Shown: positions 1 through 64,000 of the stretch, piece after piece
Layout of the letters: each line of letters begins with the position of its first letter
Position numbering within the stretch: the first letter of the stretch is position 1
DNA from: Metridium senile
Lineage: Eukaryota > Cnidaria > Anthozoa > Actiniaria > Metridiidae
Reading direction: 5' to 3'
Length of the DNA: 64,000 nt
Assembly (NCBI GenBank): GCA_949775045.1
Contig: OX459105.1
Location: 9,192,547 to 9,256,546 of the forward strand
The notes under the pieces: generated by a model
Databases searched by the model: none
What the model saw: only the letters and a program-made list of their open reading frames with translations
What the model was told of the DNA's origin: nothing
Translations under genes and position numbers: made by a program

Positions 1-3000
1 GTGACGTATTTTGTAATGGTTTTGAGAAAAACTATTGTTAAAATGGTTGGCAAATTAGCACCACAATACCAGGACTTGTAAACACTACGTTTACCTATTA
101 ATAATTATGTTTTATTTGCTGCTTATGCGTACATCTTTTTCAAAAAGGTTGTTATCGCCAAAGGCCAAAGGCGATAAATGATAGGTCATTCACACAACTG
201 TAATGTCAGATGGGTTGGATAAACTAGACGATTCGACTGGATTCTAACTGTATACGCCTATTTCAAATCTCGTTGTCGTAAACAAAGCCACAAGCCACAC
301 TCTGAATGCTGCAAAGGAGGTCGGTATTTCGGTCTCTTGTTATCGATTTATTCATAGCATATTCTGGTTGTAGGTTTTTTAGGTATATGACCATAACAAG
401 TTGTTGCAGTGGTAGATGATGAAACAAATCTTTCTTTATATCACGTGCAATAAATTACAAATTATGTTCATATTACCGACATCCTTTGCAGACTTCAGAG
501 TTTGGACTGTAGCTTCGGCTGCGATAATAATTTTTGAAATAGGTGCATCTATTTATCCGCCATCTACAGTCATATCCGCGTTATAACACAGGTAACCCAT
601 GAACCGGAAGGGTACCACAGGAAGTCCAATACATGACAACAACTAAACACAAATATTCGAGGCTTCTTATATATTTTCGTAGACTATAAACAACGGAATA
701 TCTCAACATTAGCCTCCTTGTTCTGGACGAGAATAAGAAGCAGAAACACGTTATTCCACTTATTCTTGGATCTTGGAATGATCTATCGCCTTTCGTCTAT
801 TACAAACTTTCTAAAATAGATGTATATCAGGGTGTATGAGCCGGGAACAAAATTCTGCTCCGGCGATAATATTTTTTGTAATTGAAATTTAATTAAAATT
901 TGGTACACACGAGGAAGGAGAACGACCCGATGGCAATCATCAGCTACGGGAGCAAATTAAACCCGTCATGTGCAAAGACTTAAAAGAGATGTGAGAAGGA
1001 GATCTATAGAAGTGTGTTATCAGTATAATTCATAGCCTGAAGGCCCACTTTAGAAAAAGCGTCATTATTCTGAGCAATTATTATTGTGGGCATCTTATAA
1101 TTATCACTTAGAGATTAACGATAAATTAGTATTTAGTAATTCATAAAAAAATATGTAATTTTAAAAATAGATTTGATAAGCTTACATGATAAGCAATTTA
1201 GTTAACTTTGAAAAACTATGCTTTAAATGGCTGTTATTCGCTTTGGTAAGAATAAGAATATTATATTCAATTAATAAAGATTGTTGTTGTATCTGGAACT
1301 CTTGTCATGTTTTTAATCGTTTCACTTCATCATGCCCATTCTCTTTATTAAATGGATTTGCGACTTTCTATTTTATATCAAGCCATTTTTAATCGATTTA
1401 TTCGTGTTTCATCATTTTATTTCCACTGTTTTCTACCCAAGTGTTTCAGTTTAATTTTTGCACAGCAAGTGGCGTGGCAATTTTAATCGATCCATTTTAA
1501 TGGCTGGATTTGTTTTGTGTTTCATTTCAATTTATTTCAACTGTCTTCTACAAGTGTTTTAGTTCAATTTTTGCACAGCAAGAAGCGTGGTATAATTGAT
1601 TTTCTTATTGAAAAACAAGTTTCCATTCTAAATATGGTATTTATTTTTTTTAGATGTATTACCACCCGTAGAGAACGTTATAGTTTTGAGGAGTATTTAT
1701 AAGTACACTTCAAGCCGGATGAAGCATTATGTTTTATCCCTTTTTGACTAAATCAGCAAACATCTGTCGGAAGCTTGATTGAAACAAGCTGATACCAGTT
1801 TTGAATTATAACTGAATGTTGAGGTAGTTTGTTTGGAGCGAAATTCATGCAACGAAAGATCCAGAGCCCCGACTGATGATTGTAAATACTGAGTGTATGT
1901 AGTGCAGTAGTGGCAAGAGAACACAACAAACGATCCCTGTGATGATCCACATGATTTATGACATACATTTTGAAGTTACATGTACAATCAATATCATTAA
2001 TGTTATATACGTAAAATAGAGATTAGCACTATAGTAAACACACGCATAAAATAACAAATGATGTTGGCTGTTCAGGCTGCTGCCTTTCTTATGTATCGGG
2101 TGCTTGGTGGGAAATCAGGCTGAAGATGTTCTTAAGATCTAAGGTTCTCAAAATTGTTTCTTCTTTATTGTGTACTCTAGTCCCAAGAAATCTTATAATA
2201 CCCCTCCCCCTTATTGAGGGATACGGGCTGTACTGGATGCCATACAGTTCAGTATGACCCCATTGGAGTTGAGCCGAGAACGTTAAGGAAAATAAGTGTA
2301 TTCTCAACAAAATGACGTCATCACATTTACTCTAGCACCTCCAAACCCTTCTGTGAAATACTATGTGTGTTTGTAACGGTTCAATACACATACTAAGAAC
2401 AGCCCCACTGTTTCCAAATTTTTTACATCTTATTTGTTTTTTACATGAGAACATAATTTGTATAATTTTTTTTTTTTTTCAGGCTGAATTGGTCCCTAAT
2501 ATATATATGGTGCTTTATTGACCATAGTACAGCCTGATGGAGGTTCTTAATCCACTTGTTCTATTATTGGGGTATTAACTCTACAACAAGTCACGTGTTT
2601 CCTTTCTCACCCTATATTTTCACTCTGAAATTGAGTTTTTAACTGTATAATGAGTAACAGTGAACATGGACTAAGAGCTAAGAAACGTATTTTTACAATG
2701 GATGCTATTATCGAGCACTTAGAGCGAGCATATAAGTGCCACTTGACATTTCTTTCAGTATTAATGTCTTTGTAGGGGGATCATGCCCATGACATTGTTA
2801 TTGACTATATATCATATATTCTTGTTTCAAAAAATATTACTCATCACAAACTTAAGAAGCTTTGACCGCTGAGGTCGAAAATGATGATTATTTTTATAAC
2901 GGAGTATATTCTTTTTGACACCAATCACGCTGTGAATATATTTCGATTGCTCACATGAGGTAAAACTGTGGCTAATAAAATGTTTCAGAAAATATATAAC

Positions 3001-3800
3001 GAAAAAGGAACTACCACACTGATCCTTGTTGATCGCAGTTTTTTAGATTTTATAGTTGACCAACTTTACTGTAAAAATGTTTGTGTTTACATTGCTTGTA
3101 TCAAGCGTAATCGACGATTGTACGACCGAAAGGAACTGCGGGCCTTTGATATTGATTAGTTATGCCTCGTTTATGGCAGAAAATAGAATTTCACAATGCA
3201 GCACTATGCATTAATATAATTCCTTTCGGTCAGACAACATTCTTTTAAATAACTTATATACACTATGAGTGATAATGCTTCTTACGACGAAATATTTCGA
3301 GATATACATGAACATGTTTCAGCAGCTGCGATACCTACAAGCTAGAGCAAGGGATTACTCGGATCATCATTCTTATTGCCCAATAAAGTCATTTCACAAT
3401 AACACATTGATAAGTGTGGTAATGTGGCCATATTGAATTCCTGCGTTATAGTAAAGTGTTCATATGTTACCCATAAACCCCTGCGCTACTAGCAGTTACT
3501 ATTAACAAAGTTTATAGGAAAGGTTATATCTAGATCTTCGATCCATCTATGACGTGTGCGTTTTCTAATATATAGCTTTTATAGTTCAAGCCACTGATAA
3601 AACCTTCGTAATTATTGACTATTTGACACATTTGCCGTCGATCTGTTTACAATGTATATTGAAACAAAATGTTGAATCAATATATAGACTCCATAGGAAC
3701 TAAATTTCACCAAAGTTACATCTAATCAGCAAGGGTATTGTCACAGGAAAATTAGTAATTTAGTAATTTAGTAAGTTTTGTCTTTTAATTAGTTTCTTTC
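1..3800. other. intergenic, no gene recognised
   Basis: AT-rich sequence with frequent stops in all frames. The longest frames are about 70 codons and resemble nothing I know. A stretch near 3110-3190 (key core CGATTGTACGACCGAAA) recurs in diverged form near 8519-8600, so at least part of the block is dispersed repeat. Confidence 0.6.
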
Positions 3801-3807
3801 TTACTAT

Positions 3808-3952
3808 AGGTAATATAATGAAATGTGTAACGTTAACACCGTAAAAAAATGTTGACTATACATCAGAGAAAAATCAAACTCTGACGAAGGACTAAAGATA
3901 GTAAATTTAAGTCAACATTTTTTACGGTGTTACAAAGTGCATAATATTACCT
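3808..3952. mobile_element. MITE with ~45-bp terminal inverted repeats
   Basis: The left end starts AGGTAATATAATG and includes ACACCGTAAAAA and ATGTTGAC. The right end reads back as the inverse (GTCAACATTTTTTACGGTGT, then ATATTACCT). The element is about 145 bp with no coding capacity. A second, half-length copy of the left end lies at 56138-56225, so this is a family. No clear target-site duplication is visible, so the superfamily is not assigned. Confidence 0.75.
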
Positions 3953-4144
3953 TTCGTTTATATCAAACACCAACGCAGCCTATACTAGTTTACTCGCTAG
4001 TTCCAATTTCTTTCTTTCTTTCTTACTAAAAGACTCATGAAAGTGTTCTTGTAATACGTTTATACTTAAAATAAAAAAACACGATTTGCATTATAAATTT
4101 TGTTTACATTGTTCGTGAGAGTGTCATTTTCTTAATCAGTTTTA

Positions 4145-4165
4145 TTAAGGTAGTTCCGGAAACTT
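4145..4165 (+). repeat. isolated TTAA-type transposon end
   Basis: TTAAGGTAGTTCCGG matches the terminus of the complete TTAA-flanked element at 44720-45649. No matching right end was found nearby, so this is a solo or decayed end. Confidence 0.35.
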
Positions 4166-4433
4166 GCCACTGCGCATCTCGCACGCGCACATCTTGTCCA
4201 AGAAAACTTCAAAAGTACTATGGGCAAAAAATCAAATTATATCAAAGCAAAACTATGACTTTTCTCAGTTTTTAAGCTTCGAACAAACTGCAAAATCAAG
4301 AAAATTTGTCTCTAGAATTTATAAACTTTACCAATATTTGCAATTGATTGAATGATATTTATAACAGAAAATGTCAAACCTATCGTTTGCAATACTCTAA
4401 TACCTTTCCTAGCAGAATCGTTCGCATTCTCTA

Positions 4434-4853
4434 AGGGTCTGCATGGGGTTAACTGTTAACTGAGAAACGGCTTAAAAATTAACTGTTAACTGAGAATTCC
4501 GTGTCTTTTTAGCTGATAACCGATATCGACAAGAAAACTGTTAGCTGATATTTCTTTGTTTTTAATTAATAAATGTGTCTTTTAGGACATTTCACCTCAA
4601 AATTGCAGCATGTCAAGTAATAAAATGTAATATGTTGTCATTGTAGTATCTGTAATATGTCTGCAGATGGCGAAAAACAGATTTTTTCATTTGAATTTCA
4701 GGTAAAAAGTACTGTATTATAAACCGCATATGTTGTTGTTAATTATTAAACATAAGAATTAACAATTTAATGCTTGAAAAATTTAACTGATAACTGAGAA
4801 AATTGCTAAAATTTAGCTGTTAACTGATATTGGGACCCCCCTATTCAGACCCT
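4434..4853. mobile_element. MITE-like element built of TTAACTG-type subrepeats
   Basis: The ends are inverted: AGGGTCTGCATGGGG on the left and CCCCCTATTCAGACCCT on the right. Internally the motif AACTGTTAACTGA and variants (ACTGATAACTGAG) recur several times near both ends. Related elements with CTATAGG ends and CCGTCAA subrepeats lie at 21113-21496 and 41651-42027. No open frame is present. Confidence 0.6.
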
Positions 4854-4904
4854 GTTCTCTAGACTGCTTTGAGTAGATGTACTTAGGGAAGATATCTTGT
4901 TTGT

Positions 4905-5215
4905 ATTGAAGCAATAAACGAGCAATTTCCGTGGTTTATTGGCGAAATAAACCACGCGGGATGTTGGGAGAACACGAAAAAAGGCCTAAGGAAATCATGA
5001 GCCTTGCTGATGAACAAATCAATTCCCCTGAGAATTCTCAACCATCCAATCAAATCGCTTGTTATAACAAAAATTGTACAAAGCTTCACAACTTTCAAAA
5101 TTACAAAGTTATATTCTGCAGATAATGTTTTCATGAAAATATTACATTCTTTTTAATTTTTTGTGTGGAGAATATGGTAGATACAAGTGGAGAATGCCTC
5201 AAATCAAAGCTCTAT
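4905..5215. repeat. dispersed repeat with a GTGGTTTATT hairpin
   Basis: It contains an internal hairpin, GTGGTTTATTGGCGAAATAAACCAC (4931-4955, 9-bp stem). The sequence recurs at 22160-22343, where it is broken by a 2.7 kb insertion and resumes at 25050-25245. That gives an occupied/unoccupied pair which dates the insertion as younger than this repeat. Confidence 0.65.
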
Positions 5216-5225
5216 GAATCAATGT

Positions 5226-5998
5226 AGCTTGTAAGCTAATGAAACGATCGAGTTTGTTGTCAATAACATGTTTGTTGGCCCGCCCGGTTCTTGTTGGAAA
5301 ATCCCCGATGATTTTGGTCGTAATAATGAAGGATTTATTGACTAACAAACAAATCTAGACATCGCTAGCGCTTAACCTCAAGCAGATGATATTTACTCAC
5401 TACTGACATCGACATATGTGGCTGGTTTGAGTTGAGGATTGCTTGGACATTTTTCAATCTAGTTAGATTTAACGCTAAATTCAAATCGCCATGATAGTCA
5501 GGTAATCCTGCTTTGAACAAAATAGATGTATTCGCCGTTGGTCTTATCAAATGAATGCATTGATGAATACTTAAGATATTGAGATATAGTTATATCGTAA
5601 AGCATCTGTTTTTTCAAGCTTATTTATTCAATAACTTGTGTGCTAAACTTTGTCCGTTGGATGCCGTGTACATGTCATGGCTTGGTTTGCATTCAAGTTT
5701 GGAAATGTGAAATTTAACTTTACTTTCTTCACTGAACAGATATCTTATTTTATCACTTGACATCAATAACCTAATAAGGTTGCTTTTTTGTACATTTTTC
5801 TTGCTGTTTTGTGACGTCTATGCGTATTTTAGGCCTCCAGCGTAGCGTAATAATGTACTCTTTCTTTTTATTCAAAAACAAAACTGTCAAATGTCAAACG
5901 TTATGATCTTTTTTCGCTCTTATTCCACAATAAAAGTGACTATTAGAACTACCTGTTCTGTTTATGTTATGCATTGAGTGTTTTTGTTGTTTTTAATT
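5226..5998. repeat. segmental duplicate, copy 1 (pairs with 12961-13627)
   Basis: Begins AGCTTGTAAGCTAATGAAACG and runs to GAGTGTTTTTGTTGTTTTT. Nearly the same sequence, with small deletions, lies in direct orientation at 12961-13627. It contains no convincing gene. Confidence 0.75.
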
Positions 5999-5999
5999 T

Positions 6000-8900
6000 G
6001 TTTATATCAGCTTTTTAACAACAAGAATATATTTACTCGGCATTATCGGAAAACATAGCTCCGTGATTTTGAACATTTGATATTTCCAAGTAGAAAACCG
6101 CTTTTAAAGACAATTAAACATCCAGAGAAGCCTTTCACAGCACGATATGATTACATATACTCAGACGACTTATAACCGGCGACAAAATAATATATATCAT
6201 TCAAAGAGTTCTCGAGGCTCTACTGTTCGCTCGATTTTGAATGAGAGTCTTGAAGAGAATGACCGAGAGATTACAGCGATAACAGTCAGAAATCTTGAAA
6301 AGTACGGTGGTTTTTTTTCACGCATAGTCATGTATTACACATCAAAATGTCCGTAAAAGAATGGTGTTGTCGAATCCATGGCTACTGTTTTGAAAGGGTT
6401 TGTTTAATTTTAAATATAGCCCATATTGTAACTTGACATGAGAATAGCCGCACAATCTCTCTAACTTGTAAAAGTGATCAAACCGTTAACTTTCAACCCC
6501 CAAAAGTACGTGTACTTTTTGAACGGGAAGTAGATCAAAATTATTTGAAAAGGTCAACAAAAGATTGAGGTAGCTGTATCCATGGCTACTTTTTTGACTT
6601 TTCTGCAAATATTTTGAGAAAAGATCGAAAAGCCACGATTTTGTGGCCTTTATTTCTACCATTTTGACTAGGCGCATTGAAGCGTGACGTATAGCGGGTT
6701 TATAGCTGACCAAATGTTAACACTTCTTTTCCGATGTTGGAAGCCATTTTGAAAAGTGAACACGGAGGAAGTTACTTTGTTTATGTAGATACCTTATTTA
6801 GGGAAATACCTTGTTAAGGAAGATACCTTGTTTGTATAGGAAGTTACTCTGTAGGAAGATATCTTGTTTTCCGGAAAACACGTTGTTTAGGGAAATACAT
6901 TGTTTTACCTTATATAGGAAGATACCATGTTTAGGAAGATATCTTGTGTAGGAAGAAACATTGTTTTCAGGAAAACACGGATGTACAAATAAAAGAACAA
7001 TAGAAAATGGGAATGAGATTAAAAACTTGAGCAAAACTGATGGGATTATTTAAGTTTTGACTGGGGTTCGGTCCAAATATAAACTGGGAAATGGTATTCG
7101 ACCCCCCCCCCCCCCCCCCTTTTCATGACCCTTTTGTTTTGGAAGATCGGCTTTGTTTAAGATGGTACTTTGTATGGATATTTTGACATAAATCGTGAAA
7201 TTTATCATCGTTTTTTTGAGAAAAGATCGTACATCTCACACAAAGTGTCCACTTTTTGCATTGTCGTTTAAGGACGAAGTAGAAAAAAATCGATTTTCTG
7301 TGTGAAAAAGTCATTTCTCCAAAAACTGAGCGAAAAAACTCCCCCTTATATATATTATCAAATATGAAATTGTCTTTCCCTTAATCACCAAGTGCACACA
7401 TACCACATTTATTATTATCTCATATCATCATTCAAATACGCAGAAGTCACAACAAGCTGGAAGAATATATTTATACAGGATTTAATATTTTGTTGTTGCC
7501 TTTTTTCTTTTACTGTTTCAAGTTGATACCCATATACCAATTTATTTGTACGTGTTCTTGTTAGTATATATTCATACCTTAATCTTATAATTTCAATTAC
7601 AAACGACGTGTTACTAGGTCCAGAAATATTTTTATTAACCCTTCCGGTTGTTTACTTCTGCAGCTCAGTGCTAGTTTTAATACTATTGTACATTTTATAA
7701 CATTCATTTGCAAGTAATAACATATCGCTTCTAAATAAATAATTTGAAACGTTCCGGTTCCAGCTTGTCAATTGTAAAGACATATGTTGGTTCTTATATT
7801 GTATCTACGTTAATTATATACCAACTGTTTTAGCCGCTTTTAATTACAAATAGCTAGGTAATTGCTTTATGCTTTATTATCGACATTGCAAATATAATTA
7901 GTTATATATATGTTAATACATTGTAGGAATATATCAAATTATGATTGTTAATATAATGTTGAAAAAAACTCACTAAAATGAACTGTAACTTTTACACTTT
8001 TTCGACAACAAGGTTAATCTAAATAGTTATACCGTTCCATGTACATAAGAAGTACATTTTATTGGTTTGAGTACAGAGGAAAATAATATTAAACAAATCT
8101 CACTGCCTGAAATGATATGCTTCAGGTTAAGCTCTAAGGCCTTGGAGTATGAAACACGTTTGTCATCTACCATAATGACAACAGTTTAACATCTTAGCCC
8201 CTGATGAGTTTACCATTACACTATATCGATCTATTCGTGTATTAGACCACATATGAGCTCATATCACAAATCACCTACAAACACACAAAATATATCCCTC
8301 TACCCTAACAATAGAGTCCGATTACCCTGTATTATTTAAACAATTAACTTTCACGTTTGTTCGACAATTATAAGAATAATTTAATTAGCTAGAATTACAT
8401 GTACATGAGGAGTACATTTATATTGGTTTGAGTACTGAAGAAAAGGCAATATTCTCTAGAGCCGTATATACATTTATTTGAAAAGAGGTTGACGGAGTAA
8501 ACTTGATTGGCGAACAGCGAATGGCGATTGTACGACCGAAACGAACTGTGGCTCTTTGAAATGATTATTTATGCTTCTGTTTTGGCAGAAAATGAATTCA
8601 TTGAACAATGCTTTCCCATTATTTTAGTGAAGAAGGAACTTAAATTGATCGCCGTATACTCCATTCTCTGTTCACCCCGTCAATCTTTTTAATTGGTATT
8701 TGTGTACTTGAGGCCAGCTAAAACCTCAGATTTATGTTTATGGTTATGGTTAATTGAAATAGCAATAATAAACGTTTGTACATCGCAAAAGTCTCATTTC
8801 TTGGTTTAAATGCTGAAAAAGACCCCATTTTTGTCAGTGAAAATCCACTTCGCGGAGTTAAAACCTCAGATTTTTACTTTATGCTTTTCCAACGATATCG

Positions 8901-9300
8901 TTAATTGGACTATCTATATATATATTAGTAAAAGTAAAATTTCCTTGTTATAATTCTGACAAAAATCTGAACCTTTTTGTCCCAGTAATATTTTTCAAGA
9001 ATTAAAGTCAGAGCGCTAGCCACTAAGACTTCGACGTTCTGTCTTTTTCAACTAATTGAACAAAGTATAAGCTAGAAGTATATGTTCGCAAAGGAAACGT
9101 ACACTTTATTTTTTGTACATTTGTATACTGAAAGAATCCGCTTTCATGTCTAAAATAGTATTCTTTAGACATAAAACTTCTAGTCTATTGAGGCTTTGAA
9201 GTTCCTGAAGGCTTTAAAAAGGAAATCTTTAATTGGCTATTGATATATTTATGTCCACTGATAAGAAGGCATACGTTTAGAAGGCTCGGGCCTGCAGTGG
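6000..9300. other. intergenic, repeats only
   Basis: No gene is recognised. Contents seen are a degenerate ~20-bp minisatellite (6787-6968), a poly-C run (about 7101-7119), and a ~70-bp near-duplicate at 8030-8100 and 8385-8455 (core GTACAT..AGTACATTTTATTGG). A minor match to 3110-3190 lies near 8519-8600. Confidence 0.5.
6787..6968. repeat. degenerate minisatellite, ~20-bp units
   Basis: Repeated GATACCTTGTTTAGGAA-type units with TTGTATAGG, TTTTCCGGAAAACAC and similar variants. Open frames across it are artefacts of the repeat. Confidence 0.6.
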
Positions 9301-9352
9301 TTATTTATATGATATAAGCTATATACATTGGACATGACTTGGATTGTAACAA

Positions 9353-10345
9353 CTATTGGCATTTCATAATACTTCGCAGTTCTTGCTGAAAGTCTGACTT
9401 GATCAGTGAATAAACAAAAAAGTTTGGTGCTGAGTTGATGTACCTTAACACAACCATGGCCAAATATGTCTTTGTGGCTTCAGTCTCCTTGCAGGGTTCG
9501 GACAAATAAAAACACGATAACCAGTAAAGTACGAATGAATTGCACACCAGAAATATGAGTACAACGAACCCAACTGATATAGTTCCATTGTACGATCTCC
9601 TCATACGATTTCTTTGCTCCTTTCGAGAGTTTGAATTGGAAGAAGACTCGGTGCTAGTTGCTGATGGCTCATGGCTTGTTAGTGCCCTTATCTGCTTACG
9701 GTGCTCTTTAGCAACAATGATGATCCTCACGTAGGCGAACAGCAAGAATGCGTTTGGCAGAAGTATGAAGACCAACAGGTAGAAAATCTGGTAGCCGAAG
9801 TACTGATCTTTATTTGCCTTACCCATCTTCAAAACGACGAAAGGGATTCGCTGCAGAACAGGCAGTGTCCATGCAAAAGAAATGACCAAGATGCATGTGC
9901 TTTCTTTGGAAAAGTTCGAGTGTTTGAACGGGTATATCACTGCAATGTATCTGTCGAGGGTCAGTGCGCAGATATTAGTAGTCGATGCGATAAGAAAGAC
10001 ATTCCAGAAGAACTCGAATATAGTCCAAACTGTTTGATCATATTTGAGGTAAAATTGGTGAAAGAAAATCGATGGTGTGTTGAAGATACCGACCAAAAAG
10101 TCTGCCACGGCGAGGGAGAGAATAAACCAGTATGGCGAAGGCTGTGAACGTAGTCGTCGTCTTGAAGATATGATATATATTACAAGGCCATTACCAAAAA
10201 CTGTTACAAAACCGAGAATTCCTCTCAGAACCCAGTACCATGTAGGTTTATCCCCAGAGCCAGCACTAGTCGTCGCATTTGAAGAAAAATTGGACACCAT
10301 TGATGTCCGAATGGAAGAGTAATTGAGAGCGTTAGCTAAGACCAT
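9353..10345 (-). CDS. class A (rhodopsin-like) G-protein-coupled receptor, intronless
   Basis: A 330-residue, single-exon seven-pass membrane receptor with a true ATG start. The N-terminus has three N-glycosylation sequons (N8, N19, N23). TM1 carries GN at 51-52, TM2 LSLAVADF at 76-83, TM3 ends in DRY at 131-133, TM4 has W159, TM5 P197, and TM7 NSAPNFFVY at 304-312. The third intracellular loop (213-250) is Ser-rich and then Arg-rich, the usual G-protein contact region. Oddities: counting back from DRY, position 3.25 is W107, not the usual cysteine, and the second extracellular loop has no cysteine. TM6 lacks CWxP. The TM7 proline is one residue before the asparagine instead of after it. Lack of the TM3-loop 2 disulfide is known in the melanocortin/cannabinoid/lysophospholipid cluster, but ligand and subfamily cannot be told from this. 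Intronless class A receptors of this size are common in cnidarians. No neighbouring gene suggests a pathway. Confidence 0.93.
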   Translation of the reverse strand: MVLANALNYSSIRTSMVSNFSSNATTSAGSGDKPTWYWVLRGILGFVTVFGNGLVIYIISSRRRLRSQPSPYWFILSLAVADFLVGIFNTPSIFFHQFYLKYDQTVWTIFEFFWNVFLIASTTNICALTLDRYIAVIYPFKHSNFSKESTCILVISFAWTLPVLQRIPFVVLKMGKANKDQYFGYQIFYLLVFILLPNAFLLFAYVRIIIVAKEHRKQIRALTSHEPSATSTESSSNSNSRKEQRNRMRRSYNGTISVGFVVLIFLVCNSFVLYWLSCFYLSEPCKETEATKTYLAMVVLRYINSAPNFFVYSLIKSDFQQELRSIMKCQ

Positions 10346-10399
10346 CTTGAAATGTTAACTGCGCTTGATGGTTGCGTCCTCAATAATGAATTACAACTA

Positions 10400-12880
10400 A
10401 TCCGCTATTGATATAAATGCAAAGCGGTTTAATTGCATGGAGACACCTGTTCGCTTTTTACAACTTATGCGAAGTGGAACATCTATTCAATATATATGTA
10501 TCTATATCATTCAAATATTTTTTATTTTTCCATCACTTATAAAAAAAAGTTTAGCCCTATGTGTGATTATTTTTGTGTTAATCTTACAAGGTCTTTTCTA
10601 CCACCTATGGCGCACAAAGAGATAATTTATCAATATATTCCCATCGCTTTAAAGGAACATCAATCGTGTAAAGTGTTTAATGAATATCTTGGCTTTATCT
10701 AAATAACATTCGTTTGAACACGAATACGTTACTGCAGAATCCACTTCGGCTCTAGAAAGCGTGTGACAATACTAATTGCGTGACGTTAATTTTACTGCCA
10801 ATATCTCGAAAACGAAAAAACAAAAATAAAATTTTCAGGAATAAAATATTTGAAGGACATATACAAAATACTAGAAAACCAGCTTTTTGCGACTTATCGT
10901 TTCGATTTTAGGGTTGAGTGATGAAGTTACGTGAAAACGAAGAATATATATAATCATTATCGAAATAAAATATTAATGTTCACCATCTGGTTCACCATAG
11001 AATTTTACAAAATAATTGCTATAGAAATTTAAAGGAAATTTGTTCATGTTTTTCTTGGTTTGGGCTATTTTAAAAGGCTTGAGGAAATTCTTATAATTGC
11101 TTAAATATTTTATGAAATAATTCAGTGATATAAATCTCGCCCTCTGATTGGCTGAGAAGCGTGGAAACTAAAACATTATATTTTAGCTTCTGGATATTTT
11201 GTAAAATAAACATTAAACGAGGAAATATAAAACGCTGATCCGCGCGTGCGGTGTGTAGTTATAAAGCGCGCTGGGATTGTCAGAACATGAGATAAGTGTT
11301 CAGAGAAGCACAGCGCGAGGCACAGACGAAATCAAGTTTTCTATTTCTTTTATAAAATACAAATTGACATATTTAATCAACATGCAAAAGTGCGTGCTGA
11401 GTGGTCTCAAAAAACATTTCAAACGGCCAATGGTTCGAAAAGCACCTCTCTATATTTGCAAGGGCTATAACATATAAGCAAATCCTTTTTTTTTTCGTTC
11501 AGTTGTTAATATAAATAATGATTATAGAACAGAGTAGAGTGCAATTTGTATAGGAAATAATACTATTCCGAGCTCAATTCGCACAATACAATGTTCTTAA
11601 GTATAGTTAAATAAACGAGTAGGAGTGTTTTATCAGGATTTAAATCTGCGAGTTTATTGAACGACTTCAAAAACTCCAACCTATATTTTGTGTTCATGTA
11701 AAAAAATCAAGGATTTATGAAAGTTTATTAGAGAAAATTAAGGTTAAAGTTTATGTAAATTATGTAATATGTAAAATAGGGTGAATCTATAACTTCAGTT
11801 AAAACACTTGTCACGGTCACGATTTCTTTTGAAAATTTCTCATGAATTATTAATGAGTTTTTGAAGTAACCATATCTACGTGTTATAAGTATAATAATAA
11901 ACTTTATTGGGTAAAAAGAATGATATGCTTTTTTCTGGCCCATACGTTCATAATAATACTAATAATTGCTGGGAGCGAAGCGAGCATTGACACTATTCCT
12001 GGCGGTATCCCTGTGTACTTATCGACGAGCCTGTCTGGGCTATATATACCAAGGGCACTAGAACGCTACATTTATGTTCAAATTAATGTGTACTTATCGT
12101 TGATAGTGAATAAAGGTCCTAGTTTTCATAAAACTCTTCTACATAGTCGATATTCAGCTGTTTTTAGCATCAGTTTGACCTCTTGTTTACTCGGTTTAGC
12201 GTTAAACTGATGCTAAAAACAATTTAAGTTAAATTTATTAAAACCATTAAGTTCGTCATTTTTCCTCCGCATGCGCATTAAAGATGAACAGGTTCCCCCA
12301 TAGGCAGCCCAACTACTCCTTTCGAGGATTTTTTATTTTTCAATAAAGATTCAATGGAAAAAAATGCGCGCGACTCTTTTGGTTTCTTTGTTTGGCGCGC
12401 GCTTGTAGTCTTTGGGTTTCCTGTGGCGCGCTTGTAGATTATGGGGTTCCTGTGGTCAATCCCGCGGGAGACAAGTATATATTGTGACAAGGTATGAAAC
12501 ACGGTCACGTGATGGATCCCAATTTCGCTACTATCTCATCACCTAAAAGACGAATTAATGATTTTTCTACGAATAACAATACGAATCATCTTTCTCCAGA
12601 TAACATACGAGTTTGAGTCTTCAATCTTTATTACATGACGAGAATTTCCTCTTGGACGCTCAAACTCGCGATGGATCGATGTGTGCCCTAGGTAGCTTGG
12701 ACACTTTTCCGTGAAGCGCTCGGGATTTTTCATTCGTTTGACATTCGTAGAGGTTTCGAGGAAGTCGTGAACTGTCGTGAATGTACGAATTTTTCCGAAA
12801 TCTTGGCGAATTTTCGGAATATTTTTACCTAAAACTAAATACTTCGTCCGTCGTAAAAGCTTTTTTTCAGGGATTTTCTT
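10400..12880. other. intergenic, no gene recognised
   Basis: AT-rich. A block at 11440-11590 (TATTTGCAAGGGCTA... GTGCAATTTGTATAGGAAAT) recurs at 38680-38830. The segment at 11598-11672 is a shortened relative of the palindromic repeat at 37100-37213 (shared GAGTGTTTTATCAGG and GAGTTTATTGAACG). The 138-codon minus frame at 12539-12955 has no recognisable motif. Confidence 0.5.
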
Positions 12881-12886
12881 ACACAT

Positions 12887-12960
12887 AATGGCCGAAATTA
12901 CTTTAAACACCGAGCAAAGGAAAGTGGTTGACCGTGTATTAATGTGTGGACACAATGTTT
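12887..12960 (+). pseudogene. Pif1-like helicase N-terminal stub, truncated
   Basis: An ATG opens a 24-codon frame, MAEITLNTEQRKVVDRVLMC followed by GHNV. It matches the lead-in of Pif1/Helitron-type helicases, where a glutamine-containing helix precedes the NVFxTGxAGxGKS Walker A loop. The sequence stops just before Walker A, exactly where the duplicated segment 12961-13627 starts. No ATPase motif survives, so it cannot work as a helicase. The assignment rests on a short match. Confidence 0.4.
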
Positions 12961-13627
12961 AGCTTGCAAGCTAATGAAACGATCGAGTTTAATTTGTCGT
13001 CAATAACATGTTTGTTGGCCGGTTCTTGTTGGGAAATCCCCGATGATTTTGGTCATAATAATGAAGGATTTATTGACTAACAAACAAATCTAGACATCCT
13101 TTAACATCAAGCAGATGATATTTACTCACTACTGACATCGACATTATGTGGCTGGTTTGAGTTGAGGATTGCTTGGACATTTTTCAATCAAGTAAAATCC
13201 ACGGCTAAATTCGGACGAAAAGAAATCGCCATGATAGTCAGGTAATCCTGCTTTTAACAAAAATGCATTGATGAATACTTAAGATATTGACTATAGTAAT
13301 ATCGTAAAGCATTTGTTTTTGCAAGCTTATTTATTCAAGTGAATAATTTGTGTGCTAAACTTTGTCCGTTGGTGCCTTGTCATTCGCTTGGGTTTGCATT
13401 GTTTAGAAATGTGAAATCGAACTTCACTTTCTTCACTGAACAGATATCTTACTTAATCCTTTGACATCAATAACCTAATTAGGCTGCTTTTTGTACTCTT
13501 TTTAATTCAAAAACAAAACTGTCAAATTTAAACTTTTTGATCTTTTTTCGCTCTTATTCAACAATAAAAGTGACTTTTAGAACTACCTGTTCTGTTTATG
13601 TGATGCATTGAGTGTTTTTGTTGTTTT
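12961..13627. repeat. segmental duplicate, copy 2 (pairs with 5226-5998)
   Basis: Direct-orientation copy of 5226-5998 with several small deletions. Its left boundary cuts the helicase stub. Its right boundary, after GTTTTTGTTGTTTTT, is where the LINE tail at 13628 begins. Confidence 0.75.
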
Positions 13628-14375
13628 TGACACCAAAACCCGAGAGTTTCAATTTAAAGTTTTGCATCGCATTGTATTCACTAAGAAACTATTGTACAAA
13701 ATTGGAAAGTCTGACTCTCCTCTCTGCTCCTTTTGCGGCAATCACGATGAAACCATTGAACACCTGTTTACTGAATGTGTAGAAGTTATTACCTTCTGGA
13801 ATTCGTTACTAGAATGGCTAATGACTTATAACATAATATTAGAAGACTTGAATGAAATGGACATTATTCTTGGTGCTTACACACTTAATGATGACAAAAT
13901 TTTAATAAATCATATTTTAATATTAGCTAAGTATCTCATTTATAAATGCAGCATAAAGAATATACTCCCTTCACTTTCATCTTTCTTGCCTAAAATTAAA
14001 TATACTTATGAGTTAGAATTTAGGATAGATAAAAGTAGAAACAAGTTATCATACCATTACAATAAATGGAACAAACTCCTTTTAGCTTCCTAATATTTAT
14101 AAAACGCACTAACAAAATGAAAATATATACATGTACGTAAGATAGATATATGCATGCATATGTGTTCTTACACGTATGCAGGAGTAGATGTACTCATGTA
14201 TTTATTTATGCCTATTTATATTTTACTTCCTTCCCCTGTAAATGTAATGTAATGTAGAGTAGTGTAATGCAGTGTAATATAATGTAATGTTATTCAGTGT
14301 AAGTATCTATATTATCTTTTTATGTAAATTGTTTGAAATTGTTCAATAAAAAAAAATTTAAAAAAACAAAAACGA
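13628..14375 (+). mobile_element. 5'-truncated L1-type LINE tail
   Basis: The open frame (stop at 14091-14093) encodes the C-terminal region of a non-LTR reverse-transcriptase protein. It shows EFQFKVLHRIVFTKKLL, then a zinc-knuckle-like CSFCGNHDETIEHLFTEC with the downstream FW, the zf-RVT pattern of L1/Tx1-group elements. A ~250-bp AT-rich 3' UTR with TGTAATG repeats follows and ends in AATAAAAAAAAA (about 14344), a poly-A-like tail. Endonuclease and catalytic RT regions are absent, so this is a dead 5'-truncated insertion. It starts precisely at the edge of the duplicated segment. Confidence 0.8.
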
Positions 14376-14379
14376 TTGT

Positions 14380-15220
14380 TTTAGTTTTTATATTGTATAT
14401 CATTAAAGTACATGCATAAATATCGTCATTTATTTTCTATGTTAGCTCACCACAGATTACACACGTCTCCAATCGTCACATTCTCACTTCTACACGAGCC
14501 TATACTATTAAAAAAGTCGATAATATAATCAGCCAAAAGCGTACTCCAAGCATACTAAAAAAATCGCGTCGAACAGAATCAAGGATCTCAGTTCGAATTT
14601 TGTAAAACATAGCTTTTAAGGTCTGATTTAAGTTGTACATCGTCCTCCCTGTCCGGGTTTCGGATCTTAAATCCACCCGACATCTTGATTTGCTAGTAAG
14701 ACCGCTGCTCAACAATATTGTTGGCTACGCTTGGCCGCTCTAAACCACAGGTAGACAATACTATTCAGCTTTTCTTATAATATTCCAGTAAAAAGCTGGA
14801 TTTCTGAAAATAAAGTTTAGAATGAATATAAAGAAGTGTACTTACTGCCTCCTTTCAATATTTTTCGTTTGTAAGCCCTTTTAAACCCTTTTAAGCCATG
14901 TGAATCGATGTAACAGTGGAGATATTTTGCATTGAATGTACCCTTTGGGAAAATGCTTGAAAATCTAAAATAATTCAAAAATCTGAAAAAATATTCGTTT
15001 TAAGTGAAAAAGTCGTAATAATTTGTTATCTCATAAAATATTATCTGCATTTTATGAAATGCTATAGTTTTTGACGAAATCACATACAATTTATTGCAAA
15101 ATTTAGCGATTTTGCAATGCGGTAGAATGACCTCGAAAGTGCTAGCGGCTGAGATCTCGAAAATCGAATATCGATCTCATTCTCCTAAAATATTTATCTG
15201 ATGGAAACGAACCTCACACT
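14380..15220. other. intergenic, nothing recognised
   Basis: AT-rich sequence with short frames only and no repeat or coding pattern I can name. Confidence 0.5.
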
Positions 15221-15249
15221 GTGTGAAAAGTTCACATGTCACTCCGGAC

Positions 15250-15905
15250 AAACTAATTTGTGGCGCCACTACAAGCACACGATCAAAGTTGAGATCAGCA
15301 AGAAGAAAAAAGAGGTTCTATACTGACAAAGTGGAGCTAACTAACAAAATCGCTGGACGACCGAATAAAAACAACCTGCTTTGCTTTCAGATCGATTCGA
15401 ATACCTTTGACGATAAACGGCCTAGCTGAGACAATGGAAACTTACTACCTGTCTGTAAATGCTGATATACCACCACCGTACCACTTGACCTCAACTCTTT
15501 TCCAGCATTCCTACCCGCAATAAATGATATTCCTATTATACCACCTCAGGAGGTTTGCAAGGAACTCCTTCATTTAATATCTAATAAGGCTGCGCGTCCC
15601 GATGCCATTCCACAACGCATTCTGAAGGAATTTGCATTTGAGTTAGCCGAAATAATTGCTGCCATTTTCAATAAATCGTTTAGTTCGGGGCTCGTTCCAA
15701 TTATCTTGAAAAACTCAAACATTACACCTGTAAGGCACATAGCTCATATCATTGACGCCAATCTTATCTATTAAGCCTTAAAAGGCTTAGAGGACTTTGT
15801 AATATCCTGGATGCTAGAACACATTGGAAATTGTTTTGATATCAAACAGTTTGGAAACCTGAAAGGGTCCTCGACTACATACTGTCATGTTACTTATTAT
15901 TCAGT
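15250..15905 (+). mobile_element. decayed LINE reverse-transcriptase fragment
   Basis: Read across frameshifts, this encodes a linker (KKRFYTDKVELTNKIAG), then RT fingers/palm sequence around 15550-15740 (NKAARPDAIPQRILKEFA, FNKSFSSGLVP, LKNSNITPV), and a further piece near 15790-15890 (QFGNLKGSST). These match the KAPGPDxIP...LK and RQFGSxKGxST blocks of CR1/L2/Jockey-type LINEs. Stops and frame changes show it is inactive. The YxDD core is not visible. Confidence 0.75.
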
Positions 15906-16202
15906 AAATGTTTGTAGGTTGTGCGTTACACGTATGTGATGAGCGCGTGCAAAAGATACGGTGCGCGAAAAAGACTTAGGTAATTATTACTATTATATAT
16001 TTTCTCATGTACCTGTATTTTAATCATACACCAAACGCATTTCATTTCATTATTCATCTTCTAGAACTTCGTTTTCACATTTGTTGCTGTCTCTCTTGTC
16101 AACCACTCCAATTGCATTGTGGTTCATCGCTAGCTATTCTCTGGAATTACCTCGATGATCTTGATTGCACTCGCACAGTTTGCTACGGTGAGGAGGAAAG
16201 GC

Positions 16203-16382
16203 GGCCGGTACACACGAGGGAGCTTGCTCCCGCAACAGATTTGCTCCTGGATCTTGCTCCCTCACATTTAACCAGTTTAATATGAGGGAGCGTGAAATTG
16301 TTGATACACACGAGGGAGCTTTGCTCCGGGAGCATGTTGCGGGAGCGTATTTCGGGAGCAAGCTCCATCGTGTATACCGGCC
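16203..16382. mobile_element. ~180-bp MITE with GGCCGGTACACACGAGGGAG ends
   Basis: The left end GGCCGGTACACACGAGGGAG is answered at the right end by CTCCATCGTGTATACCGGCC. GGGAGC/GCTCCC motifs recur internally, and a second internal TACACACGAGGGAGC lies near 16304. It is noncoding. Short frames here arise from its palindromic sequence. Confidence 0.75.
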
Positions 16383-16897
16383 TTAAAGATCTAGACCGCT
16401 TCTGTCATGTGGTTAGGGTGCTCTATTGCCTGCAAAACAGTCGTTCTTGTGGTGTTTTTTTATTTCGGAAACAATTGCGTTTTGGGGCTCCTGTGTTATA
16501 ACTAGTGAGGAATGGAACCGAGCAAAAAGGCTCTTGCTGGTACCTAGGTAACACAGGAACCCCAAAGCTCGATTTTCACTGAAAAACTCCTGTTCTGTAG
16601 TCCGGCGGTAAGCCTGATATCACTTCTTTATTCTCACAATTTTATTCAACTCGTCTAAACTACTTTCCAATCTAAGAGGACTTTTAATTTATATGGAATG
16701 CAAACATGAAAATTAGAGTTTTCGTGATGACATTTAATCTAGGCTGATGATTGGCTATCATGAGCAAGTTAAGGTGTGGTATAAATCATTTTAGAACACC
16801 ATTTATAACTTTGGAGCACATTGAGTAATCTTAGTGAGAGCTAGCTCTCGATCGATTGTAGGAACCTAATTGTATACATTATGAACAAAATAAATAT

Positions 16898-17325
16898 TTT
16901 TTTCTGCTAAGAATAAATGAAGAATCACTAACAATAATGCATAACTTCCCAAACTAACTATAGCGAGCAGCTGCATAGCAAGTAACATAATGCCTGCTTG
17001 AAGGAATACCAAACAAGCTACTGTCTAGCTAGTGTGATTTTTTTCTGCTAAGAATAAATGAAGAATCACTAACAATAATGCATAACTTCCCAAACTAACT
17101 ATAGCGAGCAGCTGCATAGCAAGTAACATAATGTCTGCTTGAAGGAATACCAAACAAGCTACTGTCTAGCAAGTGTGATTTTTTTCTGCTAAGAATAAAT
17201 GAAGAATCACTAACAATAATGCATAACTTCCCAAACTAACTATAGCGAACAGCTGCATAGCAAGTAACATAATGTCTGCTTGAAGGGATACCAAACAAGC
17301 TACTGTCTAGCTAGTGTGATTTTGG
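16898..17325. repeat. 141-bp tandem repeat, three copies
   Basis: Starting at TTTCTGCTAAGAATAAATGA, near-identical units recur at exactly 141-bp spacing (the TCTGCTAAG landmark at 16903, 17044 and 17185). Unit B has only one copy of the corresponding sequence (about 39425-39560), so the expansion is specific to A. Confidence 0.9.
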
Positions 17326-18136
17326 TTGTCATAAGTAGACCTATTGTCTACAAGTTGACATTAACTGATAATTCGAGAAACTGTTTTTTTTTTCTTTTTG
17401 AAAGAGATAACTTTTCTATTTTGTTAATTTAGATGCATTTGAATAACTTAAACTCATTTCTTCTCTTGACATTTCTATAGCGCGTCAAATGATGTCTTAA
17501 ACAATAAAGTTTAATGAAGTGTTTTTTGTGTGCAATAATTCATAAAAAAACGATTTGAAAATGTTTTTATTTGTAAGTGAGATGTGAGACTATTGAATGA
17601 TTTAATTATCAATATTGCACTAGCCGAAAAATTTAATTCAAGGAATTAATATTTCATCGTTTGTAGTCTTAAACGTTTATGTGCATCTAATTTAGTCGGT
17701 TTTTGGCTCGGAAAAGTTCATTTTACGGTTGCAAAACTGCGAAGACGCCAACGCTTTTAAAATCTTTGAATTCAAAGGCTGTAAGCAGTAGCGTGACTTC
17801 GATTAACAGGACAACAGGATAAACGTTCCAAACGAGGTAAGTATCACTCTTTTTGTATTCTCATTTTAGAATTTTACTTCAAGCTAGAGCTTTTATAAGG
17901 AAGATAGATGCAACCCACCGCCACCAACAAACTTTATATGGCTTAACGTATTGGCATAATAGTATTGACATCCAATATCCTGTTATTACTTTTTTATTCC
18001 TGTTCTCAAGGTTTTATGTTAGTTTTTCTTTTTGTAAGGATTGCAATCAAACAAACAGACAAACAGATAAAGAGACAGACAGAGAGAAAACAAATAACAA
18101 GTAACAAACAAATACCCAAGAAAACAATTTATAACA

Positions 18137-18429
18137 AACAAACAAACAAACAAACAAACAAACAAACAAACAAACAAACAAACAAACAAACAAACAAACA
18201 AACAAACAAACAAACAAACAAACAAACAAACAAACAAACAAACAAACAAACAAACAAACAAACAAACAAACAAACAAACAAACAAACAAACAAACAAACA
18301 AACAAACAAACAAACAAACAAACAAACAAACAAACAAACAAACAAACAAACAAACAAACAAACAAACAAACAAACAAACAAACAAACAAACAAACAAACA
18401 AACAAACAAACAAACAAACAAACAAACAG
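18137..18429. repeat. (AAAC)n microsatellite, ~73 units
   Basis: An almost perfect tetranucleotide array of about 290 bp. The Asn-Lys-Gln-Thr and Cys-Leu-Phe-Val open frames through it are artefacts. Unit B has only a remnant (about 40207-40280). Confidence 0.97.
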
Positions 18430-18538
18430 ACTAATTATTAATTACGAATTTAAAAAAAAAGCATAGCCAACCAGTCAACAAAAAAAAACAAGCAAGTGCA
18501 AATTAATCCAAATTTAACGAGAAATCATTTTTTCCCCC

Positions 18539-18544
<6 letters not shown>

Positions 18545-18571
<27 letters not shown>

Positions 18572-18572
18572 C
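18545..18572. repeat. (AT)n microsatellite
   Basis: About 14 AT dinucleotides. Confidence 0.9.
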
Positions 18573-18910
18573 CATTTTTTACATTCAAGGATTTGACTTT
18601 GTACGTTAACATTCGATAAAAAGCCTTTGAGCGATTTGAATAAGGTATGTTTTTAAACTTCCACAACAACAAATAAGATTTTCAATTAATTTAGATCCGA
18701 AGTTATTAAAACCATTCTTTGAGAAAAAAAAAACGTTAAATTTAATCTAGATTGGACTCGTTAATTCATAATACTCAACGCTTACGAGGACGTGTAGAAA
18801 ATAATTTTTAAATTCTTAAGGGTCACTAAATTAATACGTCGTTTTCAATTAAACTTGTTATTAAATCGAATTGAAAGCTTAAGGTTTCTCTTATAATGTG
18901 TTAACCGCAG

Positions 18911-18988
18911 GAGAAGGTCGATTTGGTGCTTTTACTAACACAAAGGACTTGTACAACAACCTCAAACAGCACAATAAAGAAATCGACG
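18911..18988 (+). other. 78-nt exon-like segment, copy 1
   Basis: Preceded by TTAACCGCAG (acceptor) and followed by GTAAGTCTTGG (consensus donor). It is open in phase 1 (EGRFGAFTNTKDLYNNLKQH and on). Two other copies, at 20358-20441 and 40840-40917, keep the same splice signals and a multiple-of-three length. I do not recognise the peptide. Conserved splice sites and length suggest a coding or 5' exon of the duplicated gene, unproven. Confidence 0.4.
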
Positions 18989-20357
18989 GTAAGTCTTGGT
19001 ACATATCTCATATCAGAAACGGGAATACATATAGCTATATATTAGATATATGGGGACGAATAAAAGTAAGGATTAATTTCACGAGTATTTTCAAACTTGC
19101 CCAAGTTGCAAAGCTACCAGGGTTATTTCAAAACTTTGAATTCAAAACACAATTTGGATAATTGTTAATTTTTACCAGGAACCATACGATAGGGTACGAC
19201 ATAAATATTGGACAATAATTGTCAATACATGAAGTCTTAATGTATATATTAAAGATACTGATACATGCATACATTTCTCGATGTTAATTGTCTAAGAGCA
19301 GTGCTGTTTTGAGGAAATCCAGGTCAGAAACTGAAGGAAATTCAGTGCAATTTATTTTTACTATAAACATCCTGATTGGCTAAACTCCTTACATATTGAT
19401 GTCACTAATGCTTAATAGTAATTAAAACAAAACACTATCAGCGGCAATTGTTTCACAAATTATCAAAAATTTGCGAGAAAAATTCCAAAAACTGATTAAG
19501 TTTTGGGTGAATTTTTTTGAATTTTATACGTAAGTGCGCCCCTGCTAGCGCTGACGCCATCAACACGACATTTTTGGCGCGCTTGCTGAAAACAACAACA
19601 ACAAAAGGCGCCAAAACCATTGAGCTTTAATTGTGGCCCTAGAGTTTTTCACGAAATGTTCTCATTAGTCACTATAGGAGGGTCTCAATGGGGTTAACCG
19701 TCCAGTGCCAAAAACATGAACCGGCAATGAAGCAAAACTACGCTGTAAAACCATTTTTTCTCAAAATACTCGTACAAAAACACATCGAGCAAGCTCTCAA
19801 TCCCTAAAAAAATATCCTGCAACTTGAAAAAAAGCCAATAGTGGTGTAATTTGTAAAAATTATTATGTTATTTTCAAATGTTGATTATATTATGTCACTA
19901 ATGGTTAATAGTAATTCAAACACTATAAGCGGCAATTGTTTCATAAATATCATGTAACACTTGCGATCGAGAAAATGACCAAAAACTGACCAAGTTTTCT
20001 AGTTCAATTTACATTAATTTGCACTTGTTTGTTTTTCAAACTGACATTAAATAATTTCATGAAAACGTTTAGTAATATCAGTTTATACAATTTTTCCATT
20101 CAAAGATTTGATTTTGAACCCTTCGATAAAAAGACTAGGAAGTATGATTATTAAAAGCCCTTATTGAAAAAAAAAAAAAAGGTTAAAATTAATCTATATT
20201 GCACTCGTTAATTCATAATTATCAACGCTCACGAGGAAGTGTAGAAAATAATTTTTAAATTCTTGAGGGTCACTAAATTAATATGCCGTTTTCAATTAAA
20301 CTTGTTATTAAACCGAATTGAAAGCTTAAGGTTTCTCTTATAATTTGTTAACCGCAG

Positions 20358-20441
20358 GTGAAGGTTTATTTGGTGCTTTTACTAACACAAAGGACCTGTA
20401 AAACAACCTAACACAGCGCAATCGTCGAAACGAAATCATCG
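20358..20441 (+). pseudogene. exon-like segment, copy 2 (84 nt, in-frame stop)
   Basis: Same acceptor (ACCGCAG) and donor (GTAAGTCTTGG) as copy 1, with a 6-nt insertion. In the frame that is open in copies 1 and 3 it carries TAA after GACCTG, so if coding this copy is broken. Confidence 0.35.
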
Positions 20442-21112
20442 GTAAGTCTTGGTACATATCTCATATCAGAAATGGGAATACATATAGCTATATATTAGAT
20501 ATATGGGGACGAGTAAAAGTAAGGACGAATTTAATTTCAGACGTGTTTTCATAGTTTTGAAATTGCCCGAGCTGCAAAGCTACAAGGGCTATTTCAAAAC
20601 TTTAAAAACACAATTGAAATCATCATTTATTTTACGATGAACCCTACGATTACTCGATAACATAAACGAACAAAATACAACGAAAACATGTTTGCACAAA
20701 ATGTTTTAAAAACTTTTTTTAAGACCTTTCTGTTTAATTCAACTGACTGGTACCATTCAACATTATTTTTGAGATTGAATCTTTTACCTATTTGTAAATA
20801 CGTGATTAATAATATCTTCCTATATTTATATCATTTTTATCAAACTGTAAGGGCATCGAGAAATATTGGGATGCACTAGAAATAATTTTTTTTATTATTA
20901 TTATTCAGTTATGCGAGCGCGCCAAAAATGGCTTGTTGATTTTGTCAAGTGGAAGCGCACGCCAAGCGTTCGAGCGTAAATTACAAAACTTTTCACCCAA
21001 AATTTGGATAGTTTTTGTTACGTGCTTTATTAAAAAAAAAAACTACAACAACAAGAAAAGGTGCCAAAACCATTAGAATAAGAACTTTGTGGCCCTGCAG
21101 TTTTTTTAGTCA

Positions 21113-21496
21113 CTATATATAGGAAGGTGTCATTGGGGTTAACAGTCAAGCGCCAAAAACATCTATCGTCAACGACAAAAAAAAGAAAAAAAAAAAAAAA
21201 CGCTAAAAAATATTTCATTTCTCCAAATACTCGTATATGAAAACCATCGAGCAAAGTCTCAATCTATAAAAACATATTTTGTAAAGTGAAATACGCCGTT
21301 GGTGTAATTGTAAAAATAAAAATATCAAATAATTTTCTTATATTGATTGAATTGTCTCTCTCTCTCTTGTTACCGGCACAAAACGGAGAATTTACCGTAA
21401 AACGCCAAAACAACGAATTGTTAAGCGTCAACCGTCAAAAAGAGAATTATTAACTGTCCACCGTCAATGTAACCCTCTATTGATACCCCCCTATAG
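21113..21496. mobile_element. CTATAGG-ended MITE with CCGTCAA subrepeats
   Basis: The left end is CTATATATAGGAAGGTGTCA followed by TTGGGGTTAAC. The right end is GTAACCCTCTATTGATACCC followed by CCCTATAG. Internal CGTCAACCGTCAAAA units recur. The counterpart in unit B is 41651-42027. A left end alone also sits at 19672 in the tandem copy. Confidence 0.65.
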
Positions 21497-22159
21497 ATAT
21501 GTTCGCTTTTTTACTTTGAAAGAATAATCTGGGAGCCGTTGCGTTTTTTTTTTAATGACTATAACCTTCGCTCTTTTGATAAACGTGATAAACGATAAAA
21601 AAGCGAATTCATTAATATTTTATTGACTTTGTCCCTTTCAATTTTGGCAAATAAAAGTAAGCTTAGCTGCCAAGAACATCACACAGTCGTACCTTAAAGG
21701 TGTTCGAATCAACAAGAATTCAACACAACTTGTAATTTTAGCCTAAATAATTTCAAGAGGTCAATTTTAAACTCGACCACGGATCACTCCTTACATTAAA
21801 ATCATAGTGTAAATAGAGGGGACTGGTCTATTAACTATGCTTAAATTAATAAGTGTCTACCACTGTACATGTCAACGGGTTAAAATATAACAACGCATTC
21901 GTAGAATTAATACTTATGAGCATGAATTTTGCTGCGGTTTTTTTGTTCTTATTTCTTGACATAAAAACATTCAATCTACACTTGTTTTTCAATATAAAAC
22001 AATGTCGAATAAAATATATTGAATATGCAAATTGTGATGCTGTTTTGATGCTACCAAGAATTAATCGTTTGTTAATTAAATACACTAGAAAGCTTAAAAT
22101 ATGTTATTCAATTCGCATAACGGCAGGCACTTGAATAAATACAATATCATTTTTCATGA

Positions 22160-22343
22160 AGGAATAAACGAGCAATTTTCGAGGTTTATCGGCGAAATAA
22201 ACCACGCGGGATGTATGGAGAAAACGAAAAAGGCCTAAGAAAATGATGAGCCTCTGGGCGAAATAATTTAGAAAGTGTTTCAAAAACGAAATAAAAACGA
22301 ATGAAAAGAAGTTATTTTTTTTTTAATTTTGCTGATGAACTAC
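22160..22343. repeat. dispersed repeat (left part), interrupted by 2.7 kb element
   Basis: Matches 4905-5010. The remainder of the repeat resumes at 25050-25245 after the insertion. Confidence 0.7.
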
Positions 22344-23164
22344 AGGCCCGCAAATGAACCCAGGCCCGCAAATGATCCCAGGCCAGCAAATGAACCCACT
22401 AGCCGGCACGCAAATTAACCCAGGGCAGATAAAAGAAAATACGAAATCTAGCACCGAACTAAATCATAAAAAAATCATGACAATAAAATTATATATACTA
22501 TAAAAAACGTTCGTTCGCGATACAAAAAAAACAGTGAGTAAAAATGATATCAGGCTCTAAATAGTAATATTTTAATACAACTCAATGTAATTAATAACCG
22601 ATATAGCCATATGTGCTATATTATATTATTTTAAATTCCGTTCTTTGATGTGTCTTTAAACGGTATCTGAAGACTTGGTTCGTTATCGATGTTTTACCAT
22701 TGTCTTGAGTCTGTTCTAACCTTTCTTGGAACAGGTATATTTAAAGTTTCAATTTCGTTATAAAACTACATAAGCATTATATTATCTGTAGAAAATTAAA
22801 GTTTGTGAGTACAAAAGACGTCACTTCCTGTTCGTGTTTTTCTTTGATAGCACATCATCTAGCTATAGAGTGATTGAAACCCATAGAGTATATAGACAAT
22901 ATTATATCAAAAACGTTATCCACATGCAACAATCTATAGCGTATGGAAAACCCAAGCTGTTCTTTAATTTTTGTGTCACTTAAATGTATTTCATGAATAT
23001 TGACAATACTTTTTTATATATTATCAACAAAATAATTCAGTGTCATTAATTTTTTATCATTTAGCTACAATCTTGGATTTTATTTCAGTTTGATAATATT
23101 TTAAATATAATAAACACGTTGAGCTAAAAAAATATGTGAAAAAGTTGAAAACGTTGAAGTTTTA

Positions 23165-23189
23165 CACGGTTTACAATTTGTAAACCGTG
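23165..23189. repeat. perfect 25-bp palindrome CACGGTTTACAA-T-TTGTAAACCGTG
   Basis: Two 12-bp arms with a one-base centre. Half-sites TGTAAACCGTGC (23389) and GGTAAACCGTGC (62617) also occur. It could be a hairpin or a protein-binding dyad. No gene starts nearby. Confidence 0.6.
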
Positions 23190-23973
23190 CTAATCCCAAA
23201 TTAAAGAATGTACTAGGGATATCTAACTTTATTGTGCAGAAAAATGTAAACCGTTGTTTTCTCGTTATTTCTCGTTTCAAAACTACATTTTCCTACGGAA
23301 ACTGTTATATTAATATATATATTTACAGTATACAACAGATTAATTAATAAAAGAAAGCACATCGAAGTGGATGTGAGCTTACAAATCCTGTAAACCGTGC
23401 AGTTTGCTGTCGTGTAAGCGAACACCTCACTTAACCAAAACCTCTATTGTTTAAGCGGCGAGTTGTTTATACGCCATAACTCAATGTTTACAGTTAATTT
23501 TTAATTTAGGAAAGTTTCAAGGCCGAGTGTTTAGGCAAAACTTAAGAAAAACCATCAACAATTGCTCACGACATCAACTTTTCATGTGATTTATACTAAA
23601 TTCGAATAGCGGCTTACGACTTTAAAGGTCACGCATTGCCGTTTCAACCATGATTGCCATCTTAAACTGTCACAAACTATTTGCACAGCTGTGGTAAACC
23701 ATATATTTTACACAAACAAGGGTTCCTGATTTTACTTCAAGAAGTGTTGCTAACGCATTCCCGTACTAATGATTTCTTAAGGGTCCGTTTCCCAATTGGT
23801 TCAAGTGACCATGGCAAACAAGGCTAGTTTTGGTCCAACTCTTTTCAAATTACCTTCTTTATCAATGTCAAACATAATTTGAAAGATACGTTACGATGTT
23901 GTGAGAGAATTAAATCGATATGCAATGCACAACTACTACTGATAGCTGTATTTTAGCGAAAATGGCTAAAATA

Positions 23974-24226
23974 CAATATTGGACATAAATGTTGACACTG
24001 TTTGAAAACTTAAGCATTTCTTTGCATTTTCGTCGCTAAATATCACTAAAACGATCGTATTTTGATACCCCCCTCCCCCCCAATGCAATGTTGTTTTCCC
24101 TGAAGATGTTTCTATCTCAGGAATATCAACATTGTCCAGGGGTGGGGGAGGGAGGGGAGAAAATGGTTGTGAAATGAATAGTATCAAGCATTTACAGGGA
24201 GTGTCAACTATTTATGTCCAAGATTG
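23974..24226. mobile_element. Tc1/mariner-like MITE, TA target duplication
   Basis: TA | CAATATTGGACATAAAT ... ATTTATGTCCAAGATTG | TA, 253 bp. The interior has a C-rich/G-rich palindromic pair around ATGCAATGTTG and CAACATTGTCC. Ends and interior resemble the 263-bp unit at 61640-61902, so they are probably one family. Confidence 0.75.
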
Positions 24227-24331
24227 TAGTTCGGCTCCAGATTGTATTTTTCTTGCATGCCCTGGGTTCATTTGCGGGCCGGCTAGTGGGTTCATTTGCT
24301 GGTCTGGGTTCATTTGTCTGTACAGTTCTAA

Positions 24332-24463
24332 GGGGCCGTTTACATGAGATAGGGTTACCCTAGGTGTAGGACTAACTCTTATTGTTTTCTTTTCTCCGGG
24401 GACTCTCAAACAAAAGAGTTAGCCCTGCTAGGAGGGTTACCCTATCTCCATGTAAACGGCCCC
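24332..24463. mobile_element. 132-bp palindromic MITE, TAA target duplication
   Basis: GGGGCCGTTTACATG at the left is answered by CATGTAAACGGCCCC at the right, followed inward by GATAGGGTTACCCT / AGGGTTACCCTATC. It is flanked by TAA on both sides, a 3-bp duplication typical of PIF/Harbinger-type elements. Almost the whole length can fold on itself. Confidence 0.8.
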
Positions 24464-25049
24464 TAAGAAAGGTTAGAACAGAAGACAATGGAAAAAAAAT
24501 TGACTTCAGACTGTACTAGTTAGCCGGCATAAAATGTTTTAAAAGGAAATGTTCTTATGCTTAGAACTAGCTACTTTACATTGCTTTATTCTTTCGTCGC
24601 GTATTCGTTAATTAAAAGTTCTAATATGACGATGATAAAATGACGATAGTAAAAATAAACAATTACGTTACTGTAAGTGGATATAATTTCAGTAAAGTAT
24701 AACGAACCAAGTCCTTTTTGATACAGTTCAACACATTAAAGAACGGAATCTAAAATAATATAATATAGCACATATGGCTATATCGGTTATTAATTACATT
24801 GAGTTGTATTAAAATATTACTGTTTAGAGCCTGATATCATTTTTACTCACTGTTTTTTTTTGTATCATATCGCGAACAGGCGTTTTTTATAGTATATATA
24901 ATGTTATTGTCATGATTTTTTTATGATTTAGTTCTGTGCCAGATTCCGTATTTTCTTTTGTATGCCCTGGGTTAATTTGCGGGCCTGGGATCATTTGCGG
25001 GCCTGGGTTCATTTGCGGGCCTGGGTTCATTTGCGGGCCTGTACAGTTG

Positions 25050-25245
25050 TGAACAAATAAATTCTTCTGAGAATTCTCAACCATCCAAACAAATCGCTTG
25101 TTATAAGGAAAAATCTACAAAGCCTTCACAATTTTCAAAACTACAAAATTAAATTCTGCAGGTAATGTTTTCATGAAAATATCACATTTTTTAAATTTAT
25201 TTTGTGTGTGGAGAATATGGTAGATACAAGTGGAGAATGATTGGT
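25050..25245. repeat. dispersed repeat (right part)
   Basis: Continues the repeat broken at 22343. It matches 5015-5205, including GAGAATTCTCAACCATCCAA and AGAATATGGTAGATACAAGT. Confidence 0.7.
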
Positions 25246-25689
25246 AACCATGGAATACAGTCGTCCAATCAGAATGAGTTTTACAAAAGAAGGCCTGGTT
25301 GCGAAGTTATCGGTGTCCGTTAAGTGCTAGTCACAGATCATCTGAAGAAAAATTGTCGTTGAAAATCGTTCAATATTTATGATTTCGTGAGGTCTGACTG
25401 GGGATCCGTGAAAATTTTGCTGGTCTCTGGACAGAAGGATCATTAATCTATGTTGTTGAGGGGATTTTGAAAGCAAAGGAAGGATTAAACATAATTTTTT
25501 CGACCATCGAAGACAAGCGATCTCGATCACGAGTGACCAGCCTTTCCATATTTAAGTACAGGTGGGCAAACATTAAGAAAAAATGCTCTAAAACGTTCAA
25601 AAACCACCAAGAATGACATTAAATAAGTTAAACAACAACAACACAGGATTGAAATATGTTCAAATTTATTTCAATAAAAAATATTGATT

Positions 25690-27310
25690 TTTTCCTCACA
25701 TATCTCTACTGTAAAAGTGAATTGCTTGGGCTGCCTGTGGGTAAACCTTGAGTTTGGTGTTTAAGGATAGCTGGTTATTTTCCCGCTCTCTTGCTCAGTC
25801 TAGCCAACACTCCTGCAGCTTTTGCACTACGTTTATCAAATTCTCTATCGAGAGACTGGTGATGATAGAGCCCAGGTAGGTGAAGTGGTCAGTAACTTCA
25901 AGCCCCTTATTATCAATACTGAGGTTTCCCAACTATGCTCAGCAGGGAGATACCGCGATAGTTATTGTCACTGCGGTCATCCTTGTTTTTGTAAAGGGTG
26001 ACTATTTTTGCATTGGGCATATCTTGAGGTACATTGCATTTGCTCCAACAGAGACGCAAGAGCTCGTAGAGTACTTGTGGTTCCAGTAAGACTGATTTTC
26101 CACTTTTGGTAATCTCAGGAGGTACGCCATCCATACCCGGTGCTTTTCCACTGGGCATTGCATCAATAGCCTTGCTGAGTTTTTCAACTGTTGGTACTGA
26201 ATCCAATTATTTCAAGACAGGAAGGTCCATGAAGCTGTCGAGCGCTTCCTGAGAGTTTCATAGGAATAAAGATGTAGGTGATGTTCGACCCACCGGTCAA
26301 TTATCTTATTACTGTCGGTAATCACCTCGCCTGATTTAGTCTTCAGGGGCGCAGTCTTTATAGTTGACTTGCCGTTTGCTTGCTTTATAACCTCATACAT
26401 ACCCCTAATATAACCAGAGTCTGAGGCACGTTGGATGTTATCTGCGAGTTGAAGCCAGTAAGTATTAGCACAGCGACGAGCAGTTCGTTGGGCCCTGTTT
26501 CGAGCGGTTTTCAGTGTCTGTAGACTGACAGTTCTTCCTGGAATGGTATAGTTTAAAAGGCTTGAGCTTTGCCTTTGAGGCAATCAGAGAGTGATCGGTG
26601 TCGCAGTCAGCACTGTGGTAAGCTCTCGTATTCCCGACAATGTTCAGGGACTTAATTGCATCTGGTAATAATCAAGTCCAACTGGTGCCAATGTTTCGAA
26701 TCTTGAATGCCTCCAAGATGCTTTGTGGCAAGCCTTGTTCTGGAAGTATTTGTAACGCACAGCTTGTGGTAACAACATAGTTCCAGGAACCTCTGGCCGT
26801 TCTCGTTCATTTCCCCCATGCCATGGTGACCTAACATATTTGGCCAGTATATATTCATGATCAGCACCCACTCTCGCAATGAAGTCCCCCAGAAGAAAGA
26901 GATAATCTGATTCAGAGATTACTTTGATGACGCTGTCTAGATGTTCGTAGAAATGGTCTTTGGCCTCGGGCGTGGATATTAGTGTTGGTGCATAAATACA
27001 AACGAGATTTATGACACCCTCTTGTGTAGAGAGGCGTAGAGTGAAGATTCTCTCGGTGCTACCCGTTAGGGTTTCCGTCGTACAAAGTAGGGTGTTTCTA
27101 ATGGCGAAACCAACACCATGTTCCCTGGTTTCCTCTTCACTTTTCCTTGCCGAAAGAAGGTATAATTTCTCTCTCTCAATGATCCGGTGTCAGGGAGGCG
27201 AGTCTCTTGAAGGGCTTCAATGTCGATGTTCAAGGTGTATAGCTCGCGGTCAATCACTGAGGCCACTCCTATACGCTGCAAAATATACCCTGATTTAACA
27301 TTACACAAAT
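25690..27310 (-). mobile_element. decayed LINE with endonuclease and internally deleted RT
   Basis: On the minus strand, in order: an AP-endonuclease N-part (27066-27308; DIEALQETRLPDTGSL, NYTFF), an endonuclease C-part in shifting frames (26644-26879; LGHHGMGEMNENGQRFLELC, HQLDLII), a linker (26212-26583; WLQLADNIQRASDSGYIRGM), RT fingers (25913-26206; MPSGKAPGMDGVPPEI, NYRGISLLSIVGK), then directly an RT C-terminal piece (about 25720-25915; DHFTYLGSII, TKLKVYP). The catalytic palm with the YxDD box is missing between the last two, which indicates an internal deletion. Frameshifts and stops make it inactive. The clade is not certain. Confidence 0.85.
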
Positions 27311-27680
27311 AAGAAATTTAGATTTAGATAGATTAGATCAGGCAAGCAAGCCATTGTGGTTTTCAATAGCACGAAAGGCTCTATGATTTTGTGAGTCAAA
27401 CTCTGATTGGCTAATGAATTGGAACGGAATGTAGCACTTTTTGAAAAGGCCGAGTGCAATGAGGTACCGTTTCGCGAGGCTAAACACGGCTGCGGAGAAG
27501 ATTTTTCACCAATCCATTCACTTATTTTTAATGTAACTTCTCCTTCATTGACGATGGCTGTATAAATGCGAAAAATGTCTAAATTAAACATATTAATTTA
27601 TTCATTCGTTCATACACTAGTTCGTTCGTTCGTTCGTTCAAGTATTCAATAATAATTATATCAAATTGTTCTTGCAGGTA

Positions 27681-27989
27681 ATGGACGTTTTTATCGTGTT
27701 CGTTACCTTAGCCTGTTCACAAATGACTTCAGTTTACTGTCAAGCTTGTAAACCAGCCAGTGATTTTACGAGACATTATAACCAGGCTCTAAACGGTCAC
27801 GTGATCAAGACTATTACAGCCAATCGTATGGAGTGTTCATTGCAGTGTGAAGAGCTGATGGGATGTCGGTCTACTAACGTGTACAAAGACGAGACAGGAA
27901 AAGAAATGTGTGATTTGAGCAAATCATCGAAGTCAATGAGTCCCGACTCGATGGTATCGAGGGCTGGGTACGAATATTACGAACTAACG
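27681..27989 (+). CDS. lectin gene A, exon 1: signal peptide + PAN/apple domain
   Basis: 103 codons from the ATG at 27681 to a GTAAGC donor, ending in phase 0. Residues 1-20 form a hydrophobic signal peptide (VFIVFVTLAC core). Residues 23-103 carry C23, C52, C56, C62 and C77 in the CxxxCxxxxxCxSxN spacing of PAN_1 domains, which mediate protein or carbohydrate contacts. TTGCAG just before GTAATGG looks like an acceptor, so a noncoding upstream exon is likely. The product should enter the secretory pathway. Unit B keeps only the last 35 nt of this exon. The ATG is the only one that leaves a full signal peptide. Confidence 0.8.
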
Positions 27990-28406
27990 GTAAGCACGTC
28001 ACATAACACTAGCTATACATAAGCATCATATTAAAATTAGCGGGACTTATTTGCCTCACATTTGCTTCTTTTTATTTGACTTTCTGTTTGATCATTAGTG
28101 AGTGACTGCATTTTCACCTAAAATCGTGGAACTTTGAGCACTTCAATTCTATAATTTCACGTCGAGAAACGTTAGATTGCGTGTTCTTACCGTCAGATGT
28201 AGCTCAACAACCATCTTATCTGTAACTGGAAGGAATTTCGTGAGATTATTTTAAGAATTCGGTATGCACTACCAACTTACCTACAAATTACTTAGCATTT
28301 TGATATATGATGTGCTATGTATATTGCATTTGAAGATCGTTCGTTTGTTGATGTTATGTCTACTAAAAATCGGTCAAACCTCGATCTAACTAATTTGTTT
28401 GAAAAG

Positions 28407-28499
28407 AGTTCACCCAAAGGTTCTTTTGGACAAAGAAAATAGTTCACCCAAAGGTTCTTTTGGACAAAGAAAATAGTTCACCCAAAGGTTCTTTTGGAG
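28407..28499. repeat. 34-bp tandem repeat, three copies (intron)
   Basis: AGTTCACCCAAAGGTTCTTT-type units start at 28407, 28441 and 28475. They lie in the intron just before the lectin N-half exon of gene A. Confidence 0.9.
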
Positions 28500-28602
28500 A
28501 AATTATGAAGGAATTGAACTGTCGGCAGTTTCTCGATTTTTACCGAAACTCACTCTTTTAAAAGTAGCTTTCTATACTAGCATTTCATTTTGTGGTTTTC
28601 AG

Positions 28603-28810
28603 TCAAGAAATGGCTGCAGTACAGAAAAGTGTCTTGGTGTTGTTGACTGGAAGGTATTCAATTCGTCTCAATTTCGGTTATTCAACGACCGAGTGACCTA
28701 GGGCGAGGCTCGAACCAGATGTCGCGATCATGGAGGAGACCTGGTATCGATTCACAGCCAACAAGAGATGGACTTCATCTCAACAGAGCTTCTACCAAGC
28801 GCACCAAAAG
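28603..28810 (+). pseudogene. lectin gene A, exon 2: C-type lectin N-half with in-frame TAG
   Basis: 208 nt after TTTTCAG, phase 0 in, phase 1 out, donor GTATGT. It encodes CLGVVDWKVFNSSQFRLFND, then (after the stop) GEARTRC...GGDLV.IHS-type sequence of a C-type lectin domain. The codon at 28699 is TAG where gene B has TGG (the conserved W of ATWGEA). Confidence 0.8.
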
Positions 28811-28916
28811 GTATGTCAATAGTGACCACAAGGTCTGGATGAGTTTATAGTTTACGTGCATGGCGGTAATCAGTAAAATTTCAGGGCAATCCAGCACCAA
28901 ATAGAAACATCGTTAA

Positions 28917-29938
28917 GAGCCAATGTCAGCTAAAACCAGACAAAATCGCCGAAATCTGGCCACAGCTGAGACATTAACCTACAATCATTTTGATGCATAC
29001 ATATGCGAACCGCTACGAAAGCAACAACAATGTACTGGACTAATCATGCTCGATTTAAGATATAAATGTTTAAAGGTTTATTTGTTTTCCACTAACAAAA
29101 GTAAATACAAATACAAAGATAAGCTAAATTAAGTGGAGGGTGTAAGAGAGACAACCCAAAGGGTTAAGTAAATTACTCTTGCACCCAAAAGATTATATGA
29201 TAATTACTAGTAAAACAGTAAAGACAGTTACAGTAGAACTCAAGATAAAATTAATGATAGTGGATTAATAAACTAATAATAAGTTTACAGCTATATTCAT
29301 ACATACACTTGCCAATTGCAAGGCCATTTTGTGACTATTTGAATAAGCGATGAACAGGGCTCATTTTAATCTTGATAACTCGTTTAAAAATAAAGTTAGA
29401 CACACGTATAGCCCTTAGCTGTAAAGATGAGTGATTTAAAAAGAATTTGATATAAAATGTATCGGTTTATGCTGCGAATCAAGTATTATACGGCGCTACG
29501 AAAAATGGCTAATTTTCAGTTTTTATAAAGTGTCGCAACGTACTGCACCCGCCGGGCAAAAATGTTTAACGGCTTCTAGCTCAACAACGAAATCATTTCT
29601 TACCAAACTAAATGCATTCTTGTTTTAGTCTTAGTCGACAGATTTTCAGGCAAATTTATTTTTGAAGCAAAAACGAGTGGGTGGTTTTTACCGAGACAGC
29701 ATCAAACGGAGACGTTTTTAGGATGAGATATTTTTGTCTCCTCAGACCGCTGATTCATGTCTCGAGACCGCGAAATCGATATTTTTTTAATAATTCGAAT
29801 CGAAAAATCCTTTGAATTTTGAAAAACCGACCACAGAACCTTTCAAAACTCACAAATACCTACCTACAGTGCCAAAATGAGGTTAAGTTGATTTTGCGCC
29901 GTGGTCGGACTTTGTCTGGTTCTAGCTGACACTGGCTC
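28917..29938. mobile_element. TTAA-flanked (piggyBac-type target) non-autonomous element
   Basis: TTAA | GAGCCAATGTCAGCT ... AGCTGACACTGGCTC | TTAA, about 1.0 kb. The inverted ends extend further (ACCAGACAAA / TTTGTCTGGT). There is no transposase. It sits in the intron just after the lectin N-half exon of A. Gene B has a different TTAA element in the equivalent intron. Confidence 0.8.
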
Positions 29939-30558
29939 TTAAGAATTGGTTTAAAACAAAATACAGTCCTTCCAAACAATTGCCCTAAACCTAACCAAAC
30001 AAAAGTAGTTTAAAAAAATAAAAATAAAAATAGTAACCTTTATATTTTCTTGCATCATATTAAAAGGTAACCGGGCCTTTGCATGGAAGCGAAATGAACG
30101 TTGAGCTTGCAATGATAGAGACATTTTAACACTTTGTGGGATAATTATTCACGTGTCTCTTTCATTGCAAGTTTATGATAGTCTCGCTTCGATGGAAAGG
30201 CTTGGTCGAGCTAGTGGCTGCAGTATGCACCTTAGTTTTTAAATATCAGTCCTTTCATATGCTTATTGTAAGGGCATTGAGACGTATGACATATGCCCTT
30301 TATAATAAATACATTTGACTCCGTTTTAAACCAAGTGTCAGCAATGTGCGCCTTAATTTTAGGAAGTGTTTTATAAGGATGTCGGGAGCTGTGTAAACTT
30401 TTGCTTTATATAAAACACGTCCACTACAGTATGACTCGTTATAAGGCAAGTTTAGGTATCGGTTCATATATTTGACAGGTTTGAAAGCAAATTGAGACTT
30501 GCGTAATATGCGCTATATAAGCACCAAATTGTATTTATAGAAATGTATTCCATTTTAG

Positions 30559-30628
30559 GAAATGCTACACAACTGACGTTCTTGATAATGTTCTTGAGAT
30601 TAGATGGAATATCTGACGTATCATTAAG
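30559..30628 (+). CDS. lectin gene A, exon 3: start of laminin-G-like domain
   Basis: 70 nt, acceptor CATTTTAG, donor GTAAAC, phase 1 in and phase 2 out. It encodes a short leader and MFLRLDGISDVSL, the first strand of the domain. It aligns with 45923-45989 in B, which is one codon shorter. Confidence 0.7.
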
Positions 30629-30730
30629 GTAAACACATGTTAACATTGAAACAGTAAAGAACAAAACAAGTAATCACCCAGCAATCATTAATTATTAATA
30701 TGAACAATTATTGTGGTATTATTTAAATGC

Positions 30731-30735
30731 TGTTA

Positions 30736-30797
<62 letters not shown>

Positions 30798-30802
30798 GAT
30801 AG
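30731..30802. repeat. (GAT)n microsatellite
   Basis: Trinucleotide array in the intron before the next laminin-G exon. A related GAT-rich patch lies at 50085-50200 in unit B. Confidence 0.9.
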
Positions 30803-30840
30803 TGATGATCATAATCATGAAAAGGTAATATTCTTTGCAG

Positions 30841-31119
30841 TCTTAAAGGAACCGCCTCATACAAAACTGTAGACGGTTACAAAGCTCTCTACCTCGACGG
30901 TAACAGCCAAAACTATGCAACCACGCCTCCCATGCAATTAAAAAATCGGGGTTTCTCCATTGGGGCTTGGGTCAAGCTCTTAACACCAATGTCAGAAGGT
31001 TTAGTGTATGGTGATTGGGATTCGCCTTACCAGTTCGCTTTGAAGATTGGCAAGGACGGAAAGGTCCATTTTAAGCTTATGTTTAAATCTTCGAATACTA
31101 CAACTTTATCTTCTACCAG
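30841..31119 (+). CDS. lectin gene A, exon 4: laminin-G core
   Basis: 279 nt, acceptor TTTGCAG, phase 2 in and out. Key strands are YKALYLDGNSQNYATTP and FSIGAWVKLLTP, then YQFALKIGKDGKVHFKLMF. These are hallmarks of the concanavalin-A-like/Laminin_G_3 fold. The donor (GTACTA) is weaker than the GTAAGA in B. Confidence 0.85.
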
Positions 31120-31378
31120 GTACTATAGGATTTGGTGATTTTACATCTATTAGATAGTATATAACCATTTCAAAAAACTTTTGGTTGAAGGTTTTGTTGC
31201 TTGTTGCATGTTGCATGTAAGGCTCGAAATGCACTATGGATGATATGAATTCAAGCAGCGAAAGTACACAATATAATAACTTATGGAATTTTTACGATAA
31301 AAGTAAACACATTAAAATTGAAGAAAAACTATAGAAATTGAAATTCATTGTTAAACTCATCTTTTGTTCTTCTAACAG

Positions 31379-31635
31379 TGCAGTCATTTCCAACGTCTGG
31401 ACGCATGTGATGGCCTCGTGGGGATATATAGAAAAAATTGGAAATGTTTTCATCAACGGCATTAAAGAAGCAGAGCAATATTTCGATTTCTCCAACGCAG
31501 ACCTTATGTCGACCAATCATGACTATGACATAGGACTTGACAGAAATGCAAGTAGTGTACTCCACGCTTATATTAGAGAACTGACTGTTTTCAATAATAT
31601 CATTGAAAGCAATGATACACTCTTCAAAAGAATGG
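31379..31635 (+). CDS. lectin gene A, exon 5: laminin-G C-terminal part
   Basis: 257 nt, acceptor CTAACAG, donor GTAAGA, phase 2 in, phase 1 out. VWTHVMASWGY, VFINGIKEA, DIGLDRNASSV and AYIRELTVFN are typical of the last strands of a ConA-like lectin/LamG domain. The block is nearly identical in B and C. Confidence 0.88.
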
Positions 31636-31961
31636 GTAAGATTTATCAACAATTATTCACCGAAGTTCTAGGTACATGTTAAACATTTTCCGAAGTTCTC
31701 AAACAAATTATCGCACAAAATGTTTAGTAATCACATGCATATTTATACTATAAAATATTTTAATTTATACAATAGCTGCCAATATGATAAGGATAGATAC
31801 ATACATATGAGGACGAGCACGAGCACGAGCACGAGCACGAAGACAAGGATCATAACGAGGGTGGGGACGAGGATGCAGTTATGTGTTCACATTATTGTGA
31901 TGTGTTGGCATTGTACTGTGCTGAAGTTTTTACAATGTGCTGATGTTTTTTTATTGTGTTG

Positions 31962-32764
31962 ATGTGTTTACATTGTGATGATGTGTCCACATTGTGATGA
32001 TGTGTTCACATTGTGGTGATGTGCTTACGTTGTGGTGATATGTCCACATTGTGATAATGTGTTCACATTGTAGTGATGTGTTCGCATTGTGGTAATGTGT
32101 TCACATTGTTGTGATGTGTTCACATTGTGGTAATGTGTTCACATCGTAGTGATGTGTTCACATTGTGGTGATGTGTTCACATTGTGGTGATGTGTTCGCA
32201 TTGTGGTGATGTGTTCACATCGTAGTGATGTGTTCACATTGTAGTGATGTGTTCACATTGTGGTGATGTGTTCACATTGTTGTGATGTGTTCACATTGTG
32301 GTAATGTGTTCACATCGTAGTGATGTGTTCACATTGTGGTGATGTGTTCACATTGTGGTGATGTGTTCACATTGTGATGATGTGTTCGCATTGTGGTGTT
32401 GTGTTCACATCGTAGTGATGTGTTCACATTGTAGTGATGTGTTCACATTGTGGTGATGTGTTCACATTGTAGTGATGTGTTCACATTGTGGTGATGTGTT
32501 CGCATTGTGGTGATGTGTTCACATCGTAGTGATGTGTTCACATTGTGGTGATGTGTTCGCATTGTGGTGTTGTGTTCACACTGTGGTGTTGTGTTCGCAT
32601 TGTGGTGATGTGTTCACATTGTAGTGATGTGTTCGCATTGTGGTGTTGTGTTCACATTGTGGTGATGTGTTCACATTGTTGTGTTGTGTTCACATACATT
32701 ATGGTGATGTGTTCACATTGTTGTGATGTGTTCACATTGTGGTGATGTGTTCACATTGTGGTGA
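31962..32764. repeat. 19-bp minisatellite in lectin gene A intron
   Basis: About 40 units of GATGTGTTCACATTGTGGT and close variants (TAGT, TTCGC), preceded by a short GAGCAC array (31812-31840). The same satellite, inverted, occupies the equivalent intron of unit C (58268-58830). Confidence 0.95.
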
Positions 32765-32849
32765 ATAACATACATTCGTCTGCATTATAGATATCAACGT
32801 TTTACAGCACATCAAAATATATTTAACGCTAAACAACGTTTCTTTTCAG

Positions 32850-33091
32850 GACGACAGGACAAACGAAAAGCAGTTTGGACCGGCTTGAATGATCTTACCC
32901 AAGAAAACATGTTCACTTTCAGTGATGGATCATCAATGTCCTATCAGAACTGGAACGGCGGTGGCCCAAGAGATACTTACAAGTTCTCTGACTGTGTGTT
33001 CTTTCCATTGGAAAAAAAGTCCAATTACAAATGGAAAGATGGCCCTTGTGGTCTGGAGCTTCCATACATTTGCAGAAGAAAAATTAATTGA
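32850..33091 (+). CDS. lectin gene A, exon 6: C-type lectin C-half
   Basis: 242 nt after TTTTCAG, phase 1 in, ending in [11 protein letters not shown], the FTFSDGS and NWNGG strands, [19 protein letters not shown]: the WIGL-equivalent, the two C-terminal cysteines and the final strand of the lectin fold are present. The sugar-specificity triplet is neither EPN nor QPD (GPRD instead), so classical Ca-dependent mannose or galactose binding is doubtful. Confidence 0.88.
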
Positions 33092-33124
33092 TTATGAAAT
33101 TGTATCTATCAAGATGTGATTTTA

Positions 33125-33661
33125 ATAACTGAACAAGAACAAGAACAACAACAACAACAACAATTAACAATAACATGGACAGAACAAAAATAAACAGAAC
33201 AACAAGAACCACAAGAACAACAAGAACAACAAGAACCGCACAAGAACCACAAGAACCACAAGGGCAACAAGAACCACAAGAACCACAAGAACCACAAGAA
33301 CCACAAGAACAACAAGAACCACAAGAACCACAAGAGCAAGAAGAAGAAAAAGAACAAACAGAACAACAAGAACCACAAGAACCACAAGAACCACAAGAAC
33401 CACAAGAACCACAAGAACCACAAGAGCAACAAGAACCACAAGAAACACAAGAAACACAAGAAACACAAGAAACACAAGAACCACAAGAACCACAAGAACC
33501 ACAAGAACCACAAGAGCAAGAAGAACAACAAGAACAACAAGAACAACAAGAACAACAAGAACAGCAAGAACCACAAGAACCAAAAGAACCAAAAGAGCCG
33601 CAAGAACCACAAGAACCGCAAGAACCACAAGAACCACAAGAACCACAAGAACTACAAGAAC
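33125..33661. repeat. CACAAGAAC 9-bp minisatellite, left block
   Basis: Units CAAGAACCA with CAAGAACAA and CAAGAAACA variants. Pro-Gln-Glu-rich frames across it are repeat artefacts. It continues in the same orientation at 35479, so it was split by the inverted repeat between. Confidence 0.95.
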
Positions 33662-35478
33662 CAAGGGCACCAGGACAAACAACACAGTTCGATATTGTAG
33701 ATATTTTCTAAGTTATATAGATCAAATATACGTTATTGCTCTTCACTTATCTGGTATCCTGCGTATATCTTGAGTTCCCTTGGCGATTTATACGGTGTTT
33801 TCCTCCAATTGGAAAGGTCAAAAGTGATCGATGTATTTATGTATCTTGTACGTTAGTTTAAAAACCAGTAACGGTCGTACCTGGCGCTTTGAGTACGGAT
33901 AGAGACTGCATACAGCTAATGCGACCGCGCGATATCAGTTACGTCATTAATTACAAACCAGCTTGTCAATCACAAGAGTTTTACCTTCGGTTCACTAAAA
34001 TAACCCGGGGTAAGCAACTCTGCTGCTTTCTATTGTCCTCTCGTCTGCTGGTTTAATCCAATTATTATGACAAGTGGGGTGGGCATTTGTTTACACAGCG
34101 ATGACAGATGCGGCTGTACGAACCAATGGCCAGCGAGGGTCAGCCTGGGCGCGGGGGTAATACGACCTTCATTGGTCCCCGCTCGGAACCGAACGTTAGC
34201 GAAATACGATCGAGGTAATTTGAAACAGCTTATTTGGACACGCGTATGTGACCTTGACACAGCCCGTTTATAAACATGTGTTTAACTGCCACAAGTCATA
34301 TCCTGAAGTATGTGAATCTATTACGACCAAAATCACCCAAAACAAACACCCGATACTTGTACTGTAAATCAAAATTGCAACAAAACAATAAACTATAAAA
34401 CCATGTTCAGTTAAAATCACGATTCATTGCATACATACATGTCATTCATCAGCTGCCTACCAAACAGCAGGTCAGCACTCGGTTACCTTGAGTTCCCTTG
34501 GCGATTTATACGGTGTTTTCCTCCAATTGGAAAGGTCAAAAGCGATGTATTTATGTATCTTGTATCTTGCTAATAACAGATTAGTGCGATTGATTTTGGC
34601 GGGTCATGCTATTGCGCGATCTGGACGAGTATAAATCGCCAAGGGAACTCAAGGTAACCGAGTGCTGACCTGCTGTTTGGTAGGCAGCTGATGAATGACA
34701 TGTATGTATGCAATGAATCGTGATTTTAACTGAACATGGTTTTATAGTTTATTGTTTTGTTGCAATTTTGATTTACAGTACAAGTATCGGGTGTTTGTTT
34801 TGGGTGATTTTGGTCGTAATAGATTCACATACTTCAGGATATGACTTGTGGCAGTTAAACACATGTTTATAAACGGGCTGTGTCAAGGTCACATACGCGT
34901 GTCCAAATAAGCTGTTTCAAATTACCTCGATCGTATTTCGCTAACGTTCGGTTCCGAGCGGGGACCAATGAAGGTCGTATTACCCCCGCGCCCAGGCTGA
35001 CCCTCGCTGGCCATTGGTTCGTACAGCCGCATCTGTCATCGCTGTGTAAACAAATGCCCACCCCACTTGTCATAATAATTGGATTAAACCAGCAGACGAG
35101 AGGACAATAGAAAGCAGCAGAGTTGCTTACCCCGGGTTATTTTAGTGAACCGAAGGTAAAACTCTTGTGATTGACAAGCTGGTTTGTAATTAATGACGTA
35201 ACTGATATCGCGCGGTCGCATTAGCTGTATGCAGTCTCTATCCGTACTCAAAGCGCCAGGTACGACCGTTACTGGTTTTTAAACTAACGTACAAGATACA
35301 TAAATACATCGATCACTTTTGACCTTTCCAATTGGAGGAAAACACCGTATAAATCGCCAAGGGAACTCAAGATATACGCAGGATACCAGATAAGTGAAGA
35401 GCAATAACGTATATTTGATCTATATAACTTAGAAAATATCTACAATATCGAACTGTGTTGTTTGTCCTGGTGCCCTTG
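33662..35478. mobile_element. 1.8 kb foldback element: two ~850-bp inverted arms, 117-bp loop
   Basis: Left arm 33662-34511 and right arm 34629-35478 are inverse copies (paired coordinates sum to 69140 wherever checked). Termini are CAAGGGCACCAGGACAAAC. The motif CTTGAGTTCCCTTGGCG lies near both the outer and inner parts of each arm. The loop 34512-34628 repeats part of the arm (GGTGTTTTCCTCCAATTGG), so a smaller inverted element may be nested in the centre. No transposase. Mirror-image frames of 68 and 76 codons in both arms are by-products. Confidence 0.85.
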
Positions 35479-35745
35479 CAAGAACCACAAGAACCACAAG
35501 AACCACAAGAACCACAAGAACCACAAGAACCACAAGAACCACAAGAACCACAAGAACCACAAGAACCACAAGAACCACAAGAACCACAAGAACCACAACA
35601 ACCACAACAACCACAACAACCACAACAACCACAACAACCACAACAACCACAACAACCACAACAACCACAAGAACTACAAGAACCACAAGAACCACAAGAA
35701 CCACAAGAACCACAACAACCACAACAACCACAAGAACAATAAGAA
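35479..35745. repeat. CACAAGAAC 9-bp minisatellite, right block
   Basis: Continuation of the 33125-33661 array, with an inner run of CACAACAAC variants. The orientation is the same as on the other side of the foldback element. Confidence 0.95.
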
Positions 35746-35749
35746 CAAC

Positions 35750-36080
35750 GAGAACTCTACGATACATCTACGAAAATCTACAAAAGAACGCCCCGCTACA
35801 AAGTCAGCTAAAAAGGTATTGACAAGTGAAAGGAGAACTTGATTTGGCTTTTAAGATCTAAAAAACACCAGGCTTCATTAGACTACACAATCACAACCCA
35901 TACAGGACATGCAATAAAAGGTACTTTTCGACAAGAGGTGAACTTAGAAAAAGTTGGAAGACCTTCTTTGGATAGACAAGCAACGGGCACTACGATGATG
36001 TACAAAAAGGACTTCACGCAGTTGTTGGAGCGTACTCCGGTTTCCTTGCTCCATACCAATCACGCGCCGAGCGGGAAAAA

Positions 36081-36121
<41 letters not shown>

Positions 36122-36430
36122 ATTGAGAGGTACTTTGCATCGGCGATTCTGTTGACACTTCTCTCGTGCTCTATCAATCCCCGCGGGCTATATAACTGCA
36201 CACAGCACGCGCGGAGTTGCTTTTTCTTCAATTAATTTCAATATCAATGGAATCAAGAAAATTGATTTGAATTATCTTATATTATAGATAAATATACTTT
36301 TCACTTGCAAGTATATTACTAATTAAAACGTTTAGAAACTCAAAATAGTGTAACTGCACACAGCACACGCGCGCGTTTGCTATTTCTTCAATTAATTTCA
36401 ATCACAATGGAATTAATAAAATAATTTCAA
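35750..36430. other. unrecognised frame and short repeats
   Basis: An 81-codon plus frame (35839-36084) has no motif I recognise and runs into a (GAT)n array (36081-36121). After it, two ~60-bp near-copies (36196-36255 and 36350-36415; ACTGCACACAGCAC, TTCTTCAATTAATTTCAAT) are related to 53990-54130. Probably repeat-derived. Confidence 0.4.
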
Positions 36431-36434
36431 CTAT

Positions 36435-36584
36435 ATTATATTATGTTATGTTATGTTATGTTATGTTATGTTATGTTATGTTATGTTATGTTATGTTATG
36501 TTATGTTATGTTATGTTATGTTATGTTATGTTATGTTATGTTATGTTATGTTATGTTATGTTATGTTATGTTATGTTATGTTAT
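36435..36584. repeat. (TTATG)n pentanucleotide array
   Basis: About 30 perfect pentamers. The Met-Leu-Cys-Tyr-Val frame is an artefact. Confidence 0.97.
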
Positions 36585-36856
36585 ACTAAAAATCTCATTA
36601 ATAATTCATGACCATTTTGTCCAATCCGATGCTCCTCTCTGGTCACGAGGAAAGCATTGTATACCGCATAATCTACGTTTGAAACGCGGAGGGATTATGG
36701 TGTAGAATAGAAGAACAATGGAATGCAAATGAACATTGTCCATAATTCAGATATTACCCTTCCCCCATCCCCCCATCTCTACTGACGAGTAAACATCAGC
36801 CTTAGAAATAATTTACTTTTAGATTTTTGGCAAAAAAAACTGAGTATTTGATCATG

Positions 36857-36935
36857 AGTGCCAATGCCAGAATTCGAACCGAGATCTTCTGCTTGGTTGT
36901 ATCCGAGCTTTGAGCCATTATGCCACTGAGGCAAT
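36857..36935 (-). repeat. tRNA-derived sequence (SINE-like)
   Basis: On the minus strand it has a good polymerase III A box (TGGCATAATGG) and B box (GGTTCGAATTC) at tRNA-like spacing, starting GCCTCAGTGGCATAATGG. The acceptor stem and anticodon arm pair poorly, so it is a tRNA-derived SINE head or tRNA pseudogene rather than a working tRNA. Confidence 0.5.
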
Positions 36936-37125
36936 CGATGAAAAGTTTGCAACGAAATGTCATCAAGTTCATTAGCATTCAAGTTGGTTAGCATTCCTCT
37001 ATTATTAGTGTAGATCAATTCACAAATGCAAATAACCTTCCGTTTTCTTTTGCTTCATCGATATTGGACAAAATGGTCATGAATTACTAATGAGTTTTTT
37101 AAGCCGTTCAATAAACTCGCAGAAC

Positions 37126-37188
37126 GTGTTTTATCAGGTTTAAAATCCCGAGGGCTTCGCCCTCGGGATTTTAAACCTGATAAAACAC
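37126..37188. repeat. perfect 30-bp-stem hairpin
   Basis: GTGTTTTATCAGGTTTAAAA...CCCGAGGGC pairs perfectly with its inverse across a 3-nt loop (TTC). The inverted similarity continues imperfectly outwards to about 37102-37213, so this is the centre of a palindromic repeat. Confidence 0.9.
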
Positions 37189-37429
37189 TCCTGCTCGTTT
37201 ATTAAACTATACTTATATTATATTATATTATAGATAAATATACTATTCATTTGCACGTACATTACTGATTAAAAACTTTTAAAAAGTCAATTAATACATG
37301 ACTGTTTATGATTAATATATTATAATTATAATTATTAATACCAATCTCAGAAGTCATTAGATTCCGACGGCTCTCGCTGGCTGGCCACACCTATATAGAT
37401 AAAACTTCCCCTGCCCACCTCACTTTGAC

Positions 37430-37600
37430 GTGGCTACCTAGTCATGGCAAAGCTACTCCCAGGACGACAGTCAACCCCCTTCATGGACGTACCTCTAAGA
37501 GATACGGGGCTTAATAACATTTCTGAGTTAGAGAACTGTGTGAGGGATAGATCTGAGTGGTATTTCCGATCACGTGGACACTTTTCCACACAAGCATGGA
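37430..37600 (+). mobile_element. LINE C-terminal fragment
   Basis: One frame reads MDVPLRDTGLNNISELENCV then RDRSEW. It resembles the RDTG...L...DRxxW motif at the C-terminus of many invertebrate LINE polyproteins. Short and without the RT core. Confidence 0.4.
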
Positions 37601-38391
37601 CATTGCTATGACATTAACTCAGTATGATTTAAATTTTGTACATCATGCATTGAAAACAAATTTAAAATGTGAGCAGAGAATCAAAGTGTTTGAATTGAAG
37701 CATTCTTATCTTATAAGTTAGAGCAGATTTCGTCCGACAGTGAAATGTTCAGTGCCGTGCCTCGGCGAGGTCGTGATGTTTTTGTAGAATTTTGATTGTG
37801 CTTTGCAGTGCCATGACCGCGTTCGTGTTTTGCGTTTTCCATATAGTCATACAAAATCTGCTCTAAGCAGCAATAAGGACAGTAATTTTGCCACGTCATA
37901 CTCTTTAACTCGTCAAATAGCACACGTTATGTTTTGAAGGACATATAAACATTCGAGTTTTGTTTGCAAGCAACTCTAGCCGGGTAAACATTGATCATGA
38001 CAGAAGTAAGACCGTTTATTTTTATCATTTAATGAGAGAACAGCTTGGGATACCTGTGGTAATTCTAGGCGGGTAAAAGTTATAATAGAAATTACTCACT
38101 AACGCCAACAAAGAAACGGCCACCCAAAGTGAGTTTCAAACGGCTTTCAAGCGTTCTTCTGTGAGCCACGGTTTTAAAAAACACCCGTAGTACTTTACGG
38201 ACGCTGTAAAAGGATAAAGCAAACACCATGTTTGATATATTTATTTACGTAAGCGCAATTAAGAGGCAAATTCAAGGACGGGTCCAGAAATTTTATCAGG
38301 GGGTGTCCCAATTGCAAATGAAAGGCTCTTGTGATGTTAGGGAATGTCCCGTCCCTAAATGTCTTGAACAAAATAGAGTAATTGCGGCGCT

Positions 38392-38392
<1 letters not shown>

Positions 38393-38428
<36 letters not shown>

Positions 38429-38444
38429 GAGAGGGGGGGGGGTG
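38393..38444. repeat. poly-G tract
   Basis: A G-run of about 35 bases followed by GAGAGAGGG. It could form G-quadruplexes, and its length in the assembly is unlikely to be exact. Confidence 0.9.
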
Positions 38445-40839
38445 TCCTTTGACACTAGGCAATTTGCGTTACATTTACTAATTAATGAGAATGCTATGCA
38501 AACGTATTAAACGAAGAGCAAAGCTAGAAGTTCATTTCAGTGTAAATAAAAGTTCAAATGAACTCAAACATGATGATCATTTTCAGTCAAACGTGCAATA
38601 GCTTTGCACTATGGGCAAATTTCATTTGTACTTTATATTTGCTATATAAGCGTTATTCAAATGTCGTGGATACAACTCACTCCATATTTGCTAGGGCTAG
38701 CGCTACAAACATAAGCAAATTATTGGCGTTTTTTTCTTGCATTGTGTTAATAATGGTAATAGAACTAAGTGAAGTGCAATTTGTATAGAAAATAATTTAA
38801 TTTCGAGTTCAATTTGTAATTAAATTTGCGCAAGTTTGCTTTTCAAAAAATCCGTAAATGCAAAATACACGTGGTTAGGGTGCTCTATAGCCTACAAAAC
38901 AGACGTTCTTAAGGTGTTTTAGGAAACAATGGGGTTTGGAGTTCCTGTGTTATAACGAGCGAAAAATGGAACAGAGCAAAAAGGCACCATACTTATTGCG
39001 GGTACCTAAGTAAAACAGGAACCCCACAGATCGATTTCCCCAAAAACTCCTGGTATCGTTTCTGTATATTTTTTGCTCAATTTGCTCAACTCGTCTAAAC
39101 TCATCTCAACTACTTCCCAATCTAAGACTTATACACCTACATATCCATAATTCAGCACCATTCAAGTGTGATTAAAACAATGTATTTGGAATTTAATGAG
39201 CTACCACAATTCCTATCGGTCTTAGATCAACCATTCCAGATGGACAAAGTTAATTGAAATAGGTGTATACAAACATGCTACCATCGATCCTGTAATGAGC
39301 AAGTTAAGGTGTGGTACAAATCATTTCAGAACACCATCAACACAACCTTTGTGAGAGCTAGCACTCGATTAAAATCAAATCGCTTTAAATTTTTAAGCTA
39401 TATGACCGAGAAATTAAAAATATTATTTCACTAAGAGTAAATGATGAATACTTAGGAAAAATACATATCTTGTAAAACTAACTATAGCGAGCAGCTGCAT
39501 AGCAAGTAACACAATTCCTGCTTGAAGGAATACCAAACAAGCTAATAGTCTAGCTAAGTGTGATTTGGTTGACATGCGTTAGACATATCGTCTGCAAGTT
39601 GACATTAATTGATAACTTGATAACTTGTTTTTTTGAAAGAGATTTCATTTCAAGATTGCTAATTTACGTGTTTTCTATAAGGTGTCAGATGATTTCTTTA
39701 TAGTAAAGTTTAATAAAGTGTTTTTCGTGTGCATTAATTCATAAAAAACAATTTTGAAATGTTTAAAAAGACTGTTGGGCTATTCATGTATCACTAAAGC
39801 AACATGCCAAAACATCTCACTCAAGGAATAAATATTTTATAGTTTGTAGTTTGAAACTTTTTTGTGCATCTAATTATTTGCTCGGGTTTTGGCTCGGATC
39901 AAAAATGTCATTTTACATTTGCAAAAGTGAAGAAGACAACACTTACTCTTTGAATTCAAAGGCTGTAAGCAGAAGCGTGGCTTCGATTAACAGGACGACA
40001 GGGCCAACGTTCCAATCGTCAGTAAGTATCACACTTTTGGTATTTTCATTTTATAACTTTATGTCAAGAGCTTTTAGGACGATAGATACAAACCACTGGT
40101 CATCACTCTTTATGGCTTAATGACAAGCTATTGACATAAAATATCTTGTTATTGCTTTTTTATCCCTGTTTTAAAGTTTGTGGTAGCTTTTCTTTTTGTA
40201 GATTGCAAACAAACAAACAAACCGAGAGACAACAAATAAACAAACCATTAAGTAACAAACAAATACACAAACAAACAATGAACACTAGAAGCGGCAATTG
40301 TTTTACAAATTATCGAAACTTTATGAGAAAACTACCGAAAACTGACCAAGTTTTGGGTGAAAAGTTTTGTACTTTCTACTCATGATCAAGTGCACTCTTG
40401 CTGACGCCATCAACTTGCCATTTTTGGGTAAATTTTTCTAACAAAAAAATAAAATATAAAAAATAAATAAAAGGGGCTTCAAGTTGTGCGTTTAGCAAAA
40501 TAAATATACTATACCATTTTTACACTCAAGGATTTGATTTTGAACTTTCGATAATAGAAGGTATTTAAAATAAGTATTTTCTTAAATTCCCACAACAATA
40601 AATACAAATTTCTATTAATTTAGTTGCGAAGATTTTAAAACTTCTCATTACTTAAAACACGCAAATAAATTAATCTATATTGGACTCATCCATCATAATT
40701 ATCAACGTTCACGAGGACGTGTACAAAAGAGTTTAAATTCTTGAGGCCCAATAAATTATAATTAATATGACGTTTTCAATAAATTGTTATGATATCGAAT
40801 TGAAAGCTAAAGGTTTCTCTTATAATGTGTTAAACGCAG

Positions 40840-40917
40840 GTGAAGGTCTATTTGGTGATTTTACTAACAAAAAGAACCTGCATAACAACCCAAAACAGCG
40901 CAATAACGAAATCGTTG
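40840..40917 (+). other. 78-nt exon-like segment, copy 3
   Basis: Acceptor TAAACGCAG, donor GTAAGT. It is open in phase 1 (EGLFGDFTNKKNLHNNPKQR and on). Same length as copy 1. Function not recognised. Confidence 0.4.
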
Positions 40918-41054
40918 GTAAGTATTCTTTTATATCTCATATCAGACGTTGAAATGCATAGTATCTATATAAGATATATGGGACCGATTAAAACTAAAGA
41001 TTAATTTCTCGTGAAATTAATCATTAATTTTACGAGGAACCACATGATTACCAG

Positions 41055-41182
41055 CTTATCATATACAGGACAAACTTCATTTGAAATTCTTCATGCAATT
41101 GTTTAAAATTTTCGTGCTAGTGCGCCAAAAATATCGTGTGTATGACGTCAAGTGGAAGGAATTTTGCCCTGTATATGATAAG
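41055..41182. mobile_element. 128-bp MITE, CTTATCATATACAGG ends
   Basis: CTTATCATATACAGGACAAA at the left and TTTGCCCTGTATATGATAAG at the right. Noncoding and absent from the equivalent position in A. Confidence 0.7.
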
Positions 41183-41650
41183 GTACATAACTATCATCAG
41201 CAAAGGAAAGAAACAACGTCAGTGCAATATTTATTGTGTAAGTAGCTTCCATTTTATTTCCAAATCATCATAATCTCAATTTACTGTCAATAAGAAAATA
41301 ATTTACGCATGCATGCAGTACAAAAGTGTCAATTCAAGTCATGTACCCAATCAAGTCATGTACCCAATCAATGTAAGAAGAATATAAGGAAAAGTATGAA
41401 AAACCGAAACGTTTTGTGGAATTTCATTTAACACGAAATATGTTTTTTATTTTCTAATAGAGGATACTATAATTTTGTGTATCTCCTCTTTACAGAAAGT
41501 AAATACAAATTTAGATAAGTAAACGTTAAACTTTTTCATTTTGAGCTTTTCATTTTCCTGACCTACGTGCTCTATTAAAAAAAAAAAATGGCGCCAAAAC
41601 CATTGAACTTTAAGGACCTGGAGTTTTTCACAACACGTCCGCATTAGTCA

Positions 41651-42027
41651 CTATAGGAAAGTCTCAATGGTGTTACCGTCAAACGCCAAAATCATTAAAC
41701 CGTCAAGGACGAACAAATAGGCTATAAAACCATTTTTTTTCCAAATACTCGTATAATAAGCATCGAGCAAGGTCTTATAAAATATCCTGTAAATTGAAAT
41801 ACGGCCCTAAGTTAGATGCCAGTGGTATAATTTTCTTATATTGATTTAATTGTCTTATTTTTCTCCTCAAACTGAAGGAGAATTTACATTAAAACGTCAA
41901 AAAGGCGATTTTTTAAACGTCAACCGTCAAACATTAAGGCTAATTTTGAACCGCCATCAACCGTCAAAAAGACGATTTTTTAACCCTCAACGGTCAAAGT
42001 AACCTTCCATTAATACCCTCCTATATA
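41651..42027. mobile_element. CTATAGG-ended MITE, unit B copy
   Basis: Counterpart of 21113-21496. Left CTATAGGAAAGTCTCAATGG, right GTAACCTTCCATTAATACCC then TCCTATA. Internal CCGTCAAAAAGACGATTTTT units recur. Confidence 0.6.
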
Positions 42028-42524
42028 AACACGTTCATTTTCACTTCGGTAGAAGACTGAATCTGGGAGACGTGCGTTATTTATTATGATTTTAACCTTC
42101 GCCCCAGGATAAACGATAAAATAGCTAATTCATTACATGTAATATTTTATTGAATTTGTCCGTTTTAATTTTGGCAAAAGAAATAAGCTAATCTGGTGCC
42201 AAGAGCATCACACAGTCGCAGCTTCTAGGTGTTCAAATCAACACGACGGCTTTAAAACCTCTTTTAGTTTTAGCGTAAATAACTAGTAGTCCATTTTAAA
42301 ATCGACCTCCGATCACTCCTAACATTTAAATTATAGTTAATAAAGGGAAAATGTTCTTTCTACATCTTTAAACTATGCTTAAGATAATAATTGACTACTC
42401 TCAACGGGTTAAAATACAACGACACAGACGTAGAATTCTTAGGAGCATGAATTTTACTGCGTTTTGATATTCTTATTTCTTAACATAAAAAGATATTCAG
42501 TAAACACTTTTCAATTGAAAATAA

Positions 42525-42559
42525 TATCGAGGGCTGGGTACCAGTATTACGAACTGACG
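42525..42559 (+). pseudogene. lectin gene B, remnant of PAN exon
   Basis: Only the last 35 nt of the PAN exon remain (SRAGYQYYELT, donor GTAAGC). No acceptor, signal peptide or PAN cysteines. The left edge is a deletion breakpoint shared with the end of the upstream block. Confidence 0.8.
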
Positions 42560-45500
42560 GTAAGCAAGTCACACAACACAAGCTGTAGATAAGCATTATA
42601 TCAAAGTACGCGATATATCTTCCCAACATGTACAATTATTTATGCATAAATATGTTCATTCGATTTCATGTTTGAGTGACTCAATTTAAAAAGAAAATCG
42701 TAAAATGTTAAGTAATGTTCTTTAAATTCAAATCCAAAAACGGTAGATTGTAGTATGAAGTCTGACTAAACACAGATCTAGATGTAGCTGAACAAACATC
42801 TCATCCGACTGCAACTGGAAGGAGTTTCGTGAGTTTTTTTAGGAATTCGGTATGGCATGCACTACCAATTTTAATCTCTTAACTACAAATTTGATTTGTT
42901 TAGGATTTTCCGAGCATTTTGATATATGGTGTACTGAGATTTATTGTGAGATTTATTGTGAAATTTGAAGTCGCAGTGATCGTTCGTTTGTTGATATATA
43001 TTAGCTCTATCTGCATATAGGCAGATTTTGAGCAGTCCATAGGACAATTTATTTTTTTTTCGGTCCGGTATCCTTGTAATTCGCGTGCTGTGATTAATTA
43101 GCTAGCGCGCGGTACGTTTTTTCACGATCTGCCCGGTCCACGGTATCCTGTTGGAAACATTTCTTCCCGGCGATATTAATTTTTGAAAAATTTGGAAATC
43201 TTCTTTAATAGGTGATTGTTAATTATTGTAATTTATCGAACAAAATAGCAGGAGATCTAGAATTCTGAATTGACCAAAACACTGACAGAATAACCGACTG
43301 AGAGAAACTTAAAAGCTACGTGGCGAGCATTGGTTGTTTTTGCAAAAGATGAGATAATCAAATCAATATTGCAAAAACTCACGAGAGAATACACGAGAAT
43401 ACACAAAAGGTTGTGAGAATACATAAAAGTGTTTTTTTTTTTAATTTTCTAAATAATATAAAGCTTGTTCACATACCTTAATGGTACAACCTCAATAATA
43501 GTTGAAAAATATACTTGTAGTTTTTATCTTTGGTTGTAAACAACACTCCGGTGAATTGAACTATCTTTCAATGAGATATGTTGTTGCTTTTTAGTCACTT
43601 TTAAAATGCTATCTACAAAGTTTCAACGTTTTTGAAGTGTTCTTGTCTTTCTTTTAATTTTTTTGCATACAAAAGGTTAAACAATCTTGAAAATGGTCGA
43701 TTTACTTGATTCAAAGTCCTGTCAGTGATCCTAGTGCTTTCATCTTTCATCTTCTTCATAAAATACGACATAGACAAACTAATTCCTTCATCAGCTGACG
43801 GTGACTTGGATTAAATTTATTTTTTCTTATTATTTATCGAAAAAAAAGCTTTTTATGCCTTTTTCTTGATGCAAACGTCCACAAGACCAACGAATTACAA
43901 CTCGTTTCAACATCTATCGTGGTTCACTTGATCGTGTCAACTAAAATCCTTTGTAAAACATGTTTTTTGTTTCTTGACTTTATTGATGAATGATGATACA
44001 TATTTTGATGATATTTATTCATGAACATTTAAAAAAATATATTTTTGTTTTTATTAATCACACAAATTGTATTAACATTGTATTTACTGGTGCCAGATTG
44101 GAAAAAGTGTTATACTTTATTTGTTACCCAATATAAAGTTTATTATTATTATGAATGATGAAGAAAGCTGAAGTGATTTTAATATTTTGGCATTAAAATT
44201 TCAGTAAGTTTGTTGAGGCAGCCGTCAAATGCTGAATGAAAACCGGTTTCTGACAACCCGCTCTTTTTCAGTAAAACTACTGGGAAGCCATTTGAGAGAG
44301 AATAATAAAAAAATAATAATAAATAAGTTATTTACCTGCTAGAGGTCGGTCCGTATAGTGAAAAACTGCACTCGGTCTTGGAAAACGGACCTCGGCGGCG
44401 GGACCTCGGTCCGTACATCCAAGACTTCGGGCATTCCAGTATATAGTACAGTTATGAAGAGCATTTCATTTTGTTGTTTTCAGTCAAGATATGGCTGTAG
44501 CACAGAAAAGTGTCTTGGTGTTGTTGACTGGAAGGTATTCAATTCGTCTCAATTTCGGTTATTCAACGACCGAGCGACCTGGGGCGAGGCTAGAACCAGA
44601 TGTCGTGGTCATGGAGGAGACCTGGTATCGGTTCACAGCCAGCAAGAGATGGACTTCATCTCAACAGAGCTTCTACCAAGCGCACCAAGAGGTATGTCCA
44701 TAGTGAATAGAGTTTTGACTTAAGGTAGTTCGGGACCCAGCCGTAATCACATAATTTCGTTTTTTAGCTTTTATAATGTACCGATTTGAACATCATGGGA
44801 ACGTTATGCATTCACAAGACAAGCACATCATCTCTGCAAAAAATCTCCTGAATTTAGACCCGCATTCACGAAAAATCAAGATTTTTCGTTAAATTCATGA
44901 TTTTTTCGCGTTGAAATCCGCGTCGTTTTAGTGTCGATTTTTGGAACTATAATGCGTCACATAAATTAGTGTTTTGGGCAAGAATTACAAATTAAACTGG
45001 CCATAATTAGCTTTACATCGATTCTAGAGATACTAGCGGACCAAAAAATGTTAAAGTTTGTTTCGATTATCTTATAGGGAACTAGTTACCAGTCCCGCAC
45101 GGACAAAAAACAGGTTCACGAAATATACATTTTAAAGGGTTTTCGTGCTATAACTCGGAAAAGAGCGCGGTGTCACCCCATTTTTATTTTATAGATGGAT
45201 TTCCCTTATCAGAACTCTTCATTCCGTGAAATAAAAATGATATGGTTTTCGAGCGCAAAATGTGGTATTTTTCACATTTTGAGTTTATTTTTGCATCAAA
45301 ATTCTCGACATGCACGTACTTTTCGCAGTATTTTTTTTTGCCCAAAGGATTTTCTTGAGTAAAACATGGCAAATAATATGTTTGTTAGGTGTCTTTCTTT
45401 TGCAAATGCTTGTTAAAAAGTTTGTTATCGGGAAAAATAGAATAAATAGCGTTTAATGTTTCATATTCCGACAATTTTTGTCACAAAAAATGACCAAAAT

Positions 45501-48500
45501 GGGCCCCAGTCTACCGCCCTTATCTCCGAAACGAGCAAGGTGACCCATTATTTTAATTTTATTTTTGAACTTAACTTAGTTTGCTCTTTTTACATGAGAA
45601 GTTTCAAAAAGACCTAACGATAGAATCTACGACGCCCGAACTACCTTAACTTCATATGTACGTCTTCGACTCGCCATTGTATGAAGTACATATATATTCC
45701 TTTTTACAGTTCTTGTGGCTCAACCTCAACCTAATCTCTTTTGCATCCAGAATTCTCGTCGTTTGTCTGCGAAACAGAGACAGAAAGCTTGTTCTAGAGC
45801 CCTTGCACGATTATATATGATAGTTTCTTATTGGCTCTTGACTCTTGCTAATTCTTACACAAACTCCTTGACATTCGTTGACAAAAATAGTAGTCTCTAT
45901 AATAAATATGTTTTATTTTTAGGGAACTCTACAGAGACGATGTTGATGATGTTCTTGAGATTAGATGGCAAAGCAGACGCATCATTAAGGTAAATATAAA
46001 AAATAAAATAAAATTTGTATTACCGTTAAAAATTAAACAGTAAAGATGAAAACAAATAATGGCCAAACAATCTTTTATTATTAATATGAAAAATTAACAT
46101 GATATTGTTTAAAATGCTGTTAATGAAGATGGTGATACGATAACGATGATGATGATGTAGCCTGCGTAAAGGCTCTAGGGGGAGGGAGAGGGGAAATAAG
46201 GAATAGGGGGAAAAGGGGGAAAAGGGGGAAAAGGGGGAAAAGGGGGAAAAGGGGGAAAAGGGGGAAAAGGGGGAAAAGGGGGAAAAGGGGGAAAAGGGGG
46301 AATGTGTTTTACATTCGGAAATTATATCATACGATCGTGCGATTATTGTTCGGTTATAATATTATCAAGAATAAAATTCAAATCGACAAGGTTTTTTCTC
46401 GGACGTTTCGACGCCATCGGACGTCTTTTTCATGAGTGAATATTTATTGCAAATCAAAGTAAAAAATAAGTACAAATTGGAATAACCTAAGTTAAATTGA
46501 CCTCCTCGGATTTGTAAGCTATTGTTTAAAATAGTTTTGATAGAATAGAGTCAGATTGAGTGTTTACTGATGGTTTCAGGTCCTTGATAAACAGTATTTG
46601 ATGCACCAGGCATTCTAACTTGCTTTTGAAGCGTTTCAAGACGCTAAAATTGTTTTTAAAGTCTCTGATGTGCTGGTGACAGTTCTTGTAATGTTCGCCT
46701 ACTGCGCTAGATTTGTGCTCATTTATCCTTTGAAAAAGGTGTTGGCACGTACGTGCATGTACCCCAAATAACACACTTCACTCAAGTCACACTTCACTCA
46801 AGTCACACAAATAATAGACAACGTTTTGTTGGTTGATCATGGGTTGTTTCTTTCCTTTGAAGCCAAAAGAGAAGTCATGTTTACGGCTGGTGAAAACAGG
46901 TTCGATTCGTAAAATAGAGAAAGTTTTTCTTCGTCTTGCTTCAGTTCTCGGTAAAGTCGTTCGTCAAGCATTCTTTTGCTTAAACTCTCCTGTTATTCTT
47001 CTTGAAACCTAACATGCACGCAGCTCAAACGGTCACTCAGAGCTTCCAGAGTTCCACAAATTCAAGTCAGAGTTTCGACTTCAGAAGCAAAATAGGCAGA
47101 ATTTTATCGACTTGCAAGATAGACAAAGTGAATCATGAACACACGGCTTTGAGCAAAGCAGCGTTTCAGTGAAGTTGAAGAGTTTTTGCTCACGATTTCA
47201 GCTAGATTTTAGACTTTTCTATTGTAGGTGAACTCTGAAATCCACTTTTAAATCCATGTAAACTTGATCATCGTTTGTTGTGGTCTTTATAGTTGACATT
47301 TTGTGAAGAATAAAGTCGATCTTTTTAATTTCATCGCAATAAAATTATTTTTGACAAGTTTGAAACAGCGTTTCAGTGAGGTTGAAGAGCTTTTGCTCAC
47401 GATTTCAGCTAGATTTTAGACTTTTCTAATGTAGGTGAACTCTGAAATCCACTTTTAAATCCATGTAGATCATCGTTTGTTGTGGTCTTTCTAGTTGACA
47501 TTTTGTGAAGAATAAAGTCGATTTTTTTCATCGCAATAAAATTATTTTTGACAAGTTTGAAACTTGCCTTGGTACGTCTAGGAATGTATGACGCATTTTG
47601 ATTGGTCGATTGCTTCATTTGACGACGTTAGGATAATTTGTTGTGTGATCAAGCGCATTAAATGCAATTTACTTTTATATCTTCGTTATTATCTGTTGTT
47701 GTTATTTTATAAAAGCATTAGAAGATATTTTCCGTGTTTCTATTCTCTGTTAGAAACACTTGGGATTGTTGGGAGAACACTCGAAAAGATTTTAAATCAC
47801 TCGCTTTCACCTCGTGATTCAAAATCGTTCTCGTGTTCTCCCAACAATATCGCGTGTTTCTAACAGAGAATAGAAACACGGAAAATATCTTCTAATGCTT
47901 AAATACTTCATGTCTTTCAATATAAATAATTCAGACATTTTTTGAGAAGCTAGGGGCAGTAGTGCTAAAAAGAGAGCAGAATTGGCGGTCAAGTCGCTGT
48001 TGGAACGAAGAGATGTCCTCCTTTGGCTGTATTGCCTACTTGCTCTGGCAAAAGTCTCATTTCCATGTGTTAATTTGTTGGGAAGCCATGGGAATATTAC
48101 TTGAACGTTATGTGTCCGTCTTGATTGTTTGTCCCCTTACAGCTTGTTGGGATTAAGCACGACCCGTTACTAGAAGAGCATTGGGGATATAAGTTGTTGC
48201 TCACTGTTGTAAATATATTGGGTTACCTGTGTATATGATTAGACTAGTTATGATTTCATCAATAGTGCATGTAATTAACCATTAATTAGAGTATGTAATT
48301 AGCTGGAAGTGTAAAATAAATCTTCAGCCTTGGAAATCCGAACTTGTCCTAAATTTGTTGTGATTGAGCCAAGGGAGCACGGCAGACTGTTGTTTGTGGT
48401 TTGGATATATTCGATCTTTTGAAGGTTTTAAGTTACAACGATCTTTTCAACGTTTTAAATTACATCAACAGCTAAATTGGTAGATTAATGGGACTATCCG

Positions 48501-51500
48501 CCAGCAAGGGAAAAATGCGGGCGCGCCTGCCTCTGCGAGCGAGTCCCGAAGGGACGAGGGGGGAGTGAAGCGGTGGAATGATCAGCCAATCACGAATCGA
48601 GAATAGACGTTTTTGGGGGTGTGTCTCCTCCTGATGCTCGTAGCAGTTTCCTTGGGAACGGAAAAGAAAGCGGAAACGATTAATGTATGAAATACAAGCC
48701 TTGACCTTCTTGTTGATCTCTTCGCTGATAACCCAAATGTTTACGTTCGGATTTTTAATAGAATTTCGAGTTGTTATGGTCATATTGTAAGCTCAAAATC
48801 AATAAAATAATATGAACTTCAAGCAGCAGTACTCCAAAAATAGGAGGAAAATGTCTAGTTTAATTAGTTTAATAATTCTGATATCATGCGAGTAAATATA
48901 ACTGTGAGTAACAGTATACGTCTTCATGAAATGGAGCGCAACACGATGCAACCTTGAAGATTTTCCCTGCAGCCACGGACGTAATTCAGCTTAATAACTT
49001 TACAAGGATACTAATACAGATCTTTTTTGCCATGCGACCTTCTCTTCTTCTTTACACATTATTATAAGGACATGAATGTAAGGAACCACAAAAAATCAGT
49101 TGTAATCCCGGGTTTTAATAATATATATTCAAATTTGAAAATCGTTGAATATTCAAATAATTTAAGTTTGTTATGTAAATCTTGTTCATGTAAATCTTGT
49201 TCATGTAAATGCGTCTTTCCCTGTTCGACCTGTTCTTCGTATCTGGTTTTACGATTTCGATATTTCTCAATTTACAAAATTTTCCCAGCAACGGAAATGT
49301 TCCTAGCAACGTGCTACGAGCATCATACTACAGAATTTCAACGGTTTCATTCCCCCTCGCCCCTACGGGGCTCGCGGGGAGTTACAACTCTCGGGTGACA
49401 CTCGTACATTACTCGTCCCTACGGGACTCGCTCGGCAATGATAGTTGTGCCCGCATTTTTACTGGTCAGTCGATTGACGAAATAAGCCGTTTATGTAATT
49501 TAAAACTTTGAAAAGATGGTTGTAATTTAAAACCTCCAAAAGAACGAATATATCCAAACTACAAACAACAGTCTGCCGTGCTCCCTTGATTGAGCACGAC
49601 CAGTTACTAGATCTTTGATCTTTATCAGCGCAGAAGAACTAGCTACAAATTCCTTCATTTAGAGAAACGTTGAAGAATAGAACTCTAATTTATACAAGAG
49701 TTTAAAGATCTTTAGAGCTGTATGTGGTAGATGAATCTCACACCATCGAAACCATTGAACTATTGTACAAGATTGAACCGTATTAACTTGAATAGTAAAC
49801 TATATTCAGTAGCAAAGACTGCAATACACGTTTGTGTGTTTCAAATTGCGATTCATAACAATACTAGTTTTACAAATGTCAAACTGTGTCTGGCAGTTCT
49901 TACACGTGAGTTTGACACTCTATTGTAAACACTGGTTAATTATATGTATACTAATTAGGGGGCGTATTAGAAAAAAAACAAAGTCGGCATTGTAGACTAT
50001 CCCTTCCTTACTCCTCTCCCCTCCCCCCCCCCCCCCCCCCCCCTTCTCCTCTCCCTTAAGGGCCACTACGAAGTTTATGTTGATGTGGATGCGGATGCGG
50101 ATGATGATGATAATGATGATGATGATGATCGTGATAGTGATGATGATAATGATGATCGATGATGATCATGATGATATTGATGATCACGATTAATGATAAT
50201 AATATTGATGAATATTGTTCTAAATACAAAGGATATATCACATACAATTTGGGCTCAGCTTAGTAACAAAGAACTCGGAAAGGGACTATGGTCAAATAAA
50301 CCAGTTGATTGCTTGATCTATGTATAGACTAATTGTTAATTACATCAGACTCGATAGCGTGTATTATATTCTTTACATTTGACTACATCTCACGCTAGCT
50401 AGTTTAAGGAATGTGCAAATTAGCGAACACATTCTATGTACGGACTGTAGTCAAATTCTAAAGAATATATTACACGACGCTATTCGAAGAATAAGAGAAG
50501 CTTGAAAAGGTATATTCTTCTCAGTCTTAAAGGAACCGCCTCATACAAAACGGTAGACGGTTACAAAGCCCTGTACCTCGACGGTAACAGCCAAAACTAT
50601 GCCACCACGCCTCCCATAAACTTACAACAGCGGGGTTTCTCCATTGGCGCCTGGGTCAAGCTCTTAACTCCTGCTTCAGAAGGTTTAGTGTATGGTGATT
50701 GGTCTTCGCCTTACCAGTTCGCTTTGAAGATTGGCAAAGACGGAAAAGTCCACTTTAAGCTAATGTTTGCATCTTCGAATACTACAAATTTATCTTCCAC
50801 CAGGTAAGAGACTGGTGATTTAATATATGCAATATATAGTATACATGTATTTCAAGAAAGGTTGGTGAAGGTGATGTTGTTTGTTGCATATCAGACTCAA
50901 ATTGCACTATGGATGTTATGAATTCAAGCAGCCAAAGTTCACGATAATATGGAACTTTTACTATTTATAAACTTTGTCTGCATATTTTATTCTGTGAGCT
51001 GATACTATTTACATAAGAATATACCATATTTCAAGCTTATAGTAAGCATCATGCAAAATTAAATACAATATGCAACAAAACCCTTGTCAACCTTTCTTGA
51101 AATAGTTGTATTTTGAGTACAAAGGATCGTGCACAATAATGGTGCAAGTTACGTATTATTTTAGAACATTTTAAACCATCTACAACTATACATCAATATA
51201 TCAATGTAAACGGTTTTTAAAAGCATTGCATTACATAACCGGATGTTTCGGACCAGTCGTCCCCTTGTATACACATTAAGATGATTGACTAACTAACTTT
51301 TTCTTAGAAAAGTATCTCATGCAAAGTTTTATGATGATTCAGTTTGAATAAAAAAAAATGGGGTGTCCCAAACTCATTTCTGAGATATTGGACATTGAAT
51401 AGTACTCACTTTGGAAGTTTTTAAACGAAAAATGGCAAAAACTTTGCTTGGGACCAAAATAATTCCCAACATAAAAACTGAAAACAAGCTGTTGACGTTT

Positions 51501-53177
51501 TCAGAACATCTTACTTGAAGGATTGTATACGAATTATTAACAAGTAATTAGTAAGGTGAAACAACACGTAATATGTATGAGCATAAAGCTAAAAATCGAG
51601 CATTAAAATTAACAAGCAGTTTATATTAGCAATAGTTGTAGAAATGCCAACTTTCTTAAATTTGACAAAACAACGATTTTTACCTGTTCTTCCTGAATAT
51701 CAAAAACAAATCCAGGTTCCCGGGCAAATTTTTGAGATTTACAGAAAACACGAACCTAAAATCAGCTTGTTCAACCATCTTGGCTACTCTGCCATTCATG
51801 AAAACTGGAAAATTGCAACGTTATTTCTGATTGGACTTATTTTATCCTATCCAAAGAGCTGTTGTTTTGAACTTACGCCATCTTGTCACGCAACACTACT
51901 CGAAATATTTTTTTTGAAAATATATACGTCCCATAAAAGAGGTTTATGGACTATTTCTCAATGGCAATCCACTTTTCTTTATATAGAAGCTGTATTAAAC
52001 GTCTATGTATCATTTCTATGTATCAAAAGCTCCACCCCCAGTCGCAGAAACAATCAAAATCAAACCGAACTTCCAAACTTGCTAGTCGCGATGCAACGAT
52101 TTCGGCTGTGAAGAAAAGATTATAGAAGTTTAAAGTCATCTTTTTTCTAATAGTGCAGTCATTACCAACGTCTGGACGCATGTGATGGCCTCGTGGGGAT
52201 ATGGTGACAAAAATGCAAACGTTTTTATCAACGGCATCAAAGAAGCAGACCAATATTTCGATTTCTCAAACGCAGACCTTAAGACGACCAATCATGACTA
52301 TGACATAGGACTTGACAGAAATGCAAGTAGTGTACTCCACGCTTATATAAGAGAACTGACTGTTTTCAATTGGCACATAAGAAGCGATAATAGACTCTTC
52401 AAAAGAATGGGTAAGATTATCCAACAATTACTGGGGATGAGGATGAGGATGAGGATGAGGATGAGGATGAGGATGAGGATGAGGATGAGGATGAGGATGA
52501 GGATGAGGATGAGGATGAGGATGAGGATGAGGATGAGGATGAGGATGAGGATGAGGATGAGGATGAGGATGAGGATGAGGATGAGGATGAGGATGAGGAT
52601 GAGGATGAGGATGAGGATGAGGATGAGGATGAGGATGAGGATGAGGATGAGGATGAGGATGAGGATGAGGATGAGGATGAGGATGAGGATGAGGATGAGG
52701 ATGAGGATGAGGATGAGAATGAGGATGAGGATGAGGATGAGGATGAGGATGAGGATGAGGATGAGGATATGCATCACAATGTGGTTACGTACACGTATGG
52801 ATTTCGGTGATGTGATCGAAAATAACCAACTGTATTGAGTAACATTGGTCTTTATTGTATATATCAACGTTTTAAAGCAGGTCAATATATTACACGTAAA
52901 AAAACAATTTATTTTCAATGCAGGGCGATGGGACAAACGAGATGCAGTGTGGACCGGCTTGAATGATCTTACCCAAGAAAACACGTTCACTTTCAGTGAT
53001 GGGTCAGCAATGTCATATCATTACTGGAGCGACGGTTACCCAAAAGATATGTACCAGTTCTCTGACTGTGTGATATTTCCATTGGAAACAGGCTCCAATT
53101 ATAAATGGAGAGATGACTCATGTGGTTTAGAACTGCCATATATTTGCAGAAGAAAATTCAATTATAATTCAGTATGA
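42525..53177 (+). CDS. lectin gene B: C-type lectin with inserted laminin-G domain, 5' end lost
   Basis: Exons 44484-44691, 45923-45989, 50525-50803, 52154-52410 and 52924-53177 are all open and phase-compatible (0-1, 1-2, 2-2, 2-1, 1-stop). They encode the N-half of a C-type lectin domain, a complete laminin-G/ConA-like domain, and the lectin C-half. The three laminin-G exons together enter and leave in phase 1, the same phase as the lectin intron, so the cassette is symmetric. The signal peptide and PAN exon are deleted, so secretion needs another first exon (the 78-nt exon-like segment at 40840 is one candidate) or the copy is non-functional. The coding core is less damaged than in A. Confidence 0.75.
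42600..44450. other. intron of lectin gene B, repeat-derived
   Basis: No gene seen. 44320-44440 contains GAGGTCGGTCCGTATAGTGA and GACCTCGGTCCGTAC, a palindromic sequence of the kind widespread in anthozoan genomes. 43050-43150 has GC-rich patches. About 42720-42990 matches the intron of A near 28150-28345. Confidence 0.4.
44484..44691 (+). CDS. lectin gene B, exon: C-type lectin N-half
   Basis: 208 nt after GTTTTCAG, donor GTATGT, phase 0 to 1. CLGVVDWKVFNSSQFRLFND, ATWGEARTRC, GGDLVSVHSQQEMDFIS: the first two helices and conserved W of a C-type lectin domain. Open throughout, unlike A. Confidence 0.87.
44724..45645. mobile_element. TTAA-flanked element, GGTAGTTCGGG ends
   Basis: TTAA | GGTAGTTCGGG ... 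CCCGAACTACC | TTAA, 922 bp, no transposase. The target site is that of piggyBac-type transposons. A solo related end is at 4145. It lies 30 bp after the lectin N-half exon of B. Confidence 0.85.
45923..45989 (+). CDS. lectin gene B, exon: start of laminin-G domain
   Basis: 67 nt, acceptor TTTTTAG, donor GTAAAT, phase 1 to 2. It encodes TMLMMFLRLDGKADASL. Length differs from A by exactly one codon, keeping phase. Confidence 0.72.
46205..46302. repeat. GGGGGAAAA 9-bp tandem repeat
   Basis: About 11 perfect units in a lectin gene B intron. Confidence 0.95.
46380..46774 (-). mobile_element. Penelope-like element 3' fragment (GIY-YIG tail)
   Basis: The minus frame (46526-46774) reads HLFQRINEHK, NFSVLKRFKSKLECLVHQIL, LFIKDLKPSVNTQSDSILSK then LF: the C-terminal part of the GIY-YIG endonuclease domain of Penelope-like elements. 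The N-terminal GIY and YIG motifs and the reverse transcriptase are absent. Past the stop comes ATGAAAAAGACGTCCGATGG then CGTCGAAACGTC, discussed as a possible ribozyme remnant. Confidence 0.7.
47160..47575. repeat. ~205-bp tandem duplication
   Basis: GCGTTTCAGTGARGTTGAAG starts both copies (47160 and about 47368). Each ends in TTTTTGACAAGTTTGAAAC. The copies differ by small deletions. Confidence 0.85.
47713..47900. mobile_element. 188-bp MITE with ~85-bp inverted arms
   Basis: AAGCATTAGAAGATATTTTC at the left is the inverse of GAAAATATCTTCTAATGCTT at the right. The match continues through GTGTTTCTATTCTCTGTTAG and TTGTTGGGAGAACAC. Confidence 0.85.
48369..49586. mobile_element. hAT-like non-autonomous element, 8-bp target duplication
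   Basis: Flanked on both sides by TGATTGAG (48361-48368 and 49587-49594). Ends AGGGAGCACGGCAGACTGTT and AACAGTCTGCCGTGCTCCCT, with ~150-bp inverted subterminal similarity (GTTTGGATATATTCG, AATGCGGGC). An 8-bp duplication fits hAT transposons. No transposase frame. Confidence 0.75.
49600..50500. other. lectin gene B intron, low-complexity patches
   Basis: A poly-C tract (about 50024-50043) and a GAT-rich patch (50085-50200). Nothing coding seen. Confidence 0.5.
50525..50803 (+). CDS. lectin gene B, exon: laminin-G core
   Basis: 279 nt, acceptor TTCTCAG, donor GTAAGA, phase 2 to 2. YKALYLDGNSQNYATTP, RGFSIGAWVKLLTP, SSPYQFALKIGKDGKVHFKL. Same length as in A with few substitutions. Confidence 0.87.
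50804..52153. other. lectin gene B intron
   Basis: The stretch 51000-51210 (CAAGCTTATAGTAAGCATCA, CTTTCTTGAAATAGTTG) is present inverted at about 59510-60490 in unit C. A 155-codon ATG frame (51644-52111) has no recognisable domain and is probably chance. Confidence 0.5.
52154..52410 (+). CDS. lectin gene B, exon: laminin-G C-terminal part
   Basis: 257 nt, acceptor TTCTAATAG, donor GTAAGA, phase 2 to 1. NVWTHVMASWGYGDK, NVFINGIKEADQYFDFSN, YDIGLDRNASSVLHAYIREL. Immediately followed in the intron by the GATGAG array. Confidence 0.88.
52435..52769. repeat. (GATGAG)n hexanucleotide array
   Basis: About 55 units, almost perfect (one GAGAAT variant near 52715), beginning 25 bp after the exon. 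The Met-Arg and Ile-Leu frames are artefacts. Confidence 0.97.
52924..53177 (+). CDS. lectin gene B, exon: C-type lectin C-half
   Basis: 254 nt, acceptor AATGCAG, phase 1 in, stop [60 protein letters not shown]. The calcium-site triplet is not EPN or QPD. The protein ends five residues later than A. AATAAA-like signals occur near 53573. Confidence 0.88.
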
Positions 53178-53214
53178 GCTTTCAACTCTCAAGATGTGAT
53201 ATGAATAACTAAAA

Positions 53215-53455
53215 AATAATAAGATTAAGGCGAAGAAGAAGATGAAAAACAACGACAACAACAACAACAAAAACAAAAACAAGCAAAAGAACAAAAACAA
53301 GAACAAGAAAGACGAACAATAACATGAGCTGAACAAAAACAAAAACAACAAGAACAAGAACAACAAGAACAACAAGAACAACAAGAACATCCAGAACAAC
53401 CAATACATCCAGCACAACAAGAACAACAAGAACAAGGAAAAAAGAAGAAGAAAGA
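53215..53455. repeat. AAC/AAG-rich low-complexity tract
   Basis: CAAGAACAA and CAACAAAAA units downstream of the lectin stop. It matches in position the CAAGAACCA array after gene A and an inverse AAG-rich tract after unit C (57640-57690). Confidence 0.8.
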
Positions 53456-53499
53456 ATATGTATAATATTTATCAAATAGCTATACAAGAATACACGTAG

Positions 53500-54710
53500 T
53501 CTGATTTGCTGAGACGCGTACAGTATGATAGCACACATCATTCCCGTTTGCGTTTCAATCAGTGTTTTTTTCATAAATAAATTTTTGGAAGTTGCTTTCT
53601 GTGCTGTATTTAGTTTTCTCAAACTCATTTATAATTCATGTGCGTACGCTTTGATACATTGATCCACAACTGGATCCAACTCCATGGATTTGGATCTGAT
53701 ATTCCAATCCATGGACTTTGGATCTAATTAGCATAAAGGTAATTTCTCATTCATTCCATTTCACTTTTCATTCTCTTTTTTCTTTATTCTTTATCGCTTT
53801 CTCCTTTTTTACCTGTCTCCTGTTCATATCTTATCGGTATTTGGATCCCCTGATGAAGCACTCGCACTCGTATTTGATCTATTACATAAAACACTGTCCT
53901 GGAGGTTGCTGGAACACTTGAGAAGTGTTGAGTAGCACTCCACTTCGCTTCGGTGCTTCTTTTAACACTTCTCTGGAGTTGTGTCAATCCCTGTGTGTTT
54001 TTATAACTGCGTATATACTATTTCTTCAATTAATTTCAAACCAACTTTGAATCAACAAAAATGATTTAAAATTATATATGTTAAATTATAAATAAATATA
54101 CTACTCACTTGTCCGTTTAATACTGATTAAAATCGTTTAAAATATCAACATAGTGACTTGATCTTCAGTTAATTCTTAAAGGAGCGTAAAAACAGCTTCC
54201 TGGAATATTTTAAAAATTGCAATGAATTCAACTGAGACCACCCAATCTAGGCAAATCCTTCAGAGGGAAATAGCCGATCAGCACGAAATGAACATGCACA
54301 ACTTGTTAGCGTAACCCCGAGGGGAAAATATTAGTGCGTTAATGCTTGCCTGACCGGGATATGGAGCTTTCTATAATTTTGTAATCCATCGAGGACCGCT
54401 TAAAATGTGTAAAAACTATATTAATGCTTTAAACAAATTAGGCTGATTTATAAGTTTTAAAAGTTTAAAGCATAATTTTCTTAAAACTTGACGCTCAAAA
54501 GCTGATTTGATAAAATGTACAACGTACCCCTCCCTTTAATAATTTTTGTACAACACGGGCTTGATTTGCGAACTATTTCTATTAGTCGTTCCTTGGAAGG
54601 ACGTTGCTGAAGCGAACGTTTTCGTCACAATATTATGACAATATTCACTTCATGTCCTGGTCAGATTGGGCTTGTGCTTCATCCATGAATAGACGTGAAA
54701 AAAGTTAGTG
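53500..54710. other. intergenic, repeats
   Basis: 53990-54150 (TTTCTTCAATTAATTTCAAA, ATAAATATACTACTCACTTG) is related to 36180-36350. Nothing coding recognised. Confidence 0.45.
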
Positions 54711-54719
54711 AAATAACTC

Positions 54720-55454
54720 GGTCATCGCACAGAATGCCCGGACACATCCGGGTCTTTTCTGCTGTTTGAGCGCGAAGTCCAATCAGGCGAAGCGTATTTA
54801 ATGAGGTAATTTACAAAGAAAACAGGCCAAAATTGCTCAACTTCTTGTAATAAAATACAATTTAAAAGTTTTTAAAAGATGATCTCAGTTAGGTTGGTGG
54901 TGCAAATCAAATATGAAATGTTGACTAAACGTTTGCACTATCAAATGTTTAATAATGTCAATAACTAAACTTCTCTTTTTGAACTCAAACTTGTCAAAAA
55001 ACGGCATTTTTCAGTTGTGGGGAGCCAATATTCCAACTGTAATTTGTGGGTTTTAATAACAGTTTAAACTTAGGTAGGGGGTGCAAAATTAACTTCGTAA
55101 TCCAAGCAACATTTTTCACTCTTTTTTTAAGCTGAATATTTGAGCTCATTATCTAAGGCTCTTGCGGCTGACTTTAAGTTATGCGGTGTAATAAGTTAAG
55201 CTGCGATTTGTAAAAACTCTAATTAAGTAATCCTACTCCCTTTGCTCTCGTTAATAACTCGGCTTAAGTCGGACAAGTGAAATGATCCTTTAGTCAACCG
55301 TTCTAAACTTTAGCAGTGACATTCCCATGAGAGACGTTCAGACAACCAATCAGAACTATCAATGTCGTTAATTTATTCGAATTATGCCTATTTTGAATAA
55401 TTTGCGAGCTTTGAGTAAATGTCCAAAAAGAAAATAGAATTCTGTGCGATGACC
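54720..55454. mobile_element. 735-bp segment with GGTCATCGCACAGAAT inverted ends
   Basis: A 16-bp perfect inverted repeat at the two ends. The interior is AT-rich without a transposase. No clear target duplication, so a DNA transposon derivative is likely but not proven. Confidence 0.6.
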
Positions 55455-55459
55455 AAATT

Positions 55460-56840
55460 TGAAATTACAGTATCGGGTTAAAACAAATTCAAGTTTCTTG
55501 AATGAATTGAATTAGACGATATTTGCATATAGTCCTAATTCATGTTCTTTTTTTTGTTCGCTGAATTAAATCTCTATTTGTAACGTAATTGTAATTTTAA
55601 AAATCTGTGGGTTCTAAAATTAATTAAACTTCAAAAATTACTCTGATTTTAGGACAAAGTTATTTCGCCACATTTAGCTTTAAATTGAAATTTGTTTTCT
55701 TTTGCGCGTCACCGCATTGCAGATATGCACGGGCTCAATGCTAACACGTTTTGTGGTTTGACGTGCAGGCTCGGTTACAAAAGATTTACCTAGATAAAAA
55801 TTATCCAATCACGATTAAGAATATGAATAATAGAATATTTACAAATCCTTTTTGTGTGTGTAAACTCTTTATAATATGCTTTAGTGCGTCATTAGTACGT
55901 CCAACCCTGTAATACTGCTCTACTTTCTAGGATCCTTACGAGGGATAGCCGCACGGCAGATGGGCTCTGATCGAGATGCTGTGAACGTATAGAGATAGCG
56001 TAACTGAAATGCTCAGGGTATTAAAATGGAAAACACTAGAAATAGACAAGATATATCACGCCTAACGATGTTTTATAAAATGCAAAATAAACTAGTCTCC
56101 CAAGAGGAATTAAAGATCAAGCCTTATTCAACACGATAGGTAATATAATGAATTCTGTAACTCCGTAAAAAATGTTGACATTAAAAATGTCGAGCTTTAG
56201 CCCTTCGTCTTTTACCCCGATGAAGTAGCAGTTGACTGCATGTTACTAGAGAGTGCGTTACAGATAAGAGTTAAATCCTCCTATCGAGTTACTGTTAATT
56301 ACATCATTATGTTGAACGATACGTCGGAACTGTCTCATACCACAGGAATCCCGATAAAAACATAATATAGCGGATTATTAGCGTAAATAAAGAGAGACAA
56401 AAAAGAAAAGAAACGACAAAAAGCCGGGCTCCCTATGGTGCATTCCATTCAAAAAAAGTATATATTGTATTTTTGTTTTTTTATTTTCGCGAACGGCATG
56501 CAGTCTTTTATTTTTTTTCCGCTTCCTTTATTACGCAGACCGCCGGCAACGCAGGCTACCATTTTCTTTTAAAAATCGTGAATCCGTCACAGGCCATGTG
56601 CCATGCCAGAATATTAAGATATACATTTTCAAATTAGGAGTTTTGATACAATATCAAATTTTTCGAGCTCAGTCCAACTGGTTCAATAACTTGGTTCAAG
56701 TAAAATTTGTAAAAACTTGAATGGCGTCAATGCATATGTGAAGAAACAACAAGCAAAAACACGACGATAACAGACCAGCTGTAAATGTTTATTGTGCATA
56801 AATTAATACTATTATTATTATATTATTTTTGCCCAAATGA
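55460..56840. other. intergenic with half MITE
   Basis: 56138-56225 copies the left end of the MITE at 3808-3952 (AGGTAATATAATGAATTCTG, CCGTAAAAAATGTTGACATT). Otherwise nothing recognised. Confidence 0.5.
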
Positions 56841-56848
56841 TCGCCAGC

Positions 56849-56960
56849 CACATTAGGTGTGACGCAAGGCGCATTACTCGGACCACTTTTGTTTGCCATT
56901 TTTAAAGATGAAATCGTTAATTCCACCAAATCATATTGTATAAAGTTAATGTTACTTGCG
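56849..56960 (+). mobile_element. short LINE reverse-transcriptase remnant
   Basis: TQGALLGPLLFAIFKDEIVN matches the conserved GVxQGxxLGPLLFxIFxND block of LINE reverse transcriptases. The catalytic box that should follow is scrambled. Confidence 0.6.
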
Positions 56961-57743
56961 TTTTATAAGTATTTACAAGGTTTTCTTCTAGAATATTCGT
57001 TGGTCGTGGAAAGTTCTAGAATGCGTACTATTGTTAGAAGATGATTTTTAGATAGAATGTTGAGACTATTCAAACGATCGAGACGCTGCTAGGTCCGAAA
57101 AGCTGGGATGATCTAAAAACGTTTTCTCGGTATTACAAAAGGCACATTTCTGACTTTTCATTCAGTATGTGTACTATTAACATTGCAATTACAAACTCGG
57201 ATGATTTCTGAAAGACGTCCAGGGTGAGAACTAATGATAAGTTATCTAGGAAGTCAAATATATTCTAAACAAGCTTTGTGATTCAATCGTTTATCACTTG
57301 TAATTCAAGAGATAAATAACTCAAAACCTAGCTATAAAATATCGAAGTTTTGAGCTATAAGGAATCACAAGCCGAGTATCTTTTCCACTGAAAGCACTTT
57401 ATTCGACTGCATGCACGAGCATTATGTCATGAATTTGGTATCTTTCTGCACAATGCAGAGTTATTGAACAGCTTACCTCATTTAACTATTGGCCTAACAA
57501 AGGAAGTACCCCCTCCTTTTTCATATTTATTGATAAATTATTATATATATATTCGTGTGTGCTGTGTTAATATATTACAGGAGGTTTCAAAAGTAAAGTG
57601 AATTGATTTTGAGTATATTACTTAGTTATATGAAGAAATGCTTTTCTTCTTGTTCTTCTTATTCTTCGTGTTCTTCTTCTTCTTATTATTTATGCTTCAG
57701 TTATTGATATCACATCTTAAGAGTTAAAACGTTTGAAATTGAA

Positions 57744-57985
57744 TCAATTGAATTTTCTTCTGCAAATGTAAGGCAATTCTAGACCACATGAGGCATCTCT
57801 CCATTTATATTTGGAGCCTGTTTCCAATGGAAATATCACACAGTCAGAGAACTGGTACATATCTTTTGGGTAACCTTCGCTCCAGTTATGATACGACATT
57901 GCTGACCCATCACTGAAAGTGAACGTGTTTTCTTTGGTAAGATCATTTAAGCCGGTCCACACTGCATCTCGTTTGTCCAATCGTC
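57744..57985 (-). pseudogene. lectin unit C, C-type lectin C-half exon
   Basis: 242 nt, same phase and acceptor (TTCAG) as A and B. Open: [59 protein letters not shown]. The exon itself looks intact. It is called a pseudogene because the rest of the gene is missing upstream. Confidence 0.7.
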
Positions 57986-58088
57986 CTGAATTGGAAAGAA
58001 AGATTTTAACGTATTATACATTTGGACGTGCTGTGAAACGTTGATATATATACAATGTGAGCACATCATCAAAATGTGTACATATTAA

Positions 58089-58287
58089 GGCATCTTCTAC
58101 ACGAATCCCATCCGGCTGAAACCGCATAGAAATATTTGCGTCCACACGAATCCGCGTATCCAGAGGATTCAACAAAAAGTATGCGGTTTCGGTGACCGGA
58201 TTCACTGGATTCGTGTGGAAAATAGGCCGATTCGCATCAAAACGTATGCGATTTCAAAAGAATCCGGATCCGTGTAGACGGGGTCTA
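58089..58287. mobile_element. ~190-bp MITE with TCTACACG.ATCC ends
   Basis: TCTACACGAATCC and GAAACCGCATA on the left are matched in inverse on the right (GGATCCGTGTAGA, TATGCGATTTC), and CCACACGAATCC occurs in both halves. It sits inside the 19-bp satellite region of unit C. Confidence 0.75.
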
Positions 58288-58830
58288 ACACAATGTGAAC
58301 ACATCAACACAATGCGAACACAACACCACAATGTGAACACAACACCACAATGTGAACACATCACCACAATGTGAACACATCACCACAATGTGAACACATC
58401 ACCACAATGTGAACACATCACCACAATGTGAACACATCACCACAATGTGAACACATCACCACAAGGTGACCATATCACCACTATGTGAGCACATCACAAC
58501 AATGTGAACACATCACCACAATTGTAACACATCACCACAATGTGAACACATCACCACAATGTGAACACATCACAACAATGTGAACACATCACCACAATGT
58601 TAACACATCACCACAATGTTAACACATGACCACAATGTTAACACAACACCACAATGTGAGCACATCACCACAATGTGAACACATCACAACAATGTAACCA
58701 CATCACAACAATGTGACCACATCACCACAATGTGAGCACAACACCACAATGTTAACACATCACCACAATGCGAACACATCACCACGATGTGAACAATTCA
58801 TCACAATGTGACAAACTACCACAAAGTAGC
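58268..58830. repeat. 19-bp minisatellite, unit C
   Basis: CACCACAATGTGAACACAT units, the inverse of 31962-32764, in the equivalent intron. A short ATCCTC array (about 58888-58947), the inverse of the GATGAG array in B, follows before the laminin-G exon. Confidence 0.95.
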
Positions 58831-58979
58831 TAGAGTAGGAGAGATTTCATCGAGTTGTCATGCTCTACTACTCAAAATTGAGCTCAGTCCTCATCCTCAT
58901 CCTCATCCTTATCATCATCCTCATCCTCATCCTCATCATCCTCGTCCTGACTTCAGCCAATAATTGTGGATAATCTTAC

Positions 58980-59236
58980 CCATTCTTTTGAAGAGTGTTT
59001 CATCGCTTCTAATGAGCCAATTGAAAACAGTCAGTTCTCTTATATAAGCGTGGAGTACACTACTTGCATTTCTGTCCAGTCCTATGTCATAGTCATGATA
59101 GGTCGTCTTAAGATCTGCGTTGGAAAAATCGAAATCTTGGTCTGCTTCTTTGATGCCGTTGATGAAAACTTTTGCATTTTTGTCACCATATCCCCACGAG
59201 GCCATCACATGCGTCCAGACGTTGGAAATGACTGCA
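58980..59236 (-). pseudogene. lectin unit C, laminin-G C-terminal exon
   Basis: 257 nt, acceptor CTAACAG, donor GTAAGA, open. VWTHVMASWGYGDK, VFINGIKEADQDFDFSN, YDIGLDRNASSVLHAYIREL. The laminin-G core exon is not found upstream on this strand: sequence matching the B intron runs to about 60530 and then stops. Confidence 0.75.
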
Positions 59237-59239
59237 CTG

Positions 59240-61020
59240 TTAGAAAAAGAAAAAGTTTAACAATGACGTTTTACAAATTTCTTTTAATTTTTAATGAAGT
59301 TTTTGCTCAAACTGATACCGCTTTTATTTGCTTCGAAATTGATTTTCTACGCATCCAAAAGTTAGTCAAAATACTTCCATCAACTAAAACAATATCATAT
59401 TTATTAATTCAAAACTAGTTGTTTTATGAATTTTGTGAATTTAATGCATATATAGGGGGACGAATATTCCGAAACATCCGATGATTTTAAGGCATTCTTT
59501 TAAAAACCGTTTACATTGACACATTGATAGTTGTAGATGGTTTAAGAGATTCTTAAAAGATGCTACGCCCTGGGGAAGGGGAGGGGGTACTCCATTTGTC
59601 CAAGTGGTAGGGTGATCGGCGTACCTCAGTGACCATTCATTATTTATCGCCCTCTGTACTTCTTTCTATCATAGCTCACCATTTTCATCACTTTTTCATA
59701 GCTCAAGTCTTTAAGAAATCCTTCTGTCGAAGTTTAAGGTTCTTTATTGTACACGTGGCTGTTTTACAGGGTTTTGTTTGTTTGTTTGTTTTTGTTTGTT
59801 TGTTTGTTTGTTTGTTTGTTTGTTTGTTTGTTTGTTTGTTTGTTTGTTTGTTTGTTTGTTTGTTTGTTTGTTTGTTTGTTTGTTTGTTTGTTTGTTTGTT
59901 TGTTTGTTTGTTTGTTTGTTTGTTTGTTTGTTTGTTTGTTTGTTTGTTTGTTTGTTTGTTTGTTTGTTTGTTTGTTTGTTTGTTTGTTTGTTTGTTTGTT
60001 TGTTTGTTTGTTTGTTTGTTTGTTTGTTTGTTTGTTTGTTTGTTTGTTTGTTTGTTTGTTTGCTGCATTTTTAAAAGGCTTGTAAAATATCGGGGATGCT
60101 TTCATCAGGCACAAAATATATTTTAGGAATATGCTCATGATTATGTTCATTTAAATCAACAATGACAAGATATTAATATTGAAAATAATAACTAGTATGT
60201 AGTACTTGGCAAAAAAAATAATTACTAAATATTTCCTGTGCGTATCATTTAGGGTCCTTTTAGGGTTCTGGCTAAAACATCAGTTACGTAACATAAATTT
60301 GTACCTGTAAGAGTCATTTTTACTATGTTTTGTTATGTTTTGTTATTTAATTTTGTGCGTACCTTTTAGGGGTCGGACAAAGGGAGTACAATCCGCCCCC
60401 GTACATGATCCTTAACAACTATTTCAAGAAAAGTTGACACGGGTTTTGTTGCATCTAGTATGTTGCATGATGCTTACCAAGCTTGAAATATGCTATATTC
60501 ATGAGATCTATCCCATAATTGAAATTATAGGCATGTTTGTTTGTACCACATGGATTTGAGCATGGAAACGCGGCTGATAGATTATATTCGAAATATTGAC
60601 ACATTTACCGCATGTAAAACAACCAAACATCAACCAAAATAATGGGACATGCAAAGCAGACACATTTGATGTGTCACGTGATCTGTCAGCATGGAAACGA
60701 GGCTAAATGAAATATATCGATTATCATGGATTTTGTCGAAAATCGTGGAATATGAATACTGAAGTAGGCTACATTAACGTTTCGTACACTAATGAAAGAC
60801 CACAAGATCATTGTAAACAAGTGTTTACTATCGCAATAACAGTTTTATTTATTCAAAACCAACTTTTGAAATGTGCTATTAATATACATGCAATAAGTTA
60901 TGCTAAAGAAACTAAGTGAACTGTTATCAGGCAATCAATCCGTCTGTATGCAAGTACGTATACGTAGAATGAAGAGTGTCCGCAACGACAGCATAACATA
61001 AGTCACCCTTTAATTATAAG
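59240..61020. other. unit C intron remnant and (TTTG)n array
   Basis: 59770-60061 is a (TTTG)n array of about 290 bp. 59510-59550 and 60410-60490 match the intron of gene B in inverse. Beyond 60540 the similarity ends and nothing coding is recognised. Confidence 0.6.
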
Positions 61021-61026
61021 CAGCCA

Positions 61027-61637
61027 TTAGGCCCTGTCACATAATCCCCCACAATGGCATAGTGCTGTGCATGGGAGCTCTGCACGAGCGCATTTACATC
61101 TCCCAGTGCACCCTCTCTCGCTCTTGCACCCACACTTCACTAGTTCTTGACAGCTTTGCGATGCTGGAGGAATTGTTGTCCAAAGTGGTTCCCACGTTTG
61201 TTTAGGTCCCCTTACCCATCCCCACTCGCTTGGAAGAGGAAAAACAGGCGACAATTCAAGGCACTTCGCCCAAACATGACCGGCCAGGAACACTGTTCTC
61301 TTAGTATGTTGTAGTAAGGCATCAGCCGTTGGCGGTATAGCATCAATATCTCTTCCCTTGCGCGTGAAGAGATCTTTGCGAGCAGCATTCACTGTTGTAC
61401 ACGTGCTAGTACGATCATAGAGGAGCACGGTATAACGTTCGAGGATGGGCATAGCATCAGTCACAGTTGATGTCAATGGATCCGTGCTTAGACTATTAAA
61501 AACTTCCGTCACTTCACCATTTATCGCCCAAGTATCCCACGCCGTCTTCTTGCCTTTGTTAGCAAATGACGACGTCTGGTCAGATCCAGTGAAAGCGTGG
61601 AATGCAAGTAGTGCTCTGGATTTAAGCTGACCCAAGC
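61027..61637 (-). pseudogene. FEN/XPG-like motif protein with CXC tail, 3' part
   Basis: An open frame of about 203 codons, stop at 61027-61029. N-terminal ALLAFHAFTGSDQTSSFANK then GKKTAWDTW resembles the helix-two-turn-helix DNA-binding motif of FEN1/XPG nucleases (GxDxT...GxGKKTA). The C-terminus is a cysteine-rich tail, CGCKSERGCTGRCKC...CTALCHCGGLC, like tesmin/TSO1 CXC repeats. Proteins of this shape are repeated, unnamed families in several invertebrates and may be transposon-linked. The nuclease comparison is my inference. The frame continues across a 1.9 kb insertion at 63567-63697. Confidence 0.6.
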
Positions 61638-61639
61638 TA

Positions 61640-61902
61640 CAATCATGTGCAAAATTGTTGGGACATTGTCACTTTTTTATGAGCGTTTTTGATTTCGTTT
61701 AAAAAAATATACAAAAACTATCAATTTGATTTGCAAACCCCCTTCCCCCCTAAGCAATGTTGATTGGTCTTTCAAATGGCAACCGTTTCACATTCCCACA
61801 ATTCAACATTGAAACGGGGGAGAGGGGGAAACGGAAAAATGATGTTGAAATATTTTTCATGTTAAAACCAGATAATGTCCCAAGGTATTTTGAACATGAT
61901 TG
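61640..61902. repeat. 263-bp MITE-like unit, copy 1
   Basis: See composite element. The interior has CCCCTTCCCCCCTAAGCAAT and inverse-like CATTGAAACGGGGGAGAGG, the same layout as the MITE at 23974-24226. Confidence 0.85.
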
Positions 61903-63301
61903 TCTGAGACGCAATTTTTCTGGTAAACTTGTGTACGCGCATGAGTGGCCTTGTAATATATATCAAAGTAAAGCATTTTAGCGGTAAATCATTCCGGAAT
62001 AAAATTTATTTGCAACTATAGACAATGTTGATTAACTGATAAGGAAAAGAAATACACATAAGAACTGTGCCAATTCATAGCGCGCGTCATTCATTTTAAA
62101 AGCAAACGTTGAAATGGTGTTTACGAGAGAGATAACTCCCGAGATTCGTACTCAACCACGTCAATATTACAAAGAGAGTAGTCTGATAGTGTTCGAAATC
62201 GCAAAGAAACAAGACGTCTGTCGTTAATCTCTGTATCGATCACTGCAGAGCAACAAAAACACGCGCGGAGTTATCAATAATACCTTCGCTTCAATGCGAC
62301 ATCGAATATATCAAAAAGCTAACACAAGGAGAATGCTAAAATATTAGTGTAATTTTTGTAATTTATCTTAGTAAGAATACATACAAATTACCTCTAAATA
62401 GCTGTGTATTACTTATCAAAGCAATAACTTCAGGTAGAATTTGTAATATAATCCCCCTTTAGATGAAAGACAACAGTTCCCATGGCACTAAGAAAGTGGT
62501 GGTTGATTGATTAAAGACGTATTTCATATTCTTTTTAAGTTAGCCGACGCTTTACCGGGTTTACCGTTGAAATATAGTTAAAGATATGTCTTTCTTCCCT
62601 TTTAGAAAAATGAAAATGGTAAACCGTGCAATAATGCATATATCAGGTCTCTAAATCTTTATATACAATTTTCATTGCGGTAAATCGTTAATTGTCTTGC
62701 TTAAAATGAGCATTTTTTCATCGAGTACGTATAAATCTGCATTTTCGTCGGAACTTGTAGAGGCCTCGGAGTTAGTACACTGCATAATCGTGGTATCACA
62801 AAAACGGCAATAACATGTTGTTTATCTTTGAAGGACGGTTTTAGCTAAATTGATCCCGACTTCAAGTAATCATATTTTTTGTGCGTGCAAGGAATACACA
62901 TGATGACGTAATTTTAGATCGTGCGCCAATCATAGATTAATGATATTCTTTTCTGTTGTAATATTTAGACGTTTGAACTTTGTTACACATGTTACATCAT
63001 ATCAAATTGTAGCTTCAACGTCCATAAATAGGATTGCTTTTCTGCGGTAATCAATTAACACCTACACCGCACGATATAAAAATCAAAGCATACGCGCCTC
63101 TCTCCACCCCTCTAAAATCGAAATTTTAATGTCTATCATATGGTCTGAAAAATGAGTTTTTTCGCCATAACTTTTCAAATAACTTATGGATTTTCTTTAT
63201 TTTTTCACAGAATACGGGTTTTTATCGTTTACTGTGTTTCTAAAAGTGAAATTTTATTGGCATTGAGATGAAAATAGTTAAGGCTGAAAAACTACCCCAG
63301 A

Positions 63302-63564
63302 CAATCATGTGCAAAATTGTTGGGACATTGTCACTTTTTTATGAGCGTTTTTGATTTCGTTTAAAAAAATATACAAAAACTATCAATTTGATTTGCAAAC
63401 CCCCTTCCCCCCTAAGCAATGTTGATTGGTCTTTCAAATGGCAACCGTTTCACATTCCCACAATTCAACATTGAAACGGGGGAGAGGGGGAAACGGAAAA
63501 ATGATGTTGAAATATTTTTCATGTTAAAACCAGATAATGTCCCAAGGTATTTTGAACATGATTG
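63302..63564. repeat. 263-bp MITE-like unit, copy 2
   Basis: No difference from copy 1 seen by eye, so duplication or insertion was recent. Confidence 0.85.
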
Positions 63565-63566
63565 TA

Positions 63567-63697
63567 GAAGCAATGACATGTACTGGTAAATATCGTAAAT
63601 GTTTCCCGACTCCAAAGGCTACCCAAAGCTCAGACAAGGCTAGGTCATTGAATGTTGCAACGGCTATAACTACGACGTCGGTATCGACAGTCCGCAA
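63567..63697 (-). pseudogene. FEN/XPG-like motif protein, upstream part
   Basis: Encodes LRTVDTDVVVIAVA then ELWVAFGVGKHLRYLPVHVI, in frame with 61027-61637 once the insertion and one TA are removed. DTDVVVIA resembles the acidic strand of PIN/FEN active sites. Coding similarity ends near 63697, where GGGACTTTTAGCACCAGGAC begins, possibly another insertion, so the 5' part of the gene is missing. Confidence 0.5.
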
Positions 63698-64000
63698 CAT
63701 TAGGGACTTTTAGCACCAGGACGGGAGACGTGACTACGGGGTATCGGAAGTAATTTTGTCACTATGAGCATGCGCAGATCAATTGGTCTCAGATTACTTT
63801 CCCGTCGAGCGCAATCGAGAGCGTGTACTCAAGGGTTTTGCCGTAGTGCCATTACGTGAAGCTTTTTCTCACAATTATTATAGGTAAACCTTTTTCTACC
63901 TTCAGCATATTGAACACAAGTTCAATTGAATTATTTTGAAATCAATTTGACGTCGAAAATTAACTGATTAACCAATTTCTGACTAGTCTGGTAATCTCAT
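63698..64000. other. nothing recognised
   Basis: GGGACTTTTAGCACCAGGAC at the left edge looks like a transposon terminus. The other end would lie outside the window. Confidence 0.35.

Follow-up and report, generated by a model that had tools for sequence, protein, structure and literature searches.

A laminin-G domain encoded inside a split C-type lectin domain in a sea anemone gene family

A C-type lectin domain (CTLD) interrupted by a laminin-G (LamG) domain is encoded by five exons at positions 44484-53177 of the window, the whole 64,000-nucleotide stretch of the Metridium senile genome analysed here (C11:9192547-9256546). The same exon order and phases recur in further copies in this genome and in other genera, and uninterrupted paralogues carry an intron at the very site of the interruption. 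A domain within a domain, one of two readings offered in an earlier note made from the sequence alone, is the best and a well-supported reading of the split form, given full-length annotated proteins in two genera, a pair of gene models in a third, the ordered exons at 10 of the 12 loci inspected in this genome, and evidence from sequences and a model that the two lectin halves make one CTLD. These genes very probably form a PAN-CTLD family in which an exon-shuffled LamG is nested in the CTLD and the LamG cassette is included as a rule in a protein that is probably secreted.

Exon structure of the copies

The five-exon locus, copy B, lies on the forward strand. Its CTLD N-half exon (44484-44691; 208 nt, phase 0 to 1) covers positions 3-34 of the Lectin_C profile, the LamG exons L1 (45923-45989; 67 nt, phase 1 to 2), L2 (50525-50803; 279 nt, phase 2 to 2) and L3 (52154-52410; 257 nt, phase 2 to 1) follow, with a Laminin_G_3 match in L2, and the CTLD C-half exon (52924-53177; 254 nt, phase 1 to a stop codon, which is included) covers Lectin_C positions 37-106. 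All five exons lie where the earlier note had placed them and have GT-AG ends, and the joined frame is open over 354 codons. The note's placement of LamG after the second lectin helix and before the WIGL strand also stands; its insert of about 190 residues is indeed present and is somewhat longer, since the cassette of L1 to L3 (phases 1-2/2-2/2-1) amounts to 603 nt, or 201 residues.

In Pfam, the copy B join gives Lectin_C (PF00059) in two stretches (E 9.9e-16) with Laminin_G_3 (PF13385) between them (1.7e-13), so that the CTLD is discontinuous. Laminin_G_3 scores 51.4 bits in copy B, 50.2 in P0001, the relative from Actinostola, and 45.7 in P0002, against a curated cut-off of 27.6. PAN_1 (PF00024; cut-off 21.4) is found in P0001 (31.1 bits), in P0002 (24.4) and in an exon of copy A (28.3), and is absent from copy B.

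Self-comparison of the window reveals that a long segment is duplicated in tandem, with about 16.4-33.4 kb matching 38.9-53.5 kb. The earlier note had given copy A, also on the forward strand, the same arrangement, and all five exons are matched there (N-half 28603-28810, L1 30559-30628, L2 30841-31119, L3 31379-31635, and C-half 32850-33091 with the stop included), but it had overlooked an in-frame TGA in the N-half exon and a further exon upstream. The TGA falls on a conserved Trp that is invariant in copy B, P0001 and P0002. The upstream exon (27681-27989), located with the Actinostola relative as query, ends in phase 0, carries PAN_1 (E 1.6e-6), and opens with a hydrophobic start that reads as a putative signal peptide. 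When the window was searched with the same relative, this was the sole PAN match, with none near copy B at E<=1; of the copy B signal/PAN exon, the donor and roughly 34 nt before it persist (42526-42559, forward strand) and the rest is missing. Since A has the TGA and B is without most of its signal/PAN exon, neither makes a whole protein from the exons found, and as sequenced both look damaged. Splicing copy A's first exon onto the copy B exons leaves an open frame, with nothing else in its favor, and an in-frame bypass of the copy A TGA fails because skipping the N-half shifts the frame in 4 of 4 combinations tested.

Copy C lies on the reverse strand, with L3 (58980-59236) and the C-half exon (57744-57985, stop included) in the window and its signal/PAN, N-half, L1, and L2 exons past the window end (C11:9261955-9265795); its six exons join into 453 codons that are open throughout. 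All six exons are likewise open in copy D, at C11:13.73 Mb (L023, C11:13725800-13734000), where the stretch of signal/PAN exon read holds no in-frame ATG and another first exon may be in use.

The intron between L3 and the C-half exon carries a tandem array in all three copies in the window (31881-32764 in A, 52435-52768 in B, and 58289-58811 in C), built of a 19-bp unit common to A and C and of the hexamer GGATGA in B. Just downstream of copy A, positions 33662-35478 form a 1.8-kb near-perfect palindrome, 96% identical to its own reverse complement, with 9-bp tandem arrays on both flanks.

Recurrence in the genome and in other anemones

A search of the 389-Mb assembly (169 contigs) with P0001 yielded 450 candidates, 93 of which were scored; 23 stretches were taken, two of them limited to 10,000 bases, and 12 loci with LamG exons were examined, namely copies A to D and S27, S28, and S29 on C11 and K1 to K5 on C16, a number to be read as at least 12 rather than as a census. 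N-half, LamG exons, and C-half follow one another in order at 10 of the 12, on two contigs, while K4 and K5 are cut by the stretch taken, which contains no N-half for K4 and no C-half for K5. Splice sites were chosen by score, blind to phase, and a spurious C-half match in copy C (E 0.03, position 7804) is omitted from the counts. The acceptors agree throughout, with phase 1 for L1 (9/9), phase 2 for L2 (11/11) and L3 (12/12), and phase 1 for the C-half (11/11). The donors are in phase 1 for the N-half (10/11) and L3 (11/12) and in phase 2 for L1 (8/9) and L2 (5/11); in the misses (1/11, 1/12, 1/9, and 6/11, respectively) most matches stop short of the exon end, and at K1 a phase-2 donor of L1 is visible even though the best-scored one is in another phase. 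The N-half acceptor is in phase 0 in A to D and in phase 1 in all seven other loci with an N-half, where it is out of phase with the PAN exon, which ends in phase 0 in 10 of 10. S27 and S28 (L027 and L028, C11:12.08-12.14 Mb) are diverged, with a shortened C-half that runs to VWVG and then jumps to the last cysteines, and their lectin domains may be decaying.

In a protein search with the 354-residue copy B join (E<=0.001, 785 candidates), two proteins matched, one from Actinostola (P0001; 452 aa, 58% identity over 99% coverage) and one from Actinia tenebrosa (456 aa, 46% identity over 98% coverage). Each holds PAN, CTLD N-half, LamG, and CTLD C-half in one annotated chain, and the positions at which the domains join correspond residue for residue to those in the window. 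A profile built from copy B and these two proteins gave 5 matches among 3625 candidates, the extra three being one bacterial LamG protein and two fish CTLD proteins. In Exaiptasia, the same order extends over two abutting models (longest contig of both, 500347), P0014 with the N-half, L1, and L2, and P0012 with L3 and the C-half. The CTLD-LamG-CTLD order that the earlier note suggested seeking in cnidarian proteomes is thus found, in one chain in two genera and over two models in a third. With the order, the joints, and the phases shared by other anemone genera and by diverged copies elsewhere in this genome, the arrangement is more than chance.

Concanavalin A-like and PAN domains co-occur with CTLDs in cnidarian proteins according to the accessible part of a survey with domain counts, in which A. 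tenebrosa and Exaiptasia have the most C-type lectins (PMC8260672). That part of the survey counts domains present in the same protein and does not mention nesting of one inside another. Within the accessible portions of open PMC texts, including PMC6626399 and PMC8260672, we found no description of a LamG inside a CTLD, although one may still be published. As profile scans return Lectin_C in two pieces around LamG, surveys that count the domains of cnidarian immune receptors could interpret such proteins wrongly.

The insertion site and its origin

The genome also contains five uninterrupted CTLD paralogues, of which three, at C11:8.39-8.55 Mb, have a PAN exon and two lie at C8:6.54 Mb. All five carry an intron exactly at the LamG insertion point, with the N-half ending and the C-half starting in phase 1, and a search for LamG between their halves gave no match, unlike in the split family. 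Their bare phase-1 intron is what the insertion site would look like as it stood before the event. C7 also carries CTLDs that lack an intron at this point. In a tree of 23 CTLDs, which omits K4 and K5 (whose stretches contain no N-half and no C-half, respectively), P25 (nearly identical to P24), and all but one of the three C7 loci, the 13 split ones fall on one side of a low-support branch (72/16; 73% of 200 bootstrap trees), a topology compatible with a single origin of the split CTLDs by one insertion.

Since the uninterrupted paralogues carry a phase-1 intron where LamG sits in the split form, exon shuffling into it would explain the origin of that form. If so, a LamG/pentraxin-like unit of three exons with phase-1 ends would have been shuffled into this intron in a PAN-CTLD gene and come to lie after helix 2 of the lectin domain and before its WIGL strand. 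Inclusion of the cassette is most likely the rule, and the lectin halves, probably tied by a bond between the first and last cysteines, would close into one CTLD from which LamG projects, in a protein that is probably secreted and may have an extracellular recognition or adhesion role. It is harder for evolution to nest one domain within another than to string domains in a row, and a bare-intron before state together with a nested after state, in several diverged copies, in one genome opens the insertion of a domain by exon shuffling to study.

One fold, regular inclusion, and the alternatives

Four core cysteines and a WIGL-like strand are the hallmark of a CTLD, and in an alignment C40, C319, C337, and C345 as well as W280-G282-L283 are invariant in B, P0001, and P0002, with S27 and S28 departing from this pattern. 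Both lectin halves match one solved CTLD, that of Endo180, the N-half by itself weakly (0.032). The anemone family resembles the mannose-receptor-type CTLDs of Endo180/MRC2 and CD23 in its cysteines, its WIGL-like strand, and the order of its elements, but where the anemone protein has 212 residues with LamG, Endo180 has 2. An AlphaFold2 model of P0001 from a 15-row alignment that included ordinary CTLDs (leaving out P0003-P0007, P0018-P0020, and P0024) reached a mean pLDDT of 48.7 and served for fold comparison only; a two-row model (35.2) was discarded. In that comparison, the model matched PTX3 and neurexin chains, and the low-confidence model together with the solved lectin suggests that the two lectin halves form one fold across LamG. 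The Laminin_G_3 matches above cut-off ally the insert with LamG/pentraxin-like concanavalin-fold domains such as those of PTX3 and neurexin LNS, yet these stand beside other domains whereas the anemone LamG stands inside one, and the family is a concrete target for the structure of a nested lectin.

Classic calcium-dependent sugar-binding CTLDs carry EPN or QPD and WND motifs. At the EPN/QPD place, B, A, P0001, P0002, and P0012 read, by eye, GYPKD, GGPRD, GDPNN, DEPDD, and GCPND, and at the WND place all five have W-x-D in which x is not N. As these residues, usual in mannose-receptor-type CTLDs, are mostly replaced, it is doubtful that the protein binds sugar at the customary CTLD site.

The coding sequences appear constrained, with omega between A and B of 0.43 (LamG 0.41, CTLD 0.46; p 4e-5), between B and C of 0.30 (p 3e-3), between A and C of 0.55 over the two exons compared (p 0.03; L3 alone 0.80), and between C and D of 0.42 overall (PAN 0.40, CTLD 0.41, LamG 0.43; p 1.8e-7). 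Constraint on LamG is about equal to that on the lectin halves, which fits a domain that the protein regularly includes. The N-half exons of A (28603-28810) and B (44484-44691) differ by a dS of 0.12, against 0.15-0.40 in the other exons, a low value that may reflect gene conversion.

The other reading in the earlier note was alternative inclusion of the cassette, which would let a single gene encode the nested form as well as an ordinary PAN-CTLD lectin. As that note had foreseen, both A and B stay in frame when L1 to L3 are left out together, and in copy B this restores Lectin_C as one stretch (E 2.4e-18), the skipped form being even the better CTLD, at 67.3 bits against 58.9 when split (curated cut-off 22.6). 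In-frame skipping, however, follows in any case from insertion of the cassette into a phase-1 intron, and three exons would have to be skipped jointly; the frame also survives omission of L2 alone or of L1 with L3, and the other four combinations shift it. When a profile of the skipped PAN-CTLD form was searched at E<=0.01 against 2827 candidates, none of the 19 matches was a contiguous form of this gene (judged from the sequences of 14 and from names), and because lengths of 0.55-1.75 times the query were admitted, a skipped form of ~250 residues was eligible. The similar conservation of LamG and CTLD also argues against a switch, as does the A. tenebrosa record name, which bears no isoform label. 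The proposed switch thus finds no support and is improbable. A and B are in themselves poor tests of splicing, given A's stop and B's mostly missing first coding exon, and there is a small chance that intact copies such as C yield both plain PAN-CTLD and LamG-in-CTLD proteins according to tissue or challenge. If true, a splice-switchable lectin would offer two recognition surfaces per locus, with LamG able to gate the lectin face.

Two further explanations would remove the nested protein altogether. The arrangement at these coordinates would be a relic without a protein product if the duplicates were decaying, and the TGA in copy A and the largely missing signal/PAN exon of copy B point that way, but as sequenced only A and B could be so affected, copy C has an uninterrupted frame, other genera retain the family, and amino-acid changes are fewer than silent ones in the A-B and B-C comparisons, which also cover the time before any damage; we consider this very improbable. 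It is extremely improbable that the LamG exons belong to other transcripts than the lectin halves and adjoin them only by chance. The two Exaiptasia models, where a single one might be expected, could suggest as much, but the boundary between them falls within LamG, after L2 and before L3, and each model thus already connects a lectin half to LamG, and the pieces form one chain in Actinostola and Actinia, recur in order at most examined loci, and suffer a frame shift in all combinations tested when the N-half is skipped or dropped. Regular inclusion of a nested LamG therefore remains the preferred reading.

Elsewhere in the window, a 333-codon open frame on the reverse strand (9356-10354) matches rhodopsin-type GPCRs (7tm_1, E 5e-30), and positions 13581-14090 match zf-RVT, the reverse-transcriptase-associated zinc-binding domain (E 3.5e-8), as a retroelement fragment.
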